A stretch of 64,000 bases of DNA from Chromatiales bacterium (GCA_016789845.1 JAEUQA010000086.1:62001-126000), one strand, 5' to 3'. Positions 1 to 64,000 are shown, counted from the stretch's first letter. Notes: generated by a model not told the origin, from the sequence alone. Numbers and translations: made by a program.

Positions 1-1146
<1,146 letters not shown>

Positions 1147-1213
1147 CAAGGAAGGTCGTCGCGGGCTAAAGCAGCGCCGCGGCTGGCCCCCGGCACGGAG
1201 CAGGAGAGTCTCG

Positions 1214-2602
1214 ATGGCTAACAAGGGTTATCGCGTCGAACGCGACAGCATGGGCGAGTTGCGGGTGCCGGAGCAGGCGCTCTGGGGTGCACAGACCCAG
1301 CGCGCGGTGGACAACTTCCCGATCAGTGGCCTGCCGATGCCACGGGGCTTCATACGCGCCCTGGGCCTCATCAAGTGGGCTGCGGCGGGGGCGAACGCGG
1401 AACTCGGCCTGCTCAAGAGTGGCAAGGCGATGGCGATCCAGGCCGCGGCGCTGGAAGTCGCGGCTGGCAAGCACGATGCGCAGTTCCCGATCGACGTCTT
1501 CCAGACGGGATCCGGGACCAGCTCCAACATGAATGCCAACGAGGTCATTGCACGCCTCGCGACGAAGCGCCCCGGCTCCGAGGTCCATCCCAACGATGAC
1601 GTGAACATGGGCCAGAGCAGCAATGACGTCATTCCGACGGCGATCCATGTGAGTGCCGCCCTCGAGGTTTCCGAGGCACTCCTGCCGGCGCTCGCCCACC
1701 TTCGGCTGGTGATTGAAAAGAAGGCCAAGGAGACCGATGACGTCGTGAAGACCGGCCGCACGCATCTCATGGACGCGATGCCGGTGCGCCTCGGCCAGGA
1801 GCTGGGGGGCTGGGCCCAGCAGATTGCCAACGCCGAGGCACGGCTCCAGGACTGCCTGCCGCGGCTCACGCGGCTTGCCCAGGGTGGAACGGCGGTGGGC
1901 ACCGGCATCAACGCGCACCCGAAGTTCGGCAAGAAAGTCGCGGTCCTGCTCGGCGAGCACACCGGCGTCAAGTTCGACGTCTCGCGCAATCTCTTCGAGT
2001 CCCTCAGCTGCCAGGACACCGCGGTTGAGCTGTCGGGCCACCTTCGGACCCTGGCCGTTGCCCTGATGAAGATCGCGAACGACTTGCGCTGGATGAACAG
2101 CGGTCCGTTGGCAGGCCTCGGCGAGATCGCGCTTCCGGGCCTGCAGCCGGGGAGCAGCATCATGCCCGGCAAGGTCAATCCGGTGATTCCCGAGGCCGTG
2201 GCAATGGTGGCCGCGCAGGTCATTGGCAACGATGCCACGATCACGGTGGCCGGCCAGTCCGGTAATTTCCAGCTCAACGTCATGCTGCCCGTCGTGGCCT
2301 ACAACCTTCTCCAGAGTATCCAGCTGCTCTCGAGTGCCAGCCGCGTGTTGGCCGACAAGGCGATAGAGGGGTTCAAGGTCAATCACGACAAGCTCGCCGA
2401 GGCCCTCGATCGCAATCCGATCCTCGTCACGGCCATGAATCCGGTCATTGGCTACGAGAAGGGCGCCGCCATCGCCAAGAAGGCCTATGCCGAGCGGCGC
2501 CCTGTCCGTGACGTGGCGGCCGAGCTGACGGACCTCTCGAGCAAGGAGATCAACCGGCTGCTGAACGCCAGGGACCTGACCAAGGGCGGCATCAAGTCCT
2601 GA
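1214..2602 (+). CDS. fumC: class II fumarate hydratase
   Basis: Fumarase C interconverts fumarate and malate in the TCA cycle without an iron-sulfur cluster. The 462-residue length is normal. Visible motifs are GSGTSSNMNANEV, the NMGQSSNDVIPTAIH segment, the GRTHLMDAMP active-site loop and the signature PGSSIMPGKVNPVIPEA. The start is the ATG at 1214 with an AGGAG-type ribosome site about 8 bases upstream. The same frame stays open leftward to base 41, but that part is the antisense of purB and is not coding. It is divergent from purB, and a NUDIX gene follows 19 bases downstream. Confidence 0.96.
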   Translation: MANKGYRVERDSMGELRVPEQALWGAQTQRAVDNFPISGLPMPRGFIRALGLIKWAAAGANAELGLLKSGKAMAIQAAALEVAAGKHDAQFPIDVFQTGSGTSSNMNANEVIARLATKRPGSEVHPNDDVNMGQSSNDVIPTAIHVSAALEVSEALLPALAHLRLVIEKKAKETDDVVKTGRTHLMDAMPVRLGQELGGWAQQIANAEARLQDCLPRLTRLAQGGTAVGTGINAHPKFGKKVAVLLGEHTGVKFDVSRNLFESLSCQDTAVELSGHLRTLAVALMKIANDLRWMNSGPLAGLGEIALPGLQPGSSIMPGKVNPVIPEAVAMVAAQVIGNDATITVAGQSGNFQLNVMLPVVAYNLLQSIQLLSSASRVLADKAIEGFKVNHDKLAEALDRNPILVTAMNPVIGYEKGAAIAKKAYAERRPVRDVAAELTDLSSKEINRLLNARDLTKGGIKS

Positions 2603-2621
2603 ACCTGTCCGTACCTGCACG

Positions 2622-3236
2622 GTGATTGACCGGCTGATCATCAGCCTCAGGGAGTCCCGGCCACCGGTGGATCTGCCGCGGGAGGCCCTGGCCCGGCTGC
2701 CGGGTGGCTCGGCCGGGCAGCTCTTTCCCGACCCGCTGGTGCCTGCCGCGGTCCTGGTGGGGCTCGCGCACCGGGAGGCCGGCTGGGAAGTGCTCCTGAC
2801 CCGGCGCACGGAACAGCTGCGGGATCACCCCGGCCAGATCAGCCTTCCCGGCGGGCGGCTGGAGGCTCACGACGAAGGACCGCGTGCAGCCGCTCTCCGC
2901 GAGGCGCGCGAAGAAGTCGGCATCGGGCCGGAGTTCATCGATGTCGTCGGATACCTGCCGCCCCACCCCGTGGTCACGGGCTTTGCCGTCAGTCCCGTCG
3001 TTGCGCTCCTGCGCCCGGGCTTCACGTTACAGGCCGACCCGGCCGAAGTGGCCGAGATCTTCGCTGTCCCGCTGGAGCACCTGCTGGACCCGGCAAACTT
3101 CATTGCGGGCGAGCGGAGGGTCCGGGGCATCACCCTGCCGGTTTACACCTGCCAGTTCGGTTCGCACCTGATCTGGGGCGCTACCGCGCACATCCTCCAC
3201 AGCCTTGGCGAGATCATCCATGCAGCAGACCAGTAA
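2622..3236 (+). CDS. nudL: NUDIX hydrolase, CoA pyrophosphatase type
   Basis: A 204-residue NUDIX protein of the NudL/CoAse type, predicted to split coenzyme A or its derivatives into phosphopantetheine and 3',5'-ADP. The block LLTRRTEQLRDHPGQISLPG is typical of the CoAse subgroup and runs directly into the NUDIX box (GGRLE ... REAREEVGI) around residues 75-100, with the metal-binding glutamates present. The start is the GTG at 2622, the first start in frame after fumC. The 3' end overlaps mazG by 17 bases, which suggests co-translation of two nucleotide-sanitising enzymes. Confidence 0.87.
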   Translation: MIDRLIISLRESRPPVDLPREALARLPGGSAGQLFPDPLVPAAVLVGLAHREAGWEVLLTRRTEQLRDHPGQISLPGGRLEAHDEGPRAAALREAREEVGIGPEFIDVVGYLPPHPVVTGFAVSPVVALLRPGFTLQADPAEVAEIFAVPLEHLLDPANFIAGERRVRGITLPVYTCQFGSHLIWGATAHILHSLGEIIHAADQ

Positions 3237-4014
3237 GCGGGACATCCGGACCCTGCTCGGGATCATGGCCACCCTGCGTGATCCGGTCAGGGGCTGTCCC
3301 TGGGACCGGGAGCAGGACTTCGGGTCCATCGCGCCCTACACGATCGAGGAGGCCTATGAGGTGGCCGATGCCATCGACCGGGATGACCTGCCGGAATTGC
3401 GCGATGAACTGGGTGACCTGCTGTTCCAGGTGGTCTTCCACGCGCAGATGGCCAGCGAATTGCGCGCCTTCGACTTCGGTGATGTCGTCGAGGCCATCAG
3501 CGAGAAGATGATTCGCCGGCATCCGCACGTCTTTGGTGCCGGCATCATCGAGTCTGCCGGGCACCAGCGCGATGCCTGGGAGCAGCTCAAGGCCTCGGAA
3601 CGGGCGTCCGCCGGGCGTGATTCGTCGGCCATTGGGGGCGTCGTTCAGTCGCTTCCGGCCCTCTCGCGAGCCGAGAAGCTCGGCAAGCGGGCAGCCCGCG
3701 TCGGCCTCGATTGGCCGGACCCGCGTGGCGTTGCCGACAAGGTGCGGGAAGAGCTGGATGAGGTGGCTGCAGCCCTGTCGGAGGGAGAGCCTCACCGGGT
3801 GCAGGAAGAGATCGGTGACCTTCTCCTGGCCTGCGCCAGTCTGGCGCGGCACTGTCGTGTCGATCCGGAGGAGGCGCTCCGGCAGGCGTGCCGCAAGTTC
3901 GAAGCACGCTTCAGGCGGGTGGAGGATGCCGTGCAAGCCCGGGGCGCCGAGTGGCGCAACCTCGGGGCAGACGAGCTGGACAGAATGTGGGAGGAAGCCA
4001 AGACGCAGGAGTAA
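3220..4014 (+). CDS. mazG: nucleoside triphosphate pyrophosphohydrolase MazG
   Basis: MazG hydrolyses (d)NTPs to the monophosphate plus pyrophosphate. From the ATG at 3220 it gives 264 residues, the normal size for the two-domain protein. The N-terminal domain has LRDPVRGCPWDREQDF and the metal-binding helix pair EEAYEVADAI / ELRDELGDLLFQVVFHA. The C-terminal repeat has EELDEVAAAL and EEIGDLLLACASLAR. A TTG at 3205 would add five residues (MARSS), but the ATG is more usual. It overlaps the end of the NUDIX gene. Confidence 0.92.
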   Translation: MQQTSKRDIRTLLGIMATLRDPVRGCPWDREQDFGSIAPYTIEEAYEVADAIDRDDLPELRDELGDLLFQVVFHAQMASELRAFDFGDVVEAISEKMIRRHPHVFGAGIIESAGHQRDAWEQLKASERASAGRDSSAIGGVVQSLPALSRAEKLGKRAARVGLDWPDPRGVADKVREELDEVAAALSEGEPHRVQEEIGDLLLACASLARHCRVDPEEALRQACRKFEARFRRVEDAVQARGAEWRNLGADELDRMWEEAKTQE

Positions 4015-4092
4015 TTGCCAGCTGCGCCCTGGGGCTGTCCATGCGGCAGCCGTTTTGCCGGTGCCGGAACGCTTATGGCATAGTCCGGCCGC

Positions 4093-5448
4093 ATGATTTC
4101 CCCCACCCCTCACGCCGGCTGGCACCCGGCCAGCTGGCTGGCCTGCAATGCCGGCCAGATCCCTGCCTATCGCGACGCCCGGCGTGCAGACGCGGTGATG
4201 ACCGCATTGGCCCGTCTGCCACCACTGGTGACCTCCTGGGAAGTCGACGCCTTGCGCGGGCAACTGGCCCTGGCGGGTGAGGGCAAGGCATTCATTCTCC
4301 AGGGCGGCGACTGCGCCGAGACGTTCGACGACTGTCGCTCCGACGTGATCGTGACCAAGCTCAAGATCCTGCTGCAGATGAGCGTGGTGATCATCTCCGG
4401 GCTGAAGCGGCCCGTGGTACGTGTCGGGCGCATGGCCGGGCAGTACGCCAAGCCCCGATCGGCGAGCACGGAGACCCGCACCGATCAGACGCTGCCCAGC
4501 TACCGCGGCGACATCATCAACAGGAACGCGTTCACCGCGGAGGACCGCGAGCCCGATCCCGAGCTCATGCTTCGGGCCTACGAGCGCTCCGGCCTGACCC
4601 TGAACTTCATTCGTTCGCTCATCGATGGCGGGTTTGCCGACCTCCATCATCCGGAGAACTGGGACCTGGACTGGGTGAGCCATTCGCCCATGGCCGACCA
4701 GTATCGCCGGACGGTCCAGACCGTGGCCGACGGCCTCGACTTCTTCGAGAGCCTAACCGGCAAGTCCATCGACCAGGCGAGGCGGGTTGACTTCTTCACC
4801 TCCCACGAGGGGCTGCACCTGCCCTACGAGCAGGCCCAGACACGATTCCTGGAGCGCCGGCAGGGCTGGTATGACCTGACGACCCACTTTCCCTGGATCG
4901 GCGTCCGGACGAGCCAGCTGGAGGGAGCGCACGTGGAGTTCTTTCGCGGCATCCGGAATCCGGTGGCGGTGAAAGTGGGGCCGGACACCACCCCGGCATT
5001 CCTGCAGGGCCTGCTGCGCACACTGAATCCTGACAATGAGGCCGGCCGGCTGACGCTCATTCACCGGCTTGGGGTTGGCCGCGTCCGGCAGCTGCTGCCA
5101 ACCTTGATAGAAGTCGTTCGCGAGGCTGGCGCCCGCGTCGTCTGGGTCTGTGATCCCATGCACGGCAATACCGAGACGTCCAGCTCGGGACTGAAAACGC
5201 GGCGTGTCGAGAGCATCCTCGGTGAGCTCGAGGCCGCATTCGAGGTGCACCGGGCCGCCGGCTCGCACCTGGGTGGCGTGCACCTGGAGCTGACGGGTGA
5301 TCACGTGACGGAATGCACCGGTGGCGCACGCGGCCTGACCGATTCGGACCTGCCCCGCGACTACCGGAGCCAGGTCGATCCGCGCCTGAACTACGAGCAG
5401 GCGATGGAAGTCGCCATGCGAATCGCTGGTCATGGACGAGACGTTTGA
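4093..5448 (+). CDS. type II (plant-like) DAHP synthase
   Basis: 3-deoxy-D-arabino-heptulosonate 7-phosphate synthase condenses erythrose-4-phosphate with PEP and opens the shikimate pathway. The 451-residue protein is of the type II class, not the type I AroF/G/H class. Class motifs include FILQGGDCAETFDDC (about residues 73-87), the VVRVGRMAGQYAKPRS segment, FFTSHEGLHLPYEQ, the KVGPDTTP strand and the metal-site region VVWVCDPMHGNTE. The start is the ATG at 4093. Its last 17 bases overlap uvrC. Other DAHP synthases may exist elsewhere in the genome. Confidence 0.94.
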   Translation: MISPTPHAGWHPASWLACNAGQIPAYRDARRADAVMTALARLPPLVTSWEVDALRGQLALAGEGKAFILQGGDCAETFDDCRSDVIVTKLKILLQMSVVIISGLKRPVVRVGRMAGQYAKPRSASTETRTDQTLPSYRGDIINRNAFTAEDREPDPELMLRAYERSGLTLNFIRSLIDGGFADLHHPENWDLDWVSHSPMADQYRRTVQTVADGLDFFESLTGKSIDQARRVDFFTSHEGLHLPYEQAQTRFLERRQGWYDLTTHFPWIGVRTSQLEGAHVEFFRGIRNPVAVKVGPDTTPAFLQGLLRTLNPDNEAGRLTLIHRLGVGRVRQLLPTLIEVVREAGARVVWVCDPMHGNTETSSSGLKTRRVESILGELEAAFEVHRAAGSHLGGVHLELTGDHVTECTGGARGLTDSDLPRDYRSQVDPRLNYEQAMEVAMRIAGHGRDV

Positions 5449-7258
5449 CAGCAAGGCATTCCTCGCTTCGCTGACCCAGCGCCCCGGCGTATACCGCATG
5501 CTGGCCGCCGGGGGCGACATCCTCTATGTCGGGAAGGCGCGGGACCTGCGCAAGCGCGTTGCCACGTACTTCGGCAGCAAGGCCCACCACCCGAAGACCC
5601 AGGCGCTGATGGCCCAGACGGCCCGCGTCGAGGTGACCGTGACCGGGACGGAGCAGGATGCGCTGCTGCTCGAGCACAACCTGATCAAGGAGCACCGGCC
5701 GCGGTTCAACGTGGTACTCCGCGACGACAAGAGCTACCCCTGGATCTACGTGTCCACCGGACAGGAATTCCCACGTTTCGAGTTTCATCGTGGCTCGAGG
5801 AAGGCACCGGGTCGTTACCTGGGTCCCTGGCCCGGTGCCGGGGCCGTGCGGGAGAGTCTCGCCCAGTTGCAGAAGCTGTTTCGCGTCCGGCAGTGTTCGG
5901 AGTCGTTCTTCGCCAACCGCACGCGCCCGTGCCTCCAGTACCAGATCCAGCGTTGCACGGCGCCCTGCGTTGGGCTCATCCAGCCTGACGACTACCGGCG
6001 CGACGTCGAGGATGCAATCCTCTTTCTCGAGGGGCGGAACTCGGCGGTGCTGGCGAGTCTCGTTGGCCGGATGGAGCAGGCCTCGGCAGAACTGGACTAC
6101 GAGCGGGCGGCCGTGCTCCGGGACCAGATCGGGCTGATACGCAAGATCCAGGCGGAACAGGTGATTGCCGGGACCGGCATCGACGAAGCAGATGTGATCG
6201 GCGTGCACCAGGACGAGGGACAGGCGTGCATCGCGGTGATCCTGATTCGCGGCGGCCGCGTGCTGGGGAGCCGGAACTGGTTCCCGAGGGTGACAGCCGG
6301 AACCGATGCTGACGAGGTTGTTGCCGCGTTCATCGGCCAGCACTATTTCCACGAGCAGGCGCCGGCGGAGATTCTCGTACCCGTTGTGCCGCTGGACGGG
6401 GGCGTGCTCGAGGCCGCGCTCACCAGTCGGTCCCGGCGTCGCGTGCTCATCCGGCATCAGGTCCGGGGCACGCGCAAGCGCTGGCTCGAGATGGCGGCGA
6501 CCAACGCCCGCCAGGGTCTTGCCAGCCGGCTGGCGAGCGGAGCGTCTGCGCGGGGGCAGCTCGAGAGCCTGGTCGAGGCCCTGGGCCTGGACGACGTTCC
6601 CCGCCGGATCGAGTGTTTCGACATCAGTCACACCGGTGGCGGCGAGACGGTGGCTTCCTGCGTCGTGTTCGGTCCGGACGGTCCGGTGAAGTCGGATTAT
6701 CGCCGCTTCAACGTGCGGGACATCGAGCCGGGTGACGACTACGGCGCCATGCGCCAGGCTGTCGAGCGACGCTTTGCCCGGATTCGCCGGGGGGAATCGC
6801 CCGTCCCGGATCTGATCCTGATCGATGGCGGTCACGGCCAGGTGGAGAAGGCGAGGGAGGCCCTGGAGGAGTTCCAGCTGGGCCACCTCCCGCTGGTTGG
6901 AGTCGCGAAGGGGAGGGACCGGCGGCCCGGTGAGGAGACGTTGGTCTTTCCCGGCGAAACCTCGGCGCGAGTGCTGCCTGCAGGATCGCCGGCGCTCCTC
7001 CTTATCCAGCAGATCCGGGACGAAGCCCACCGTTTCGCGATTACCGGGCACCGCCAGCGCCGGTCAAAGGCGAGGGTCACGTCGACACTGGAAGCCATCG
7101 ACGGCCTGGGTCCGCAACGCCGGCGAGCCCTTCTCCGGCAGTTCGGCGGGCTGCAGGGCATCCGGCAGGCCGGGGTCGCAGACCTGGCCAGGGTTCACGG
7201 CATCAGCCGGTTGCTTGCACAGCGGATCTACGACCACCTCCACGGCGGGCAGCCCTGA
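5432..7258 (+). CDS. uvrC: excinuclease ABC subunit C
   Basis: UvrC makes both incisions in nucleotide excision repair after recruitment by UvrB. The 608-residue protein has, in order, an N-terminal GIY-YIG nuclease domain (GVYRM ... LYVGKARDLRKRV, about residues 14-38), a UVR domain (LDYERAAVLRDQI, about 218-230) that contacts UvrB, the RNase H-like C-terminal nuclease core (IECFDISHTGG ... LILIDGGHGQ), and a terminal helix-hairpin-helix pair ([26 protein letters not shown]). The ATG at 5432 lies inside the end of the DAHP synthase gene. pgsA follows, an order conserved in many gammaproteobacteria. Confidence 0.97.
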   Translation: MDETFDSKAFLASLTQRPGVYRMLAAGGDILYVGKARDLRKRVATYFGSKAHHPKTQALMAQTARVEVTVTGTEQDALLLEHNLIKEHRPRFNVVLRDDKSYPWIYVSTGQEFPRFEFHRGSRKAPGRYLGPWPGAGAVRESLAQLQKLFRVRQCSESFFANRTRPCLQYQIQRCTAPCVGLIQPDDYRRDVEDAILFLEGRNSAVLASLVGRMEQASAELDYERAAVLRDQIGLIRKIQAEQVIAGTGIDEADVIGVHQDEGQACIAVILIRGGRVLGSRNWFPRVTAGTDADEVVAAFIGQHYFHEQAPAEILVPVVPLDGGVLEAALTSRSRRRVLIRHQVRGTRKRWLEMAATNARQGLASRLASGASARGQLESLVEALGLDDVPRRIECFDISHTGGGETVASCVVFGPDGPVKSDYRRFNVRDIEPGDDYGAMRQAVERRFARIRRGESPVPDLILIDGGHGQVEKAREALEEFQLGHLPLVGVAKGRDRRPGEETLVFPGETSARVLPAGSPALLLIQQIRDEAHRFAITGHRQRRSKARVTSTLEAIDGLGPQRRRALLRQFGGLQGIRQAGVADLARVHGISRLLAQRIYDHLHGGQP

Positions 7259-7313
7259 GATCCACGCTGCACCGGACGCCGCCCCCGGCGGTGGGAGACG
7301 CTAGAATGCGCGG

Positions 7314-7889
7314 GTGTATCCGCAGTTCAACATCGCGACGTCGCTCACCTGGTTCCGTATAGCCGCCATACCCCTGGTGGCCGTGGTGTTCTACTGGGCA
7401 TCGCCCTGGGCCCGTCCCGCGGCCGCCATCGTCTTCCTGCTGGCGGCCATCACTGACTGGCTGGACGGCTATGTGGCGCGGCGGCTGCAGCAGACCTCCC
7501 AGTTCGGCGCATTCCTGGACCCGGTTGCCGACAAGATGATCGTCTCGACGGCACTTATCCTCCTCGTCCAGGCGGATCCGCGGATCATCATTGCGGCCCT
7601 CGCGGCCATCATCATCGGGCGGGAGATTGCGGTCTCCGCCCTCCGCGAGTGGATGGCCGAACTCGGGAATCGCCACCGCGTGGTCGTGTCCGGCTATGGG
7701 AAGCTGAAGACGATCACCCAGATGACGGGGCTTTGCTGCATGCTCTTCGAGCAGCCACTGCTCGGGCTGCCAATGTACGAAATCGGGGTGTTTTTCCTCA
7801 TTCTGGCGGCCGGCCTCACCCTCTGGTCGATGTTCGGCTATATCCGCGCGGCCTGGCCGGATCGTGCGGAAGGTGCGCCCCTTTCTTGA
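7314..7889 (+). CDS. pgsA: CDP-diacylglycerol-glycerol-3-phosphate 3-phosphatidyltransferase
   Basis: Inner-membrane enzyme that makes phosphatidylglycerolphosphate, the committed step to phosphatidylglycerol and cardiolipin. The 191-residue protein is multi-helical and carries the CDP-alcohol phosphotransferase motif DG-x2-AR-x8-G-x3-D-x3-D, seen as DWLDGYVARRL ... FGAFLDPVADKM at about residues 54-82. The start is the GTG at 7314. It lies 55 bases after uvrC and just before the tRNA-Gly-Cys-Leu cluster, as in Escherichia coli. Confidence 0.94.
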   Translation: MYPQFNIATSLTWFRIAAIPLVAVVFYWASPWARPAAAIVFLLAAITDWLDGYVARRLQQTSQFGAFLDPVADKMIVSTALILLVQADPRIIIAALAAIIIGREIAVSALREWMAELGNRHRVVVSGYGKLKTITQMTGLCCMLFEQPLLGLPMYEIGVFFLILAAGLTLWSMFGYIRAAWPDRAEGAPLS

Positions 7890-7928
7890 CACGCCTGCCC
7901 CGGTCGGTAGCATATGCGTCCCTTGCAA

Positions 7929-8004
7929 GCGGGAATAGCTCAGTTGGTAGAGCGATACCTTGCCAAGGTATAGGTCGCCGGTTCGAGCCCGGTTTCCCGC
8001 TCCA
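7929..8004 (+). tRNA. glyW: tRNA-Gly (GCC)
   Basis: A 76-base cloverleaf. The acceptor arms GCGGGAA / TTCCCGC pair fully. The anticodon stem ATACC/GGTAT closes a TTGCCAA loop giving anticodon GCC, the T-loop is TTCGAGC, and CCA is encoded. It is the first of three tRNAs after pgsA, matching glyW-cysT-leuZ of E. coli. Confidence 0.97.
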
Positions 8005-8072
8005 GATTTTGCCCCCAGGCCGGCGAGAACGTGCCGGCGACGAGCGTTTTGCCCGGCGGGGGTTCCCACAGC

Positions 8073-8146
8073 GGCTAGGTGGCAGAGTGGTCATGCAGCG
8101 GCCTGCAAAGCCGTGTACGCCGGTTCGATTCCGACCCTAGCCTCCA
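8073..8146 (+). tRNA. cysT: tRNA-Cys (GCA)
   Basis: A 74-base cloverleaf with acceptor GGCTAGG / CCTAGCC, anticodon loop CTGCAAA (anticodon GCA), T-loop TTCGATT and an encoded CCA. It is the second tRNA of the cluster. Confidence 0.97.
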
Positions 8147-8177
8147 TTCCCCGTTCCACCGCCTACAATCCTGCCTG

Positions 8178-8264
8178 GCCCGGGTGGCGAAACTGGTAGA
8201 CGCTGCGGACTTAAAATCCGTTGGCCGCAAGGCCGTGCCGGTTCAAGTCCGGCCCTGGGCACCA
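8178..8264 (+). tRNA. leuZ: tRNA-Leu (TAA), used as integration site
   Basis: An 87-base class II tRNA. The acceptor GCCCGGG pairs with CCTGGGC (one G-T), the anticodon loop CTTAAAA gives anticodon TAA, the variable arm is GGCCGCAAGGCC, and CCA is encoded. The 3' half is repeated at 17799-17853, which marks this gene as the attachment site of the island on its right. If the crossover fell in the anticodon stem-loop, this intact copy is a hybrid of a chromosomal 5' half and an island-supplied 3' half. Confidence 0.97.
8210..8262 (+). repeat. attL: 3' half of tRNA-Leu
   Basis: Two blocks are shared with the right end. A 14-base block covers the anticodon loop (8210-8223, equal to 17799-17812). 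A 29-base block covers the T-arm and acceptor (8234-8262, equal to 17825-17853). The variable arm between the blocks differs in sequence and length. Confidence 0.9.
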
Positions 8265-8322
8265 AGCGCAGCAAGGGTTTCAGCCGTTTTCCCCATTTCG
8301 GCACCCGCCTCAAAATTGCCAG

Positions 8323-8341
8323 CGTGTACAAACCGTGTACA
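8323..8341 (+). repeat. paired CGTGTACA repeats, left end
   Basis: Two copies of CGTGTACA at 8323-8330 and 8334-8341, one helical turn (11 bases) apart and about 60 bases inside the left attachment site. The same pair with the same spacing occurs at the right end, so these are good candidates for integrase arm-type binding sites (inference). Confidence 0.6.
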
Positions 8342-8377
8342 GTCAGACGCAAGCGGCCACCTGATGCCGCAAAAGCA

Positions 8378-8409
8378 AACGCCCCGGAGGCGGTAACCCC
8401 CGAGGCGTT
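8378..8409 (+). repeat. inverted repeat upstream of the integrase
   Basis: AACGCCCCGG (8378-8387) and CCGAGGCGTT (8400-8409) form a 10-base inverted repeat with one mismatch and a 12-base loop. It is not followed by a T-run. It could be a terminator-like structure that shields the island from tRNA transcription, or a protein-binding site. Confidence 0.45.
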
Positions 8410-8518
8410 CTGACCACCACCGACCTGATGAGAGGTGCGGCATGGCTGACCACGATTCTGTCCCGATCCCGGCCCCACGGCAACGCTCCGTCCAGCAGAC
8501 CTGCAGGAGGGCGGCGTA

Positions 8519-9598
8519 ATGGCCACGATCCTGAAGCTCGCCCGCAAGAACGGCACCAGCAAGTACCGGGCGCTGATCCGCCGCCAGGGCCACCCCGTAG
8601 CCAGCCGCGTGTTCCGCACGAAGAAGGAGGCAGACGAGTGGGTGCGGAAGATTGAAGGCGACCTGGACCAGCTGGATGACCTCCCCGGCGTCGAGGCCCG
8701 GCGCCGCACGCTCGCCCAGGCCATCGAAGGCTACATGCTCGAGTACCAGGGGCAGGACAGCGCCCGCGTCGGCCGTCTCGCCTGGTGGAAGGACAACTAC
8801 GGCGACCGTCGCCTTTCCACGATCAACCAGGCCACGATCAAAGAGGCGCTGAAGAAGCTGGGCAAGAGCCGCACCCGGAAGGCCGCCGGCGCCGGGGAGG
8901 CCGACAGCGAGGACAAGGTAGCCCAGGGGCGCAGCGCCGCCACCCTCAACCGGCACCAGGCCGCCATCGCCGTCGTCCTCAAGTGGGCCATCGAGGAAAG
9001 GTGGATCACGAAGAACCCGGCGCTGCAGATCAGCCGGCAGAAGGAGCCGGGCGGTCGCGTCCGGTTCCTGTCGGAGGAGGAGCGCAACCGGTTGCTCGCC
9101 GCCTGCGCGGCATCCGAGTGGCCCGACCTGCTGCTGTTCGTGAAGATCGCCCTGTCCACCGGCGCTCGCCTGGGCGAGATCCAGGGGCTGCGCTGGAGCG
9201 ACCTCGACCTCAAGAAGGGGCTGGCCCACCTACGGACGTCCAAGAGCGGTGAGCCGAGAATGCTGCCGCTGATAGATCCCATCCGAGACGCCCTGGACGC
9301 AAAGCCACGCCCCATAGACCGCGGGCTGATCTTCCGCTCACCGCATGCGGCTGATCGCCCGTTCAACTTCCGGCCCCATTGGGAGCGGGCCGTCACTGCT
9401 GCAGAACTCGGGAACTTCCGGTTTCACGACCTGCGCCACTCCTGCGCGTCCTACCTGGCCATGAACGGTGCCAGCCTGCTCGAGATCGCGGACGTGCTCG
9501 GCCACAAGACTCTTGCGATGGTGAAGCGGTACAGCCACCTGAGCACCGCGCACAAGCAGAACCTGGTCGCCCGCACGTTCAAGGGCATGGTGGAGTAG
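8519..9598 (+). CDS. int: tyrosine recombinase / phage-type integrase
   Basis: A 359-residue site-specific recombinase that should integrate and excise the island at tRNA-Leu. The N-terminal arm-binding region (about 1-60; KYRALIRRQGHPVASRVFRT) and the SAM-like core-binding domain (about 65-170) precede the catalytic domain. Catalytic residues are visible: Arg in STGARLGEIQGLRW, His and Arg in FHDLRHSCASYLA, His in DVLGHKTLAMVKRY, and the nucleophile Tyr in RYSHLS. The ATG at 8519 is preceded by a GGAGG-rich ribosome site. It sits next to the tRNA it targets, the usual arrangement. Confidence 0.95.
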   Translation: MATILKLARKNGTSKYRALIRRQGHPVASRVFRTKKEADEWVRKIEGDLDQLDDLPGVEARRRTLAQAIEGYMLEYQGQDSARVGRLAWWKDNYGDRRLSTINQATIKEALKKLGKSRTRKAAGAGEADSEDKVAQGRSAATLNRHQAAIAVVLKWAIEERWITKNPALQISRQKEPGGRVRFLSEEERNRLLAACAASEWPDLLLFVKIALSTGARLGEIQGLRWSDLDLKKGLAHLRTSKSGEPRMLPLIDPIRDALDAKPRPIDRGLIFRSPHAADRPFNFRPHWERAVTAAELGNFRFHDLRHSCASYLAMNGASLLEIADVLGHKTLAMVKRYSHLSTAHKQNLVARTFKGMVE

Positions 9599-9603
9599 GG
9601 GCC

Positions 9604-10242
9604 ATGCCGGCGTGGCAGCGACCCAACTGGACCGATCCCAAAGCTCATCAGGAGGCGCTCGAGGGCCTGCCGTTGTCGCAATGGCGCTGGCAGTGGATCC
9701 GGCGGCATGCCGACTACGAGCGAGACTTCAACGGGCTGACGGGTGCCGCTCTTAAGCCCGCCGGGCCCTGCAGTGAATTGCGGCTCAAGAAGGCCGGCGG
9801 ACTTCGGGAAAAGTACGGCCTCGAGTGGCTACCGGATCCGGCTGTCGATTGGGTGCCCCCTGACGTCACTGGCCGGCCGACTGTCGACGTGCACGTCACG
9901 CTCGACCTGGACCGGGTACAAGCCCAGCACGATGACGGCTACGCCATCCTGGCTGTGGATCTCACCCGGACCGAGAGCGACATCACCGAGAGCGTCAAGC
10001 GGCTGGTGCTCAACGAGAAGGCGATGCAAGAGATCGCGGAGCCTCCTCGCCAGCGCAACGAGTGGGTCACCTACGCCCGCGTCCTCGATGCTGACGCAAC
10101 TGGCGCAACAGCGAAGGCGATAGCTGATCACATCTCCAAAGACCCGATCAGGGCGAAGGTGGTCACAGAGAGCGACGTCCGGACTTGGCTGAAGCGCGGC
10201 CTCGAACTCCAACGGGCAGCTATCGCCACATCAAGAAAATAG
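9604..10242 (+). CDS. DUF6499-like island protein, possible regulator
   Basis: A 212-residue soluble protein starting at ATG 9604, five bases after the integrase stop. The first 45 residues (PNWTDPKAHQEALEG ... QWRWQWIRRHADYERDF) resemble the small DUF6499 'transcriptional regulator-like' domain, as I recall that family. The rest (VDVHVTLDLDRVQAQHDDGY and onward) is not recognised. There are no membrane segments or signal peptide. Its place right after the integrase suggests control of integration or of the replication genes, but nothing in the sequence proves it. Confidence 0.6.
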   Translation: MPAWQRPNWTDPKAHQEALEGLPLSQWRWQWIRRHADYERDFNGLTGAALKPAGPCSELRLKKAGGLREKYGLEWLPDPAVDWVPPDVTGRPTVDVHVTLDLDRVQAQHDDGYAILAVDLTRTESDITESVKRLVLNEKAMQEIAEPPRQRNEWVTYARVLDADATGATAKAIADHISKDPIRAKVVTESDVRTWLKRGLELQRAAIATSRK

Positions 10243-10257
10243 ACTCCCGGTCTATTT
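10237..10257 (+). terminator. small perfect hairpin at the end of the DUF6499-like gene
   Basis: AAATAGAC (10237-10244) and GTCTATTT (10250-10257) form a perfect 8-base inverted repeat with a 5-base TCCCG loop, overlapping the stop codon. The TATTT at the 3' side is a weak T-tract. It may be a terminator or an operator for the genes that follow. Confidence 0.35.
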
Positions 10258-10338
10258 GGGTTTACCCGCCGCCACGACTGTCCCCTAATCCACGCCAACG
10301 GGCACCCGAGCCCGCGGCAACGTGGAAGGGAGACGACG

Positions 10339-10614
10339 ATGACTGGCGCGATGAGCGGCCCCTGGAAGGGCCTGTCGGAGTTCAGCGACTCCGAGCAAAA
10401 CAAGCTGCGATTCATCCTCAGGGATGCGGCCAACAACGGCATCGTCGAGGCCGGCGTGGCCTGCAAGTATGGGCGCGAATGGCGGGTCAACACTGATCGG
10501 TTGCCCGACTACCTCCTCGAGCGCACCCGGCTGGCGTTACACGGCCATGCCTCTCAGCCGCCGCGCAACCGGCGCCGAGGCGATGCCCAGCGGACCTCGA
10601 GGTCGGCCACCTGA
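10339..10614 (+). CDS. small island protein of unknown function
   Basis: A 91-residue protein with a good ribosome site (GGAAGGGAG) about 8 bases before the ATG at 10339. The core SDSEQNKLRFILRDAANNGI ... CKYGREWRVNTDRLPDYLLE looks like a compact DNA-binding or excisionase-size fold, with a basic arginine-rich tail. I do not recognise the family. The next gene starts 6 bases downstream, so these genes probably form one operon ending with the AAA helicase. Confidence 0.5.
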   Translation: MTGAMSGPWKGLSEFSDSEQNKLRFILRDAANNGIVEAGVACKYGREWRVNTDRLPDYLLERTRLALHGHASQPPRNRRRGDAQRTSRSAT

Positions 10615-10619
10615 ACCAC

Positions 10620-10997
10620 GTGAGCACCGTGACCCGCCGACGGCTGCCGCCATTCGGGCGGGAATACCTGATCCGTCGCCAGGCACCCGGCTACCTGAAC
10701 CAGGGCCCCCGCGTGGCCATCGGCGCCCGCGCCTGGGAACTGGCCCGGGAGGCCGTGGCAATCCCGATCATGGTGCTGCCGCCAGATGAGGAACCCGCGA
10801 GCTTCGCCTGGCCGGTCGGCGGTGAGGCCGTCCTGCTCTTCGAAACTGGTGATCCGGATGATGAAGCCCTCGAGAGGCTGGCCCAGGCGCTCTTGGCTGA
10901 CGGCGCGGCGCTCGTCCACGCAATCCGGCGGTGCGATTTGCCCGGAAATCCGCCAGGCAGCCCGGGACGTGCTGGCCCGGCGTGGGTGCGGGCATGA
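10620..10997 (+). CDS. small island protein upstream of the helicase
   Basis: 125 residues from the GTG at 10620. The N-terminal part (RRRLPPFGREYLIRRQAPGY) followed by GPRVAIGARAWELARE resembles small proteins I associate with phage and plasmid replication modules, but I cannot assign a function. The stop codon overlaps the start of the AAA protein in an ATGA (10994-10997), which argues for translational coupling and for the gene being real. Confidence 0.55.
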   Translation: MSTVTRRRLPPFGREYLIRRQAPGYLNQGPRVAIGARAWELAREAVAIPIMVLPPDEEPASFAWPVGGEAVLLFETGDPDDEALERLAQALLADGAALVHAIRRCDLPGNPPGSPGRAGPAWVRA

Positions 10998-12175
10998 GCG
11001 CGAACGGCATCGGTACACTGAAAGAACTCGACCGGAAGTATGGGCCGGCGCCCGGGCGCTCGGCAGTGCATCCAGTAACGCTGGATCCCGACGCCGCCCG
11101 GGTGGGTGCCGAGACCTTCACGACCCCGCAGCCGGCGCCCGAGTTCATCCACGAGGGCTTCATCCCGAATGATGTCGGCGGGATCATTGGCGCCGGCGGT
11201 GTCAGCAAGACCACCCTCGCGCTAAACATTGCGTGCGGGACGATTCTTGGCGGCTCACTCTTCGGCCGTCGCGTGCTGCGGCCGGGCGGCGTCCTGTTCG
11301 TGACTGCCGAGGACGGCCTGGCCCGGATGCGCTACCGGCTGCATGGCATCGGCCGGGATGGCTACCTGACACCAGACGAGTGCGAGCAGATTGGCGCCGG
11401 CCTATTTATCGAGGATCTCAGCGACCGGGATCCGCAGCTGGTCAAGCTCGATGACCGCGGCAACCTGGAGGAGACGCCGCTGGTCGACGCGCTAATCGCC
11501 GCCTACGGACCCCTCGGCCTCTCCTTGGTGATCATGGACCCGTTCGTCAGCTTCGGGCCCGGCGAACGCCTGGTGAATGACGGGGAGCAGTCTGTCATCC
11601 GGGCCGCCCGCCGGATCCGCAAGGGTCTTAGCTGCCCGGTGCTGTTCCTGGTGCACACGGGCAAGGCGAACGCCCGGGAGCAGCGAGTTGATCAGTACGC
11701 CTTCCGTGGCGGCTCCGCGCTCGCAGACGGTCTGCGCTTCGTCTACATCCTCGACAAGGCCGACGGCGTGACCCTGCCCGTCGGGATCGACGCCCGAGAT
11801 GCTGCCGATGGCAAGGTCTTCAGGTTGACGCAAGCGAAGATCACCGACGCCGCGCCTTGGGCGGAGCCGCTCTGGCTGATCCGGACGGGCTTCCGGTTCA
11901 TAGACCAGCCCATCACCCGCCAGTCCGATGACGAGCGCCAGGAGGCGCAGGTGGCAGCCGTGGTGGAGTTCCTGCGGCAGGAGGCCAAGGGCAACGTGCG
12001 CCACTCGCTGACCAGCCTGGAGGCAGCCCGGGATCGCATTCCCGGGAAACTGAGCCGCGCCGGCCTGCGAGACACAGTGCATCGCGCCACCCAAACCCAT
12101 CGGATCGTCGAGCGCGATCTGCCAGAAGGCGAGCGGGTGGGGGCCCGCAAGACCTACCTGGAACCTGGCGCATGA
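10994..12175 (+). CDS. RepA-like AAA ATPase (replicative helicase type)
   Basis: A 393-residue RecA-fold ATPase of the AAA_25 / plasmid RepA type, a family that includes the hexameric helicase of RSF1010. The P-loop is IGAGGVSKTTLAL (around residue 60) with Ser in place of the last Gly of the classical motif. The Walker B strand is LSLVIMDPFVSF, and VLFLVHTGKANA plus the RGGSALADGLRF segment follow the RepA pattern. The C-terminal 90 residues form a winged-helix-like region. The ATG at 10994 overlaps the previous stop. Repeats that look like iterons begin 7 bases after the stop, so the protein probably unwinds the island's own origin. Confidence 0.8.
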   Translation: MSANGIGTLKELDRKYGPAPGRSAVHPVTLDPDAARVGAETFTTPQPAPEFIHEGFIPNDVGGIIGAGGVSKTTLALNIACGTILGGSLFGRRVLRPGGVLFVTAEDGLARMRYRLHGIGRDGYLTPDECEQIGAGLFIEDLSDRDPQLVKLDDRGNLEETPLVDALIAAYGPLGLSLVIMDPFVSFGPGERLVNDGEQSVIRAARRIRKGLSCPVLFLVHTGKANAREQRVDQYAFRGGSALADGLRFVYILDKADGVTLPVGIDARDAADGKVFRLTQAKITDAAPWAEPLWLIRTGFRFIDQPITRQSDDERQEAQVAAVVEFLRQEAKGNVRHSLTSLEAARDRIPGKLSRAGLRDTVHRATQTHRIVERDLPEGERVGARKTYLEPGA

Positions 12176-12181
12176 CGACCC

Positions 12182-12349
12182 ATCCCGCCATCCCGCCGCT
12201 ATTCCGCCGCAATTCCGCCACTCTTCCGAGGAAGGGGAGACGGATGGGCGGCTACTATCCCGCCGCCATCCTTCTCCCTATAGGCGGCGGCGGGATTCAG
12301 GGCAGATCCGGTCACGCGAGGGAAGGAGGGTATTCCGCCGAATCCCGCC
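12182..12349 (+). other. iteron-like repeat cluster, candidate replication origin
   Basis: The octamer ATYCCGCC occurs directly at 12182, 12190, 12201, 12212, 12257, 12332 and 12342, and inverted at 12289. Several steps are 10-11 bases. Within it ATCCCGCCGCC (12257-12267) and its complement (12286-12296) form a perfect 11-base inverted repeat. The cluster lies between the RepA-like helicase and a small helix-turn-helix gene. Iterons plus a hairpin next to a RepA-type helicase recall RSF1010-type origins. A short open frame across it (12172-12372) is repeat translation and is not proposed as a gene. Confidence 0.6.
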
Positions 12350-12368
12350 AGAGTGGGAGGGGCCGCCC

Positions 12369-12641
12369 GTGACCCGCTCCCGCATCGGCGGCACGCTCAA
12401 CGTCACGGCGATGAAGGCGCTCGCCGACAGCATCGAGGCCCGGCCGGTGCGCCCGGTAGACCGGCTCGACTCACTGCGTGAGGCCCGGCAGCTGATAGCC
12501 CAGGGCGCCAGCATCGTCGACGTCGCCGAAGCACTGAACGTCACAACCGCCGTTGTTCGGCAGCTGCTCGGTCCCGGTATGCGGAACAAGCGCATTAGCG
12601 GGACGCCGGAAACAGCCCAAAAAGGCCCGGAATTGCCATGA
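12369..12641 (+). CDS. small helix-turn-helix-like protein
   Basis: 90 residues from the GTG at 12369. Residues about 45-66 (ARQLIAQGASIVDVAEALNV and TTAVVRQLL) have the spacing of a resolvase- or Trp-repressor-like helix-turn-helix. The flanks are short and basic at the N-terminus. It directly follows the repeat cluster, so it could be the iteron-binding initiator or a copy-number regulator. That role is inferred from position only. Confidence 0.55.
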   Translation: MTRSRIGGTLNVTAMKALADSIEARPVRPVDRLDSLREARQLIAQGASIVDVAEALNVTTAVVRQLLGPGMRNKRISGTPETAQKGPELP

Positions 12642-12916
12642 AAACCGCCCGCCACGAGGACCATCACGGCGCCGGCCAGGCACTCGAGCTCGAGGTCGGC
12701 GGGCACCAGGACGCGCACGTTGCCGCGTGCCGAGACCTGCCTCAAGCCATTGGGCCAGCAAGGGTTCAGCACGAACGTGCAGCAGGTGACAGCAGGGGGA
12801 GGCACCTCAAGTCTCTTGGCAGGCTCACCGGGACCGACACCGGCAGGCAAATAAACACGCAGCCAAGATACGGTGAATTGCCAATTTCCCGACAACCACG
12901 ATTGTGGAGGACGCCC
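12642..12916 (+). other. gap with no convincing gene
   Basis: 275 bases between the small helix-turn-helix gene and the next CDS. Plus-strand frame 12638-12916 is open and its ATG overlaps the preceding stop (ATGA), but the product is Gly, Arg and His rich like a shadow frame. The minus strand also has an open frame here with a more protein-like stretch (TCCTFVLNPCWPNGLRQ). I cannot decide between a decayed gene on either strand and non-coding DNA. Confidence 0.4.
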
Positions 12917-13171
12917 ATGACTGCACGCTCTGAACCGATCAGCCCGACCGCTCGCCAGTCGCTCTTCACCGCGACATTCCACGCGGCCCAGGACCTGATC
13001 GCCACCTTCCCGGTGACTCCCGCCGACGTCGCCGTGGCGTACCTGGCGACCGGCTACGGCCTGATCACCGACCCGAAGGTCTGCAACCGGCAGATGGCCC
13101 GCCAGGTCCTGGTCGACCTCCTCGCGGCCTTCGATGCGGACGGCCCGGCGCCCCAGTCGGCACCGCACTGA
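12917..13171 (+). CDS. small island protein of unknown function
   Basis: 84 residues from the ATG at 12917, which has a GTGGAGG ribosome site about 6 bases upstream. The sequence SLFTATFHAAQDLIATFPVT ... VAVAYLATGYGLI ... RQMARQVLVDLLAAFDAD looks like a small all-helical protein. The frame could extend to 12638, but the added part looks non-coding. It precedes the capsid gene by about 220 bases. The family is not recognised. Confidence 0.5.
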   Translation: MTARSEPISPTARQSLFTATFHAAQDLIATFPVTPADVAVAYLATGYGLITDPKVCNRQMARQVLVDLLAAFDADGPAPQSAPH

Positions 13172-13343
13172 ACCACTACCCCACGAGTTCTCGGCGACCG
13201 GCTATGCTTGGTCCACGATCACGGTGCGCCCGCGGGACGTGGGATGTTCAAGGTGCCGGGACTCGACTGACAGGCTGACGGCGTCACGCCGGCGGCCTCG
13301 AGGGCAGAGGGACGCTTCCGCGGGACGCGGGCTGGTGTCGGCT

Positions 13344-13370
13344 GTGAAAAGTAGAGACGACCCTTTTCAC
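13344..13370 (+). promoter_or_regulatory. perfect inverted repeat in the capsid gene leader
   Basis: GTGAAAAG (13344-13351) and CTTTTCAC (13363-13370) form a perfect 8-base inverted repeat with an 11-base loop. It ends only 7 bases before the strong CAGGAGG ribosome site (13377-13383) of the capsid gene. It could be an operator, or an RNA hairpin that controls capsid translation. Confidence 0.5.
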
Positions 13371-13389
13371 CTACACCAGGAGGTTCGCC

Positions 13390-14556
13390 ATGCGCGACCC
13401 GAATCACGCTCCGATTATCGAAGCCGTCGACTCCCTCGGCAAAGACTGGGCTGCCTTCAAAGCCAGCCAGGCCGCCGAGCTCCGGACCCTCAGTCAGCGC
13501 CAGGACGAGCTCGAGGCTCGCGCCGAAAACATCCGCCCTGGTGCGAGCGGCAACGCCTCCGCTGCCGAGCGTAAGCAGTTCGCCGACTACCTGCGCACCG
13601 GCCAGGGGCTCAGCCGGAAGGACGTCACGACCGGCACGGCGAGCGGTGCGATGGTGCCGACAGTCATCGCTCAGGACATTGTCAGCAAGGCGCTGGCCCG
13701 TTCCCGCATCGGCGCCCTGGTGCGAAATGCGCAGGTCGAGAGCGGTGACTACTCGCGAATCCTTCGCGTGGGTGGCGCTACCTCGGGATGGTCGAGCGAG
13801 ACGGGCACGCGGTCGGCGACGACCGAGCCCAGCTATCGGGCCATCACGCCGACCTCTGGAGAGCTGTACAGCTACTACACCGTCTCGAACTGGGCCCTGC
13901 AGGATGCCTGGTTCGACCTGGCGAAAGAGTTGGAGGACGCGGTCACGGCGCAGGCAGCCAAGGACCTCGAGGCCGCCATCATCAGCGGCAACGGTGCCTC
14001 GCGTCCGACCGGAATGCTGGCATCGAACCCCACCAGCGCCGATGACAACGCCAGCCCACAGCGGGCCGCCGGCGTCTACGAGTACGTCGCATCAGGAGAG
14101 GCCGGCACCCTGAATCACCACCCGGCGAGCTCCCCGCAGCGGTATGGCGACGACAAGCTGCTCGATCTGTTCTTCACGCTCAAGCCGGAGTACCGGGCCA
14201 ATGCCACCTGGCTGATGGCCTCGCCGACGCTGGCAGCCGTGCGGAAGTTCAAGGACACGAACGGCCAGCCGGTGTGGCAGCCCAACATGGCCGCCGGCGT
14301 CGATCAGGGTGACGGGTTCTTGTTCGGCAAGCCGGTCGTCGTCTGCGAGTCGATGCCTGCCATCGGGAGCAACGCCTTCCCGATTGCGGTCGGCGACCTG
14401 CAGCAGGGCTACGAGCTCGTCCGCATTCACGGGCTCGACATCACGAGGGACGACGTGACTTCGCCCGGGAAAACAAAGTTTTTCGTCCGGGCGCGGTTCG
14501 GCGGCTGCGTGCTCGACAACGATGCAATAAAGTTCATCAAGTGCTCGGCGAGCTAG
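13390..14556 (+). CDS. HK97-type phage major capsid protein
   Basis: A 388-residue major capsid protein of the HK97 family. Residues 1-60 form a charged helical delta-like region (QAAELRTLSQRQDELEARAE). The core begins around residue 75 (GTASGAMVPTVIAQDIVSKA) and shows the N-arm and E-loop pattern (SGDYSRILRVGG, SETGTRSATTEPSYRAIT), the spine-helix region (ELEDAVTAQAAKDLEAAIISGNG...RPTGML) and a C-terminal A-domain (YRANATWLMASPTLAAVRKF, FLFGKPVVVCESMP). The length suits an unfused capsid protein. A strong AGGAGG site precedes the ATG at 13390. There is no protease, portal or terminase gene nearby, so the protein may build or alter a helper phage's capsid. Confidence 0.9.
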   Translation: MRDPNHAPIIEAVDSLGKDWAAFKASQAAELRTLSQRQDELEARAENIRPGASGNASAAERKQFADYLRTGQGLSRKDVTTGTASGAMVPTVIAQDIVSKALARSRIGALVRNAQVESGDYSRILRVGGATSGWSSETGTRSATTEPSYRAITPTSGELYSYYTVSNWALQDAWFDLAKELEDAVTAQAAKDLEAAIISGNGASRPTGMLASNPTSADDNASPQRAAGVYEYVASGEAGTLNHHPASSPQRYGDDKLLDLFFTLKPEYRANATWLMASPTLAAVRKFKDTNGQPVWQPNMAAGVDQGDGFLFGKPVVVCESMPAIGSNAFPIAVGDLQQGYELVRIHGLDITRDDVTSPGKTKFFVRARFGGCVLDNDAIKFIKCSAS

Positions 14557-14564
14557 AGCGAATC

Positions 14565-14638
14565 GGCGGCGCGGTTCCTGCTGGCTGCAAGGACCGCGCC
14601 GCCACTCGCCGCCTGAGTTGATGCAGGCAGGCGAGTGG
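14565..14638 (+). repeat. two adjacent strong hairpins downstream of the capsid gene
   Basis: The first hairpin is GGCGGCGCGGT (14565-14575) with ACCGCGCCGCC (14593-14603), an 11-base perfect stem. The second is CCACTCGCCGCCTG (14602-14615) with CAGGC-A-GGCGAGTGG (14624-14638), 14 pairs with one bulged A and an 8-base loop. Neither has a T-tract. A proper terminator follows at 14697, so these are extra structure. A packaging or recognition site is one possibility. Confidence 0.55.
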
Positions 14639-14696
14639 GATGCGTGCGGTCTCCCGAGAAAAGCACCGCGGCGCCGTCATCCCCGGCGCATTGGAA

Positions 14697-14723
14697 GCCC
14701 CGCTTTGGCGGGGCATCCTTTTT
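14697..14723 (+). terminator. rho-independent terminator
   Basis: GCCCCGC (14697-14703), loop TTTG, GCGGGGC (14708-14714), then ATCC and TTTTT (14719-14723). This is a textbook intrinsic terminator after the capsid gene. It separates the satellite core from the restriction-modification gene, which must have its own promoter. Confidence 0.85.
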
Positions 14724-14853
14724 GTGGCCTCGCAAGAGTGACCACTGGGCTCAGGCCCCACCAGAAAGCAAGCATTGAGAATGCCGTACCCAGGTCGCAA
14801 AGGTGAGATCGATAGGTATGATTCCCCGTCGACCGGGAGGGTAGGGGAGCCGC

Positions 14854-17658
14854 GTGCCGCTAAGCTGGAACGAGATCAAGGATCGGGCGCTACGCTTCTC
14901 GCGGGAATGGGAAGGGGATTCATCGGAGGACGCCGAGGCAAAGAGCTTCTGGGATGCGTTCTTCGACGTTTTCGGTGTCCCACGGCGCCGGGTGGCCAGC
15001 TTCGAGAATCCGGTTCGCAAGTCAGACGGTCAGGGTGGGTACATCGACCTGCTCTGGAAGGGCACGCTCGTCGTCGAGCACAAGTCCCGAGGGAAGAATC
15101 TGGATCGGGCCTATCACCAGGCCACGGACTACTTCTCGGGATTGAAGAACCGGGACCTGCCCCGCTTTGTGCTCGTCTCGGACTTTGCCCGATTCCGCCT
15201 CTACGACCTGGATGACAATGAGGTTCACGAGTTCCGCCTGGAGGAACTGCACAAAAACCTCAGATTCTTCGATTTTATCGCCGGCTACCAACGCCGAAGC
15301 TTTGCGGCGGAGGATCCGGTCAATATCAAAGCAGCGGAGAAGCTCGGCGAGTTGCACGACCAGCTGCGGGCGGCGGGTTACGTGGGGCACCCGTTGGAGG
15401 TGCTCCTGGTCCGGCTCCTCTTCTGTCTATTCGCCGACGACACCGGCATCTTCGAGACCGGCCAGCTGCGAGAGTATCTCGACCAGCGTACTGCCGAGGA
15501 CGGCTCCGATTTGGGCATGCACCTAGCCCAGCTGTTCCAGGTCTTGAATACCGCTCCTGATCAACGCCAATCGAGCCTTGACCAGCAGCTTGCAGCCTTC
15601 GCCTACATCAACGGCCGGCTGTTTCAGGAGTCGCTGCCGCTGGCTTCCTTCAATCGAGCCATGCGCGAGACGCTTCTGGACTGCTGCGCAGTGGACTGGA
15701 GCGGCATATCGCCCGCCATCTTCGGCTCCCTATTCCAATCGATTATGGATCCCGAGGCGCGGCGTAATCTGGGTGCTCACTACACGAGGGAGGTGAACAT
15801 CCTCAAAGCCCTGCAGCCCCTATTCCTGGATGCCTACCGCGCCGAGTTTGACCGTGTACGCCGCAGCCCAAAGCAGCTGCTGGAGTTCCAGGCAAAGTTG
15901 GCGAGTACCAAAGTGCTGGACCCAGCCTGCGGCTGCGGAAACTTCCTCGTCATCGCCTACCGGGAGCTGCGTCTCCTGGAATTGGAGGTGCTTCGGGAGA
16001 TCTACAAGAAGCGGGAGACAGGCTTTCTCAATGTCAGCGACATCGTGCGGGTAGATGTTGACCAGTTCTACGGTATCGAAATCGAAGAGTTCCCTGCACA
16101 GATCGCCCAGGTAGCCCTGTGGCTGACTGATCACCAGATGAACGGGCAGGTTTCCGAGGAATTCGGCCAGTATTTCGCCCGGCTGCCACTCGTGAAATCG
16201 CCGAATATCGTGCATGGGAATGCGCTACGCATGGATTGGAGTGCGATTGTGGGTCCGACCGCGCTCAACTTCATCGTTGGCAACCCGCCCTTTGTCGGAG
16301 CGATGGTCATGAGTGACCCTCAACGTGACGACATCGCGCAAGTGTTTGTGGGGGTGAAGGGTGGGGGCATTCTCGATTACGTCTCGGCTTGGTATGTGAA
16401 AGCGGCTCGCTATCTCCAGGGCGACTCTACTCGTGGCCGAATCCGTTGCGCCTTCGTTTCGACAAATTCTATCGCTCAAGGGGAGCAAGTTGGCGTTCTT
16501 TGGCGAGAGTTGAAGGCTCTTGGCGTTCACATTCACTTTGCACACCGCACGTTTCGTTGGAGTTCTGAGGCAACGGGTCGAGCGGCAGTCCATTGCGTCA
16601 TCATAGGTTTCGGCCTGTCTGAGCATCCGAGCCCTCTCCTATTCGACTATGAGACGCCCGATGGTGACGCAACTCAGGTGAGTGCAGGACACATCAATCC
16701 TTACTTGGTGGATGGTCCGGACGTTCTCGTCGAGAATCGCAGCGATCCAATGTGCCCAGTTCCCGGGATGCGGTTTGGCAGTATGCCGCGCGACGGTGGT
16801 CATCTGATTCTTTCCCCGGATGAGCGTGACCAGCTGCTCGCACGGGAGCCATCGGCTGCGCAGTGGGTCAGGCAATATACGGGCGCCGAGGAATTTCTGA
16901 ATGGCGGGAAGCGCTACTGCCTTTGGCTCGTCGGCGCGTCTCCAGATGCCGTTCGCGGCATACCATTCATCGTGGATCGACTCCAGAAGAACGCGCGGTA
17001 TCGACTTGCAAGTAAGGCGACGTCAACGCAAAAGGCGGCCGCACGTCCCGGGCTGTTTGTGCAGATCGCACAGCCGGAATCTGACTACTTACTCGTGCCT
17101 CGGGTTTCTTCCGAGCGGCGGCTATACCTGCCGATTGGTTTCATGCGGCAGGACGTAATCGCGAACGATCAGGTACTGACAGTGGCGGGTGCAACCCTGT
17201 ACCACTTCGGCGGCATTTCATCTGCGATGCACATGGCGTGGATGCGCTACACCTGCGGCCGCTTGGAGAGCCGATACCGCTACTCAAAGGATATCGTCTA
17301 CAACAACTTTCCCTGGCCCGACCCCACCGACAAGCAGCGACAGGCCATCGAGACGGCCTCGCAAGTGGTGCTCGATGCCCGGGCGGTTCACCCGGGCGCC
17401 ACGTTGGCCGATCTCTACGACCCTCTAACCATGCCGGTGGATCTTCTCAAGGCGCACCAGGCCCTGGATCGGGCTGTGGACCTGGCCTACGGCAAGACCA
17501 ATTTCCAGAGTGAGGCGGAGCGGGTGGCGTTTCTATTCGAACGCTACGAGGCGCTGACCTCGCTCCTTCCCAGCGGCCCGGCCAGGAAGAAGAAGCGCAA
17601 GACCAACAGCGGCCCGGCCAGGAAGAAGCGCAGGACCAGAAGGACCGCATCAGCGTGA
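14854..17658 (+). CDS. MmeI-like type IIL restriction-modification enzyme
   Basis: A single 934-residue protein combining nuclease, adenine methyltransferase and target-recognition functions, like MmeI (about 919 residues). The N-terminus MPLSWNEIKDRALRFSREWE closely follows MmeI as I remember it. The PD-ExK nuclease residues are Asp65 (YIDLLW), Glu75 and Lys77 (VVEHKSRGK), five positions from the MmeI residues. The methyltransferase has motif I DPACGCGNFL (356-365) and motif IV NPPF (477-480). The rest is the recognition domain, followed by a lysine-rich tail with two copies of SGPARKK. The ATG-less start region uses GTG at 14854. As island cargo it likely defends the host against other phages. 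Confidence 0.9.
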   Translation: MPLSWNEIKDRALRFSREWEGDSSEDAEAKSFWDAFFDVFGVPRRRVASFENPVRKSDGQGGYIDLLWKGTLVVEHKSRGKNLDRAYHQATDYFSGLKNRDLPRFVLVSDFARFRLYDLDDNEVHEFRLEELHKNLRFFDFIAGYQRRSFAAEDPVNIKAAEKLGELHDQLRAAGYVGHPLEVLLVRLLFCLFADDTGIFETGQLREYLDQRTAEDGSDLGMHLAQLFQVLNTAPDQRQSSLDQQLAAFAYINGRLFQESLPLASFNRAMRETLLDCCAVDWSGISPAIFGSLFQSIMDPEARRNLGAHYTREVNILKALQPLFLDAYRAEFDRVRRSPKQLLEFQAKLASTKVLDPACGCGNFLVIAYRELRLLELEVLREIYKKRETGFLNVSDIVRVDVDQFYGIEIEEFPAQIAQVALWLTDHQMNGQVSEEFGQYFARLPLVKSPNIVHGNALRMDWSAIVGPTALNFIVGNPPFVGAMVMSDPQRDDIAQVFVGVKGGGILDYVSAWYVKAARYLQGDSTRGRIRCAFVSTNSIAQGEQVGVLWRELKALGVHIHFAHRTFRWSSEATGRAAVHCVIIGFGLSEHPSPLLFDYETPDGDATQVSAGHINPYLVDGPDVLVENRSDPMCPVPGMRFGSMPRDGGHLILSPDERDQLLAREPSAAQWVRQYTGAEEFLNGGKRYCLWLVGASPDAVRGIPFIVDRLQKNARYRLASKATSTQKAAARPGLFVQIAQPESDYLLVPRVSSERRLYLPIGFMRQDVIANDQVLTVAGATLYHFGGISSAMHMAWMRYTCGRLESRYRYSKDIVYNNFPWPDPTDKQRQAIETASQVVLDARAVHPGATLADLYDPLTMPVDLLKAHQALDRAVDLAYGKTNFQSEAERVAFLFERYEALTSLLPSGPARKKKRKTNSGPARKKRRTRRTASA

Positions 17659-17661
17659 AAC

Positions 17662-17680
17662 CGTGTACAAAACGTGTACA
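17662..17680 (+). repeat. paired CGTGTACA repeats, right end
   Basis: CGTGTACA at 17662-17669 and 17673-17680, again 11 bases apart, right after the restriction-modification gene and about 120 bases before the right attachment site. It matches the left-end pair, which supports an integrase arm-site or recombination-accessory role. Confidence 0.6.
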
Positions 17681-17798
17681 CCACGGTGCCCCGACGGGCA
17701 CAAGTGAGCGCAGGCAGAGGGTGAGCAGGCGCCCGTAAGTCACTGATTCTGAGCAAGCCTCGTGGTGGGCGTGCGCGTGGGCCTGCGCAGAGTGGGGT

Positions 17799-17853
17799 CT
17801 TAAAATCCGTTGCCCCTGACAGGGCGTGCCGGTTCAAGTCCGGCCCTGGGCAC
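17799..17853 (+). repeat. attR: displaced tRNA-Leu 3' fragment
   Basis: The second copy of the tRNA-Leu 3' half has no 5' half, so it is not a gene. Its variable arm is built around CCCTGACAGGG rather than GGCCGCAAGGCC, yet it still forms a hairpin. Its 3' end reads CACA where the intact gene reads CACCA. The stop codon of the neighbouring minus-strand FHA gene lies within it. Confidence 0.9.
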
Positions 17854-18832
17854 ATTCCTCCCGCCGGCGGCGGTCGTAGCGGACCCGGAAGTTGCCGATC
17901 GACACCAGGTCGCCATGCTCCAGTCTCTGGCGGGCGATGGCCTTGCCGTTCACGAGGGTGGAGTTCGTACTCTGCAGGTCGACGACCGTGACGCCGTCGG
18001 CCGTGACGAGGAGGGCAGCGTGATGCCGGCTGACGTACCGGCTGTTCAGGCGGAGGTCACTCTGCGGGCTGCGGCCGATTGCCAGCCTGCCTGAGGTCAG
18101 TTCCCTGCGTTCGATGATCGCGCCGTCCAGCATCACGATGAGTTTGCCTGGCGTATCGTCGGTGGCCACGCTCGCGACCAGGTGAACGCCCTGACCCGGT
18201 GCCGGGGGGCGTACGGCGGGTCCGGGCCTGTCCCCCGGCCTGACCCAGGCCAGCGAGCGGTCCAGGTCGAATCGTTCCCGCGTGAACTGCCTGAGTCCTG
18301 TCATCCCCGGTGAATCCAGCACCCTGTGCAGATCCCGCGATCCAGTGAGCAGGAACGTTATGGCGGGGGTCGCGCCGGCCCGCACCCTGGAGAGGGTCTG
18401 CATGAACTCGAGGACGCGTGGTCCGCAGTGTTCCGTTTCTTCGATGATTGCGACGGTCCTTCGCCCGCGGGCGCCCTCGTGACGCAGGAAGACGACAAGG
18501 AGATTGTGCAGGTCGTCAAGGCCGGCCTGAAAAAGTTCGAAACCCACTTGCGCGAGGCAGGTCGCAAGGAAGGCCTGGACGCTGTCACCCGGTGTCGTAA
18601 TTCGGATGGCATGAAGATCCTCCCGGGCCTCACAGTGGGTGGCGGCGCGTTTCACGAGCTCCGTCATGGCCCGCGGCGACCCTGTCATGATCCCGAAGGG
18701 GCGGTGTCCCCGGAGGCACCGATTGATGTAAGCCAATCCGGCCGTCACAGCCGCCGGGTCAGGGCCAGGTGCGGCGGGTTGCCGCTCAACGGTCGGGGAT
18801 TCAGCGCTGGTGACCTGGAGTAATGCGGCCAT
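17834..18832 (-). CDS. FHA-domain protein with a degenerate ExeA-like ATPase region
   Basis: 332 residues from the ATG at 18832, which has GGAG upstream (a TTG at 18859 is an alternative start). Residues about 40-200 resemble the ExeA/GspA AAA ATPase fold (FGIMTGSPRAMTELVKRA ... RRTVAIIEETEHCGPRVLEF), but the P-loop Gly-Lys-Thr is replaced by SPRAM, so ATP binding is doubtful. The C-terminus is a canonical FHA domain (LAIGRSPQSDLRLNSRYVSR, HHAALL, STNSTLVNGK) for phosphothreonine binding. The last residues and the stop are encoded by the tRNA-Leu fragment of the island's right end. Confidence 0.8.
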   Translation of the reverse strand: MAALLQVTSAESPTVERQPAAPGPDPAAVTAGLAYINRCLRGHRPFGIMTGSPRAMTELVKRAATHCEAREDLHAIRITTPGDSVQAFLATCLAQVGFELFQAGLDDLHNLLVVFLRHEGARGRRTVAIIEETEHCGPRVLEFMQTLSRVRAGATPAITFLLTGSRDLHRVLDSPGMTGLRQFTRERFDLDRSLAWVRPGDRPGPAVRPPAPGQGVHLVASVATDDTPGKLIVMLDGAIIERRELTSGRLAIGRSPQSDLRLNSRYVSRHHAALLVTADGVTVVDLQSTNSTLVNGKAIARQRLEHGDLVSIGNFRVRYDRRRREECAQGRT

Positions 18833-19093
18833 AGGGGAAACTCCGTGCCTGGGCGGCAAGCAGTCCGGCTTATGCTTTTCACGCTGGGCGGCTCTGGGGC
18901 AGCCCGCGTCCGTGCCGTTAACTGACTGTAGAGGTTCAGTCTAAGTATCGGTTCCTGTTATGTAAAGCCAGGCACCGGCATGGATGCTTGGTGGCCCGCC
19001 AGAGCCGCGAAGTCAGTGCAGTAAAGCGCCGTAGAAACTTGTTTTGAATATGAAAGTCGGGGACGATGGCGCGCCGTTCCGGGTGGGCGGTCC

Positions 19094-19747
19094 ATGCTGT
19101 TCAACCGGCCATCTGGCCGGATTCTGGAGTCGGGTGTGCTCGCAGGCGCGGAATTGACCCTATGGCGGGGCACAACGTTCCTTTTTGAGGAATTGTCCTT
19201 CGCCGTGCCCTCCGGCACGGCCCTGCTGGTCGAAGGCCCCAATGGTGCGGGCAAGACCTCCCTGCTGCGGGTGATCGCGGGCCTGACGCTGCCGGAGTCC
19301 GGAACGATCACGTGGCGGGGAGGGGACTTCCAGGAGCAGATCCGGGCAGGCCGGTTGCGCATGGCCTTTTCCGGGCACGCGCTCGCGCTCAAGCCCGAAC
19401 TGAGCACGCGTGCCAACCTGGAATTCTTTGCCCGGCTGGCCGGCCTGCAGGAGATGGTGGGTGAGACGCTCGCATTGACGGGCCTGCGTGACTGCGCCGA
19501 CCTGGAGGTGAGGCAGCTTTCTGCCGGGCAGAAGCGTCGTGCGGCCCTTGCCCGGATCCTCCTCTCGCGGGCCGAGCTGTGGCTGCTCGATGAGCCCCAG
19601 ACGAATCTTGATGCCGCCGGTCGCCAGGCCGTCGAGGCGGCCATCCGTAATCACCTCGGCCAGGGTGGCACTGTGGTCGTCGCCGCCCACCAGACGCTGG
19701 ATCTCGGTTCGGCCTCCGTCTCGCACTTGAGGCTCGGAGACGCCTGA
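19094..19747 (+). CDS. ccmA: heme exporter ATP-binding protein CcmA
   Basis: ATPase of the CcmABCD complex, which releases holo-CcmE during cytochrome c maturation. The P-loop is GPNGAGKTSLL, the ABC signature is LSAGQKRRAALARI (LSAGQ) and the Walker B is LWLLDEPQTNLD. It gives 217 residues from the ATG at 19094. A GTG about 40 bases later (VLAGAELTLWRG) would give the more usual short N-terminus, so the start is uncertain. It is the first gene of a nine-gene plus-strand ccm operon and abuts ccmB in ATGA style. Confidence 0.93.
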   Translation: MLFNRPSGRILESGVLAGAELTLWRGTTFLFEELSFAVPSGTALLVEGPNGAGKTSLLRVIAGLTLPESGTITWRGGDFQEQIRAGRLRMAFSGHALALKPELSTRANLEFFARLAGLQEMVGETLALTGLRDCADLEVRQLSAGQKRRAALARILLSRAELWLLDEPQTNLDAAGRQAVEAAIRNHLGQGGTVVVAAHQTLDLGSASVSHLRLGDA

Positions 19748-20478
19748 TGGCTGCCGCAAAGCTGCAGACTGCCCCGGTGGGCGAAGCGACGGACAGCCCG
19801 GCCCTGGGACTGGCGACCCTGTTCCGGGTGGTGTTCGTCAGGGACCTGCAGGTAGGCCTGCGGCGCTGGACCGACGCCAGCAATGCCGCACTGTTCTTCA
19901 TCCTGGTCGTCACGCTCTTTCCGCTGGCACTTAGTCCCAGGGCAGAGGTGCTCCGGATGATCGCGCCGGGCGTCATCTGGATCGCGGCGTTGCTGGCGAC
20001 CCTGCTTTCATTGCATCTCCTGTTCCGCGCTGACCTGGAAGACGGCACCCTCGAGCAGCTCTTCAACTTGCCCTATCCCCTGGGCTGGATGCTGCTGGCC
20101 AAGACTCTCGCGCACTGGGTAATCACCGGCCTACCGGTCGTCCTCATGGCACCTGTCCTGGCAATCACCTACCATTTGCCGGCGTCGGCGTTGGGAGTAC
20201 TGACGTTCAGCCTCCTGCTGGGAACGCCGACCCTGAGTCTCCTGGGCTCCATCGGCGCCGCGCTGACAGCGGGCCTGCGGGGCGCGGGGGTCCTGCTGGC
20301 CTTCATCGTGGCGCCCCTGATGTTGCCGGTTCTGATGCTCGGTGCGAGGGCGACGGACCTGGCGCTGGCGGGGGAGAATGTCACCGGACCCCTGTACCTG
20401 ATGGCCGCCCTGCTGGTGCTGGCGATCAGCCTGGTGCCGGTGGTAGCCGCCGGGGCGATTCGGATCAGCGCCGACTAG
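19747..20478 (+). CDS. ccmB: heme exporter membrane protein CcmB
   Basis: A 243-residue inner-membrane permease partner of CcmA with about six hydrophobic segments. Family features include the early VVFVRDLQVGLRR segment, LFRADLEDGTLEQLFNLPYP and the last-third GAGVLLAFIVAPLMLPVLML. The start codon overlaps the ccmA stop. Confidence 0.94.
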   Translation: MAAAKLQTAPVGEATDSPALGLATLFRVVFVRDLQVGLRRWTDASNAALFFILVVTLFPLALSPRAEVLRMIAPGVIWIAALLATLLSLHLLFRADLEDGTLEQLFNLPYPLGWMLLAKTLAHWVITGLPVVLMAPVLAITYHLPASALGVLTFSLLLGTPTLSLLGSIGAALTAGLRGAGVLLAFIVAPLMLPVLMLGARATDLALAGENVTGPLYLMAALLVLAISLVPVVAAGAIRISAD

Positions 20479-20504
20479 TCGCTGCCGCATAAGGAGAGTG
20501 CGCA

Positions 20505-21263
20505 ATGTGGAACTGGTTCTTCAAGCTGGCATCGCCGCCCCACTTCTATGCTCTCGCCGGCAGGCTGAGCTACTGGCTGCTCGTTCCGGCCGTGGTGCTG
20601 CTCGCCATCGGTGCCTGGGGCGGCCTGGTCCTGGCGCCGCCCGACTATCAGCAGGGCGACGCCTTTCGGATCATCTACGTCCATGTCCCCAGCGCCTACC
20701 TGTCAATGATGATCTACGTGACCATGGCAACCGCGGGGGCCATAGGACTGATCTGGCGTATCAAGCTGGCCCATGCGGTGGCGGCAAGCTGCGCACCGAT
20801 CGGCGCATCGTTCACTTTCGCTGCTCTCGTCACTGGCGCCGTCTGGGGCAAGCCGATGTGGGGCACCTACTGGGAGTGGGATCCTCGCCTGACCGCCGAG
20901 CTGATCCTGTTGTTCCTGTACTTCGGCTACATGGGGTTGCGGGGCGCCTTTGAGAATCTCACCCAGGCCGACCGCGCCAGTGCCATGCTGGCGATCGCCG
21001 GCGTGGTGAACGTCCCGATCATCCATTTCTCCGTGATCTGGTGGGCCAGCCTCCACCAGGGCCCCACGCTGTCCAAGCTGGAGGCGCCCTCGATCTCCGG
21101 CGACATGCTCTGGCCATTGCTGACCATGATCCTGGCCTTCACCCTGTTTTTCCTGGGTATCCTTGCCATGCGCGTGAGGGCCGAGGTGCTGGAGCGTGAG
21201 GTCCAGTCACGCTGGGCGGAGGACGTGCTGCGTGGCGCCAGCCCGGCAGGCGTAAACTCATGA
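20505..21263 (+). CDS. ccmC: heme handling protein CcmC
   Basis: CcmC loads heme onto CcmE at the periplasmic face. It is a 252-residue protein with six membrane segments. The tryptophan-rich WWD domain is visible as WGKPMWGTYWEWDPRLTAEL, and the conserved histidines are in IIYVHVPSAYLSM and in the later IIHFSVIWWASLHQGPT. The ATG at 20505 follows an AGGAG site. It overlaps ccmD by 4 bases. Confidence 0.96.
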   Translation: MWNWFFKLASPPHFYALAGRLSYWLLVPAVVLLAIGAWGGLVLAPPDYQQGDAFRIIYVHVPSAYLSMMIYVTMATAGAIGLIWRIKLAHAVAASCAPIGASFTFAALVTGAVWGKPMWGTYWEWDPRLTAELILLFLYFGYMGLRGAFENLTQADRASAMLAIAGVVNVPIIHFSVIWWASLHQGPTLSKLEAPSISGDMLWPLLTMILAFTLFFLGILAMRVRAEVLEREVQSRWAEDVLRGASPAGVNS

Positions 21264-21502
21264 ACGGTATCCTTGCCATGGACGGCTACACAGGCTATCT
21301 GGTGGTGGCTTATGGCGTGACCACGCTGGTGGTCATCGGCAACCTGGTTGCGGCGCGCCGCCAGTTCCGCCGGGTTCACCGGCGTCTGCGGGAACAGCTG
21401 GAACGGCGGTCCGGCCGGCGTCCAGCCAGGACCGGAAGCCAGGGTGATGGCGAGGTTGGCGGCAAGGCTGGCAACGAGGCTACAGTCGGGAGAAGTTCAT
21501 GA
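21260..21502 (+). CDS. ccmD: heme exporter protein CcmD
   Basis: A small membrane protein that joins CcmABC with CcmE. It has 80 residues with one membrane helix (about 13-33; YLVVAYGVTTLVVIGNLVAA) followed by a basic cytoplasmic tail. The hydrophilic glycine-rich end (GSQGDGEVGGKAGNEA) is longer than usual. It overlaps ccmC and ccmE by 4 bases each. Confidence 0.85.
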   Translation: MNGILAMDGYTGYLVVAYGVTTLVVIGNLVAARRQFRRVHRRLREQLERRSGRRPARTGSQGDGEVGGKAGNEATVGRSS

Positions 21503-21960
21503 CCCCACGTCGACAGAGAATGCTGGTCGTCGGCCTCGTGCTGGCCGGGGTTGCCGGCGCGGTCGGTCTTTCCCTGCGGGCCTTCCAGGAGAACCTGCTG
21601 TTCTTTTACACCCCATCCCAGGCGCTGGCCGGTGAGGCCCCGGCAGGCAAGAAGTTCCGGCTCGGCGGCATGGTCGAGAAAGGCAGCGTCCGGCGGGAAC
21701 CTGGCGCACTCGAAGTGCGTTTTGACGTGGCGGACAACAAGGACCGCCTCACCGTTTCCTACTCGGGGGTCCTTCCGGACCTGTTTCGGGACGGACAGGG
21801 CGTGATTGCCATGGGCTATCTCGAGCCCAATGGCGTGTTCCGCGCCGAGGAAGTCCTTGCGAAGCATGATGAGAACTACATGCCCCCGGAGGTGGCCAAG
21901 GCACTGGCTGAACAGGGGCATCCGGTACAGACAGATGCTGCCGGCCCCTCGCCGAACTGA
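21499..21960 (+). CDS. ccmE: heme chaperone CcmE
   Basis: A periplasmic membrane-anchored heme chaperone that binds heme covalently through one histidine. It has 153 residues with an N-terminal anchor (about 8-28), an OB-fold (RLGGMVEKGSVRRE ... VSYSGVLPDLFRDGQGVIAMG) and the heme site EVLAKHDENYMPPEV, where the His before DENY is the attachment residue. It overlaps ccmD by 4 bases. Confidence 0.96.
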   Translation: MTPRRQRMLVVGLVLAGVAGAVGLSLRAFQENLLFFYTPSQALAGEAPAGKKFRLGGMVEKGSVRREPGALEVRFDVADNKDRLTVSYSGVLPDLFRDGQGVIAMGYLEPNGVFRAEEVLAKHDENYMPPEVAKALAEQGHPVQTDAAGPSPN

Positions 21961-22010
21961 GCGACAGGCCTCGCTTCCGTTTTCCGTCAAGCATTCAACC
22001 AGGTACTGCG

Positions 22011-23969
22011 ATGATCCCTGAACTCGGCCAACTTTGCCTGATCCTGGCTCTGTGCCTGTCGGTCTGCCAGATGCTCTTTTCCCTGGTGGGCGCCCATCGT
22101 GGCCAGCCAGGCCTGATGGCGGCCGGGCCCGCAGCAGCAGCCGGGCAGTTCGTCTTCGTTGCCGGCGCGTTCGCCATGCTCGCCTGGTCGTTCCTGAAGA
22201 ACGATTTCTCGCTGCTCTACGTCGCCAGCAATTCCAACAGCCAGCTTCCCGAGATGTATCGTTTTGCAGCGGTGTGGGGCGGTCACGAGGGCTCGTTGCT
22301 CCTGTGGGTGCTGGTCCTCTCCGGCTGGACCATTGCGGTGACGGCGTTCAGTGGCGCGCTCCCGAGGGAAGTCGCCGCCCGCATCACCGGCGTGATGGGC
22401 GCCATCAGCGTCGGCTTCCTCGCCTTCATCCTGTTTACCTCCAACCCGTTCCTGCGCCTCAGCCCGATTCCCTTCGACGGCAATGACCTGAACCCGCTCC
22501 TGCAGGATCCGGCCATGGCCCTGCACCCGCCGATGCTTTACATGGGTTACGTCGGGTTTTCGGTGGCGTTCAGCTTTGCCGTAGCGGCCCTGCTCGCCGG
22601 CCGCGTGGACCAGAACTGGACGCGCTGGGCGCGTCCCTGGACGACAGCAGCCTGGGTATTCCTGACGGTTGGCATCGCTCTGGGCAGCTGGTGGGCCTAT
22701 TACGAACTGGGCTGGGGAGGGTGGTGGTTCTGGGATCCGGTTGAGAACGCGTCATTCATGCCCTGGCTGGTGGGCACCGCGCTGATGCATTCGCTGGCCG
22801 TCACCGAAAAGCGGGGCATATTCAAGGGCTCGACGCTGCTGCTGGCAATCGCGGCCTTTTCGCTTAGCCTCATTGGCACGTTCCTCGTCCGATCGGGCGT
22901 GCTCGTGTCCGTGCACTCGTTTGCCGCCGATCCCACCCGGGGGCTCTTCATCCTGGCGTTCCTGGCCATCGTGATCGGCACGGCACTCGGCCTGTATGCC
23001 TGGCGGGCACCATCGCTCGACCGGGCCGTCGGCTTCAAGCCGTTTTCCAGGGAGAGCTTTCTGCTCGTCAACAACATCCTGCTGTGCATAGCGGCTGGGC
23101 TCATCTTCCTTGGCACGGTTTATCCGCTGGTGCTGGACGCACTCGATGCCGGCAAGATCTCGGTCGGCCCGCCATACTTTGACACCGCGTTCCTGATTCC
23201 GATGCTGCCGCTCCTGATTGCCGTCGGCATCGGCATGCATACGGCCTGGCGGGGCGCCAGTGCCGCCGACGTGGCCAGGAAGCTGCGGATCCCGGCGGGG
23301 ATAGCGCTGCTGGCGGGAATCCTCGTGCCGCTGGTGGTCTATGGCGGCGGTAACGGAGCCCTGACGGTCGCCGGTGTCGCAGCCGCGGCCTGGCTCATCG
23401 TCGCGGCCTTGCTTGATCCCTTTCGCCAGTTGCTGGGGCGCGGGCCACGGCTGACACAGGCGGCGCTGGGTATGTCCGTTGCGCACCTGGGCCTCGGCCT
23501 CTGCGTCCTCGGGATCACGGTGACGTCAACTTTCGGCCTGGCTACCGACCAGCGGATTGCGCCAGGGGAGACCGCCCGCGTCGGGGACTACGAAATATCC
23601 TTCAAGGGCACCCGGCCGGTCGCCGGGCCCAACTACCAGGCCCTGCGAGGCGAAGTCACCGTCACGCGGGATGGCAAGCCGGTTGGCACGCTGTATCCGG
23701 AGAAGCGCACCTACGCGGTGCGCAGCTCGGCTATGACCGAGGCGGGAATCGATGCCGGCTGGTCCAGGGACCTGTTCGTCGCACTCGGCGACCCCCTCGG
23801 CAACGACGCATGGAGCGTCCGCCTGCAATACAAGCCGCTGGTCAGGTTCATCTGGCTGGGGGCGATCGTCATGGCCCTGGGGGGGATCCTGGCTGCCACG
23901 GACCGCAGGTATCGCCTGCGTGCCAGGGAGGCGGCGGGGGCTCTGGCCACCCAGACCGCACAGTCCTGA
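22011..23969 (+). CDS. ccmF: heme lyase subunit CcmF
   Basis: A large inner-membrane protein (652 residues) that, with CcmH/I, ligates heme to apocytochrome c. The WWD domain GWGGWWFWDPVENASFMPW is clear around residues 230-248. Other family blocks are NDFSLLYVASNSNSQLP, WGGHEGSLLLWVL and LHPPMLYMGYVG. The start is the ATG at 22011. A separate ccmG/dsbE follows after 2 bases. Confidence 0.97.
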   Translation: MIPELGQLCLILALCLSVCQMLFSLVGAHRGQPGLMAAGPAAAAGQFVFVAGAFAMLAWSFLKNDFSLLYVASNSNSQLPEMYRFAAVWGGHEGSLLLWVLVLSGWTIAVTAFSGALPREVAARITGVMGAISVGFLAFILFTSNPFLRLSPIPFDGNDLNPLLQDPAMALHPPMLYMGYVGFSVAFSFAVAALLAGRVDQNWTRWARPWTTAAWVFLTVGIALGSWWAYYELGWGGWWFWDPVENASFMPWLVGTALMHSLAVTEKRGIFKGSTLLLAIAAFSLSLIGTFLVRSGVLVSVHSFAADPTRGLFILAFLAIVIGTALGLYAWRAPSLDRAVGFKPFSRESFLLVNNILLCIAAGLIFLGTVYPLVLDALDAGKISVGPPYFDTAFLIPMLPLLIAVGIGMHTAWRGASAADVARKLRIPAGIALLAGILVPLVVYGGGNGALTVAGVAAAAWLIVAALLDPFRQLLGRGPRLTQAALGMSVAHLGLGLCVLGITVTSTFGLATDQRIAPGETARVGDYEISFKGTRPVAGPNYQALRGEVTVTRDGKPVGTLYPEKRTYAVRSSAMTEAGIDAGWSRDLFVALGDPLGNDAWSVRLQYKPLVRFIWLGAIVMALGGILAATDRRYRLRAREAAGALATQTAQS

Positions 23970-23971
23970 GC

Positions 23972-24526
23972 TTGCCCCCCGCATCGCGCTCGCCCGTGTG
24001 GCGATTCCTCCTCCCCGCCGGGGTGTTCGCCCTGCTCGTGGCCGTGTTCCTGGTGGGCCTCGGCAAGGATCCCACCCTCGTGCCGTCGCCACTGGTTGGC
24101 AGGGCGGCCCCGGAATTCAGCTTGCCCCGCCTCGATGACCCGTCGCAGACCTTCAGCCATCGCGACCTGCTCGGCAAGACCAGCCTCGTGAACGTGTGGG
24201 GCACCTGGTGCTCCGGGTGCCGCCAGGAGCACGACACGCTGCTCGCGCTGGCCCGCGACAGCGGCATCCCCATCTATGGCATCAACTGGAAGGATGATCA
24301 GCAACTGGCCCGGGAGTGGCTGGCGACGCTGGGCAATCCCTACGTGGCTGTCGGCGTCGACCAGGATGGCCGCACGGCCATCGACTGGGGAGTGTATGGC
24401 GCGCCCGAGACCTTCCTGATCGGCCCGGATGGCACGGTGCTCTATAAGCACATCGCCCCCATTAGCCTGGCTGTATGGCGCGAGCAGTTCCTGCCGCGGA
24501 TAGCAGCGGCGGGGTCCGGCCAATGA
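23972..24526 (+). CDS. dsbE: thiol:disulfide interchange protein DsbE/CcmG
   Basis: A membrane-anchored periplasmic thioredoxin-like reductant for apocytochrome c. It has an N-terminal anchor (FLLPAGVFALLVAVFLVGL), the DsbE-type PEFSLPRLDDP strand, the active site WCSGC in NVWGTWCSGCRQEH, and the GAPETFLIGPDG cis-Pro loop. I chose the TTG at 23972, just after ccmF. A GTG at 23996 (VWRFLLPAG) is nearly as good and would shorten it by 8 residues. The stop overlaps the ccmH start. Confidence 0.93.
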   Translation: MPPASRSPVWRFLLPAGVFALLVAVFLVGLGKDPTLVPSPLVGRAAPEFSLPRLDDPSQTFSHRDLLGKTSLVNVWGTWCSGCRQEHDTLLALARDSGIPIYGINWKDDQQLAREWLATLGNPYVAVGVDQDGRTAIDWGVYGAPETFLIGPDGTVLYKHIAPISLAVWREQFLPRIAAAGSGQ

Positions 24527-25050
24527 TGCCGCAGGCGGTTCGGGTACTAGTACTGGCCGGGCTGCTGCTGGGCGCACGGCCCGGTTTCTCAATCGATACC
24601 GATGCAAAGCTCGCGGATCCGGTGCAACAAGCCACCTACGAGCGGTTGACCAGCGAGGTCCGCTGCCTCGTGTGCCAGAACCAGACCATCGGCGACTCGA
24701 GCGCACCGCTCGCAGCCGACTTGCGGCGTGAAATCCGCCAGATGATCGAGGCCGGCCGTTCAGAGGAGGAGATCAAGGTCTTCCTGCTGGACCGCTACGG
24801 GGACTTCGTCCTGTACAAGCCGAGGTTCAAGGCGACCACGGCCGCGCTGTGGCTGGCCCCCTTGCTGCTGCTCGTGGCCGGGGGTCTCGGCCTGGGACGC
24901 ATCATCCGGCGTCGGGCTGCATTGCCGGTTCCACCTGATGACGAACCGGGCGATGACCAGCCGTCCGCCGACGGAACGTTTGACGACAGGCCAATCGATG
25001 ACAGGCCAGTTGGCCACAGGGATGAGCCGCCGACAGCGGCGAAGGGGTAG
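24523..25050 (+). CDS. ccmH: cytochrome c maturation protein CcmH
   Basis: A periplasm-facing thiol oxidoreductase that helps reduce apocytochrome c. It has an N-terminal signal or anchor (VRVLVLAGLLLGARPGFS), the Cys motif EVRCLVCQNQTIGDS, and a single C-terminal membrane helix (ALWLAPLLLLVAGGLGLG). The 175-residue length includes an unusual Asp/Pro-rich tail with near repeats (DDRPIDDRPVG). The ATG at 24523 overlaps the dsbE stop. ccmI is a separate gene, not fused. Confidence 0.94.
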   Translation: MMPQAVRVLVLAGLLLGARPGFSIDTDAKLADPVQQATYERLTSEVRCLVCQNQTIGDSSAPLAADLRREIRQMIEAGRSEEEIKVFLLDRYGDFVLYKPRFKATTAALWLAPLLLLVAGGLGLGRIIRRRAALPVPPDDEPGDDQPSADGTFDDRPIDDRPVGHRDEPPTAAKG

Positions 25051-25053
25051 CCG

Positions 25054-26106
25054 TTGACCGTTTTCGCAACCATCGCCGTCTTGCTGACCTTCGTTGCCGT
25101 TGGCCTCGTGGTCTGGCCGCTGCTGCGCGCTGCCGGCAATGCTCACCCGGTCGCGGCAACGCTGACGGCCCTGGCCATTCCCGCATCGGTTCTCGTGGTC
25201 TACCTGCTCGTCAGCAATCACGACTGGCAGGAAACTGCCCGCGATGGCGCTCCTGCGCCCACGGGAATGGCGGCGCAGGGTTCCGTCGAGGAGGCCGTCG
25301 CGTCGCTCGAACGGAAACTGGAAGCCGCGCCCGGGGATGAAGAGGGGTGGATCCTCCTGGGCAGCTCATACCTTAGCCTCAATCGGCCGGCTGATGCGGC
25401 CAATGCCTACCAGAGGGCCCTGGACGTTTCGGGCGGACGAAACGTGGACGCACGGCTCGGCGTGGCAGAGGCCCGGATCATTCTCGACCCGGGTTCCCTG
25501 ACGGGGCCCGTCGGGGATGAGATCGAGGCGGTCCTGAAGTCGGAGCCGCAGAATCCCAAGGGCCTCTGGTACGGCGGGCTGCTGAGCATGGCCCGGGGCC
25601 AGCCGGCGGTGGCCCGCGAGCGCTGGCGGGCGCTGCTGGCGCTGTCGCCCCCCGAACGCGTTCGGGAGATCATCGAGGCCCAGCTGGCCGAGCTCGACGG
25701 CGCCGGGGCGGCGATCGCCAGCACCGTGCCCGAAGCGGCAGCAGCGCCGGAGAGCGGTCCCGTGGGCATCGGCATCACGGTGTCCGTGAGCGATGCGGTG
25801 CGCGCCGAGGTGTCAGCGTCGGCACCGCTGTTTGTATTTGTCCGCGATGCGCAGGCCGCCGGCCCGCCGCTGGCGGTGATCCGCCGGCAGGCGAACGAGT
25901 TGCCGCTGACACTCCGCATCACGGATGCCGACATCATGCTGCCCGGGAAGACCCTGGCCAACGTGGCGGCCGCCACGCTCGTGGCGAGGGTGGCGAATGG
26001 CGGGGATCCCATAGCCAAGCCCGGGGACGTCTATGGCGAGGCCCAGTGGGAACGCCAGGCCCAGTCGGGGCCGGTGAAGATCGTTATTGACCGGGTAGTG
26101 CGTTAG
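25054..26106 (+). CDS. ccmI: cytochrome c maturation TPR protein CcmI
   Basis: A 350-residue apocytochrome c-binding component. Two N-terminal membrane helices (FATIAVLLTFVAVGLVVW and LTALAIPASVLVVYLLV) are followed by TPR repeats (DEEGWILLGSSYLSLNRPAD ... AYQRALDVSGG) and a C-terminal beta domain typical of gammaproteobacterial CcmI/NrfG fusions (GIGITVSVSDAVRAEVSASA). The start is the TTG at 25054. It is the last gene of the ccm operon, and the dif site follows 43 bases downstream. Confidence 0.9.
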   Translation: MTVFATIAVLLTFVAVGLVVWPLLRAAGNAHPVAATLTALAIPASVLVVYLLVSNHDWQETARDGAPAPTGMAAQGSVEEAVASLERKLEAAPGDEEGWILLGSSYLSLNRPADAANAYQRALDVSGGRNVDARLGVAEARIILDPGSLTGPVGDEIEAVLKSEPQNPKGLWYGGLLSMARGQPAVARERWRALLALSPPERVREIIEAQLAELDGAGAAIASTVPEAAAAPESGPVGIGITVSVSDAVRAEVSASAPLFVFVRDAQAAGPPLAVIRRQANELPLTLRITDADIMLPGKTLANVAAATLVARVANGGDPIAKPGDVYGEAQWERQAQSGPVKIVIDRVVR

Positions 26107-26149
26107 GGACTTTAGGGGGCGCCGATCTGCCTGATTCACCCGATACATA

Positions 26150-26177
26150 ATTTAACATAATATATATTATACGCAGA
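26150..26177 (+). other. dif: dif site (XerC/XerD recombination site), left copy
   Basis: ATTTAACATAA-TATATA-TTATACGCAGA. The first 11 bases equal the XerD-binding arm of the E. coli dif site on its complementary strand, and the 6-base centre and TTAT of the XerC arm also match. The differences are one base in the centre and three in the XerC arm. The hybrid form (good XerD arm, slightly diverged XerC arm) is expected if an element has integrated here. dif marks the replication terminus. Confidence 0.85.
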
Positions 26178-26308
26178 TAAGATCCGTCCCCAGTGGTGGC
26201 GGGTATGTGGTCGCACAGCCTTCCCAGGCGCCCAAACAAGGCCGCTAGCCTCGTCCTCCACGGCTAGAACCGGTGCTGCCTTACTGGCAACAAGTTGAGG
26301 GGGAAATC

Positions 26309-26545
26309 ATGGAATTCGCTTCTCGCCACGCCTCGGCGCTCGCTATTGCGGTGACTCGGGGCGCCCTAGCACGCGGCTCTCGCCGTCACGAAGATCTTCC
26401 GGGGTTGGGTCCGGCGACAGCCGGATCCGACCGGATAACGATCGGTAGCGATCGAGAGCTGCACCTGGGCGCATCACTGGTGGCCGGGCTGGCGCCGCCA
26501 CTTCCTCTCGCTAAACCCTCCGGAGGACGCCTGAGCAGAACGTAA
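26309..26545 (+). CDS. possible 78-residue protein in the dif element
   Basis: The ATG at 26309 has a strong GAGGGGGA ribosome site 6 bases upstream. The product (MEFASRHASALAIAVTRGAL and onward) has a short hydrophobic stretch and then a Gly/Pro/Arg-rich part with no known motif. The ribosome site is the main evidence. It may not be a gene. Confidence 0.3.
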   Translation: MEFASRHASALAIAVTRGALARGSRRHEDLPGLGPATAGSDRITIGSDRELHLGASLVAGLAPPLPLAKPSGGRLSRT

Positions 26546-26878
26546 CTGGGTTTTCATGACCCAAGTGCCCAGTGATTGCCTCGCTGGTACCGGTGCGCTA
26601 CGGTGTGCCTACGGGGCACATCATTCAGTAGGCACTACGGGTGTAGCACCGCCACGGTCGGTTCATCGTGGCGGGAGTGCGACCCTCCAAGCCCGAAGTC
26701 CAGTGCGACAGTCCCCCCGGAGGGACCGCCAGAGACGGGATAAGGCGACGGCAGCCAGTAGCGGACCATCCCCGGGGCGTGGAATGCGCCTGAGGTTCGC
26801 TGGCGTCTTGAGTTCCTCAGGGTCATCCCACCTGTACCAATCTGGTGCGCCGGCTTTCTATGGCCGGGCTGTGGGTCC
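26546..26878 (+). other. gene-poor part of the dif element
   Basis: About 330 bases without a convincing gene. An open frame from 26556 runs through it, but its product is Arg/Ser/Gly rich with no recognisable pattern. Short hairpins occur, for example GTGCC-TACGG-GGCAC near 26605. It could hold an origin or a structured RNA, but nothing more can be said from sequence alone. Confidence 0.4.
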
Positions 26879-27256
26879 TTGGCTGTGACTGGCAAACGTG
26901 CCGTGACCGATTCGAAGGTGGTTTCCATCTTTGCGGGCTACCCCTCCTCGCTGATTCAGGAGGTATGTGGGGTATCGAAGGTGACCGCCTGCCTGTGGAA
27001 AAAGGGCCGTCGGGTCCCCTCTAAGCGCGCCGTGCGGCTGTTTAGGCTACACGTCCAAGGTCAGATCGTCCCACGCACCTGGAACGGCTGGCGGTTCCAC
27101 GAAAAAACCGGGGAGCTGGTATCTCCCGAAGGCTGGACCTTTCATCCCGGCCGCATACGAGCCCTAGAGATCCTTTGTCGCAACGGGGAGCTTCGGCGCC
27201 TCGACCCTGCCCTTTGGGATAGCGTGAAGAACCTTCTTGCCGGTCACCCCGGCTGA
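26879..27256 (+). CDS. DUF3653-like phage protein
   Basis: 125 residues from the TTG at 26879 (GTG codons at 26885 and 26900 are alternatives). The N-terminal half reads as a helix-turn-helix (FAGYPSSLIQEVCGVSKVTA, CLWKKGRRVPSKRAVRLFRL). It is followed by WNGWRFHEKTGELVSPEGWT, which recalls the DUF3653 'phage protein' family found, as I remember it, in Xanthomonas-type filamentous phages. A regulatory role in a dif-integrated phage or satellite is likely. It is the best evidence that the element is phage-derived. Confidence 0.65.
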   Translation: MAVTGKRAVTDSKVVSIFAGYPSSLIQEVCGVSKVTACLWKKGRRVPSKRAVRLFRLHVQGQIVPRTWNGWRFHEKTGELVSPEGWTFHPGRIRALEILCRNGELRRLDPALWDSVKNLLAGHPG

Positions 27257-27548
27257 TCCCCCGCCCCGCATTGTTGTGGCGCAGCTTAGATTCGGTCATC
27301 GGGGCCGGAGCCGAGCGTAGCGAGGCCCGGCCCCGTGGGCTTGTCAGACTGGTAACAAGTCGAACGCACTTCGGCGTTACGGCCGTGGGACCGCGTTTTG
27401 AAGCGTCGGAGCAACAGCCGGAGTTCCCGGCGAAACCGTGCGTAAGGACCAAGCAGGGAACCGGTGGGCCACAAGCCATGCCGCGGGCCGTCAAGGTGAA
27501 TGTGCCTGGAACTGGACGGGCCCGATAAGCAATCCCCTGTTTGCGAGG
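27257..27548 (+). other. non-coding part of the dif element
   Basis: 292 bases between two converging genes. The main feature is the strong hairpin at 27301-27334. The rest (for example CTTGT ... ACAAG near 27340-27360) shows only weak dyads and no credible frame. Confidence 0.4.
27301..27334 (+). repeat. very strong hairpin in the dif element
   Basis: GGGGCCGG (27301-27308) pairs with CCGGCCCC (27327-27334). After a bulged A the stem continues GCC/GGC (27310-27312 with 27324-27326) around an 11-base loop. It lies between convergent genes and has no T-tract on either side. It could be a terminator-like barrier, or the packaging or origin hairpin of a single-stranded phage genome. Confidence 0.55.
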
Positions 27549-27902
27549 CTACCTTCCCGTTTCAAGATAGCTCTGATACCGCTCGCAAGCCTTCTTCCAT
27601 TCAGTTCTCGTGGTGTAGGTAGCTTGTGCCGCGTCAGCATCGCGCCATTCGTTGCATCGACGTGCGAGGTCTTTACCGGTCTGACTGTTGGCCCGTTCTA
27701 GCTGCTGTTGATGCGCTCGCTGCTCGCGGGCGGTCCTCGCGGCTTGCTGCGCAGCTGAGCTAGTGGCCTTAAATTCCTGCAAAGTCTGGGCGAGAGCGTA
27801 GTCGGCCGCGCGGGAGATAATCCAAGTCGACAACAGGTTGCCCGCGGCAACTCCAAGAGTAACTACAAGCAACAGGAGTGCGTAGTTAAGTTCTGATCTC
27901 AT
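27549..27902 (-). CDS. small membrane protein of the dif element
   Basis: 117 residues from the ATG at 27902. One membrane helix spans about residues 7-26 (YALLLLVVTLGVAAGNLLST). It is followed by a long charged helix, likely coiled coil (QQAARTAREQRAHQQQLERA), and a C-terminal region with two cysteines (RRCNEW and KKACERYQSYLETG). The pattern suggests an N-in single-pass protein with a periplasmic coiled coil. I do not recognise the function. Similar small proteins may occur in filamentous phages, but this is from memory and weak. Confidence 0.6.
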   Translation of the reverse strand: MRSELNYALLLLVVTLGVAAGNLLSTWIISRAADYALAQTLQEFKATSSAAQQAARTAREQRAHQQQLERANSQTGKDLARRCNEWRDADAAQATYTTRTEWKKACERYQSYLETGR

Positions 27903-27983
27903 TGTTTTCGATCGCGATTTCCGTGCCGGGAGGTTTGAACCCCCGACCTGGCAGATACTTCTAGAGTCTGGCGGTGTCGCGCT

Positions 27984-28005
27984 CTCTCAAGTCGTTACTT
28001 GAGAG
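27984..28005 (+). repeat. perfect 9-bp hairpin near the right end of the dif element
   Basis: CTCTCAAGT (27984-27992), loop CGTT, ACTTGAGAG (27997-28005). It lies about 60 bases inside the right dif copy. The half CTCTCAAGTC is seen again at about 28127-28136, just outside the element. Confidence 0.6.
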
Positions 28006-28053
28006 TGAGCCCGTAAGTCCTTAGTGTTATTCGACTTCTTCCATTCGTCGGAA

Positions 28054-28081
28054 AGTTACTGCCATATATATTATACGCATC
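28054..28081 (+). other. imperfect dif copy, right end of the element
   Basis: AGTTACTGCCA-TATATA-TTATACGCATC. The centre and the first nine bases of the XerC arm equal the left dif (16 identical bases in a row, 28064-28079 against 26160-26175), while the XerD arm is degenerate. This asymmetry is the hallmark of an Xer-integrated element, in which one junction is a good dif and the other is not. Confidence 0.75.
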
Positions 28082-28157
28082 CCGGTTCCTTGAACCCGCT
28101 GCCGCCGGGATACCGAACTACCAGCACTCTCAAGTCCCAACCAAGGAATTGACCCGG

Positions 28158-28721
28158 ATGCCCAGCAAACTCCTCCCGGCCGCGCTGCTAAGTGCGCTCC
28201 TGGCGGCCTGTAGCAGCACCAATGGCCTGCCGCCACTGCGCGGGATCGAGCAACCCGTCGACCTGGAGCGGTTCATGGGGCCCTGGTATGTCATTGCGGC
28301 CATTCCGATCCACATACCGCTTCTGCCGATGTTCTCTGAAAAAGGCGCCCATAACGGCGTGGAGACCTATCGCCTCGCGCCGGATGGGACGATCGAGACG
28401 ACCTACACCTTCAGGCGCGACAGTTTCGATGGTCCGGAGAAGACCTTTACGCCAAAGGCGCGGGTCGCCAATGCCCCGGTCAATTCCGAGTGGAAGATGA
28501 AATTCGACTGGTACCTGCCCGAAGCCGATTACCTGATCCTCAGCCTGGACACGGACTACCAGCGCACCGTGATCGGTGTGCCGGACCGCAAGTACGTCTG
28601 GATCATGTCCCGCACACCAGTGATACCCGTGGCGGAATACGAGCAGCTCGTTGCCGGGCTGAAAGCCTCGGGCCATGCCACGGAACGCCTGGAGCGGGTT
28701 CCCCAGCGCTGGCCGGACTAG
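28158..28721 (+). CDS. blc: outer-membrane lipocalin (Blc-type lipoprotein)
   Basis: A 187-residue lipoprotein. The signal peptide ends in the lipobox LLAAC (Cys about 18). The lipocalin GxW-type start is FMGPWYVIAAIPIHIP, and the barrel includes THETIC-like strands TIETTYTFRRDSF, WKMKFDWYLPEADYLILSLD and the last-strand YVWIMSRTPVIP. Blc proteins bind lysophospholipids or fatty acids at the outer membrane. I chose the ATG at 28158 (TTG 28149 is possible). Its stop shares the CTAG at 28718-28721 with convergent glpQ, which acts on a related substrate class. Confidence 0.92.
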   Translation: MPSKLLPAALLSALLAACSSTNGLPPLRGIEQPVDLERFMGPWYVIAAIPIHIPLLPMFSEKGAHNGVETYRLAPDGTIETTYTFRRDSFDGPEKTFTPKARVANAPVNSEWKMKFDWYLPEADYLILSLDTDYQRTVIGVPDRKYVWIMSRTPVIPVAEYEQLVAGLKASGHATERLERVPQRWPD

Positions 28722-29614
28722 GTCGTAGTGCGTGCTTGCTGCACCACAAGGTCGGGAAAATCCGTGAACAGGCCGTCGACTCCCAGGCCCTCGACGAAGG
28801 TCGACACCAGCTCGGCAAAGTTCTTGAAACCCGGCGGGAGCGCATCGGCGCGGAACGTATACGGGTGCACCAGCAGGCCCAGTTCATGGGCCATCCCCAC
28901 GAGGCCCCGGTCGGGCCAGGCGAGGCTGATCGCGGGGCCGATGGCGTTGGCATATCCCGCGATGGCTGACAGCGCAGGCCGCCTGACATCTGCGCCCTCC
29001 TCCAGCAGCTGGACCAGTGGCAGGTCTGCGCCGTAAGCAGTGCGCACGCGCTGAAGCTCGGAAGCCGAGAAGCACTGGACGAAGAACCCGTCATCCCTGG
29101 CGCGATAGCCGAAATCCCGCAGCGTACCCACGACCCGGTCGCCGAGGGGAACATCGTGCTGATGGTGCCAGTCCGGGTCCTTGATCTCGGCGTAGACGCC
29201 TGCCTGTCGGCCAGTGGAGCGGTTGAGTCCCCGGATAAACTCCAGTTCTTCCTCCAGCGTGTGGATCCTGAAGGATCCGGTCCCCGCCGGAAAGCGGCCC
29301 GGGTAACGGGCTGCGATGCCGTCCTTCCCGCGTCTCTCCGTCACCCTCAGCGTCCGGATCTCGGCGAGGGAGAAGTCGATGCAGTAGCTGCGCCCGTCGG
29401 GCCGGGCCCGGCCGGGGTAGCGCTGGGCCACGTCGGTCAGCTGATCGAGGAACAGGTCGTGGAAGACGATCAACCGGCCATCCCGGGACGCGACGACATC
29501 CTGCTCCAGGAAATCCGCGCCCATGCCGTGGGCCAGGGCCTTGGCTGGGAACGTGTGCTCCGGGAGGTACCCGCTGGCGCCCCGGTGCGCGATCACAACG
29601 GGCGCCTTGTTCAT
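28718..29614 (-). CDS. glpQ: glycerophosphodiester phosphodiesterase
   Basis: Hydrolyses glycerophosphodiesters to glycerol-3-phosphate and an alcohol. The 298-residue protein is of the long GlpQ type. Catalytic features are IAHRGASGYLPEHT (His and Arg at the start), the metal ligands in FLEQDVVASRDGRLIVFHD, and YAEIKDPDWH. No clear signal peptide is seen, since the protein begins MNKAPVVIAHRG, so a cytoplasmic location is likely. It shares its stop region with the lipocalin gene. Confidence 0.93.
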   Translation of the reverse strand: MNKAPVVIAHRGASGYLPEHTFPAKALAHGMGADFLEQDVVASRDGRLIVFHDLFLDQLTDVAQRYPGRARPDGRSYCIDFSLAEIRTLRVTERRGKDGIAARYPGRFPAGTGSFRIHTLEEELEFIRGLNRSTGRQAGVYAEIKDPDWHHQHDVPLGDRVVGTLRDFGYRARDDGFFVQCFSASELQRVRTAYGADLPLVQLLEEGADVRRPALSAIAGYANAIGPAISLAWPDRGLVGMAHELGLLVHPYTFRADALPPGFKNFAELVSTFVEGLGVDGLFTDFPDLVVQQARTTT

Positions 29615-29623
29615 GTGCGGGCG

Positions 29624-30652
29624 CTACTCGCCTGCCACGCCGAGCCGCTTCTGCATGAGCGGGCTCGTCGTCGTGTACTGGAGGTGAACCTTCTTGCCTG
29701 GCTCGAGAAGCGCCTTCGCCGCAAAGGCGGCGAGCGCTGCTTCGTGGAAGCCGCTGAGGATCAGTTTCTTCTTCCCCGGGTAGTCGCAGATGTCGCCGAT
29801 GGCGAATATCCCGGGGATATTCGTCTGGAAGGCCTCGGTGTCGACGGTGATGGCCTTCTTGTGGAGCGTGAGTCCCCATTCCGCGATCGGCCCCAGCTTG
29901 GGGGACAGGCCGAAGAACACCAGGACGTGGTCCACGTCGAGAAGGCGGGAACTTCCATCCTTGAGGCTGATCTCGATGCCGGTCAGGCGGTCGCCATCCA
30001 GCCGCAGCGCGGTGGCGTTGGCCGATTCGATGATTTCGACGGCACCGCTGGCTTCCCTGGCTTTCAGCTGGGCCACGGACGCGGGAGCCGCCCGGTAGTC
30101 GTCCCGACGGTGGACCAGGGTCAACGCTGCCGCTTCGGGGCCGAGGGCCAGCGCCCAGTCCAGGGCCGAGTCGCCACCACCAAGGATCGCAACCCGCTTG
30201 CCCCTGAAGATCGCGGGATCTTGCACCCGGTAATGGATGAAGCGGTCCTCCAGCCGGTCGGCGCCCTCGAGATGCAGCTTCCGGGGCTGGAAGGAGCCCA
30301 CTCCTCCGGCGATGAAAATGGTCCTCGCGCGGAATTCCTTGCCGGGCGCGGTGCAAACGCGGAAACCGCCGTCGACGGCCTGAAGCTCGACCACCTCTTC
30401 GCCGAGGTGATAGGTCGGCTTGAAGGGCTCGATCTGCTTCATGAGGTTTGCAATGAGTTCGGCCCCGGTGCACACCGGCACGGCCGGGATGTCGTAGATC
30501 GGCTTCTCCGGGTACAGCCAGCTGCACTGGCCACCGACGGCGGGAAGGGAATCGACGATATCCGCCTTGATTCCCAGCAGCCCGAGTTCGAATACCTGGA
30601 ACAGGCCGCAGGGACCTGCACCGATGATCAGCGCGTCTGTCTGGATGGTCAT
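29624..30652 (-). CDS. thioredoxin-reductase-like ferredoxin/flavodoxin-NADP reductase
   Basis: A 342-residue FAD- and NAD(P)-binding protein of the thioredoxin-reductase fold. FAD motif: [18 protein letters not shown]. Next is [18 protein letters not shown], then the NADPH motif [15 protein letters not shown] and the second FAD motif [17 protein letters not shown]. The redox CxxC of true thioredoxin reductase is absent at the [10 protein letters not shown] site, which points to the FNR2 type (as in Bacillus YumC). It lies 9 bases upstream of glpQ on the same strand. Confidence 0.9.
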
Positions 30653-30805
30653 GACTGTGAAGGCGTCCGGCGTGCCGATGGCGTGGCCCGGGCGTCGCCC
30701 GCGATGTGTCGCCGGGCTTCCCGGCGGGGCGCAAATATTACGTGACCGGCATGGACGGGAACAAGCGAAACCGGCTGCGGCACGACGCCGCGGCGGCCTG
30801 CCCGA

Positions 30806-31258
30806 CTAGTCCAGCTTGAACTCGATGACGTCCCAGCGGGCTGTATTCTCATGCCGGCCGTGCTGCCGGAGGGCATCCACGAGGCTGCGGGCATTCCAGT
30901 CCACCACCTCGGCCGCCCGCTCGAGGATGGTCCTGTTGATGACGACCGTCTCGCCGAAGGACTTCACCCCGATGATCGGCTTGTTGAACGCGCCGGCACA
31001 GTCCATCTGGAAAGTCACGAGATCCCGGTTCAGGTCGTAGATCGACACCGGCAGGATCATGACCTCCGATGCCTTGATCTGGTTGCGCAACTCGTCCTTG
31101 AGGGCTTCCTTGCCGCCCGGAGGAACCCGGTCCGGGTCACTGACGTTCAGGTAGAGGAACTTCTCCCGACTTTCCAGGTACTCGAAGACGCGCAGGTAGT
31201 CTGCGTGTTTTTCGAAGAGATGGCTGACGAAGACCCGGATTGGACTTGAATCTGACAT
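30806..31258 (-). CDS. lone TIR-like (ThsB/MTH538-type) protein
   Basis: 150 residues from the ATG at 31258, which has a strong GGAGGGGAGG ribosome site. The fold signature is PIRVFVSHLFEKHADYLRVF at the N-terminus, LRNQIKASEVMILPVSIYDL in the middle, and CAGAFNKPIIGVKSFGE with VVDWNARSLVDALRQHG at the end. This matches the TIR-like family that includes Thoeris ThsB. No ThsA, SIR2 or other effector gene is nearby. The closest neighbour is a divergent EEP-family phosphatase 77 bases away. It may be a signalling enzyme, an orphan defence gene or a housekeeping TIR-fold protein. Confidence 0.75.
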   Translation of the reverse strand: MSDSSPIRVFVSHLFEKHADYLRVFEYLESREKFLYLNVSDPDRVPPGGKEALKDELRNQIKASEVMILPVSIYDLNRDLVTFQMDCAGAFNKPIIGVKSFGETVVINRTILERAAEVVDWNARSLVDALRQHGRHENTARWDVIEFKLD

Positions 31259-31335
31259 CGCTTTACCTCCCCTCCGCCTCGCGAAAATACCATGGAGTTT
31301 GAACCCCGGTGGCAGGGCATTACACTGCCCGGATA

Positions 31336-32070
31336 ATGCGCCTTCTCGTCTACAACATCCGCTACGCCGTAGGTGCCGGCATGCCCCCACAACTCCCTGT
31401 CCCGGGTGCAGGCTACCTGTTTGGCAACCCCGGAACCCTCGATAACATCATAGATTTCATCAAATCCTGCCATCCCGACGTGGTGGGCCTGATCGAGGTC
31501 GACGTCGGGTCGGTGCGGAGCGCCGGCGTCAACCAGGCCGAGTCCATTGCCGGTGCGCTGGGGCATTACTCCTGCTACGAGTGCAAGTACGGCGAGGAGT
31601 CCCTGAACCAGATGCTCCCCATCCTGCGGAAGCAGGCGAACGCCTTCCTGGCCGCCCCGCACATCCTTGGGGAGCGGTTTCACTACTTCGACACGGGCAT
31701 CAAGCGGCTCATCATCGAACTGGAGCTGGACGGGGTGATCATCTTCCTGGTTCACCTCTCACTGAAGTACCGCCATCGCCAGTTTCAGCTCCGCCACCTG
31801 TACGAGCTGATTTCACGCGCCCCGAAACCGGTGATCCTGGCCGGTGACTTCAACACCTTCTGGGGCGAGAGCGAGATGTTCCTCTTCATGAAGGCTGCAG
31901 GCCTGCGCAGCGCCAATATCGCCGGCCTCCCGTCCTACCCGAGCAAGGCGCCCCGCATGGAACTCGACTTCATCCTCTATGGCGCGGGCATCGAGATAAC
32001 GTCGTTCGAGATCCCGAAAGTCCTGCATTCGGATCATCTGCCCCTCCTGTGTGATTTCGAGTTGAGGTAA
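31336..32070 (+). CDS. endonuclease/exonuclease/phosphatase (EEP) family protein
   Basis: A 244-residue protein of the EEP superfamily (Mg-dependent phosphodiesterases). Catalytic motifs: MRLLVYNIRYAVG (Asn), VVGLIEVDVGS (metal Glu), LVHLSLKYRHRQ, VILAGDFNTFWGE (Asp/Asn) and the terminal HSDHLPLLCDFEL (Asp/His). There is no signal peptide. The ATG at 31336 was chosen over longer frames because the fold begins right there. It is separated by 4 bases from the fadJ-type gene downstream. The substrate cannot be told from sequence. Confidence 0.85.
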   Translation: MRLLVYNIRYAVGAGMPPQLPVPGAGYLFGNPGTLDNIIDFIKSCHPDVVGLIEVDVGSVRSAGVNQAESIAGALGHYSCYECKYGEESLNQMLPILRKQANAFLAAPHILGERFHYFDTGIKRLIIELELDGVIIFLVHLSLKYRHRQFQLRHLYELISRAPKPVILAGDFNTFWGESEMFLFMKAAGLRSANIAGLPSYPSKAPRMELDFILYGAGIEITSFEIPKVLHSDHLPLLCDFELR

Positions 32071-32074
32071 CGCA

Positions 32075-34102
32075 ATGGCTCCTTCCACACACTGGCGAAT
32101 CGATTACGACGCGGAGGACATCGGCTGGCTCTGTTTTGACCGCCAGGACGCAGGGGCTAATACCCTGTCTTCCGAGACCATGGCGGAACTGCATGCTGTT
32201 CTCGAAGACCTGTCGAGCCGGCCATTGAGGGGGCTCGTCATACATTCCGGGAAGGAATCCGGGTTCATCGCTGGCGCCGACATCCATGAGTTTCCCGCAC
32301 TCGATTCCAGCGAGCGGGCGTTTGCGCTGACTCGCCAGGGCCAGATGATTCTCGATCGCCTGCAGCATCTCCCGTATCCCACGGTCGCGGTCCTCAACGG
32401 CTTTGCTCTGGGCGGCGGCCTGGAGCTGGCGCTTGCCTGCAGTCACCGGGTTGCGATGGCGGGCGACGAGCCAACCCTGGGCCTGCCGGAGGTTCAGCTG
32501 GGAGTCCACCCCGGATTCGGCGGAACGGTTCGCCTGCCCCAGCTGATTGGCGTACGACGGGCCATGGACATGATCCTTACCGGCCGCTCCCTCAGGCCCG
32601 GCGAGGCTCTTCGCGCCGGGCTCGTCGATGCCCTGATTACCGACGGGGACTGGCGGACCGCCGCGGTCAGGCAACTGAAGAGGCCTGGCAATAAGGCCCC
32701 GGTGCCACTCCTGGACAGGCTGCTGGCCCTGGGCCCGGTGCGCCCGCTCCTGGCCGGGACCCTGCGCCGCAAGGCCGCCGAAAAGGCCCGCCCGGAGCAC
32801 TACCCTGCTCCCGGCGCGATCATCGACCTGTGGGAGCAGCACGGCGCTGCCCCATCGGCAGCCTCCTACGAGGCCGAGGCCCGCTCCTTCGGCCGGCTGG
32901 TGATGACGCCGGCCTCCAGAAACCTCGTACGCGTCTATTTCCTGCAGGAGCGCCTCAAGAAACTGGCCTCGGCAAAGAGCATCGTCAGCCGCGTGCACGT
33001 CATAGGCGCCGGGGTGATGGGTGGCGACATCGCTGCGTGGTGCGCGCTCAAGGGTCTCGACGTGACGCTCCAGGACCGGGAAATGCGCTTCATCGAGCCC
33101 GCCCTGGCGCGAGCCGCGAGGCTCTTCGGTCGCAAGCTCAGGAAGCCGGAGGCCATCGACGCCGCGGTTGCGCGCCTGCGGGCCGATCCTGGCGGCGCCG
33201 GTGCCGCTACGGCAGATCTGGTCATAGAAGCCGTCTACGAGGACCTCAAGGTAAAGCGGGAGGTGTATGAGCGCCTCGAAACCAGCTTGCGGCCGGGCGT
33301 CGTGATCGCCACCAACACCTCGAGCATTCCACTGGAGCAACTCGCCGGCTGCCTCCGTGATCCGGGGCGGCTGATCGGCATGCACTTCTTCAATCCCGTG
33401 GCCAAGCTGCCGCTCGTCGAGATCATTGCCGCCACGGGCAGCGACGCCGACGCGCTCGGCACCGGAACGGCTTTCGCGCGCCGCATAGGCAAGCTGCCTG
33501 TTCCCTGCCGCAGCCACCCCGGCTTCCTCGTGAACCGGATACTTGCGCCGTACATGGGCGAGGCCATGGAGATGGTCCGGGAAGGCATTCCCCTGGCTGA
33601 GATCGACCAGGCCGCGATGGAGTTCGGCATGCCCATGGGGCCGGTGGAGCTGGCCGATGCCGTGGGCCTCGACGTGGCCGATCACGTCGCGAGGATCCTC
33701 GGCCCTGTGCTCGGCCGCAACCCAGCCCCGGAACTCGAGGAACTGGTGAGGCATGGCAATCTGGGCCTCAAGACCGGCCGGGGCTTCTACACCTACCGCG
33801 ATGGCAAACCGGTGAAGCCGGCACTGGAGTGGGGTTCATCCAGCCCGGCCGTCCAGGATCGGCTCATCTACTCGATGCTGAACGAGGCGGCGGCCTGCCT
33901 CCAGGACGGCATCGTTCCCGACCCGGACCTCGTGGATGCCGGGGTGATCTTCGGGACGGGTTTCGCCCCGTTTCGAGGTGGTCCGCTGCACCATGCCCGG
34001 GAACTGGGCATTGACAACGTGGTAGCCCGCCTTCGGGAGCTCGCCCAGCGACACGGACCCCGGTTCAATCCGTCACCCGGCTGGAGGCTCCTGCAGCACT
34101 GA
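32075..34102 (+). CDS. fadJ: FadJ-type enoyl-CoA hydratase / 3-hydroxyacyl-CoA dehydrogenase
   Basis: A bifunctional beta-oxidation enzyme of 675 residues. The N-terminal crotonase domain (1-190) has SGFIAGADI, NGFALGGGLELALAC (oxyanion hole) and the catalytic-Glu region LPEVQLGVHPGFGGTVRL. The C-terminal part holds the NAD motif VHVIGAGVMGGDIAAWCALK (about 308-327), NTSSIPLEQLA, GMHFFNPVAKLPLVEII with the catalytic His, and a second dehydrogenase-fold domain. It is slightly shorter than E. coli FadJ (714). No thiolase (fadI) is adjacent. FadB-like naming is also possible. Confidence 0.9.
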   Translation: MAPSTHWRIDYDAEDIGWLCFDRQDAGANTLSSETMAELHAVLEDLSSRPLRGLVIHSGKESGFIAGADIHEFPALDSSERAFALTRQGQMILDRLQHLPYPTVAVLNGFALGGGLELALACSHRVAMAGDEPTLGLPEVQLGVHPGFGGTVRLPQLIGVRRAMDMILTGRSLRPGEALRAGLVDALITDGDWRTAAVRQLKRPGNKAPVPLLDRLLALGPVRPLLAGTLRRKAAEKARPEHYPAPGAIIDLWEQHGAAPSAASYEAEARSFGRLVMTPASRNLVRVYFLQERLKKLASAKSIVSRVHVIGAGVMGGDIAAWCALKGLDVTLQDREMRFIEPALARAARLFGRKLRKPEAIDAAVARLRADPGGAGAATADLVIEAVYEDLKVKREVYERLETSLRPGVVIATNTSSIPLEQLAGCLRDPGRLIGMHFFNPVAKLPLVEIIAATGSDADALGTGTAFARRIGKLPVPCRSHPGFLVNRILAPYMGEAMEMVREGIPLAEIDQAAMEFGMPMGPVELADAVGLDVADHVARILGPVLGRNPAPELEELVRHGNLGLKTGRGFYTYRDGKPVKPALEWGSSSPAVQDRLIYSMLNEAAACLQDGIVPDPDLVDAGVIFGTGFAPFRGGPLHHARELGIDNVVARLRELAQRHGPRFNPSPGWRLLQH

Positions 34103-34128
34103 CGTCACAGAATGACCCGTTGATCTCA

Positions 34129-34157
34129 TTCACACTGGAAAATCTTAGGGTTACAAT
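34129..34157 (+). promoter_or_regulatory. sigma-70 promoter giving a probable leaderless mRNA
   Basis: The -35 is TTCACA (34129-34134), then a 17-base spacer, and the -10 is TACAAT (34152-34157). Transcription should start near 34164-34166, only 1-3 bases before the ATG at 34167. No ribosome-binding site is seen before the ATG, so the message is probably leaderless. Confidence 0.65.
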
Positions 34158-34166
34158 CTTTGGCTG

Positions 34167-35213
34167 ATGACTGACTCAACAGTTACCCCGGACTTGCTGC
34201 GCCGCTTCTCTCCCCTCGACGGGCTGAAGCGCGAGAACGTCGCCGCACTGGCCAAGAAAATGGAAGTCCGGACCCTGGATGGCAGCAAGCCGCTGCTCCG
34301 GGAGGGTGATACGGACAAGCGCACCTATTACCTGGTTTCAGGCACCCTCGAACTCACGGACCGTAACGGCAACGTCCGCCTGCTCCGCGCCGGAACCGAC
34401 GAAGCCCGCAATCCCATCACGCCGGTCCTCCCCCGCCGGTGCACGGTCCGGGCCGTGGACCGCGTCGAGTACATCTCGGTAGACACCGAACTGCTCGACG
34501 TGATGCTGACGTGGGACCAGACCGGAAGCTATGAGGTCAATGAACTCCGCAGTGACGACCGGGGAAATTCGGATGACTGGATGACCACCCTGCTGCAAAC
34601 CAAGGCCTTTCACAGGATTCCGCCCGGCAATATCCAGGCAATCTTCATGCGCATGCAGCAGGTGCATTTCAATGCCGGCGACGTGATCATCAAGCAGGGC
34701 GATGAAGGTGACTATTTCTATGTGATCACCCGGGGCAGATGCGCGGTGACGCGGGAGACCCCCCTGAACAAGGAAGGCATCAAGCTCGCAGAGTTGAACG
34801 TCGGCGACACGTTCGGGGAAGAAGCCCTCATCTCGCAGAACCGGCGCAACGCGACGGTCACGATGCTCACCGACGGCACCCTCATGCGCCTTGGCAAGCA
34901 GGACTTCAACACGCTGCTGAACGAACCCATGGTGGCGTGGGTCGATCATGACGAGGCACGGCGTATCGTGGCAGCTGGCGGCAAGTGGCTGGACGTCCGG
35001 TTGCCGAGTGAGTTCGAGGCCTATCATGAACAGGGCGCGATAAACATTCCCCTGTATTTCATCCGCCTGAAGCTCAATACCCTGGATCCCAACACGACCT
35101 ACGTCGTGTGCTGTGACACCGGGCGCCGCAGCTCAGCCGGAGCATTTGTACTAAACGAGCGCGGCTTTGATACCCGGGTCTTGCGCGGCGGACTGAACCT
35201 CACCAGCAGCTGA
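34167..35213 (+). CDS. protein with two cyclic-nucleotide-binding domains and a rhodanese domain
   Basis: 348 residues. The first CNB domain (about 10-125) is degenerate, lacking the FGE...R phosphate cassette. The second (about 138-250) has a full phosphate-binding cassette (VGDTFGEEALISQNRRNATV), so it should bind cAMP or cGMP. The C-terminus (about 255-348) is a rhodanese domain with WLDVRLPSEFEAYHEQGAIN and a catalytic loop CDTGRRS holding the active Cys. A nucleotide-controlled sulfurtransferase or sulfur-redox sensor is a reasonable inference. The gene is monocistronic, with a good promoter just upstream. Confidence 0.85.
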   Translation: MTDSTVTPDLLRRFSPLDGLKRENVAALAKKMEVRTLDGSKPLLREGDTDKRTYYLVSGTLELTDRNGNVRLLRAGTDEARNPITPVLPRRCTVRAVDRVEYISVDTELLDVMLTWDQTGSYEVNELRSDDRGNSDDWMTTLLQTKAFHRIPPGNIQAIFMRMQQVHFNAGDVIIKQGDEGDYFYVITRGRCAVTRETPLNKEGIKLAELNVGDTFGEEALISQNRRNATVTMLTDGTLMRLGKQDFNTLLNEPMVAWVDHDEARRIVAAGGKWLDVRLPSEFEAYHEQGAINIPLYFIRLKLNTLDPNTTYVVCCDTGRRSSAGAFVLNERGFDTRVLRGGLNLTSS

Positions 35214-35221
35214 AGCGCCGG

Positions 35222-35560
35222 CTACATGGTGTGGGTAGGCTTGTCCCCGCCGAGCGCGCCGGCCAGGTAGTTCTCGATCTTCTTCTGGGTGGTGCCGCCA
35301 TCCTGGTCACTGAACTGGACCCCGATCCCGGCCGTTCGCTTTCCCTGGGCGCCCTTGGGTGTGACCCAGATCACGCGCCCGGCCACGGGGATCTTTTCGT
35401 CCTCACCCATGATGTTGAGGAGCATGAAAACCTCATCGCCGATCCGGTAACTGCTGCTCGTCGGAATGAACAGGCCCCCATTCCGGATGAACGGCATATA
35501 GGCGAGATACAGGGCGCTCTTGTCCCTGATCGTGAGTGTCAGTAGTCCCGGCTTCGACAT
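35222..35560 (-). CDS. pilZ: PilZ-domain protein of the type IV pilus type
   Basis: A 112-residue single PilZ domain from the ATG at 35560. LYLAYMPFIRNGGLFIPT is typical of Pseudomonas/Xanthomonas PilZ (type IV pilus biogenesis), with YRIGDEVFMLLNIMGEDEK and VIWVTPKGAQGKRTAGIGVQ. The RxxxR c-di-GMP motif is not evident, as in the original PilZ. It is the last gene of the cluster after holB, the conserved gammaproteobacterial place. Confidence 0.92.
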   Translation of the reverse strand: MSKPGLLTLTIRDKSALYLAYMPFIRNGGLFIPTSSSYRIGDEVFMLLNIMGEDEKIPVAGRVIWVTPKGAQGKRTAGIGVQFSDQDGGTTQKKIENYLAGALGGDKPTHTM

Positions 35561-35564
35561 ATCC

Positions 35565-36539
35565 CTACCTGGCGGCTCGAGCCGCACCGTACCACCACAT
35601 CAGAAGGTCCGCGAACACGGCCTCCATGTTCAGGGAGCGGTCCTTGAGGCGCTGCGCCTCCATGACCTGGTCAAGGTGTGCGCAGCAGGCCGCCATGTTC
35701 AAGGCCGCACCCGGAATTTTCAAGGGCGGGAGCGCTGAACCGGCATCAGCAGTGGTCCGGACCTGCAGCCGCAGCAGCTCCGCCGTTTGCAGATAAAGCC
35801 AGCGGAGGCAGATCGCTGCATCCCTCTTTGCCCAGGACCGTGCGACGGTCGTTGGCGTGCTCTTCCGATCGATGACCTGTTGCAGTTCATCGCCCAGCTC
35901 TGCAAGGAGCCCGATGACGCCCGGGCTCCGGTCGTTGGCCAGGAGGCTTCTCGCCATGAGTGGCGCACCGGACGCAAAGGCCAGGGCCTTCTCGCAGGCG
36001 GCCTGGTCCGGATGACGGCTGGCCAGCCAGGCCAGCGCTGTGGCGGGTGCCGGCGCCGACAGGCGGATTCGCTCACAACGGCTCAGGATGGTCGCCGGAA
36101 GGCGGGCCGGGGCGTCGGCTATCAGGATGACGGTAGTGGCCGCCGGAGGCTCCTCAAGCGTCTTGAGCAGGGTGTTGGCGGCATTGTGGTTCATGGCCTC
36201 CGCGGGCCAGATTAGCCCCACCTTCCACCCGCTGCCGTGGCTGGTGAGACTAAGGGCCTGGATCAGGTCGCGGATCTGGTCGATCCTGATGACGCGGGAC
36301 TCCTCCTCCAGCCCCACGCTCCAATAGTCCGGGTGGGGCACCCCGTCGAGTTCGTCGGCGGGCACGTCGGCAGAGGGTCGCCAGGGGGAACCCAAAAGCC
36401 TGGCCGCCAGCGCCAGGGCAAAATGCCGGCGGCCAATCCCGGCTGGACCATGCACCAGCAGCGCCTGGGGCACCTGGCCGCGGGCGAACCGCGCCTCGAA
36501 GCGCCCCAGGGCCCCGGTGAGCCAGGGAGTATCAAGCAT
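35565..36539 (-). CDS. holB: DNA polymerase III delta' subunit
   Basis: A clamp-loader subunit of 324 residues. The N-terminal AAA+ fold has a P-loop-like but non-consensus GPAGIGRRHFALALAARL, as expected for delta', which does not hydrolyse ATP. VGLIWPAEAMNHNAANTLLK with LKTLEEPPAATTVILIAD and LPATILSRCERIRL are the family hallmarks (SRC). The C-terminal helical domain is normal. It lies 33 bases after tmk, as in many genomes. Confidence 0.93.
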   Translation of the reverse strand: MLDTPWLTGALGRFEARFARGQVPQALLVHGPAGIGRRHFALALAARLLGSPWRPSADVPADELDGVPHPDYWSVGLEEESRVIRIDQIRDLIQALSLTSHGSGWKVGLIWPAEAMNHNAANTLLKTLEEPPAATTVILIADAPARLPATILSRCERIRLSAPAPATALAWLASRHPDQAACEKALAFASGAPLMARSLLANDRSPGVIGLLAELGDELQQVIDRKSTPTTVARSWAKRDAAICLRWLYLQTAELLRLQVRTTADAGSALPPLKIPGAALNMAACCAHLDQVMEAQRLKDRSLNMEAVFADLLMWWYGAARAAR

Positions 36540-36572
36540 GCACGAAGTCCATATTAATCATAATTTTATCCA

Positions 36573-37223
36573 TTATACCTCAGGCACGGCCTGATCCAGG
36601 CTCGCCAGCGCCCTGCGAATATCGTCCTGCACCTCCACCAATGGCCTGGCCGCGTTGATCAGCCGGATTCGCCCGGGCTCCCGGGCTGCGCAGTCCAGGT
36701 AAGCCTGCCGGACGCGACCGAAGAAGTCGGCCGATTCCTGCTCGAAGCGATCCCGCTTCCCGCGTCCCGCCTGCCGCTCCGCCGAGATGCCGAGGGGCGC
36801 GTCCAGCAGCAGGGTGAGATCCGGGCGCAGCCCGCCCTGCACGACCCGCGCAAGCGCGTCGATAGCCTCGGCCGGCAGGCCGCGGCCGCCGCCCTGGTAG
36901 GCATGGCTCGCATCGGTGAAGCGGTCACAGACTACCCACTTGCCACTGTTGAGCGCCGGCCTGATCACTTCCTCAAGATGCGCAGCCCGGGCCGCAAACA
37001 CCAGGAGCAGTTCGGTGACCGGCGCGATCCTGGAGTCGGGGCTGAGCAGGAGCTCCCGGATGCGCTCCCCGAGCACTGTTCCCCCGGGTTCGCGGGTTTC
37101 AACCACTGCGTGACCCGCCCGGCGCAGTTCGTTGGCCACGAAGCCAATGTTGGTGGACTTGCCGACCCCCTCGATGCCTTCGACCGTGATGAAGCGCCCG
37201 CTCTTCCTGCCGTCAGTGACCAC
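36573..37223 (-). CDS. tmk: thymidylate kinase
   Basis: Phosphorylates dTMP to dTDP. It has 216 residues, with P-loop ITVEGIEGVGKST near the start, the REPGGT motif (TREPGGTVLGERIRELLL), the DR motif CDRFTDASHAYQGGGRGLP, and a lid region RGKRDRFEQE. The first in-frame codon GTG/ATG at 37223 gives MVTDGRKSGRFITVEG. It sits between mltG and holB. Confidence 0.95.
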   Translation of the reverse strand: MVTDGRKSGRFITVEGIEGVGKSTNIGFVANELRRAGHAVVETREPGGTVLGERIRELLLSPDSRIAPVTELLLVFAARAAHLEEVIRPALNSGKWVVCDRFTDASHAYQGGGRGLPAEAIDALARVVQGGLRPDLTLLLDAPLGISAERQAGRGKRDRFEQESADFFGRVRQAYLDCAAREPGRIRLINAARPLVEVQDDIRRALASLDQAVPEV

Positions 37224-37235
37224 TGGCCGATGCCC

Positions 37236-38255
37236 TCAATTCCGATTGCGCCGATTCAGTGCAGCCAGGTAGTCGCGCACCGCCTCTTCGTGTTCCCGCA
37301 GCGTATCGCTGAACCGGTGGCTGCCGTCGCCGGCTCCGGTCGCCACGAAGAACAGGGCCGTGCCGTCCGCAGGCATTGCCGAGGCATCGATGGCGGCGCC
37401 GCTGGGCGCGGCGATCGGCGTTGGCGGGAGGCCATTGCGTGTGTAGGTGTTCCACGGTGAATCGGTTTCCAGGTCCCGCCGCGTCAGGTTGCCATCAAAC
37501 CGCGAGCCGAGTCCGTAGATCACCGTGGGGTCAGTCTGGAGCCGCATGCCCTTCTGCAGGCGCCGGATGAAGACACCGGCGATCAGCGGCCTTTCGCTGG
37601 CCAGGGCCGTCTCGCGCTCGACGATCGACGCCAATGTCAGGAGTTCGTAGGGACTGGCCAGCGGAAGGTCGGGCTGTCGTGCATCCCAGGCCCGACCGAG
37701 GCGTTCCAGCAATGCGCCATGGGCACGGGACAGCAACCCCCGGTCCGATTCTCCCCGGGCAAACAGGTAGGTCTCGGGCAGGAACGCGCCCTCGGCACTC
37801 GACCAGGGCAGTTCCATCTCCTGCGCGAGCTCGGTGGCGGTGGTGGACCGGAGTGTCTTGTTGATTGCCGGCTCGGCCCGTATGGCACGCAGTATGTCGG
37901 GCACCGTCCATCCTTCCACCAGGGTCATCTTGTGGAGCAGGACCCGGCCGGACTCGAGGAGGTCGAGGAGCGATGGCGGCGTCGTGCCCGGCAAAAGGCC
38001 GTACTCGCCTGCCTTCACCCTCCCCGCGTGGCCCGTCAGCCGGCCGTAGGCGGTCAGCATCTCAGGGAATTCCACGATCCCGTCAGCCGCCAGTTTGCGC
38101 ACGACGGTGGACCAGCTCGAGCCGCTGGGAATCTCCAGCCGGTATCCGTCAGCAGGGATTTTGAGCGGCGTCGCGAGGTAGCTGCGGATCCAGGCACCAC
38201 CGGCCACGCCCAGACAGATTCCGAGGACGAGAATGGCGAGGACTAGCCGGCGCAT
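37236..38255 (-). CDS. mltG: endolytic murein transglycosylase MltG
   Basis: A membrane-anchored lytic transglycosylase that ends nascent glycan strands. It has 339 residues, with an N-terminal anchor (LVLAILVLGICLGVAGGAWI), LysM-like and linker region, then the YceG core: VEGWTVPDI, AFLPETYLFARG, TLASIVERETAL with the catalytic Glu, and the terminal HRFSDTLREHEEAV. The 3' region of pabC overlaps its start by 13 bases. Confidence 0.95.
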   Translation of the reverse strand: MRRLVLAILVLGICLGVAGGAWIRSYLATPLKIPADGYRLEIPSGSSWSTVVRKLAADGIVEFPEMLTAYGRLTGHAGRVKAGEYGLLPGTTPPSLLDLLESGRVLLHKMTLVEGWTVPDILRAIRAEPAINKTLRSTTATELAQEMELPWSSAEGAFLPETYLFARGESDRGLLSRAHGALLERLGRAWDARQPDLPLASPYELLTLASIVERETALASERPLIAGVFIRRLQKGMRLQTDPTVIYGLGSRFDGNLTRRDLETDSPWNTYTRNGLPPTPIAAPSGAAIDASAMPADGTALFFVATGAGDGSHRFSDTLREHEEAVRDYLAALNRRNRN

Positions 38256-39064
38256 TCCGTGACCCCCGCCGCGAACAACTTCTCCTGCAGGCGGCAGGTG
38301 ACGGGCCCGGTGCTCCAGGCCTGCGCATCGAGCCGATGCACGGGACGGATCCCGGTCAGTGCGTTGGTCAGGAAGACCTCGGACGCGCCCGCAACTGCCG
38401 ATGGCGGCAGGTCCGACACGCAGACCGCAATACCCGCATCACGGGCGGCCTCCAGTACCACCCGCCGCATGACGCCAGCGATGCCAGCCCGGCCGAGGGC
38501 CGGCGTGAGGAGGCGGCCGCCAATGACGAGGAACACATTGCTGGCCGTGCCGCCGATGAGCCGTCCTTCCGTGCTGATCATCAGACCGTCGGTGACATCA
38601 GGTTGTGACCACTCCGCGCGGGCGAGCACCTGGTCGAGCCTGCCCAGCGTCTTAAGCCCCGCCGTAGCCGGGTTCACCGATGCCATGGTCTCACACCAGC
38701 GGATCCGGATTGGCCGGGACGGCTGGGGCTCGGTTGCCGCCGTGCCCCACGCCACCGTCGTGACGGGGGCTGCCGGCAACCGGTAGCCCCTTGGCCCTGG
38801 TCCGCGGGTGACGATCAGCTTGAGCACGCCGTGCTGCAGTCCCGCTGCCGTGGCGCCCAGATCCGCGGCGAGGCCAGCCCGGTCCGGCGGCGGCAGCCGC
38901 AGCCGCTGGCAGCCGTGCAGCAGGCGATCCAGGTGATGGCCGAGGAAGCGCGGCTCCCCGTCCCGAATGGCCACGGTCTCGAACAGGCCATCACCGTAGG
39001 CAAGCCCCCTGTCGGTGACGTCCAGCTTGCTGCCGGGCTCACCATTGATCCACCAGCGCTCCAT
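38243..39064 (-). CDS. pabC: aminodeoxychorismate lyase
   Basis: A PLP enzyme (fold type IV) that makes p-aminobenzoate for folate. It has 273 residues, with the start MERWWINGEPGSKLDVTDRG and the RGLAYGDGLFETVAIRDGEP signature. Next comes the PLP-binding Lys region LKTLGRLDQVLARAE and then VTDGLMISTEGRLIGGTASN for cofactor phosphate binding. It is adjacent to pabB and upstream of mltG, as expected. Confidence 0.94.
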   Translation of the reverse strand: MERWWINGEPGSKLDVTDRGLAYGDGLFETVAIRDGEPRFLGHHLDRLLHGCQRLRLPPPDRAGLAADLGATAAGLQHGVLKLIVTRGPGPRGYRLPAAPVTTVAWGTAATEPQPSRPIRIRWCETMASVNPATAGLKTLGRLDQVLARAEWSQPDVTDGLMISTEGRLIGGTASNVFLVIGGRLLTPALGRAGIAGVMRRVVLEAARDAGIAVCVSDLPPSAVAGASEVFLTNALTGIRPVHRLDAQAWSTGPVTCRLQEKLFAAGVTECAG

Positions 39065-39070
39065 GCGGGC

Positions 39071-40459
39071 CTAGCCCTCGAGGGCCAGCAGGAGGCCCTT
39101 GGCCTTCGCGCGGGTCTCCTCCAGCTCCCGGTCAGGACTGGAATCGGCAACGATGCCGCTGCCGGCCGCGAAGGACAGCTCCCGCCCGTGAAGCACGAAG
39201 CTGCGAATCAGTATGTTCAGGTCGCAGCTCCCGTCCCGGTTGAGGTATCCCATGGAGCCGGTATAGGGCCCGCGGGGCGCGGGTTCCAGCTTGGCAATGA
39301 CCTCCATGCATCGCACCTTTGGGCAGCCGGTGATCGTGCCGCCGGGAAACATGGCCCGAACGATCGCTCCCGGCGACACATCGGCCCGCAACCTGCCCCG
39401 AATGTTGGAAACGATGTGGTGCACGTGGGCGTACGACTCGACCACCATGTATTCATCCACTTCAACGGATCCCGGGTCACTGATGCGGCCGAGATCGTTG
39501 CGCTCGAGATCGATCAGCATGACGTGCTCGGCACGTTCCTTGGGATTGGCGAGCAGGTCACTCCGCATTGCCTCCTCCAGGCCGGGATGATCGGCAGTGG
39601 GACGGGTGCCCGCAATTGGTCGCGTGTCCAGCAGGCCGCCCCGGCTGCGAACCAGCCGTTCCGGCGACGAGCTGATCAGGGACCAGTCGCCCAGCTTGGC
39701 AATGCCCGCATAGGGAGCCGGATTGGTGTGGCGCAGCTGCCGGTAGATATCGGCCGCCTGGACGCCAGGACGGACCCTCGCCGTCCAGCGCCGCGCCAGA
39801 TTGACCTGATACACATCGCCCTGGGCAATCAGCTGGCGGATCCAGTCGACGGCCCGGAGGAATGCCTCCGGATCCGGCTCGGTAATTCCGCTCTCCAGGA
39901 CATCACCGGGTCGGGCGACAGTACCGGTCGGGCGACAAGCACGTATGTCCTGCTCCAGGAGGGCCGCCTCGCGGCCATTCGCCGCCTCCGCAACGATCCA
40001 GGCCTTCCCGCTGAGCCGGTTGCGCACGAGCGCCACCGGTATTCGCGTGGCAAACGCCACCGGGCCATCGGGTGGGTCCTGCGCAGGGACGCTGTGCTCG
40101 ATCTGACGGACGAGTTCGTAGCCCAGGAAGAGGAACCAGCCGCCGTGGAAGGGAACCAGCGGATCCTCGTCGCGGGGCTCAGCAACCGTTCCCCACCAGG
40201 CATCCAGGGCCGACAGGAAGTCGTTGCCGGCATGCCCGGCACCGGGCCCCTGTAGCCTGAAGTGATGGTCCAGGCGCAAAGTTTCACCGGGAAACGCGAA
40301 GAGCACGTCGAAGCCGTTCTCGCCGCGCCTCTGCCGGTCCGTGGCAACGCTTTCCAGCAGGAAGGGATAGCGCTCCGGGTTCTCCGCATGCAACTGCAGG
40401 AGATCGAAGTTCGCCGGCAGCTCGACGGGCTTGACTGGCATGGCCGCGGACTGGGCCAT
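39071..40459 (-). CDS. pabB: aminodeoxychorismate synthase component I
   Basis: A chorismate-utilising enzyme of 462 residues that pairs with the PabA glutaminase to make aminodeoxychorismate. Family blocks: IAQGDVYQVNLARRW, SSSPERLVRSRGGLLDTRPI, SDLLANPKERAEHVMLIDLE, VEVDEYMVVESYAHVHHIVS, FPGGTITGCPKVRCMEVI. The active-site box reads PIAGT (281-285) where E. coli PabB has PIKGT, so the catalytic Lys is Ala, as in anthranilate synthase TrpE. Position next to pabC favours PabB. It lies between fabF and pabC. Confidence 0.85.
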   Translation of the reverse strand: MAQSAAMPVKPVELPANFDLLQLHAENPERYPFLLESVATDRQRRGENGFDVLFAFPGETLRLDHHFRLQGPGAGHAGNDFLSALDAWWGTVAEPRDEDPLVPFHGGWFLFLGYELVRQIEHSVPAQDPPDGPVAFATRIPVALVRNRLSGKAWIVAEAANGREAALLEQDIRACRPTGTVARPGDVLESGITEPDPEAFLRAVDWIRQLIAQGDVYQVNLARRWTARVRPGVQAADIYRQLRHTNPAPYAGIAKLGDWSLISSSPERLVRSRGGLLDTRPIAGTRPTADHPGLEEAMRSDLLANPKERAEHVMLIDLERNDLGRISDPGSVEVDEYMVVESYAHVHHIVSNIRGRLRADVSPGAIVRAMFPGGTITGCPKVRCMEVIAKLEPAPRGPYTGSMGYLNRDGSCDLNILIRSFVLHGRELSFAAGSGIVADSSPDRELEETRAKAKGLLLALEG

Positions 40460-40469
40460 CTCGCGGGAA

Positions 40470-41708
40470 TCAGACCCGTCGGAAAATCAGGCTGCCGTTC
40501 GTGCCCCCGAACCCGAACGAGTTGCTGAGAACGCTGTTGATCGTCATGCGCCGCGCGGTGTTGGGGACGTAATCGAGGTTGCACTCCGCGTCGGGAGACT
40601 GCAGGTTAGCGGTCGGTGGCGCGACCTGATCGCGGATGGCAAGCACGCTGAACACCGCCTCGACGGCGCCTGCGGCGCCCAGCAGGTGCCCGGTCGAGGA
40701 TTTGGTGGAACTGACTGCCAGCTTGCCGGCGTGGGGCCCGAAAACGCCGCATATTGCCCGTGTTTCGGCAATGTCACCCAGTGGCGTGGAGGTGCCATGG
40801 GCGTTGATGTAGTCGATCTGGTCCGGATTGAGCCGGGCATCCTTCAGCGCCGCCACCATGCAGGCCTGAGCCCCCTCACCATTATCCGGCGGAGCGGTGA
40901 TGTGGTACGCGTCAGCGCTCATGCCGAAGCCGACGACCTCGGCGAAGATCTGTGCGCCGCGCTTGCGCGCCGCCTCATACTCTTCCAGGACCAGGCAGGC
41001 GGCGCCATCGCTGAGCACGAAGCCGTCCCGGTCCTTGTCCCAGGGGCGGCTTGCAGTCTCGGGGGCATCGTTGCGCTGGGACAGCGCACGCGCCGCGCAG
41101 AACCCGCCCAGACCCAGTGGTGTGATGCCATGCTCCGCGCCACCGGCCAGCATGACATCCGCATCGCCGTGGGCAATGAGCCGGGCGGCCATGCCGATGC
41201 AGTGGGTTGCAGTGGTGCAGGCGCTCACCAGCGCAATATTGGGGCCGCGGTAGCCATACTGGATGGACACGTGGCCCGAAATCATGTTGATGATGCTGGC
41301 CGGGACGAAAAAGGGCGAAATCTTTCGGGGACCGCCTTCCTGCAAGCGCGCGTGGTTGGCTTCGATCGTGCCGACGCCACCGATGCCCGATCCCATGGCG
41401 ATGCCGATCCGGTCGAGCCCATGCCCGCTGTCGGGAAGTCCGGCATGGGTGATTGCCTGGGACGCCGCTGCGATCCCGAAGTGCATGAACGGATCCATCT
41501 TCTTCAGTTCTTTCGCAGGCACGTACTGGCTGGCATCGAAATTGCGGATGCTGCCGCCGAAGCGCGTGGAGAACTGGCTAACGTCGAAGTCTGTGATGGG
41601 GCCGATGCCTGAATGACCGCCGACCACCTGTTTCCAGGCCGTCTCCAGGTCATTGCCCACCGGGGAGATGATCCCCATCCCGGTGACGACGACTCGTCTG
41701 CTGGACAT
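40470..41708 (-). CDS. fabF: beta-ketoacyl-ACP synthase II
   Basis: A fatty-acid elongation condensing enzyme of 412 residues. The catalytic Cys is in NIALVSACTTATHCIG, with the histidines in YINAHGTSTPLGD and SSTKSSTGHLLGAAGAVEA. It begins MSSRRVVVTGMGIISPVG. It sits 29 bases after acpP, the standard order. Confidence 0.97.
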   Translation of the reverse strand: MSSRRVVVTGMGIISPVGNDLETAWKQVVGGHSGIGPITDFDVSQFSTRFGGSIRNFDASQYVPAKELKKMDPFMHFGIAAASQAITHAGLPDSGHGLDRIGIAMGSGIGGVGTIEANHARLQEGGPRKISPFFVPASIINMISGHVSIQYGYRGPNIALVSACTTATHCIGMAARLIAHGDADVMLAGGAEHGITPLGLGGFCAARALSQRNDAPETASRPWDKDRDGFVLSDGAACLVLEEYEAARKRGAQIFAEVVGFGMSADAYHITAPPDNGEGAQACMVAALKDARLNPDQIDYINAHGTSTPLGDIAETRAICGVFGPHAGKLAVSSTKSSTGHLLGAAGAVEAVFSVLAIRDQVAPPTANLQSPDAECNLDYVPNTARRMTINSVLSNSFGFGGTNGSLIFRRV

Positions 41709-41737
41709 CCTTGGCTGAGCCGGGCCGGAGCCGGAAA

Positions 41738-41980
41738 TCAGGAAGCCGGGGAGCGCTGGGTGATGTAGTCGATCGCCTGCTGGACGGTCTTGATCTTCTC
41801 GGCATCCTCGTCAGGAATTTCGGTTTCGAATTCTTCCTCGAGCGCCATGACCAGCTCGACCGTATCCAGGGAATCGGCGCCGAGGTCATCGACGAAAGAA
41901 GCCTGGTTCGTGACTTCTTCTTCCTTAACGCCAAGCTGCTCGGCGACGATGCTCTTGACCTGTGCCTCAATGCTGCTCAT
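41738..41980 (-). CDS. acpP: acyl carrier protein
   Basis: An 80-residue acidic acyl carrier protein. Phosphopantetheine is attached to the Ser of [20 protein letters not shown] (about residues 33-52). The C-terminal ITQRSPAS is normal. It has its own probable promoter in the 163-base gap behind fabG, in keeping with its high expression elsewhere. Confidence 0.97.
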
Positions 41981-42064
41981 GTGTGCTATGTCCTCGTTCG
42001 TGAGACCGACCAGGCAGATGGGCGCGCCGCGAGAATCGCGGCTCGCACCCCCTGACCGGCCGCT

Positions 42065-42093
42065 ATTCTAAGTTAAGCGTCCCGGCCAATCTA
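42065..42093 (-). promoter_or_regulatory. possible acpP promoter
   Basis: On the minus strand TAGATT (42093-42088), a 17-base spacer and TAGAAT (42070-42065). The -10 is good and the -35 is poor. It lies just downstream of the fabG terminator and about 85 bases before the acpP start. Confidence 0.35.
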
Positions 42094-42100
42094 GCACTGC

Positions 42101-42128
42101 AAAAAAGCCCCCGTCCGATCGTCCGGGC
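42101..42128 (-). terminator. intrinsic terminator after fabG
   Basis: Read on the minus strand, GCCCGGACGATCGG then ACGGGGGC and TTTTTT. GCCCG pairs with CGGGGGC with a small bulge, and the six Ts are at 42106-42101. It is placed 16 bases after the fabG stop. It is moderate in strength and would uncouple fabG from acpP. Confidence 0.6.
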
Positions 42129-42143
42129 AACCAGGCCGCCAGC

Positions 42144-42908
42144 CTAGACCATGAAGAGCCCGCCATTGACATGGATCGTCTCCCCTGTCACGTACGCGCC
42201 GGCCCGCGATGCCAGGAAGAGCACGACGCCCGCCACGTCGTCCACGGAGCCGAGCCTCTGGAGCGGAATCTGCGCCGCAAGCCTGGCCCGCTGCTCCTCG
42301 GGCATCGAACTGGTCATGTCCGTCTGGATGAACCCCGGCGCAACGACGTTCACCGTGATTCCCCGACTGCCAACCTCACGCGCCAGCGACTTGGAGAAGC
42401 CGACCATGCCAGCCTTGGCGGCGGCATAGTTTGCCTGCCCGGCGTTGCCCATTGCACCGATCACCGACGAAATATTGATGATCCGGCCATGCCGCTGCTT
42501 CAGCATGCCGCGCACGAAGGCCTTGCTGGTGAGAAAGACGGAGGACAGGTTCGTGGCAATGACTGAATCCCACTCCTCGTCTTTCATCCGGAGCAGGAGG
42601 TTATCCCGGGTGATCCCGGCATTGTTCACGAGCACGGTTACACCGCCCTCGCGGGAATCGATGTCCTTCTGTGCATTCCCAACGGATGCCGCTGACGAGG
42701 CGTCCAGCACCAGCCCGCGTCCGCGGATACCGACTTGCCGGAAGCGCTCCGTGATGGCCGCAGCCCCCGCTTCGGTGGTAGCCGTACCGACAACCGTTGC
42801 ACCGGCGACGCCGAGCGCATGGGCGATGCCCGCACCAATGCCCCGTGAGGCACCGGTCACCAGCACGGTCTCGCCGGCGAGGGACAGGAGTTCATTAGCA
42901 GCGGTCAT
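42144..42908 (-). CDS. fabG: 3-oxoacyl-ACP reductase
   Basis: A short-chain dehydrogenase of 254 residues that reduces beta-ketoacyl-ACP with NADPH. Motifs: TGASRGIGAGIAHALG (cofactor), NNAGITRDNLLLRM, the Ser of INISSVIGAMGNAGQ and the YAAAKAG catalytic Tyr/Lys, ending in VTGETIHVNGGLFMV. The ATG at 42908 overlaps the stop of the rhombosortase gene (ATGA). The usual upstream fabD is not here. Confidence 0.96.
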   Translation of the reverse strand: MTAANELLSLAGETVLVTGASRGIGAGIAHALGVAGATVVGTATTEAGAAAITERFRQVGIRGRGLVLDASSAASVGNAQKDIDSREGGVTVLVNNAGITRDNLLLRMKDEEWDSVIATNLSSVFLTSKAFVRGMLKQRHGRIINISSVIGAMGNAGQANYAAAKAGMVGFSKSLAREVGSRGITVNVVAPGFIQTDMTSSMPEEQRARLAAQIPLQRLGSVDDVAGVVLFLASRAGAYVTGETIHVNGGLFMV

Positions 42909-43552
42909 GGAGTTCTTTCCTCTCGTCGATCCGGCGGGGGCGCACCAACGCGACGCCGGTAGAATTGCTCGGCCGCAACATACAGCAATCCGCCGACGGC
43001 GCCCCAGAGGTGCGCGTCGGTGACTACCGCGGAGCCCACGGTCTCCGTGGAGAAGGGCATCGCGCCATTGAACTGTTCCCAGGCCAGCTTCCCGGTCCAG
43101 ATCGCGAGCAGCAGCCATCCCACGCGGTCCCCCTGCCGGATCCAGTCAATGGCCCCGATCATGAGCAGGCCATGCAGTGCCCCGGACATGCCGACACACC
43201 ACGCGATGCCGGGGCTGAAGAAGTACAGCCCGAGGCTGCTGACGACCGAGCAAACGATCTGGGCGATGGCCCAGGCGATCGGATTGCGGGCCGGATAGAA
43301 CACCCAGGTGCCGATCAGCAGCGCTCCCACGTTCAGGGCGAGATGCATCCAGCCCAGGTGCACCAGGTTGCCGGTCAGGATCCGCCAGTACTCCCCGGCC
43401 CCGATCGCCGCCCGGTCGTACCACAGCACCCGCTGCCACTCGGCCGGCAGGCCCTGGAGTGCGATGAGCATCACAGCAAAGCCGGTGGCCCAGACCAGCG
43501 ATGAAGATTCAAGTCGCGGGGAAAACGTTATTTGTCCGACGCTTAGGGCCAC
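42905..43552 (-). CDS. rrtA: rhombosortase (rhomboid-family intramembrane protease)
   Basis: An integral membrane serine protease of the rhombosortase branch, thought to process GlyGly-CTERM proteins. Key segments are WRILTGNLVHLGWMHLALNV, VGMSGALHGLLMIGA (catalytic Ser in GMSGALH) and DAHLWGAVGGLLYV with the catalytic His. About six hydrophobic helices are seen. An ATG at 43645 would extend it into the gsp promoter, so I prefer the GTG at 43552, but the start is uncertain. It is translationally coupled to fabG and divergent from the type II secretion genes. Confidence 0.8.
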   Translation of the reverse strand: MALSVGQITFSPRLESSSLVWATGFAVMLIALQGLPAEWQRVLWYDRAAIGAGEYWRILTGNLVHLGWMHLALNVGALLIGTWVFYPARNPIAWAIAQIVCSVVSSLGLYFFSPGIAWCVGMSGALHGLLMIGAIDWIRQGDRVGWLLLAIWTGKLAWEQFNGAMPFSTETVGSAVVTDAHLWGAVGGLLYVAAEQFYRRRVGAPPPDRREERTP

Positions 43553-43576
43553 TTGGTCAAATCTGCTTGAAAACTG

Positions 43577-43605
43577 CTGACAGGGCCTGGCGGGTGGCAG
43601 ATAAT
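43577..43605 (+). promoter_or_regulatory. sigma-70 promoter of the gsp operon
   Basis: CTGACA (43577-43582), 17-base spacer, GATAAT (43600-43605). Each box matches consensus at five of six bases. gspG starts about 62 bases downstream. Confidence 0.65.
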
Positions 43606-43667
43606 CATCGGAGGCATTCCGCCGGTTCGGGTTGCGGCGGATCATCGCAGAATCGCAGGGTCAATTC

Positions 43668-44108
43668 ATGAAGTTCGAGAACTTGTCGTTCCGGGCCGCA
43701 CGCGGCTTTACGCTCATTGAAATCATGGTCGTGGTGGTCATCCTCGGCATCCTCGCCGCCCTGATTGCGCCAAACGTCATCAACCGCATCGATGACGCCC
43801 AGGGTGCGAAGGTGAAACAGGACATCCGCGCCATCGAGAGCGCGCTCAAGCTGTACCGTCTTGACCGCTTCCGCTATCCCACCGGTCAGGAGGGACTGGA
43901 TGCCCTCGTTACGCCTCCGCAGGACTCTGCCCAGAAGTGGCCCGAAGGGGGTTACCTGGACCGGCTGCCCAGGGATCCGTGGGACCGCCCCTATGTCTAC
44001 GAGAATCCCGGCAAGCAGGGTGAGTTCGACATCTACTCCCTGGGCCGTGACGGCCGGCCCGGAGGCGACGGCCCGGATGCCGATGTCGGCAACTGGGATA
44101 TCGACTGA
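43668..44108 (+). CDS. gspG: type II secretion major pseudopilin GspG
   Basis: The main subunit of the type II pseudopilus, 146 residues. The prepilin peptidase site is RG-FTLIEIMVVVVILG (cut after Gly13, Glu5 of the mature protein present). The C-terminal calcium loop is IYSLGRDGRPGGDGPDADVG. DPWDRPYVYENPG is typical. It is the first gene of gspGHIJKLMN. gspC, D, E and F are not in this window. Confidence 0.97.
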   Translation: MKFENLSFRAARGFTLIEIMVVVVILGILAALIAPNVINRIDDAQGAKVKQDIRAIESALKLYRLDRFRYPTGQEGLDALVTPPQDSAQKWPEGGYLDRLPRDPWDRPYVYENPGKQGEFDIYSLGRDGRPGGDGPDADVGNWDID

Positions 44109-44115
44109 CAGGCCC

Positions 44116-44670
44116 GTGCGCCGGTCCGCCAGGAAGGCTGACGGCTTCACCCTGCTCGAACTGCTGGTGGTGGTCTTCATCATCGGCATCATGGCGGCCA
44201 TGTTCACCCTCGCCGTGGGTGTTGCCGGCGGCACTGATCGCGAGCTGCGGCGGGAAGCGGAACGCCTCGAAACGCTGCTCAGGCTGGCAGCCGAGGACGC
44301 AAGTTTCCAGGCGCGCGACCTGGGTATTCGCCTGTACCCCCAGAGCTACGAGTTTTCCGTGTATGACATGGGCCCCCTGCTCGTCGACCGGACCGACGAC
44401 AAATGGTCCGTTCTCGAGGAGGACATCCTGGCGCCGCATGAGCTGCCCGGAGTGTTCGAACTCGAGCTCGAAATCGAGGGTCGGGCGGTAAACCTTGAGA
44501 AGAGCGGCAAGGAGGTTGAAAAGCTGTACAAGCCGCAACTCTTCATCTTTTCCTCCGGCGACTACAGTGACGGCTTCGTGATCCGGATTCGCAGCAAGGA
44601 GGAGGACCGGAGCTACTCGCTGAGCGTGGGCCCGGATGGCGAGATCACGCTGAGAAAAGATCATGCGTGA
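44116..44670 (+). CDS. gspH: type II secretion minor pseudopilin GspH
   Basis: A minor pseudopilin of 184 residues from the GTG at 44116, 7 bases after gspG. The type IV prepilin signal is DG-FTLLELLVVVFIIGIMAA (cut after Gly10), with the GspH core LRREAERLETLLRLAAEDAS and LGIRLYPQSYEF. It overlaps gspI by 8 bases. Confidence 0.93.
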   Translation: MRRSARKADGFTLLELLVVVFIIGIMAAMFTLAVGVAGGTDRELRREAERLETLLRLAAEDASFQARDLGIRLYPQSYEFSVYDMGPLLVDRTDDKWSVLEEDILAPHELPGVFELELEIEGRAVNLEKSGKEVEKLYKPQLFIFSSGDYSDGFVIRIRSKEEDRSYSLSVGPDGEITLRKDHA

Positions 44671-45097
44671 TGGCACATCCGGAGCAGTGGCGGGCTTCAC
44701 GTTGCTGGAAGTGCTCGTGGCCCTGGTGATCGTGGCGCTCGGCCTCATGGCGGCGTTCGGGCAGGTCAATCAGTCGCTCACTGCTGCCAGCCGCCTGCGG
44801 GAAAAGACCTTCGCTCACTGGATCGCCGTGGACCAGATCACCCGCCTGCGGCTTCTCGAGCAGCTCCCGGCGCTCGGCAAGTCGTCCGATGAAATCGAGA
44901 TGGCGCGCACCCGGTGGGTATACAGGACGGTGGTGACGAAGGCCGATGCCGACGCCCTGCGGGTGGTGGAGGTCAGCGTTGCGTTGAGCGACCGGCCCGA
45001 CAATGTCCTCGCGTCCGTGACAGGCATTGTCGGGACGCCGGCGCCTCCCGGCACCGTGCCATCCGGCGACTGGCCAGCCCTGGAGCCGGCGAGTTGA
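44663..45097 (+). CDS. gspI: type II secretion minor pseudopilin GspI
   Basis: A minor pseudopilin of 144 residues. The prepilin signal is AG-FTLLEVLVALVIVALGL (cut after Gly11). The GspI pattern KTFAHWIAVDQITRLRL follows, with AHWIA in place of the common A-W-A-N. GspI nucleates the tip complex with J and K. The gene overlaps gspH and gspJ. Confidence 0.93.
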   Translation: MRDGTSGAVAGFTLLEVLVALVIVALGLMAAFGQVNQSLTAASRLREKTFAHWIAVDQITRLRLLEQLPALGKSSDEIEMARTRWVYRTVVTKADADALRVVEVSVALSDRPDNVLASVTGIVGTPAPPGTVPSGDWPALEPAS

Positions 45098-45705
45098 GGG
45101 AGCCCCGGCGCTCAGGCGGCTTCACGTTGCTCGAACTGCTCGTCGCGATGGGCATCTTCGCGATCATCGGCGCCATGGCGCTCGGCGGGCTGAATGCGAT
45201 CGTCGATCAATCCACCCAGACCAGTCAGCAGACTGATCGCCTGGCCAGGGTGCAGCGGGCCGTGCGCCTGATGACCAACGATCTGGGCAGCCTTCAGCCC
45301 CGGGTCGTGCGGGACCAGGGCCTCATCGAGGGCGAGTCGCCGCTGGTCACGGAGGGCATTGACTTCAAGGTGCGCGGCAGCCGGGGCGGCTGGCGCAATC
45401 CTGCCGGCCTCCCCTTCCGCGGTACGCTCCAGCGCTTCCAGTACCGGGTGGAGGACGGCAAGCTGTATCGGGACTACTGGCCCGTCATGGATCACCTCCT
45501 CCAGGACCAGCCCCGGCGAACGGAGCTCCTGGACGGCGTGACGGATCTCAGGATCTGGTACTTCGACGCCGAGAATGAGCGCTACGACCGGTGGCCCCCG
45601 CCCCGCGCCGATGTGCCCGGGGGGAGCCGCCCCAGGGGAATCCAGCTCATCCTCGAGCTCGACGACTGGGGCGAGATCGAACGCTGGGTCGAGATTCCCC
45701 AATGA
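45094..45705 (+). CDS. gspJ: type II secretion minor pseudopilin GspJ
   Basis: A tip pseudopilin of 203 residues from the TTG at 45094, which overlaps the gspI stop. The signal is GG-FTLLELLVAMGIFAIIGA (cut after Gly9). It is followed by LARVQRAVRLMTNDLGSLQP and the C-terminal RPRGIQLILELDDWGEIERW, typical of GspJ. The stop overlaps gspK in ATGA form. Confidence 0.94.
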   Translation: MREPRRSGGFTLLELLVAMGIFAIIGAMALGGLNAIVDQSTQTSQQTDRLARVQRAVRLMTNDLGSLQPRVVRDQGLIEGESPLVTEGIDFKVRGSRGGWRNPAGLPFRGTLQRFQYRVEDGKLYRDYWPVMDHLLQDQPRRTELLDGVTDLRIWYFDAENERYDRWPPPRADVPGGSRPRGIQLILELDDWGEIERWVEIPQ

Positions 45706-46727
45706 ATCGCCAGCCCGGTTCCCACCGCCAACGGGGTATCGCGGCGCTGACCGCGATCCTCGTCGTGGCCATTGCCACCGTGCTCGCCGTGAACCTGCTC
45801 TGGACCACGAGCGTCGACATCCAGCGCACCCAGACGCTGCTCCTGCAGGACCAGGCACGGCTGTACGACCTGGGCGGGGAGGAACTGGCCAGGTTCTTCC
45901 TCGCGGACGATGGCCGGGAGGACGGACAAGGCGGCATAGACTCGATGGGCGAGGCCTGGGCCAAGGTTCTCGTCCGCCAGTTCAATGAAGGAACGCTGGA
46001 AGGCTGGCTGGTTGACCAGCAGGGCCTGTTCGACCTGAACAGCCTGGTTGATCGCGGGACCACGAGGGTCAATCCGGAGGCCCGGGCGCAGTTCGTGCGC
46101 CTGCTGATGCTGCTGGACCTGGACCCCGATCCTCGTCTCGACGAAGTGACCGCAACCGGGCTCGCGGACGCGGCGGTCGACTGGATCGATCCCGACACCC
46201 AGGCGGAAGCCAGCGGCGCCGAGGATGACTATTACTCAGGCCTCCGTCCCCCGTACCTGGCAGCCAACTTCTGGTTGACCTCGGTCAGTGAACTGCAGGC
46301 TGTCCGGGGCTTCACGCCAGAGATCCTGGCACGGCTGGCGCCCCACGTCACCGCCTTGCCCCGCAAGGGGGAAGGCTCCGGCCAGTGGCCACTGAACGTC
46401 AATACCGCTACCGACCTCGTCCTGGCTTCCCTGGTGTCCAACCAGACGGCTGACAGCATCAAGTCGGTGTGCGAGTTCGCGGCCCAGCCCCAGACCGGCA
46501 CTGAGGTGGTCGCCGAGGAGTTCGAATCGGCCGAAAAATTCAGGGATGCATTTCGCCTGGCCACCAGCGCCGAGATTCCGGTGGAAGTGCCCCTGGCAAC
46601 CGGCAGCAACTGGTTTTTGTTGACTGTGACAACATCTATTGGCACCACCCGGTCCACTATGTACAGTCTCCTGGAGCGCAATGGCGACGTGGTACAGCCG
46701 CGTCTGCGGACCTTCGATGCGAACTGA
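45702..46727 (+). CDS. gspK: type II secretion minor pseudopilin GspK
   Basis: The large tip pseudopilin, 341 residues. The N-terminal RG-IAALTAILVVAIATVLAV lacks the Glu5 of other pseudopilins, which is normal for GspK. WLVDQQGLFDLNSLVD and DAAVDWIDPDTQAEASGAED with YYSGLRPPYLAANFWLTSVS are family blocks. It is the start of the assembly-platform part of the operon. Confidence 0.95.
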   Translation: MNRQPGSHRQRGIAALTAILVVAIATVLAVNLLWTTSVDIQRTQTLLLQDQARLYDLGGEELARFFLADDGREDGQGGIDSMGEAWAKVLVRQFNEGTLEGWLVDQQGLFDLNSLVDRGTTRVNPEARAQFVRLLMLLDLDPDPRLDEVTATGLADAAVDWIDPDTQAEASGAEDDYYSGLRPPYLAANFWLTSVSELQAVRGFTPEILARLAPHVTALPRKGEGSGQWPLNVNTATDLVLASLVSNQTADSIKSVCEFAAQPQTGTEVVAEEFESAEKFRDAFRLATSAEIPVEVPLATGSNWFLLTVTTSIGTTRSTMYSLLERNGDVVQPRLRTFDAN

Positions 46728-46759
46728 CCTCCCGGGACATGAGGCACGTGAATTGAGCC

Positions 46760-48040
46760 ATGACTGAAATCCTCGTCATCCGCCTGGTGACGGACGACAC
46801 CGCCCGCGCCGGCGGGGCCGGCCAGGCTGAGTGGGCGGTCGTCGACGGGACGGGCGCCTGCGTCCTGGCGCCTGCCGCGGGTTCCCTCAGTGACGCCGCA
46901 CCCCTGTGTGCAGGCCGGCGGACAGTGGTCCTGGTCCCGGCTGCCCGCGTGCTGCGCACCCGGGTCGACGTGCCCGTGAAGGGCGCCAGCCGCATTGCCC
47001 AGGCTCTGCCCTTCGCGCTCGAGGACCTGCTGGCCGAGGACGTCGACGAGCTGCACTTCGCCGCGGGCACGCGGTATGCCGATGAGCAGGTGGCCGTGGC
47101 CGTGGTGCGCCGGGAACGGATGGACGCCTGGCTGGCGCAACTCTCCGCCGCAGGCATCCAGCCACAGGCGATCCACGCCGACAGCGACGCGGTGCTGGAC
47201 GTCGCGGGCAATACGATCCTCGTGCTCGAGCAGCAGCATGCCCTGCTCCGGGACCCTGGTGGCGATCCGGTCGTCTCCGAGCTCGATTCCCTCGAGGGCC
47301 TGCTCGACCTCTGGCTGGCCCAGCCTCGACCGCCGGCCACGGACGGTGCCGTGCCGCCCCGCAATCTCCAGGTGTACGACGCCACCGTGGACGGGCTGCC
47401 AAACGAGCTCTGGGAACGGTTCCAGGACCGGGTCGCCAGTCTCGAAGTACGGCGTTTGCCGGACGGGGCCTTGCTCCGACTGGCCGCCGCCATCGTCACG
47501 AATCCCGGCGTCAACCTTCTCCAGGGCGAGTACGTCAGCCGGAACTCAATGGGCAGCTACTGGCCGCGCTGGCGGCTCGCCGCGGCCCTGGTCGCGACGC
47601 TGGCCGGCGCCATCGTGGCGACTGCCGGAGCCGATGCGTGGCGGCTCCGGCGCGAAAGCGCCGCACTGGAGTCAGACATCCGGCAGGCCGCCAGTTTCAC
47701 GTTCCCGGGCGCGGACCCCGGTGCCAACCTGCGTGCGCTGGTGAACGCACGGCTCCAGGGCGACGGCGGCGCCGCGGCTGGCGCGGCAGGCCGGCAGTTC
47801 CTCGATACGATGCGCACGGTGGCGGTCGCCGTGGCCAAGACCGGCAATGCAAGGATCGAGGGCCTCAACTACCGTGCCGGCGTCCTCGAACTGCAGGTGC
47901 GCGCACCCAGCGCCGAGGCGCTCGACACCATCCGCAAGTTCGTCGTCGAGGCCGGCAACCTCAAGGCCGACATCCAGTCCTCGAATGCAGTCGGCGACGA
48001 AATCCAGGGCCGGATCCGTGTGGCCGGCGCCGGCGCATGA
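46760..48040 (+). CDS. gspL: type II secretion platform protein GspL
   Basis: An inner-membrane assembly protein of 426 residues. The N-terminal actin-like cytoplasmic domain (ILVIRLVTDDTA ... ASRIAQALPFALEDLLAEDV) binds the GspE ATPase. One membrane helix is around 275-295 (RLAAALVATLAGAIVATAGA), and a periplasmic ferredoxin-like domain ends the protein. Bitopic topology as expected. GspE itself is outside the window. Confidence 0.92.
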   Translation: MTEILVIRLVTDDTARAGGAGQAEWAVVDGTGACVLAPAAGSLSDAAPLCAGRRTVVLVPAARVLRTRVDVPVKGASRIAQALPFALEDLLAEDVDELHFAAGTRYADEQVAVAVVRRERMDAWLAQLSAAGIQPQAIHADSDAVLDVAGNTILVLEQQHALLRDPGGDPVVSELDSLEGLLDLWLAQPRPPATDGAVPPRNLQVYDATVDGLPNELWERFQDRVASLEVRRLPDGALLRLAAAIVTNPGVNLLQGEYVSRNSMGSYWPRWRLAAALVATLAGAIVATAGADAWRLRRESAALESDIRQAASFTFPGADPGANLRALVNARLQGDGGAAAGAAGRQFLDTMRTVAVAVAKTGNARIEGLNYRAGVLELQVRAPSAEALDTIRKFVVEAGNLKADIQSSNAVGDEIQGRIRVAGAGA

Positions 48041-48050
48041 GGCGGTCGCG

Positions 48051-48554
48051 ATGAATCCTGCGGTATTCGTCCGTGAATGGCTCGACAAGCTGGCACCCCG
48101 CGAGCGTGTCCTGGTGCTGGCGGCCGCCATCTTTGCCTGCTGTGCACTCGTCTACGCGCTTGGCCTGCAGCCGCTGTATGCCGCACGGGGACGCGCCGCA
48201 GCCCAGGTCGAGGAGCGGCGCAGCCTGCTCAGTGACATCGAGCAGGTGGCCCGCCGGTTCGGGCCCCAGGCTGCGGCGGCGGGACCCGTGGCGGCAACCG
48301 GGGAGTCCCTGGTCGTGGTGATCGACCGCTCGACGCGGGAGCGGGGCCTTGGCGCGTACCTGAAGCGCAACCAGCCCGAGGGGGCCGGCGGTGTCCGCCT
48401 GCGACTGGAGAATGCCCCGTTCGACGAGCTCACCGCCTGGCTGGCTGACGTCCAGGCGCGGCACGGCCTCTCCGCTGTCTCCGCATCCTTCGATCCGAGC
48501 GGGGAACCCGGTCGGGTCAATTCAAATCTCGTTCTCGAGCGCATCGGGCGCTAG
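48051..48554 (+). CDS. gspM: type II secretion platform protein GspM
   Basis: 167 residues with a short cytoplasmic N-terminus (WLDKLAPRERVLVLAAAIFA), one membrane helix (VLVLAAAIFACCALVYALGL) and a periplasmic coil plus ferredoxin-like domain (LRLENAPFDELTAWLADVQA). It partners GspL. The ATG at 48051 lies 10 bases after the gspL stop. Confidence 0.92.
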   Translation: MNPAVFVREWLDKLAPRERVLVLAAAIFACCALVYALGLQPLYAARGRAAAQVEERRSLLSDIEQVARRFGPQAAAAGPVAATGESLVVVIDRSTRERGLGAYLKRNQPEGAGGVRLRLENAPFDELTAWLADVQARHGLSAVSASFDPSGEPGRVNSNLVLERIGR

Positions 48555-48561
48555 GCTGCCA

Positions 48562-49314
48562 ATGCGCCAGAGCCGTCTGCTTGCGGGCACCGGGCTTGCG
48601 GCCCTGCTCGTTTCCCTCGTCGCGCTGTTGCCTGCCCGCGTGGCCCTTGGCGTTCTCGGCCTGCCTGCGGGCGTGGTTGCCGGCGTCTCGGGAACGGCCT
48701 GGAGTGGCACGGCAGATCGCGTGTCACTGGGCGACGTCACGCTCGGACCGGTGCGCTGGAGTGCGCGGCCATTCCTGTTGCTCACCGGCCAGGCGGCGGC
48801 GGCCGTGGAGGCCACCCTGCCCGAGGGCTTCCTGAGCGGAACAATCGCCCTCCGCCTCGGGGGGAAGCTGGTCATCAGCGACCTGGAGGCCGCGGCGCCA
48901 TTGTCCTGGCTCGCGCCGGCCGCAGGGGCCGGCGGGGGCCAGGTGGCCGCACGGTTCGACAGGCTGGCCCTGAAAGCCGGCCAGGTTGTGACCGCCATTG
49001 GCACCCTCAACGTGGCAGGTGTCGTGCTGCCCATAGCCACCCCCGGCCGACAGCTTGGCCCCGGAACCTACTCCGTCGCCTTCGACACTGAAGCGCTGGG
49101 TCCCGGCGAGCCGCTCACGGGCCTGCTCACCGATGCGGGTGGGCCGCTGGAAATAGCGGGCACCGTGACGTTCACCCCACCGCGGTCCTACGAGCTGACG
49201 GGCAAGGCGAAGGCAAGGCCGGAGGCTCCGCCCGAGCTGCGTAACGCCCTCCAGATGCTCGGACCTGCCACGCCCGACGGCGCGCATGACCTGAGCATCG
49301 CGGGATCCTTCTAG
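48562..49314 (+). CDS. gspN: type II secretion protein GspN
   Basis: 250 residues with an N-terminal membrane anchor (LLAGTGLAALLVSLVALLPA), then a beta-rich periplasmic domain with VAGVSGTAWSGTADRVSLGD and VRWSARPFLLLTGQAAAAVE, the GspN/XcpN type. It is the last gene of the operon. It converges on addA, and both stop codons lie in the CTAG at 49311-49314. Confidence 0.88.
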   Translation: MRQSRLLAGTGLAALLVSLVALLPARVALGVLGLPAGVVAGVSGTAWSGTADRVSLGDVTLGPVRWSARPFLLLTGQAAAAVEATLPEGFLSGTIALRLGGKLVISDLEAAAPLSWLAPAAGAGGGQVAARFDRLALKAGQVVTAIGTLNVAGVVLPIATPGRQLGPGTYSVAFDTEALGPGEPLTGLLTDAGGPLEIAGTVTFTPPRSYELTGKAKARPEAPPELRNALQMLGPATPDGAHDLSIAGSF

Positions 49315-52300
49315 CCGGGGTGCTGTGCCTGCGGTTCGGGTCCATCCAGGTCGACTATCTGCAGCACCTGCAGCAGCGGGAAATAGAGGGCGGCCTTCGT
49401 GGGCCGGTCTTCCAGCAGGCTGAATGCCCGGCGATAGGCCCGAAGCTGGGGTGAGTAGCGCTCGACCTCCGTGCGGATGAAGGTTTCCCGGTCGCCGCCC
49501 TCATGACTGCCCGTCTTGTAGTCGACGACCCAGCGTGCGCCGTCCGCGGCGACAAATGCCCGGTCGATGACCAGATGCCGGAAGCGGCCGCCGTCGGCCA
49601 CCGTCACGGCATACTCGTTCAGCGGATCCTGGTGCGCTGACGAGAGGAGCCAGCGCCCCTGCTCATCGTTCACCGCCGCGCGGAGCACGGCGCTGACGCG
49701 CTCCATGGCCCGGTCCAGCGCCGCAGTCTCCACGCCCGCGCGCAGCAGCAACTGGCGTACGCGCGGGCGTAGCGCGTCAAGGCATTCGGGCGTGTAGTTC
49801 TCGACGCCATTCTGCGCAATCTCCTGCAGCCAGCGGTGCGCGACGGAGCCGGCCTGGCGTGTCCAGGCGCTGGCCCAGTCATAGGGCAGGAGATTGCGTT
49901 CGTCGGCGGTACTGGCCTGCCGCGCCAGGCACAACCCGGCTGGCGGCGGCGGGCGCTGCCACCCGGCGGCCAGGCGACGGAGCGCCGGCTGGGGCCAGTC
50001 GACCGCGGCATCTGCAGCGGGCACGGGCCGCGGGCCGACCTCACCGCCCGCGGCCGGCGCCGCGGGCCACCCCGCACCCACCACAGGCCACAGTCGTTCC
50101 AGGAGGCTCCCCCGGGCAGGCCCGACTGAGGCGCTGCTGTCACCGCCAGATCCGCCCGGGGCCCGGACCTGGCCGAAGAGGTGCAGCCGCTCGCGGGCCC
50201 GGGTGACGGCGACATACAGCAGGCGGTCGGCCTCGGCAAGGTCCTGTTGCCCGCGGAGTGCCCACAGGAGTTCGTACAACCGGTCATCATCGGCGCCGCT
50301 GGCATTGACTGGCGCGAGCAGGAGGTCGAGAGCGCCGGTGCCAGCCAGCTCCTGCCAGAGCAGTGCGGGACGATCCTCCCGTCGAACGGCCCGTCCGAGT
50401 CCCGGCACGATGACAGTATCGAACTCGAGCCCCTTGGCCTTATGGATCGTCATCACCTGGACCCGCGCGCCCGCCCCGGGCAGGGACGCGCGGGTCCTGT
50501 CCAACGCCCGGCCGAGCGCCAGGACATCGGCGCAGTCGCCCCCGGCATCGTGCCGGCCGATTTCGTCGAGAATCAGGTCTGCGAGCGGCAGCTCCCTGCC
50601 GGCCAGGCCCGGTCCCCCCAGTTCGAGCCAGATGCCCTCCACCACATCACGCAGCGGCAGCTGGCCCAGCCGGGCCAGCCCCGCGTCGAACGCGGCCACC
50701 AGCCGCCCGGTGCGCTCCCGTCCGTCGGCGCTGAGTCTGGCGACCTCCCCGGCATCGCCGGCCAGTTCCAGCAAGGTGCGGGGGCCCGGGGCCGACCCGA
50801 GGCTCGCGAGGTCCGCGAGAGACAGGCCACACAAGGGCGAGCGGAGGACCGTGAGCCAGGCGAGCCGATCGCCCGCGTGGACCAGCGCCCGGGTGATGGC
50901 CAGCAGGTCGCTTGCCAGACCGGTGCGTCCAAGTTCCACGAGGTCGTTCGCCGCCATCTCGATACCTGCTGCCCTGAGCGCCGCAACGGTATGCGCCGCA
51001 TGGCCACGGCTACGCACCAGTATCCCGATGTTCCCGTCGGGCGATCTCGCGAGGGTCTCCTTCACCACGCGGACCACGCCGCCGGCTTCGGCGGCGGGCT
51101 CGTCCCACGGGTGGCAATGCAGGCTGACCCCGACCGTGTCGCCGGCGCCGGGCAGCCGCGTCGGCTGGCTGGGGGCAAATGCAATGGCGCTGCTCAGCAG
51201 GTCATCCCGGGGGGGGAAGATCCGCGGGAAGGCGTCATTGGCCCAGCCGACCAGAGCGGGCACGGACCGGAAGTTGGCTCGGAGCCGGACGAACTCCATG
51301 ATGATGCCAGGCAGGCCGTGATCCCGGACGTCGAGGAACAGGCGCACCTCCGCCTGCCGGAAGCGGTAGATGGATTGCATCGGGTCGCCCACCAGGAACA
51401 GCGTGCGGCCATCGCCCGGAGTCCAGCCTCGGGTGAGCGCCCGGAGCAGTGAATACTGGGCCTGGGATGTGTCCTGGAATTCGTCGAGCAGCAGGTGCTT
51501 CAGGCGCCAGTCCACCCGCAAGGCAAGCTCGCTGGGGGCGGCCTCCTCGCCCAGCGCCGCCCTCGCCTCCACCGCGACTTCCGCATAGTCGGTTTCCCCC
51601 TCCGCCGAAAACACCAGCTTGAGACTTGCTGCAGCGAATGGCAGCAACGTGAGCAGGGATTCCAGCGCGCTCCACTGGTTCGCCGGATAGTGTGGTGCCG
51701 GCAGCGTCTGCACCGTCGCCAGCGCGCCCTGCAGGCCGTTGACCGGCACCAGCGCCCCGAGCACGGCCATGGCATGGGCCTTGAGGTCCTTCTGGTCCGC
51801 CGGAACGCCGTTGTTCCTGTTGAACGCCTTGCGCCACTCGCCCCTCGCCGTGAGGAACATCTGTGCGGCGTGGCCCCACCAGCTGGCACGCTCGGCCAGT
51901 GGGCCTTGGCGGCCATTCCCGAGATCCACCTGCTGGTTGATCGCCGCGGCATGCACGACCTCCGTGAACTCCGCGAGCAGTGGCGCCGGTATGAGCGCTT
52001 CCACTCGATCCAGCTCCCGCTCGACGAGGCGTGACAGGCTGCCTTCCAGTTCCAGGCGGGCCCGGGCCGGGTCAAGGCCCGGCCCGATGAACGGCAGCCA
52101 CTGGTCCCGGCGGGCCAGCAACTGGGCCAGCAGCTTCTCGGCCATGGCCAGGTCATTGTCCAGGTGACCCAGCAGGCTGGCCACGGCCGGGCCCGGCCGG
52201 CCAGGCTCCGCAATGAGCTGGAGCGTTGCCCTTGCCGCCAGCCGGTACAGCCGCTCGGGCTGCTCGGCCACGGGACGGAGCACGCTGGAGCCGGCACTGA

Positions 52301-52706
52301 CAGGCGCGCTGCGGGCCAGGGCGGCATTGAGCGCATCGATCGTGCTGATCCGCAGGCGGGCCGGGTGCCGCGACAGGTTCCAGCCGCGCGCCGCGTCCTG
52401 CTCACGCACGGCGGCGACCAGCCGACCCAGTTCAGGCGCGACGTCCGGGCCGCCTGCCACCTCGCCCTGCCGGGAGTCAGCAAGGGCACCGGCAATCCGA
52501 CGCTGCATCTCAGCCGCCGCTTTCCGGGTGAACGTGACGGCGAGGATCTCCTCGGGTTCAGCGGCTTCCGCCAGCAGCCGCAAATAGCGCCTGACCAGAA
52601 GTTCGGTCTTCCCGGCACCGGCTGGCGCCTGGACCAGGAACGAACGCGCGGTGTCGAGCGCGCGCTCGCGCTCATCCGCGTCAGGCGGGCGAACATTCTG
52701 CATCAC
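49311..52706 (-). CDS. addA: AddA-like UvrD-family helicase-nuclease
   Basis: A large subunit (1131 residues) of an AddAB/RecBCD-type double-strand break repair machine. The Walker A VQAPAGAGKTELLVRRYLRL is at residues 26-34, followed by LAVTFTRKAAAEMQRRI (motif Ia), LLLDEFQDTSQAQYSLLRAL (motif II), FLVGDPMQSIYRFRQAEVRL (III) and MTIHKAKGLEFDTVIVPGL (V). A C-terminal RecB-like nuclease domain ends with FVAADGARWVVDYKTGSHEG. Its start overlaps the addB stop by 4 bases, so the two genes are coupled. Confidence 0.93.
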   Translation of the reverse strand: MMQNVRPPDADERERALDTARSFLVQAPAGAGKTELLVRRYLRLLAEAAEPEEILAVTFTRKAAAEMQRRIAGALADSRQGEVAGGPDVAPELGRLVAAVREQDAARGWNLSRHPARLRISTIDALNAALARSAPVSAGSSVLRPVAEQPERLYRLAARATLQLIAEPGRPGPAVASLLGHLDNDLAMAEKLLAQLLARRDQWLPFIGPGLDPARARLELEGSLSRLVERELDRVEALIPAPLLAEFTEVVHAAAINQQVDLGNGRQGPLAERASWWGHAAQMFLTARGEWRKAFNRNNGVPADQKDLKAHAMAVLGALVPVNGLQGALATVQTLPAPHYPANQWSALESLLTLLPFAAASLKLVFSAEGETDYAEVAVEARAALGEEAAPSELALRVDWRLKHLLLDEFQDTSQAQYSLLRALTRGWTPGDGRTLFLVGDPMQSIYRFRQAEVRLFLDVRDHGLPGIIMEFVRLRANFRSVPALVGWANDAFPRIFPPRDDLLSSAIAFAPSQPTRLPGAGDTVGVSLHCHPWDEPAAEAGGVVRVVKETLARSPDGNIGILVRSRGHAAHTVAALRAAGIEMAANDLVELGRTGLASDLLAITRALVHAGDRLAWLTVLRSPLCGLSLADLASLGSAPGPRTLLELAGDAGEVARLSADGRERTGRLVAAFDAGLARLGQLPLRDVVEGIWLELGGPGLAGRELPLADLILDEIGRHDAGGDCADVLALGRALDRTRASLPGAGARVQVMTIHKAKGLEFDTVIVPGLGRAVRREDRPALLWQELAGTGALDLLLAPVNASGADDDRLYELLWALRGQQDLAEADRLLYVAVTRARERLHLFGQVRAPGGSGGDSSASVGPARGSLLERLWPVVGAGWPAAPAAGGEVGPRPVPAADAAVDWPQPALRRLAAGWQRPPPPAGLCLARQASTADERNLLPYDWASAWTRQAGSVAHRWLQEIAQNGVENYTPECLDALRPRVRQLLLRAGVETAALDRAMERVSAVLRAAVNDEQGRWLLSSAHQDPLNEYAVTVADGGRFRHLVIDRAFVAADGARWVVDYKTGSHEGGDRETFIRTEVERYSPQLRAYRRAFSLLEDRPTKAALYFPLLQVLQIVDLDGPEPQAQHPG

Positions 52707-55378
52707 TCCTCACCTTCCCCGGGCGATTCGTCGCCGTCGGTTGACGGCAGGAACTCGTGGATGCGTGTCAGCCCCGCAAACTGGTCCACCGCCCATTTCC
52801 GGTCAGCCGGGTTCACGCGGTAGTCGCCGCCACAGAACTCCCCGGCCAGCGCTTCGAGCTGTGACCGCCAGCGGGCGAGCGCGCCCTGCCAGTCGAGCCC
52901 CTCCGTCCGGAAGAAGGCCGGGGGAGTCTTGATTCCGGGCACGGCTATGGCCACGTCAGCAACGCCGCGCAGGCGCGCTGCCGGCTGCCGGAACTCGATC
53001 ACCGCCACCCCGTCGCAGCCGCCGCTGACCGCGTACAGCGGCAGCTGGCTCTCGGGGACGCGAGGACGCTTCCAGCCGCCGTAGGCGAATTTCCCTGTCT
53101 TGTAGTCGATGACCAGTTCTCCCCCGGCATCCAGGCGATCGAGCCGGTCGAGGCGAACTCGGAGCGACAGCGGCCCTATGGTCACGGCCCTGGCGAGTTC
53201 GGTTTCCGCGCTGAATCCCGGCCTGTCCGCTTCGAGGTCCCGGAGGGTGAGCAGCAGGGACCACAGGCGTTCCGTCTCGAGGCTGCGCAGGCGATCGAGA
53301 AACGGGTCGCTCTCCGGGAGCAAACCGGCGAGCACCTCGGCTACCAGCGGCTCGAACAGCTGGCGCAGCGCGTTGCTGGCCAGATGCCCCAGCCCGCGCC
53401 GGCACTGCTCGAGCCGGTAGAGACGCTCCAGGAGCTTGTGCACCACCTGGCCGCGCATGGCGGCATCCAGGGGCCTCGCCGCCGGCTCGAGGGGTGCGCC
53501 GCGAAGCCGGAACTCGACGAAGGCCCGGGCCGGGCAGACAGCCTGCATGGCCAGAACGCGCGCGCCGCCCGTCACGCCCTGCCCGGCTGCCAGGGGTGGC
53601 GGCTGGTCGGTGGCCACCTGCTCCACCCGGACCGAGGCAGCCACCTGCTGCCGGTCCCTATGCAGCGGGATTTCCCCGCCGGGAATGCCCTCGCCCCCAA
53701 GGCCGGTGAGCAGCGGACTCGGCAGCGTCTCGGCCTCGTCCTGCTCCGCAGGCCAGCTCAGGACCACATGATCCGCCGAGGCGAGGAGCCTCTCGAAACG
53801 CCGCCGCGTCCGGGCCTCCTGAACGGCGGGCGTCGCCTCGGGCATCCCCGCAGCCTGCTGGAGCGCCAGTGGAATGAGTGCGTGAGGACGCGCCGGCGGG
53901 GGCCACCGATCGGCGGTCATGCCGCAGACCCAGAGGGCCCGGAAAGCCTGCCCCTCCGCTTCCTGAGGCGTCAGCACCTGGATGGCGTCACTCGCACTTT
54001 CCGGCTCGAAGGGCCTGTCCCGGGCCTGCTGCGCGAGGAAGCCCAGCGCTGCGCCCAGCGAGAGCGGACCCGCCACCTCGTCGGTACCGGCGAAGGCCTC
54101 CAGCAGGCGCTGCCATGCCTCGGCCACCTGGAACTCCTCGCTGGCAAGGCCACGGTCACCGGGCCAGCCCGCAGCCGTGAGCCAGGCCGCGAAGTGACTG
54201 GCCCACTGGCCGGGTGGCAGTCGTCGGGCGCGCAGACCGGAGGCGAGCGATTCCGCCTGCTGCCACCGCTTCGCCAGCAACGGCGCATGGTTGCCCAGCA
54301 GCTGCAACAGCCGGGGCAGTCCCACACGCTCCAGGGGAAGCCGGCGCAACGCGAGTTCGGCTCCGGCGCGACCCGGCCGCTCCACCTCCGCTCCGGCGAG
54401 GTAACAGGATCGCAGTAGAAGGCTCGCCTGCTCGAAGCTGACATCGAAGGCCAGCAGCTGCAGGAGGTTCAGCGCGCAGAACACCACGGGGTAGTCGGCC
54501 AGCTGTCGCCCGATGGCGAGCGCCAACGGGCGCACCGGGGGCTCGCGCAACTGCCAGCCGGGCGCCAGGGTGTCGAGGCCGATGCGACGGATTCTTCCAG
54601 CATCACGCTCCAGGTCGGGCACGATGATGGCCGGTGGCGACCCGGTACCCGGGTCGGAATGACTGGCAGCCCAGGCGAACGCGCGGGCGAGTTCTTCGCT
54701 CCCGTCCCGTGCTGCAACGATGCCGAGGGTCCCGGTTCTCCGCGGCGGCGCGATCAGGCTGACTGCCGTCCCGGCCGCACGCAGCCGGTCGGCCAGGCTC
54801 GCGAGCGCCGGCGTCCAGGGATCGAAACCGGCGAAACCGACCGGAGCCTCGCCTGCTACTCGCGCACCGCTGTCAGTGACCACGCCCGCCTGGCCAAGAG
54901 CCCGCAGCAGGCCGGCACTGTCGATCCAGGCCCTGCGCTCCAGTTCGCGGACGTAGGCTTGCACCCACCGGGCGAATATGCGGGAGTCCTCGGAGTCGGC
55001 GGCGGTTGCGAGGGTGGCAGGCGTGATTCCCCAGGCCTGGCAGAGGCGCCAGCCCGCCGCCACCAGCGGCAGGATGACGCCGCTGTCGAGCCTCTCCTCG
55101 CCCTTGCTGGCAAGCACCCGTCGCCACACCAGGCGGCTCTCGTCGTCGGACAGCAGTCGATGTCGGCCGAGCGCCGAATCACGCAGCGCGGTGGACTCCC
55201 AGGTGCGGCGGAGCCAGGCATCAATGGGCAGCGCGTCGGCCGTGGGCCAGGCCAGGGCGCCGGCAGCCGCACGAGCGCGGTCGTGGTCCTGGCGGATCTG
55301 CCTCGCCAGCCGGTGCGTGGCCGTGATGACCGTACCGCCCCCGGCCAGGACCTCCTCGTCCGTGGCGGGATCGGTCAC
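52703..55378 (-). CDS. addB: AddB-like PD-(D/E)XK nuclease with an inactive helicase region
   Basis: The partner of AddA, 891 residues. The N-terminal helicase-like part (GGGTVITATHRLARQIRQDH) lacks a P-loop. A nuclease domain lies near the C-terminus (DAGGELVIDYKTGKFAYGGW). Of the four Cys that hold the iron-sulfur cluster in AddB, only the first (MQAVCPARAFVEFRL) is visible. The expected CxxC...C after the nuclease reads RVNPADRKWAVDQFAGLTRI. The role in DNA-end processing is clear by coupling to addA. The subgroup is uncertain. Confidence 0.85.
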   Translation of the reverse strand: MTDPATDEEVLAGGGTVITATHRLARQIRQDHDRARAAAGALAWPTADALPIDAWLRRTWESTALRDSALGRHRLLSDDESRLVWRRVLASKGEERLDSGVILPLVAAGWRLCQAWGITPATLATAADSEDSRIFARWVQAYVRELERRAWIDSAGLLRALGQAGVVTDSGARVAGEAPVGFAGFDPWTPALASLADRLRAAGTAVSLIAPPRRTGTLGIVAARDGSEELARAFAWAASHSDPGTGSPPAIIVPDLERDAGRIRRIGLDTLAPGWQLREPPVRPLALAIGRQLADYPVVFCALNLLQLLAFDVSFEQASLLLRSCYLAGAEVERPGRAGAELALRRLPLERVGLPRLLQLLGNHAPLLAKRWQQAESLASGLRARRLPPGQWASHFAAWLTAAGWPGDRGLASEEFQVAEAWQRLLEAFAGTDEVAGPLSLGAALGFLAQQARDRPFEPESASDAIQVLTPQEAEGQAFRALWVCGMTADRWPPPARPHALIPLALQQAAGMPEATPAVQEARTRRRFERLLASADHVVLSWPAEQDEAETLPSPLLTGLGGEGIPGGEIPLHRDRQQVAASVRVEQVATDQPPPLAAGQGVTGGARVLAMQAVCPARAFVEFRLRGAPLEPAARPLDAAMRGQVVHKLLERLYRLEQCRRGLGHLASNALRQLFEPLVAEVLAGLLPESDPFLDRLRSLETERLWSLLLTLRDLEADRPGFSAETELARAVTIGPLSLRVRLDRLDRLDAGGELVIDYKTGKFAYGGWKRPRVPESQLPLYAVSGGCDGVAVIEFRQPAARLRGVADVAIAVPGIKTPPAFFRTEGLDWQGALARWRSQLEALAGEFCGGDYRVNPADRKWAVDQFAGLTRIHEFLPSTDGDESPGEGEE

Positions 55379-55408
55379 CGCGGGTCAGGCCGCTGGTCAG
55401 GCCGCTGG

Positions 55409-56638
55409 TCAGGCCGCCCGCTCGGCGGCATGGCTTTCCAGCAGGTCGTGGATGCGGGTGAACACTTCCCGCAGGGTTCCCGCGTCCGGCAGGTTCGTAA
55501 TGCGGAAGAAATTGCTGTCCCGGGTATTGAAGCTGGTGCCCGGCGCCACGAGGACGTGCTTCTTCTCCAGCAGGTCCAGGGCAAAGCGCTGGTCGTCGAA
55601 CTCCGGGAAACGGGTCCTGTCGACGCCCACGAAGGCGTACATGGCGCCCTCAGGCTCGGTCACGTGCAGGTACGGGCTGGCAGCCACCGATTCGATGATG
55701 GCGCGCCTGGACTCGTAGAGCCGCCCGCCTGGCCGGACCAGCTCCTGGATGCTCTGGTAGCCACCCAGGGCCGTCTGGACCGCCCATTGCCCCGGAACGT
55801 TGCTGCACAGGCGAAGCGACGCCAGCAGGTCAAGGCCGTGCAGGTAGTCGCGGGCGTGCTCCCGGGTGCCGCTGTAGGAGACCCATCCTACCCGGTAGCC
55901 ACAGGCCCGGTAGACCTTCGACAGCCCGCTGAACGTGGCGCAGAGCGTGTCGTTGACCAGCGTGGCCATGGGAACGAACCTGGCGCCGTCGTAGGTCATC
56001 TGGTCGTAGATCTCATCACTGAAGATCACCAGCTGGTGCTTCTCCGCGATGCGCGCGATGGCCCGGAGGGTGTCCTCCGAGTACACGGCACCCGTCGGGT
56101 TGTTCGGGTTGATGACGACGATGCCACGCGTGCGCGGCGTCACCAGGCGCGCAATGGCCTCAGGGTCCGGCTGGAAACCCGCCTCGGGCCGGCAGGGATA
56201 GTGCACGGCCTTGCCCTGATTCAGGGTCACGCTCGCGGTCCAGAGGGGATAGTCAGGGCTGGGAACGAGGATCTCGTCGCCGGGATCAAGCAGCGCGCGC
56301 AGGGTCAGGTCAATGAGTTCACTGACGCCGTTGCCAATGAAGACGTCCTCGGCAGTCACGCCAGGCACGCCGCGCTGCTGCTGCTGCATCACCACCGCCT
56401 CCCGGGCCGGGAATATGCCCTTCTGGTGGCAGTAGCCTTCCGCGCTGGAAAGGTTCTCGATCATGGCCAGCCGCATGGTCTCGGGCGCTCGGAAACCGAA
56501 CCGCCCCGGATTGCCGATGTTCAGCGAGATGATCTCGTAGCCCCGCCGCTCCATGTCGTTGGCGCGATTGGCCAGGCTGCCACGAATCTCATAGCGCACG
56601 TCGCGCAGGGCATTACTTGGCTTGAACGGGTTTTGCAT
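55409..56638 (-). CDS. alaA: alanine aminotransferase-type PLP enzyme
   Basis: A class I aminotransferase of 409 residues, close to E. coli AlaA (glutamate-pyruvate transaminase). It has MQNPFKPSNALRDVRYEIRG at the start, INPNNPTGAVYSEDTLRAIA, the DEIYDQMTYDG loop, and the PLP Lys in FSGLSKVYRACGYRVGW. It ends SNFFRITNLPDAGTLREVF. It lies 9 bases downstream of an MFS transporter gene. Confidence 0.93.
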   Translation of the reverse strand: MQNPFKPSNALRDVRYEIRGSLANRANDMERRGYEIISLNIGNPGRFGFRAPETMRLAMIENLSSAEGYCHQKGIFPAREAVVMQQQQRGVPGVTAEDVFIGNGVSELIDLTLRALLDPGDEILVPSPDYPLWTASVTLNQGKAVHYPCRPEAGFQPDPEAIARLVTPRTRGIVVINPNNPTGAVYSEDTLRAIARIAEKHQLVIFSDEIYDQMTYDGARFVPMATLVNDTLCATFSGLSKVYRACGYRVGWVSYSGTREHARDYLHGLDLLASLRLCSNVPGQWAVQTALGGYQSIQELVRPGGRLYESRRAIIESVAASPYLHVTEPEGAMYAFVGVDRTRFPEFDDQRFALDLLEKKHVLVAPGTSFNTRDSNFFRITNLPDAGTLREVFTRIHDLLESHAAERAA

Positions 56639-56647
56639 GGGGGTGTC

Positions 56648-57913
56648 TCAGGGTGCGTCCCGGGCGATCGTGCCGGGCACCGGCCTGTCCAGCCGGAAGC
56701 GGGTGGAAATGAGCAGCGCCGCGATCACCAGGCCGGACACGAGCACGAAGGCGTTGTCGTAGGAACCGGTGCTATCGCGGATGGCGCCAATGAGCGGCGG
56801 GCCGAGGCCACCACCCAGGGTGTCGAGGACCGTGATGGCGCCCAGGATCTTGCCGAGATGCCGGGGGCCGAAGAAGTCCGCTGCGAGGAGTTGAAGCAGC
56901 GTGTACAGGCCGCCCCAGCCGAGGCCGAAGAGCACGAGTCCGAGCCACAGGACTTCGAGTCCGGGCAAAGTCAGGGACACCGCACCCGCGCTCATGATTG
57001 CCAGCGTCGAGACAAACACCCGCTTGCGGCCGAAACGGTCGGCCAGGAAGCCGCTGGCGATCTTGCCCAGGAGACCCAGGTAGAAGAGCACCGTGTAGCT
57101 GAAACCCGCATCCATCTGCGAGAACCCGCGGCCAAGCATGTACAGGTTGAGGTGCGCCTGGGTCCCGATGATCGAGAAGAACGTGAACATCGCGATCAGG
57201 GCGAGCACCCAGAAGTTGCCGGTGCGCAGGGCGGCCCCCAGGGCGAGGCTGTTCGTGGTCTTTGGAGACCCTCCCCGCGAATCGGCGGCGGGCTGCTGGG
57301 CGACGAGGTCTGCCGGCCGCTCGCGGATCACGAAGAGAATGACCGGTATCAGCAACAGTGGCAGGAGGCTGGTCCAGGCAAAGGCGGAACGCCAGCCGAC
57401 CTCCGCCATCAGTGCGGCGTTCAGTGGCGGCAGCGTGCCGTTGCCAAGGCTGGTGCCCGCAAGGGCGATGCCCATGGCGAGCCCCCGGTCCTTCACGAAC
57501 CACCGGGAGACAAGGATCACGTTGACGACGAGGCCACAGGTCGCCAGTGCCGAGGCGAAGAGGACATGGATGGCGTAGATATCGCTCAGGCTGTCAGCGG
57601 TCGAGTAAAGGAAGTAGCCCGCTGACAGGAGGATCGCGCCGATGATCATGAGGGGGCGGACGCCGAAACGATCAGCAGCTGCTCCCGCGAGTGGCGCCAT
57701 CAGGCCACTCACCGCCAGCGTGATGGCGTCGCGGGCCTTGAGACCCGCAAGGCTCACCGGCTCGCCAGCCGCCTGGCTCAGTGACTCGAGCAGCGGCTTG
57801 TCGAAGACGTTGAGCCCGCCCAGGGTCATGCCGTTGGTGACCAGCAGGATGACGCCAGAGGCCACGGCGATGATCCAGCCGTAGTACAGACCGCTGCCGT
57901 CCTTTGCCGCCAC
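56648..57913 (-). CDS. MFS transporter (monocarboxylate / OFA-like)
   Basis: A 421-residue major facilitator with 12 predicted helices. It begins YYGWIIAVASGVILLVTNGM and has the A-motif copy PLAGAAADRFGVRPLMIIGA between helices 2 and 3. The second-half copy is SGFLADRFGRKRVFVSTLAI. The opening YGW motif is typical of monocarboxylate and oxalate-formate porter types. The substrate is unknown. A link to pyruvate or alanine through the aminotransferase next door is only a guess. Confidence 0.85.
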   Translation of the reverse strand: MAAKDGSGLYYGWIIAVASGVILLVTNGMTLGGLNVFDKPLLESLSQAAGEPVSLAGLKARDAITLAVSGLMAPLAGAAADRFGVRPLMIIGAILLSAGYFLYSTADSLSDIYAIHVLFASALATCGLVVNVILVSRWFVKDRGLAMGIALAGTSLGNGTLPPLNAALMAEVGWRSAFAWTSLLPLLLIPVILFVIRERPADLVAQQPAADSRGGSPKTTNSLALGAALRTGNFWVLALIAMFTFFSIIGTQAHLNLYMLGRGFSQMDAGFSYTVLFYLGLLGKIASGFLADRFGRKRVFVSTLAIMSAGAVSLTLPGLEVLWLGLVLFGLGWGGLYTLLQLLAADFFGPRHLGKILGAITVLDTLGGGLGPPLIGAIRDSTGSYDNAFVLVSGLVIAALLISTRFRLDRPVPGTIARDAP

Positions 57914-58109
57914 GAACCCGAGCCCCTGCCTGATGCGGCGGTCACCATACCGGAATCGACCCGCATCCCCAAGCTGGCGCGGAACGACCCTGGCAAGCCT
58001 GCCTGCCCACGCACGCTCGCGTGGGACACGCCCGGCCTGAAGTGAAAATGACCTTAGGAAGTTACTTTAACTCTCTGATGCGCAATTAAATGCGCCTTGC
58101 CGTGCGCGA

Positions 58110-58850
58110 TCAGCCTTTTTCGTATTCCAGGCGAACCAGTTCGTACTCGGTCAGCATGTAGCCGCCGATCACGCCCCTGAGGAAGATGTAGTCCCCATCG
58201 GCCGTGCACCAGATGTCGTAGGGCGGGTGTGCCTGGGGCAGGCCGGGCGATGACACGAAGCGGAAGTGCAGGGCATCGAACTTGCCCGCCTTGACGGTGA
58301 TGCTCTCCTCCCCCACGTACTCAACGCCGAAGCCGATGCGGAACAGCATGGGTCCCGTCGCGCCGCGGTGGTCCGGCGAGGACAGCAGCATCTCGTCGAT
58401 GCTCTGCAGGCCCGGGCCCTTGTGCCGGTCAAAAAGCTGCATGTGCCAGGCGTCGCAGACGATGGCGTGATTCTGGAACGCCTGCAACCGGCCTTTCGTT
58501 TCCATGCGCTGTGAAACCCGGCCGTCGAGGGCCGTGTTGGTCTCGCATTCGGCATAGTCCGGGCCGAAGCGAAACCAGCCGGTGCCCATGAAACGGTCGT
58601 TGACGGTCAGTCGGACGAAGCAGTCCGTGGGCAGCCAGTGCTCGTCCAGGCTGTAGACGATGTCCCGCATGACGCTGGGCCGGTCGTCGATCTCCGAATG
58701 AGCGCTGCAGGTCCGCCGCCCGTCGCTGTGGACGGAAATGTGGAAATGCTCCCGGCCGCGTTCCTGGCCAACCCGGTCCGGCTTGTTGCTGGTGTAGGCG
58801 ATGGTGCCGCGGACGGCGCGATGGTCGCGCTGGAGGATGCTGCTGTTCAT
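58110..58850 (-). CDS. conserved-looking hypothetical protein, DUF3108-like C-terminus
   Basis: A 246-residue soluble protein from the ATG at 58850. No signal peptide. The C-terminal third (EESITVKAGKFDALHFRFVS ... YDIWCTADGDYIFLRGVIGG) recalls DUF3108-type beta-barrel proteins, in which a modified lipid or sugar intermediate may be bound. The N-terminal part (GTIAYTSNKPDRVGQERGRE) is beta rich. I do not recognise a function. It stands alone, with about 200 bases of gap before the MFS gene, where only a weak GCGCA dyad is seen. Confidence 0.7.
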   Translation of the reverse strand: MNSSILQRDHRAVRGTIAYTSNKPDRVGQERGREHFHISVHSDGRRTCSAHSEIDDRPSVMRDIVYSLDEHWLPTDCFVRLTVNDRFMGTGWFRFGPDYAECETNTALDGRVSQRMETKGRLQAFQNHAIVCDAWHMQLFDRHKGPGLQSIDEMLLSSPDHRGATGPMLFRIGFGVEYVGEESITVKAGKFDALHFRFVSSPGLPQAHPPYDIWCTADGDYIFLRGVIGGYMLTEYELVRLEYEKG

Positions 58851-58924
58851 TCCGGAGGGGTTTCCTGCTGGTGTTTCGCGGCCGAGACTGTACGGGGAAA
58901 GGCGCCCGCAGCCAACTGGCTGGG

Positions 58925-59839
58925 CTATCTATTCCCGCCGCTGTCCGCTTTTCCCGCCACCGGGCGGTCCGGTGACCGGATCCATTCGCTCCAGGAGCCC
59001 GGGTACAGCGCGGCGCCCGGCCGGCCGGCGAGTTCCAGCGCGAAGATGCCGTGGCACGCGGTCACCCCGGAGCCACACATGCAGACGATTTCCCCGGGCT
59101 GCCGGTCGCCGATCAGCGGCGCGTAGCGACGGGCCAGCACGTCGCCCGGCTGGAACCGGTTGTCGGCAGTCAGGTTGCCCCCGAACGGCGCGTTCACCGC
59201 GCCCGGGACGTGGCCAGCTACCGGATCGATGGGCTCCACATGGCCAAGGAAGCGCTCCTCGGCCCGCATGTCGAGGAGCCGGATGGTGTCGCTGGCCAGG
59301 CCCGCCGCCACTTCGCTCGCGTCCCGCACGGGCATGTGGCCGGGCGCGCCCTGGAACCGGCCAGGTCGCGATGCCGGCAAGTCCCGGCTGACCGGCAGGC
59401 CGGCGCTCTGCCAGGCGGCGAAGCCCCCATCCAGCAGCACCACCCGGGCGTGTCCCATCCACCGGAGCAGCCACCACAGGCGGGCGGCGAGGCCGCCCCC
59501 ACCCTCGTCGTAGGCCACCACCAGGGTGCTCTTCCCGATGCCGAAGGTGCTGAACAGGGTCCGGAGCTGCTCCGGGTCCGGCAGGGGATGACGGCCCGTG
59601 TCCGGCCGGCGCGGCGCGGACAGGTCCCGGTCGAGGTCGGCGTAAAAGGCACCGGGAATGTGCCCCGCCAGCCAGGCGGCCCGGCCGGCCTCGGGTTGCA
59701 GGAGGTTGAAGCGGCAGTCCACGACGACCAGGCCGGATTCTGACTCGGGGCCGCCTGGTGAGCCGTGCAAGGCGTCTGCCAGTTCCTCCACCGACATCAG
59801 CAATGACGATCGGGAATCCCGGCGATTGATCTGCGACAA
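58925..59839 (-). CDS. sseA: two-domain thiosulfate/3-mercaptopyruvate sulfurtransferase
   Basis: 304 residues with tandem rhodanese domains. The first (about 10-150; VVVDCRFNLLQPEAGR ... GHIPGAFYADLDRDLS) lacks a catalytic Cys. The second ends with the SseA-type loop VCMCGSGVTACHG holding the active Cys. I chose the TTG at 59839 because AGGAGG lies 8 bases before it. An ATG at 59797 would drop 14 residues. It is divergent from etfB. Confidence 0.9.
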   Translation of the reverse strand: MSQINRRDSRSSLLMSVEELADALHGSPGGPESESGLVVVDCRFNLLQPEAGRAAWLAGHIPGAFYADLDRDLSAPRRPDTGRHPLPDPEQLRTLFSTFGIGKSTLVVAYDEGGGGLAARLWWLLRWMGHARVVLLDGGFAAWQSAGLPVSRDLPASRPGRFQGAPGHMPVRDASEVAAGLASDTIRLLDMRAEERFLGHVEPIDPVAGHVPGAVNAPFGGNLTADNRFQPGDVLARRYAPLIGDRQPGEIVCMCGSGVTACHGIFALELAGRPGAALYPGSWSEWIRSPDRPVAGKADSGGNR

Positions 59840-59914
59840 AGCTTGTTCCTCCTGGCCTGCTCGTTGAAAATAACGGGCTGCCCGAGCGACCCGCCTGGTT
59901 CCAAGGACTTTTCC

Positions 59915-60667
59915 ATGCAGAAGATCATCGTATGCCTCAAGCGCGTCGTTGACTACAACGTGCGAATCCGCGTGAAGCCCGATGGCTCCGGGGTCATCAC
60001 CGAGGGCCTGAAGATGAGCATCAATCCCTTCGATGAAATTGCGCTTGAGGAAGCCCTCCGCATCCGGGAACAGGGCAAGGCCCAGGAAGTCGTGCTGGTT
60101 TCGATAGGACCCGACGATGCCCAGCAGCAGCTGCGCACGGGGCTGGCGATGGGTGCCGACAGGGCAATCCTCGTGCAGACCTCGGCGGAACTGGAACCGC
60201 TGGCCGCAGCCCGCGTCCTCCGGCAGATTGTCTCGAGGGAACAGCCTGGCCTGGTTTTGCTCGGCAAGCAGGCTATTGACGACGACTGCAACCAGACGGG
60301 CCAGATGCTGGCCGCGTTGTGGAACCGCCCCCAGGCCACGTTCGCCTCCAGACTGGAGCTGGATGGCACCGTGGCGACAGTCACCCGGGAGGTGGACGCG
60401 GGCCTGGAAGTCCTCGAAGTGGACCTGCCTGCCGTGGTGACGACCGACCTCCGCCTCAACGAGCCGCGCTACGTGAAGTTGCCGGATATCATGAAGGCCA
60501 AGAAGAAGCCGATTGAGATTCTGGCCATCGAGTCCCTGGGAGTGGACGTTGCGCCGGTCCTGCGCGTCATCCGGTACGAGGCGCCAGCGGCCCGGTCCCG
60601 GGGCGTGATGGTGAAGAACGTGGACGAGCTGGTCGGCGCCCTGCACGACCGGGGGTTCCTGGCATGA
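59915..60667 (+). CDS. etfB: electron transfer flavoprotein beta subunit
   Basis: A 250-residue subunit of ETF, which passes electrons from acyl-CoA dehydrogenases to the quinone pool. MQKIIVCLKRVVDYNVRIRV at the start, NPFDEIALEEALRIREQG, LLGKQAIDDDCNQTGQMLAA and the ETF-beta signature region VVTTDLRLNEPRYVKLPDIM are clear. It overlaps etfA by 4 bases. Confidence 0.96.
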   Translation: MQKIIVCLKRVVDYNVRIRVKPDGSGVITEGLKMSINPFDEIALEEALRIREQGKAQEVVLVSIGPDDAQQQLRTGLAMGADRAILVQTSAELEPLAAARVLRQIVSREQPGLVLLGKQAIDDDCNQTGQMLAALWNRPQATFASRLELDGTVATVTREVDAGLEVLEVDLPAVVTTDLRLNEPRYVKLPDIMKAKKKPIEILAIESLGVDVAPVLRVIRYEAPAARSRGVMVKNVDELVGALHDRGFLA

Positions 60668-61605
60668 GCCGCGTACTGATCGTTGGCGAGCACGACGGCC
60701 GTACCCTCAATCAAAGCACTGCGCGCTGCGTCGCCTGCGCCTCGGCTATTGCACCAGCCGCCATGGAGGTCGTCATCCTGGGCGGAGACACCACGACTGT
60801 CGCGGCGCAGGCGGCAACCCTGGCCGGGGTAACGGCCGTCCTCACGGTGACCGGTAACGACAATGGGCGGGCGATGGCTGCCTTCCTGGCGCCGCAGGTT
60901 GCGACCCTCGCGGATGGATACGATTACGTGCTGGCCCCGTCCACCACGTTCGGCAAGGACCTGCTGCCCAGGGTTGCGGCCCTGCTCGGCGTGCCCCAGC
61001 TGAGCGACGTGATGAGCGTGATCGGACCCCGCACGTTCCAGCGGCCGATCTATGCCGGCAATGCCATCGTCACGGTCGAGGTCCCGGCAGGCACGAAGGT
61101 CGTGGCGACGGTCCGCGGCGCCTCGTTCAAGCCCGCTGGAGGCGGCAATGCCGCGCCGGTTCGCGCGGTGGACGCATCCGCCCCTCCGCCGGAGCACACG
61201 CGCTTCATCGAGCTGCGCTCCGGGAAGTCCGACCGGCCCGACCTGCAGACCGCCCGACTGGTGGTGTCGGGCGGCCGGGGCGTAGGCAGCGCCGAGAACT
61301 TCGCCCTGCTGTACCGGTTCGCCGAGCGGCTGGGAGCGGGCGTCGGCGCCTCACGCGCCGCCGTGGACGCCGGCTTCGTGCCCAATGACATGCAGGTTGG
61401 CCAGACGGGCAAGATCATCGCGCCGGAGCTCTATATGGCCTTTGGCATCTCCGGCGCGATCCAGCACCTCACGGGGATCAAGGATGCAGGAACGATCGTC
61501 GCCGTGAACAAGGACGGCGAGGCGCCGATCTTCGAGATCGCCGACATCGGCCTCGTCGGTGACCTCTTCGAGATCATCCCGGAGATCGAGAAGCGCCTCC
61601 GTTGA
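60664..61605 (+). CDS. etfA: electron transfer flavoprotein alpha subunit
   Basis: A 313-residue FAD-binding subunit. The C-terminal FAD domain is intact: [77 protein letters not shown]. It overlaps etfB and the MFS gene behind it by 4 bases each. It may serve the FadJ pathway together with an acyl-CoA dehydrogenase elsewhere. Confidence 0.96.
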
Positions 61606-62768
61606 CCCCCAGGCCAGCCCCATCACTGTGGCTGCTCGGGCTGGCGAGTTCCCTCTCGCCCTTCGGCATGATCGTCGTCGTGCCCACGCTGGCGGCGCTG
61701 GCCGAGCGCTACGCCGTTGGCCAGGGCCAGGCGCAGTTCCTGATCGCGACCTACCTGTTTGGCCTTGGCGTCGGCCAGCCGCTCGCCGGAGCCCTGAGCG
61801 ACCGCCATGGCCGGCGACCCGTGATCCTGGCCGGCTTCGCGCTGTTCACCGTGGCGAGCCTGGCCTGCACGGTGGCCGCGAGCTTTCCCGCGCTGCTCGC
61901 CTGCCGGGTCCTCCAGGCCCTCGGGGTCAGCGTCGGTACGGTGGGATCCAGGGCCATCGTCCGGGACACCAACGACGCCCTCGGTGCGGTACGTGCGCTC
62001 TCCTGGATCGGCGCTGCCATGGGGATCGCCCCGGTGGTCGGCCCGCTGATTGGCGGCTTCCTCAGCGCATGGGCCGGTCCCCAGTCCGTGTTCGCGGCCA
62101 GCGCAGTGCTGGGATTCGTGGTGACGATCGCAATGTCCCTGCGCCTCACGGAGACCCGCCAGGCGGCGCCCGCGAGCACCGGGCTGCAGCACTGGACCAC
62201 GAGCTATGGCCAGCTGCTGGGCTCGCGCGTCTTCATGGGCTATACGCTCATGTACGCCTTCATGCAGGGCTGCTTCTTCGCATTCCTCGCCGTGGCTGCG
62301 GTGGTCTTCAATGACCACCTGGGCATCGGCGAGGCACGCTTCGGCGCCATCTGGGGCGCAATGGGCCTGGTCTACGTCGCGGGCGCGGCAGGCGGCGCCC
62401 GGCTGACGAGCCGGATCGGCATGCGGCGGATTCTCCTGGCCGCCACTGCGATGATCGTGATTTCCGGTGGCTCGCTCCTGCTTGATGTCGCGGCGTCGGG
62501 CGTCACCCTCGCGGGACTGCTGACGCCGCTCACGCTGTTGATGTTCGCGGCCGGCATCCAGACGCCGCTCTCGGTGGCCGGCGCGGTGAACTGCCGACCG
62601 GACATCGCGGGCACTGCGGCCGGCCTGTCCAGTTCGATGGCGCTGGTACTGAGCGGGAGCTTCAGCATCATGGCCGGCTACCTGTACTCGGGGGACTTCC
62701 TGCCTGTTGCAATACTCATCGCCGCATCGTCGGCCATGGCAGGCGTCACTTACTGGCTGACCCGCTGA
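61602..62768 (+). CDS. MFS transporter, Bcr/CflA drug-efflux type
   Basis: A 388-residue 12-helix major facilitator. The motif A variant GALSDRHGRRPVILAGFALF and the motif ACRVLQALGVSVGTVGSRAI with RD are those of the Bcr/CflA subfamily. Efflux of drugs or sulfonamide/bicyclomycin-like compounds is typical of the family, but the real substrate is unknown. It overlaps etfA by 4 bases (TTG or GTG start at 61602), probably co-transcribed. Confidence 0.88.
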   Translation: MTPRPAPSLWLLGLASSLSPFGMIVVVPTLAALAERYAVGQGQAQFLIATYLFGLGVGQPLAGALSDRHGRRPVILAGFALFTVASLACTVAASFPALLACRVLQALGVSVGTVGSRAIVRDTNDALGAVRALSWIGAAMGIAPVVGPLIGGFLSAWAGPQSVFAASAVLGFVVTIAMSLRLTETRQAAPASTGLQHWTTSYGQLLGSRVFMGYTLMYAFMQGCFFAFLAVAAVVFNDHLGIGEARFGAIWGAMGLVYVAGAAGGARLTSRIGMRRILLAATAMIVISGGSLLLDVAASGVTLAGLLTPLTLLMFAAGIQTPLSVAGAVNCRPDIAGTAAGLSSSMALVLSGSFSIMAGYLYSGDFLPVAILIAASSAMAGVTYWLTR

Positions 62769-62771
62769 AGG

Positions 62772-63467
62772 CTACATCCCCGGCTTCCAGACGCCGAGGA
62801 ACGCCGACAGCGCCACCCCCGCCCAGATCGCCCAGACGTACGGACGACAGGCCATGAGGCCGTTGTACATCTTGCTGTCGCTCTCGGGCGTCACGCCCTG
62901 CCCCGCCATCATCCGGAAGCCCTCGATGAAGGGTGGCAGTTTCTTGCGGATCATGAATCCGCAGAATATCAGGAAGGAGAAGATGAGCAGTTTGGCGGCA
63001 AGCCACGGAAATGGCTGCAACGGCCCGGTGATCCAGTGGTACACCACCGATGCTGGCAGGGCAAAGATCATGATGAACCGGAACCAGTAGTCGCCCTTTG
63101 CCAGCACCTTGCCGAACTCGGTGCCCTCCTTCGCGTGCACCATGTGAACCACCCAGACCCAGATCGGGCCAAGGGCAACGATGCCGATCATCTGCCAGGC
63201 CGGGTGTTCATATCCGACGAATTCCGCCAGGATGCCGCCGACCGTCAGCATCAGGGCCAGGCAATAGCGGGGCAGCATGTCGAGGTTCAGGAAGATCTTG
63301 AACGCCGTCAGGCGGGAATCCCTGGACAGCTTGTTGTTGATCACGAACGTGCTGGAGTAGAACACGCCCGCGTCACCGCCAAGCCAGTACACGAACAGCA
63401 GTATGTGGATGTACTTGAATACGGCGTAGACGAACGGCAGTGTCTGTACAACCTGCGTCTCTTCCAT
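62772..63467 (-). CDS. integral membrane protein, CopD-like
   Basis: 231 residues with about six hydrophobic helices. The first segment YAVFKYIHILLFVYWLGGDA has the His/Trp pattern of CopD/DUF2269-type membrane proteins, which may bind heme or copper. Function is unknown. It converges on the MFS gene 3 bases away and follows a peroxiredoxin gene on the same strand. Confidence 0.7.
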   Translation of the reverse strand: MEETQVVQTLPFVYAVFKYIHILLFVYWLGGDAGVFYSSTFVINNKLSRDSRLTAFKIFLNLDMLPRYCLALMLTVGGILAEFVGYEHPAWQMIGIVALGPIWVWVVHMVHAKEGTEFGKVLAKGDYWFRFIMIFALPASVVYHWITGPLQPFPWLAAKLLIFSFLIFCGFMIRKKLPPFIEGFRMMAGQGVTPESDSKMYNGLMACRPYVWAIWAGVALSAFLGVWKPGM

Positions 63468-63510
63468 CGAATGGTTCCTGCCTGGACTGCTGGTTTGATC
63501 GGCGGTGGGG

Positions 63511-63993
63511 TCAGAGCTGGCCGAGGACGCATTCGGCAGTGCTTACCTTGAATTCGCGCGGCGCCTCCACATTGAGCTCCTTGACGATCCCGTCCTGGAC
63601 CACCATCGAGAACCTCTGGCTGCGATGCCCCATGCCGAAGCCGCTGGCGTCGAGCGCCAGGTCCAGGGCCTTCGTGTAATCGCCATTGCCATCGGCCAGC
63701 ATCAGCACCTTGTCGCCAACGCCGCGATCCTTGCCCCAGGCATCCATCACGAACACGTCGTTCACGGACATGCAGGCGATGGTGTCCACGCCCTTGGCCC
63801 TGATCTCGGCGGCATGTTTCACATATCCCGGGAGGTGGCTGTTGGAGCACGTCGGGGTGAAGGCGCCCGGCACGGAGAAGAACACTACCTTCTTGCCACC
63901 AAAGAGCTCCTGGGTCGTCAGGGAGCCGGGGCCGTCCTTGGTCATGATCCCGAACTTGCCCTCAGGCAGCCGATCGCCAACCTTGATCGCCAT
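63511..63993 (-). CDS. peroxiredoxin (Prx5/AhpE-like, 1-Cys or atypical 2-Cys)
   Basis: 160 residues from the ATG at 63993 (another ATG at 63999 adds two residues). The peroxidatic Cys lies in VPGAFTPTCSNSHLPGY, the Prx5 signature. The DVFVMDAWGKDRGV and LMLADGNGDYTKALDL segments confirm it. The protein reduces peroxides in the cytosol. The start lies within 10 bases of the window edge, so the promoter is not visible. Confidence 0.93.
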   Translation of the reverse strand: MAIKVGDRLPEGKFGIMTKDGPGSLTTQELFGGKKVVFFSVPGAFTPTCSNSHLPGYVKHAAEIRAKGVDTIACMSVNDVFVMDAWGKDRGVGDKVLMLADGNGDYTKALDLALDASGFGMGHRSQRFSMVVQDGIVKELNVEAPREFKVSTAECVLGQL

Positions 63994-64000
63994 GGTCATG

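Follow-up and report, generated by a model that had tools for sequence, protein, structure and literature searches.

An island of about 9.6 kb at a tRNA-Leu(TAA) gene of a Chromatiales bacterium is probably a phage satellite that uses its single HK97-type major capsid protein (MCP) for capsid morphogenesis; we put the probability of this reading, drawn from the sequence, at roughly 0.6. The island is bounded by att sites, encodes an integrase and a Rep protein next to iterons, carries a lone capsid gene, and lies at a site that is empty in a congener. These features support an earlier note on this DNA, which had described a satellite-like island. All coordinates refer to the window, the whole 64-kb stretch that was analyzed.

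8178 to 8264, + strand: complete tRNA-Leu(TAA) gene (ARAGORN; Rfam tRNA), with attL as its anticodon-to-3' half
8322 to 8342, + strand: paired GTGTAC repeats (8324 and 8335), candidate integrase arm sites picked out from the sequence
8519 to 9598, + strand: tyrosine integrase, 359 aa (PF00589, 2e-26)
9604 to 10242, + strand: regulator-like (DUF-type) protein with sub-threshold Trans_reg_dom and RovC_DNA-bd matches (PF20109, 1.8e-4; PF10074, 2.6e-3)
10339 to 10614, + strand: small winged-helix or excisionase-like ORF, 91 aa, from a reading of the sequence, with no family at threshold
10620 to 10997, + strand: conserved small protein, 125 aa, common to the sister island L140 (39% identity to L140:2735-3100, E 4e-19)
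10994 to 12175, + strand: RepA-like AAA_25 helicase (PF13481, 2e-24; PDB 1g8y, RepA of RSF1010, 3e-13)
12182 to 12349, no strand assigned: origin-like cluster of eight ATYCCGCC iterons, one of them inverted (sequence count)
12369 to 12641, + strand: small HTH protein, 90 aa (weak HTH_7 match, 3e-3)
12917 to 13171, + strand: 84-aa ORF, function unassigned (ORF call; no family match)
13390 to 14556, + strand: HK97-type MCP, 388 aa (PF05065, 4e-56; TIGR01554, 9e-73), with an AGGAGG ribosome site before the ATG
14697 to 14724, + strand: terminator-like hairpin 3' of the capsid gene (7/7 G-C pairs and a T run; shuffled sequence gives such sites no less often)
14854 to 17658, + strand: MmeI-like type IIL restriction-modification enzyme, cargo (five MmeI Pfam domains; PADLOC type IIG, 1178 bits)
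17793 to 17853, + strand: attR, a 61-bp tRNA-Leu 3' fragment (repeat alignment)

The tRNA-Leu(TAA) gene and the copy of its 3' half are spaced 9.59 kb apart, and attL and attR match in two ungapped blocks, 20/23 (87%) and 32/33 (97%). The earlier note had placed the island between two tRNA-Leu halves; the right copy is indeed a 3' fragment, but the left copy is a complete gene. A second GTGTAC pair, at 17663 and 17674, has the same 11-bp spacing as the left pair, and the pairs inside the two island ends are plausible candidates for integrase arm sites. In a congener genome (G007, locus L107), tRNA-Gly, tRNA-Cys and tRNA-Leu genes directly abut a homologue of the gene that flanks the island on the right. 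Thus, an empty site exists. The combination of an integrase with a specific att site in a discrete element within 8 to 15 kb is that of a PICI. Homologues of the integrase, with 33 to 45% identity, sit next to tRNA genes in further genomes from the same order.

All island genes lie on the positive strand. Family searches and the sequence count recovered the single-strand set named earlier, comprising the integrase, the RepA-like AAA helicase, iterons, regulators, the HK97 capsid gene and the MmeI-like gene. Half of the ATYCCGCC sites in the 64-kb window (8/16) fall within the 168 bp of the origin-like cluster, and approximately 9.5 would be expected by chance across all 64 kb. A Rep gene with adjacent iterons is also PICI-like gene content and would provide for replication; the Rep is of the AAA_25 RepA-like type, not a primase-rep. 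The restriction cargo proposed at the outset was borne out by an intact MmeI-type IIL gene with all five Pfam domains (N-terminal nuclease, helical, methyltransferase, TRD and C-terminal) and with DPACGCGNF, NPPF and D..EHK motifs. Its GC content is lower, at 57 to 60%. It is like the MmeI-type IIL enzymes in its full set of domains and unlike them in being the cargo of a mobile element.

The claim that the capsid gene is the only head gene also held. When the ORFs of 23 complete phage or prophage loci, all those of 70 aa or longer, were searched against the island by tblastn, the matches were only to the integrase and the MCP, and no trace of head, tail or lysis genes beyond the MCP, or of any other phage structural gene, was found; the positive control, prophage L044, returned TerL, portal, protease and MCP. 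A capsid homologue without a portal, protease or TerL is characteristic of a Ccm-type PICI. In contrast, cfPICIs have a complete head and packaging module (MCP, protease, portal, connectors and terminases), of which only the MCP was found here. No TerS was found in the tRNA-Leu island. Scans with Pfam, PHROGs and NCBIfam recognized neither a regulator of the Stl or AlpA type nor a divergent regulatory module. The island resembles P4-like satellites in its tRNA integration, its own replication and its defense cargo, but the same scans found neither an alpha-type primase-helicase nor Sid, Psu or Delta. A search of the host genome, which is 95% complete, for a resident prophage that might serve as helper or source found none: outside the island, this genome holds no second HK97-type capsid, no PF04860 portal, no PF03354 TerL and no GTA structural cluster. 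Thus, no HK97-type helper prophage is resident, and the helper would be external.

The MCP reading frame is intact over its 388 codons. An AlphaFold model made with 22 sequences (pLDDT 77) has a long N-terminal delta helix (residues 4 to 48) and the HK97 fold. The closest solved folds are those of the RcGTA capsid (PDB 6tb9; 2e-25) and the capsid of the cfPICI EcCI2 (PDB 9gyi; 8e-22). In sequence, too, RcGTA is the best solved match, at full length including the short N-terminus, with EcCI2 the nearest after it. Profile matches were 3.5e-114 to RcGTA and 1e-6 to the phi12 capsid of the SaPIbov5 procapsid entry. We take PDB 7rwz to be that entry. Unlike RcGTA, the island has no GTA cluster and is a mobile element with an integrase and Rep.

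Single-sequence searches with the capsid covered 147, 396 and 369 genomes, and the best capsid matches were again loci with one capsid gene and without a portal or protease. Five further lone-MCP loci in other genomes have integrase, Rep, TerS or defense genes as neighbors.

L011: AAA_25 Rep, MCP, Terminase_4 TerS
L024 (Povalibacter uvarum DSM 26723): D5/DUF5906 primase, MCP, PD-T7-4-like gene
L025: HTH_36 protein, integrase, MCP
L028: integrase, primase, MCP, tape-measure-like protein
L029: integrase, Terminase_4 TerS, MCP, KAP/PDC-S20

Exact 45-bp repeats bound L028 and L029, at tRNA-Pro and tRNA-Glu, respectively; neither an integrase nor clear ends were found for L011 and L024. Defense-like cargo is present in L024 (PD-T7-4) and in L029, where a KAP-family NTPase matching the candidate defense family PDC-S20 (L029:9832-11154) adjoins the lone capsid gene. 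The capsid-side slot may therefore be worth searching for defense genes. Three tandem tyrosine-recombinase ORFs, resembling a RIT transposon, lie inside the L028 island (L028:2417-5591). At L012:1782-4511, near tRNA-Glu/Ala and a contig end, a TerL-like gene is directly followed by an HK97 capsid gene, possibly a two-gene packaging island; this locus was excluded from the lone-capsid set as ambiguous.

A single origin of the island capsids was rejected by a tree of the capsid region following delta. The island MCPs are not monophyletic, with five changes on the tree, at least three of them forced by well-supported branches. Thus, the lone-capsid arrangement recurs. The MCP of the tRNA-Leu island groups with the L024 capsid. 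No relatives of the capsid or of Rep were found in scans of IMG/VR, and the capsid has no close relative against which selection on it could be gauged.

The delta region of the MCP is short, about 86 to 88 residues, and in six island capsids it spans 84 to 111 residues. Among the closest autonomous relatives (L030, L031 and L048 to L061) the range is 136 to 145, with the exception of L059 (113). The median over all 31 comparison capsids is 138, and the island capsids are shorter (Mann-Whitney p 0.002, with relatedness ignored). Judging by these lengths, we regard the shortening of delta in the MCP lineage as real. Some complete phages or GTA-like clusters have short delta regions too: L097 (82 residues), L102 (88) and L018 (45). 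A short delta is therefore not diagnostic and serves as supporting evidence only; it was dropped as a satellite hallmark when wider sampling gave these equally short examples. The L097 capsid is the closest relative of the L029 island capsid (55% identity). L097 is an IMG/VR contig with a portal, a protease and an MCP whose core follows directly on the short N-terminal stretch (L097:3745-4854), and would be a compact phage or GTA.

The earlier note had taken the minimal design to be new, and here it must be corrected. In SaPIbov5, helper heads are remodeled by Ccm, its one HK97-type capsid homologue (PMC5052747, PMC8569155); PmCI172 and EcCICFT073 possess capsid homologues as well (PMC6092414; reviewed in PMC6893505). 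Given the Ccm precedent, the lone-capsid design is not categorically new. The Ccm delta domain comprises residues 1 to 87 (87 residues), versus 1 to 128 in the phi12 capsid protein (PMC8569155). Ccm occupies pentamers only, turns prolate heads into small T=4 heads and forms no shells alone (PMC5052747, PMC8569155), and it blocks its helper phage (PMC5052747).

Cos-type SaPIs with Ccm are like the island in being att-bounded, in having integrase and replication genes and an HK97-type capsid homologue with a delta of ~87 to 88 residues, and in lacking a protease and portal. They differ in their Gram-positive host and in their replication and regulation genes. The likeness between Ccm and the island MCP is one of HK97 type and delta length, not of specific capsid sequence kinship, and the capsid action of Ccm is experimentally proven, whereas that of the island MCP is predicted. 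PmCI172 and EcCICFT073 are, like the island, proteobacterial tailed-phage satellites that encode a capsid-like protein but no full head module (PMC6092414, PMC6893505), but by description their integrases and regulators are different, and the role of their capsid genes is unproven. The HK97 fold and a delta shorter than in related autonomous capsids (88 versus 136 to 145 residues) are features of a Ccm-like redirector. The shortened delta domain fits such redirection while not diagnosing it, and by analogy the Ccm mode fits the island best.

The satellite would then work as follows. The integrase would insert and excise the island at tRNA-Leu(TAA), as its homology and the att sites suggest, and the RepA-like helicase and iterons would drive replication after excision. 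An outside helper phage would package the island, providing portal, protease, terminase, tail and lysis functions. As Ccm does in SaPIbov5, the lone MCP would join the helper procapsid, probably alongside the helper capsid protein; for this co-assembly into a mixed shell we consider the odds somewhat short of even. The MCP may shift assembly to small heads that hold ~10 kb and would shut out the helper genome. The MmeI-type enzyme, to judge by its family, is presumably defense cargo.

A sister island, L140, was found at tRNA-Leu(TAA) in another family of the same order. It is 8.1 kb in size, with an attR copy 8.1 kb away. The integrases of the two islands are 38% identical, and the L140 backbone includes a homologue of the 125-aa protein and an AAA_25 Rep. 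Its sole head gene encodes a 648-aa Peptidase_S78-Phage_capsid fusion (L140:4654-6600), with a Trypsin_2 protein downstream; portal, terminase and tail genes gave no match in this island. A search for the same gene order at tRNA-Leu in related genomes, suggested in the earlier note, has yielded an island whose backbone is similar but whose sole head gene differs.

The protease-capsid fusion of L140 suggests a more self-sufficient shell, and with it a different, unlikely division of labor, in which the island MCP makes up the entire shell and only portal, protease, terminase and tail come from a helper, the satellite standing between Ccm-type PICIs and cfPICIs. Full length and intact in fold according to the family match and the AlphaFold model, the MCP has a delta domain of its own, and cfPICIs employ their own capsid. 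However, a shell needs a matching portal, which the island lacks, and the nearest functional precedent, Ccm, is unable to substitute for the helper capsid protein (PMC5052747).

We consider it very unlikely that the island is a prophage eroded by deletion, in which an integrase, Rep and one capsid gene were left by chance. The MCP is homologous to the capsids of complete prophages (42% identity to that of L030), and the island lacks most other head genes outright. However, all listed genes are open, tblastn found no head or tail remnants, and similar-sized islands independently hold one capsid gene; one of these islands shares the att site but has a capsid of an unrelated type. Relatives with a complete prophage of these genes would have pointed to a deletion product; L140 and the other att-bounded islands instead have just one capsid gene each, with no complete prophage, which argues against a one-off deletion. 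That L140 has another sole head gene on a comparable backbone makes random prophage decay hard to invoke. Just as improbable is an unpackaged defense island on an integrative element, its capsid protein a dominant-negative poison of phage assembly: the MmeI cargo, the defense-like genes beside other lone capsids and the 10^3- to 10^4-fold cut in phi12 titer by Ccm alone (PMC5052747) speak for it, but the TerS-bearing islands L011 and L029 imply packaging, and a pure defense island needs no replication genes of its own.

The phage satellite with a capsid gene for morphogenesis, the reading we prefer, may represent a widespread and unrecognized class. Such a class would consist of tRNA-integrated satellites with one interchangeable capsid gene (a short-delta MCP, an MCP with TerS, or a protease-capsid fusion) on an integrase-RepA backbone, with each capsid matched to a helper, and it would link Ccm-type PICIs to cfPICIs. 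We advance this generalization tentatively and with more doubt than confidence. The open-access literature searched contained no recurrent proteobacterial series with an exchangeable capsid at one att site and with TerS or protease added or fused, which is weak evidence of absence; the recurrent proteobacterial lone-capsid series appears to be undescribed. If the class is real, evolution has arrived at the single capsid gene repeatedly, not just as a Staphylococcus curiosity, and this gene would offer a searchable satellite hallmark for bacteria without known satellites. The same-site pair, with a short-delta MCP in one island and a protease-capsid fusion in the other on similar backbones, makes retuning of helper head assembly by a one-gene swap testable, and bears on whether islands like these are intermediates on the way to full capsid-forming satellites.

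The family of the island integrase is also represented at a tRNA-Asn gene, where a member heads an element with TerS- and portal-like genes (L145:768-8835). Thus, one integrase family drives lone-capsid islands and fuller head modules alike.
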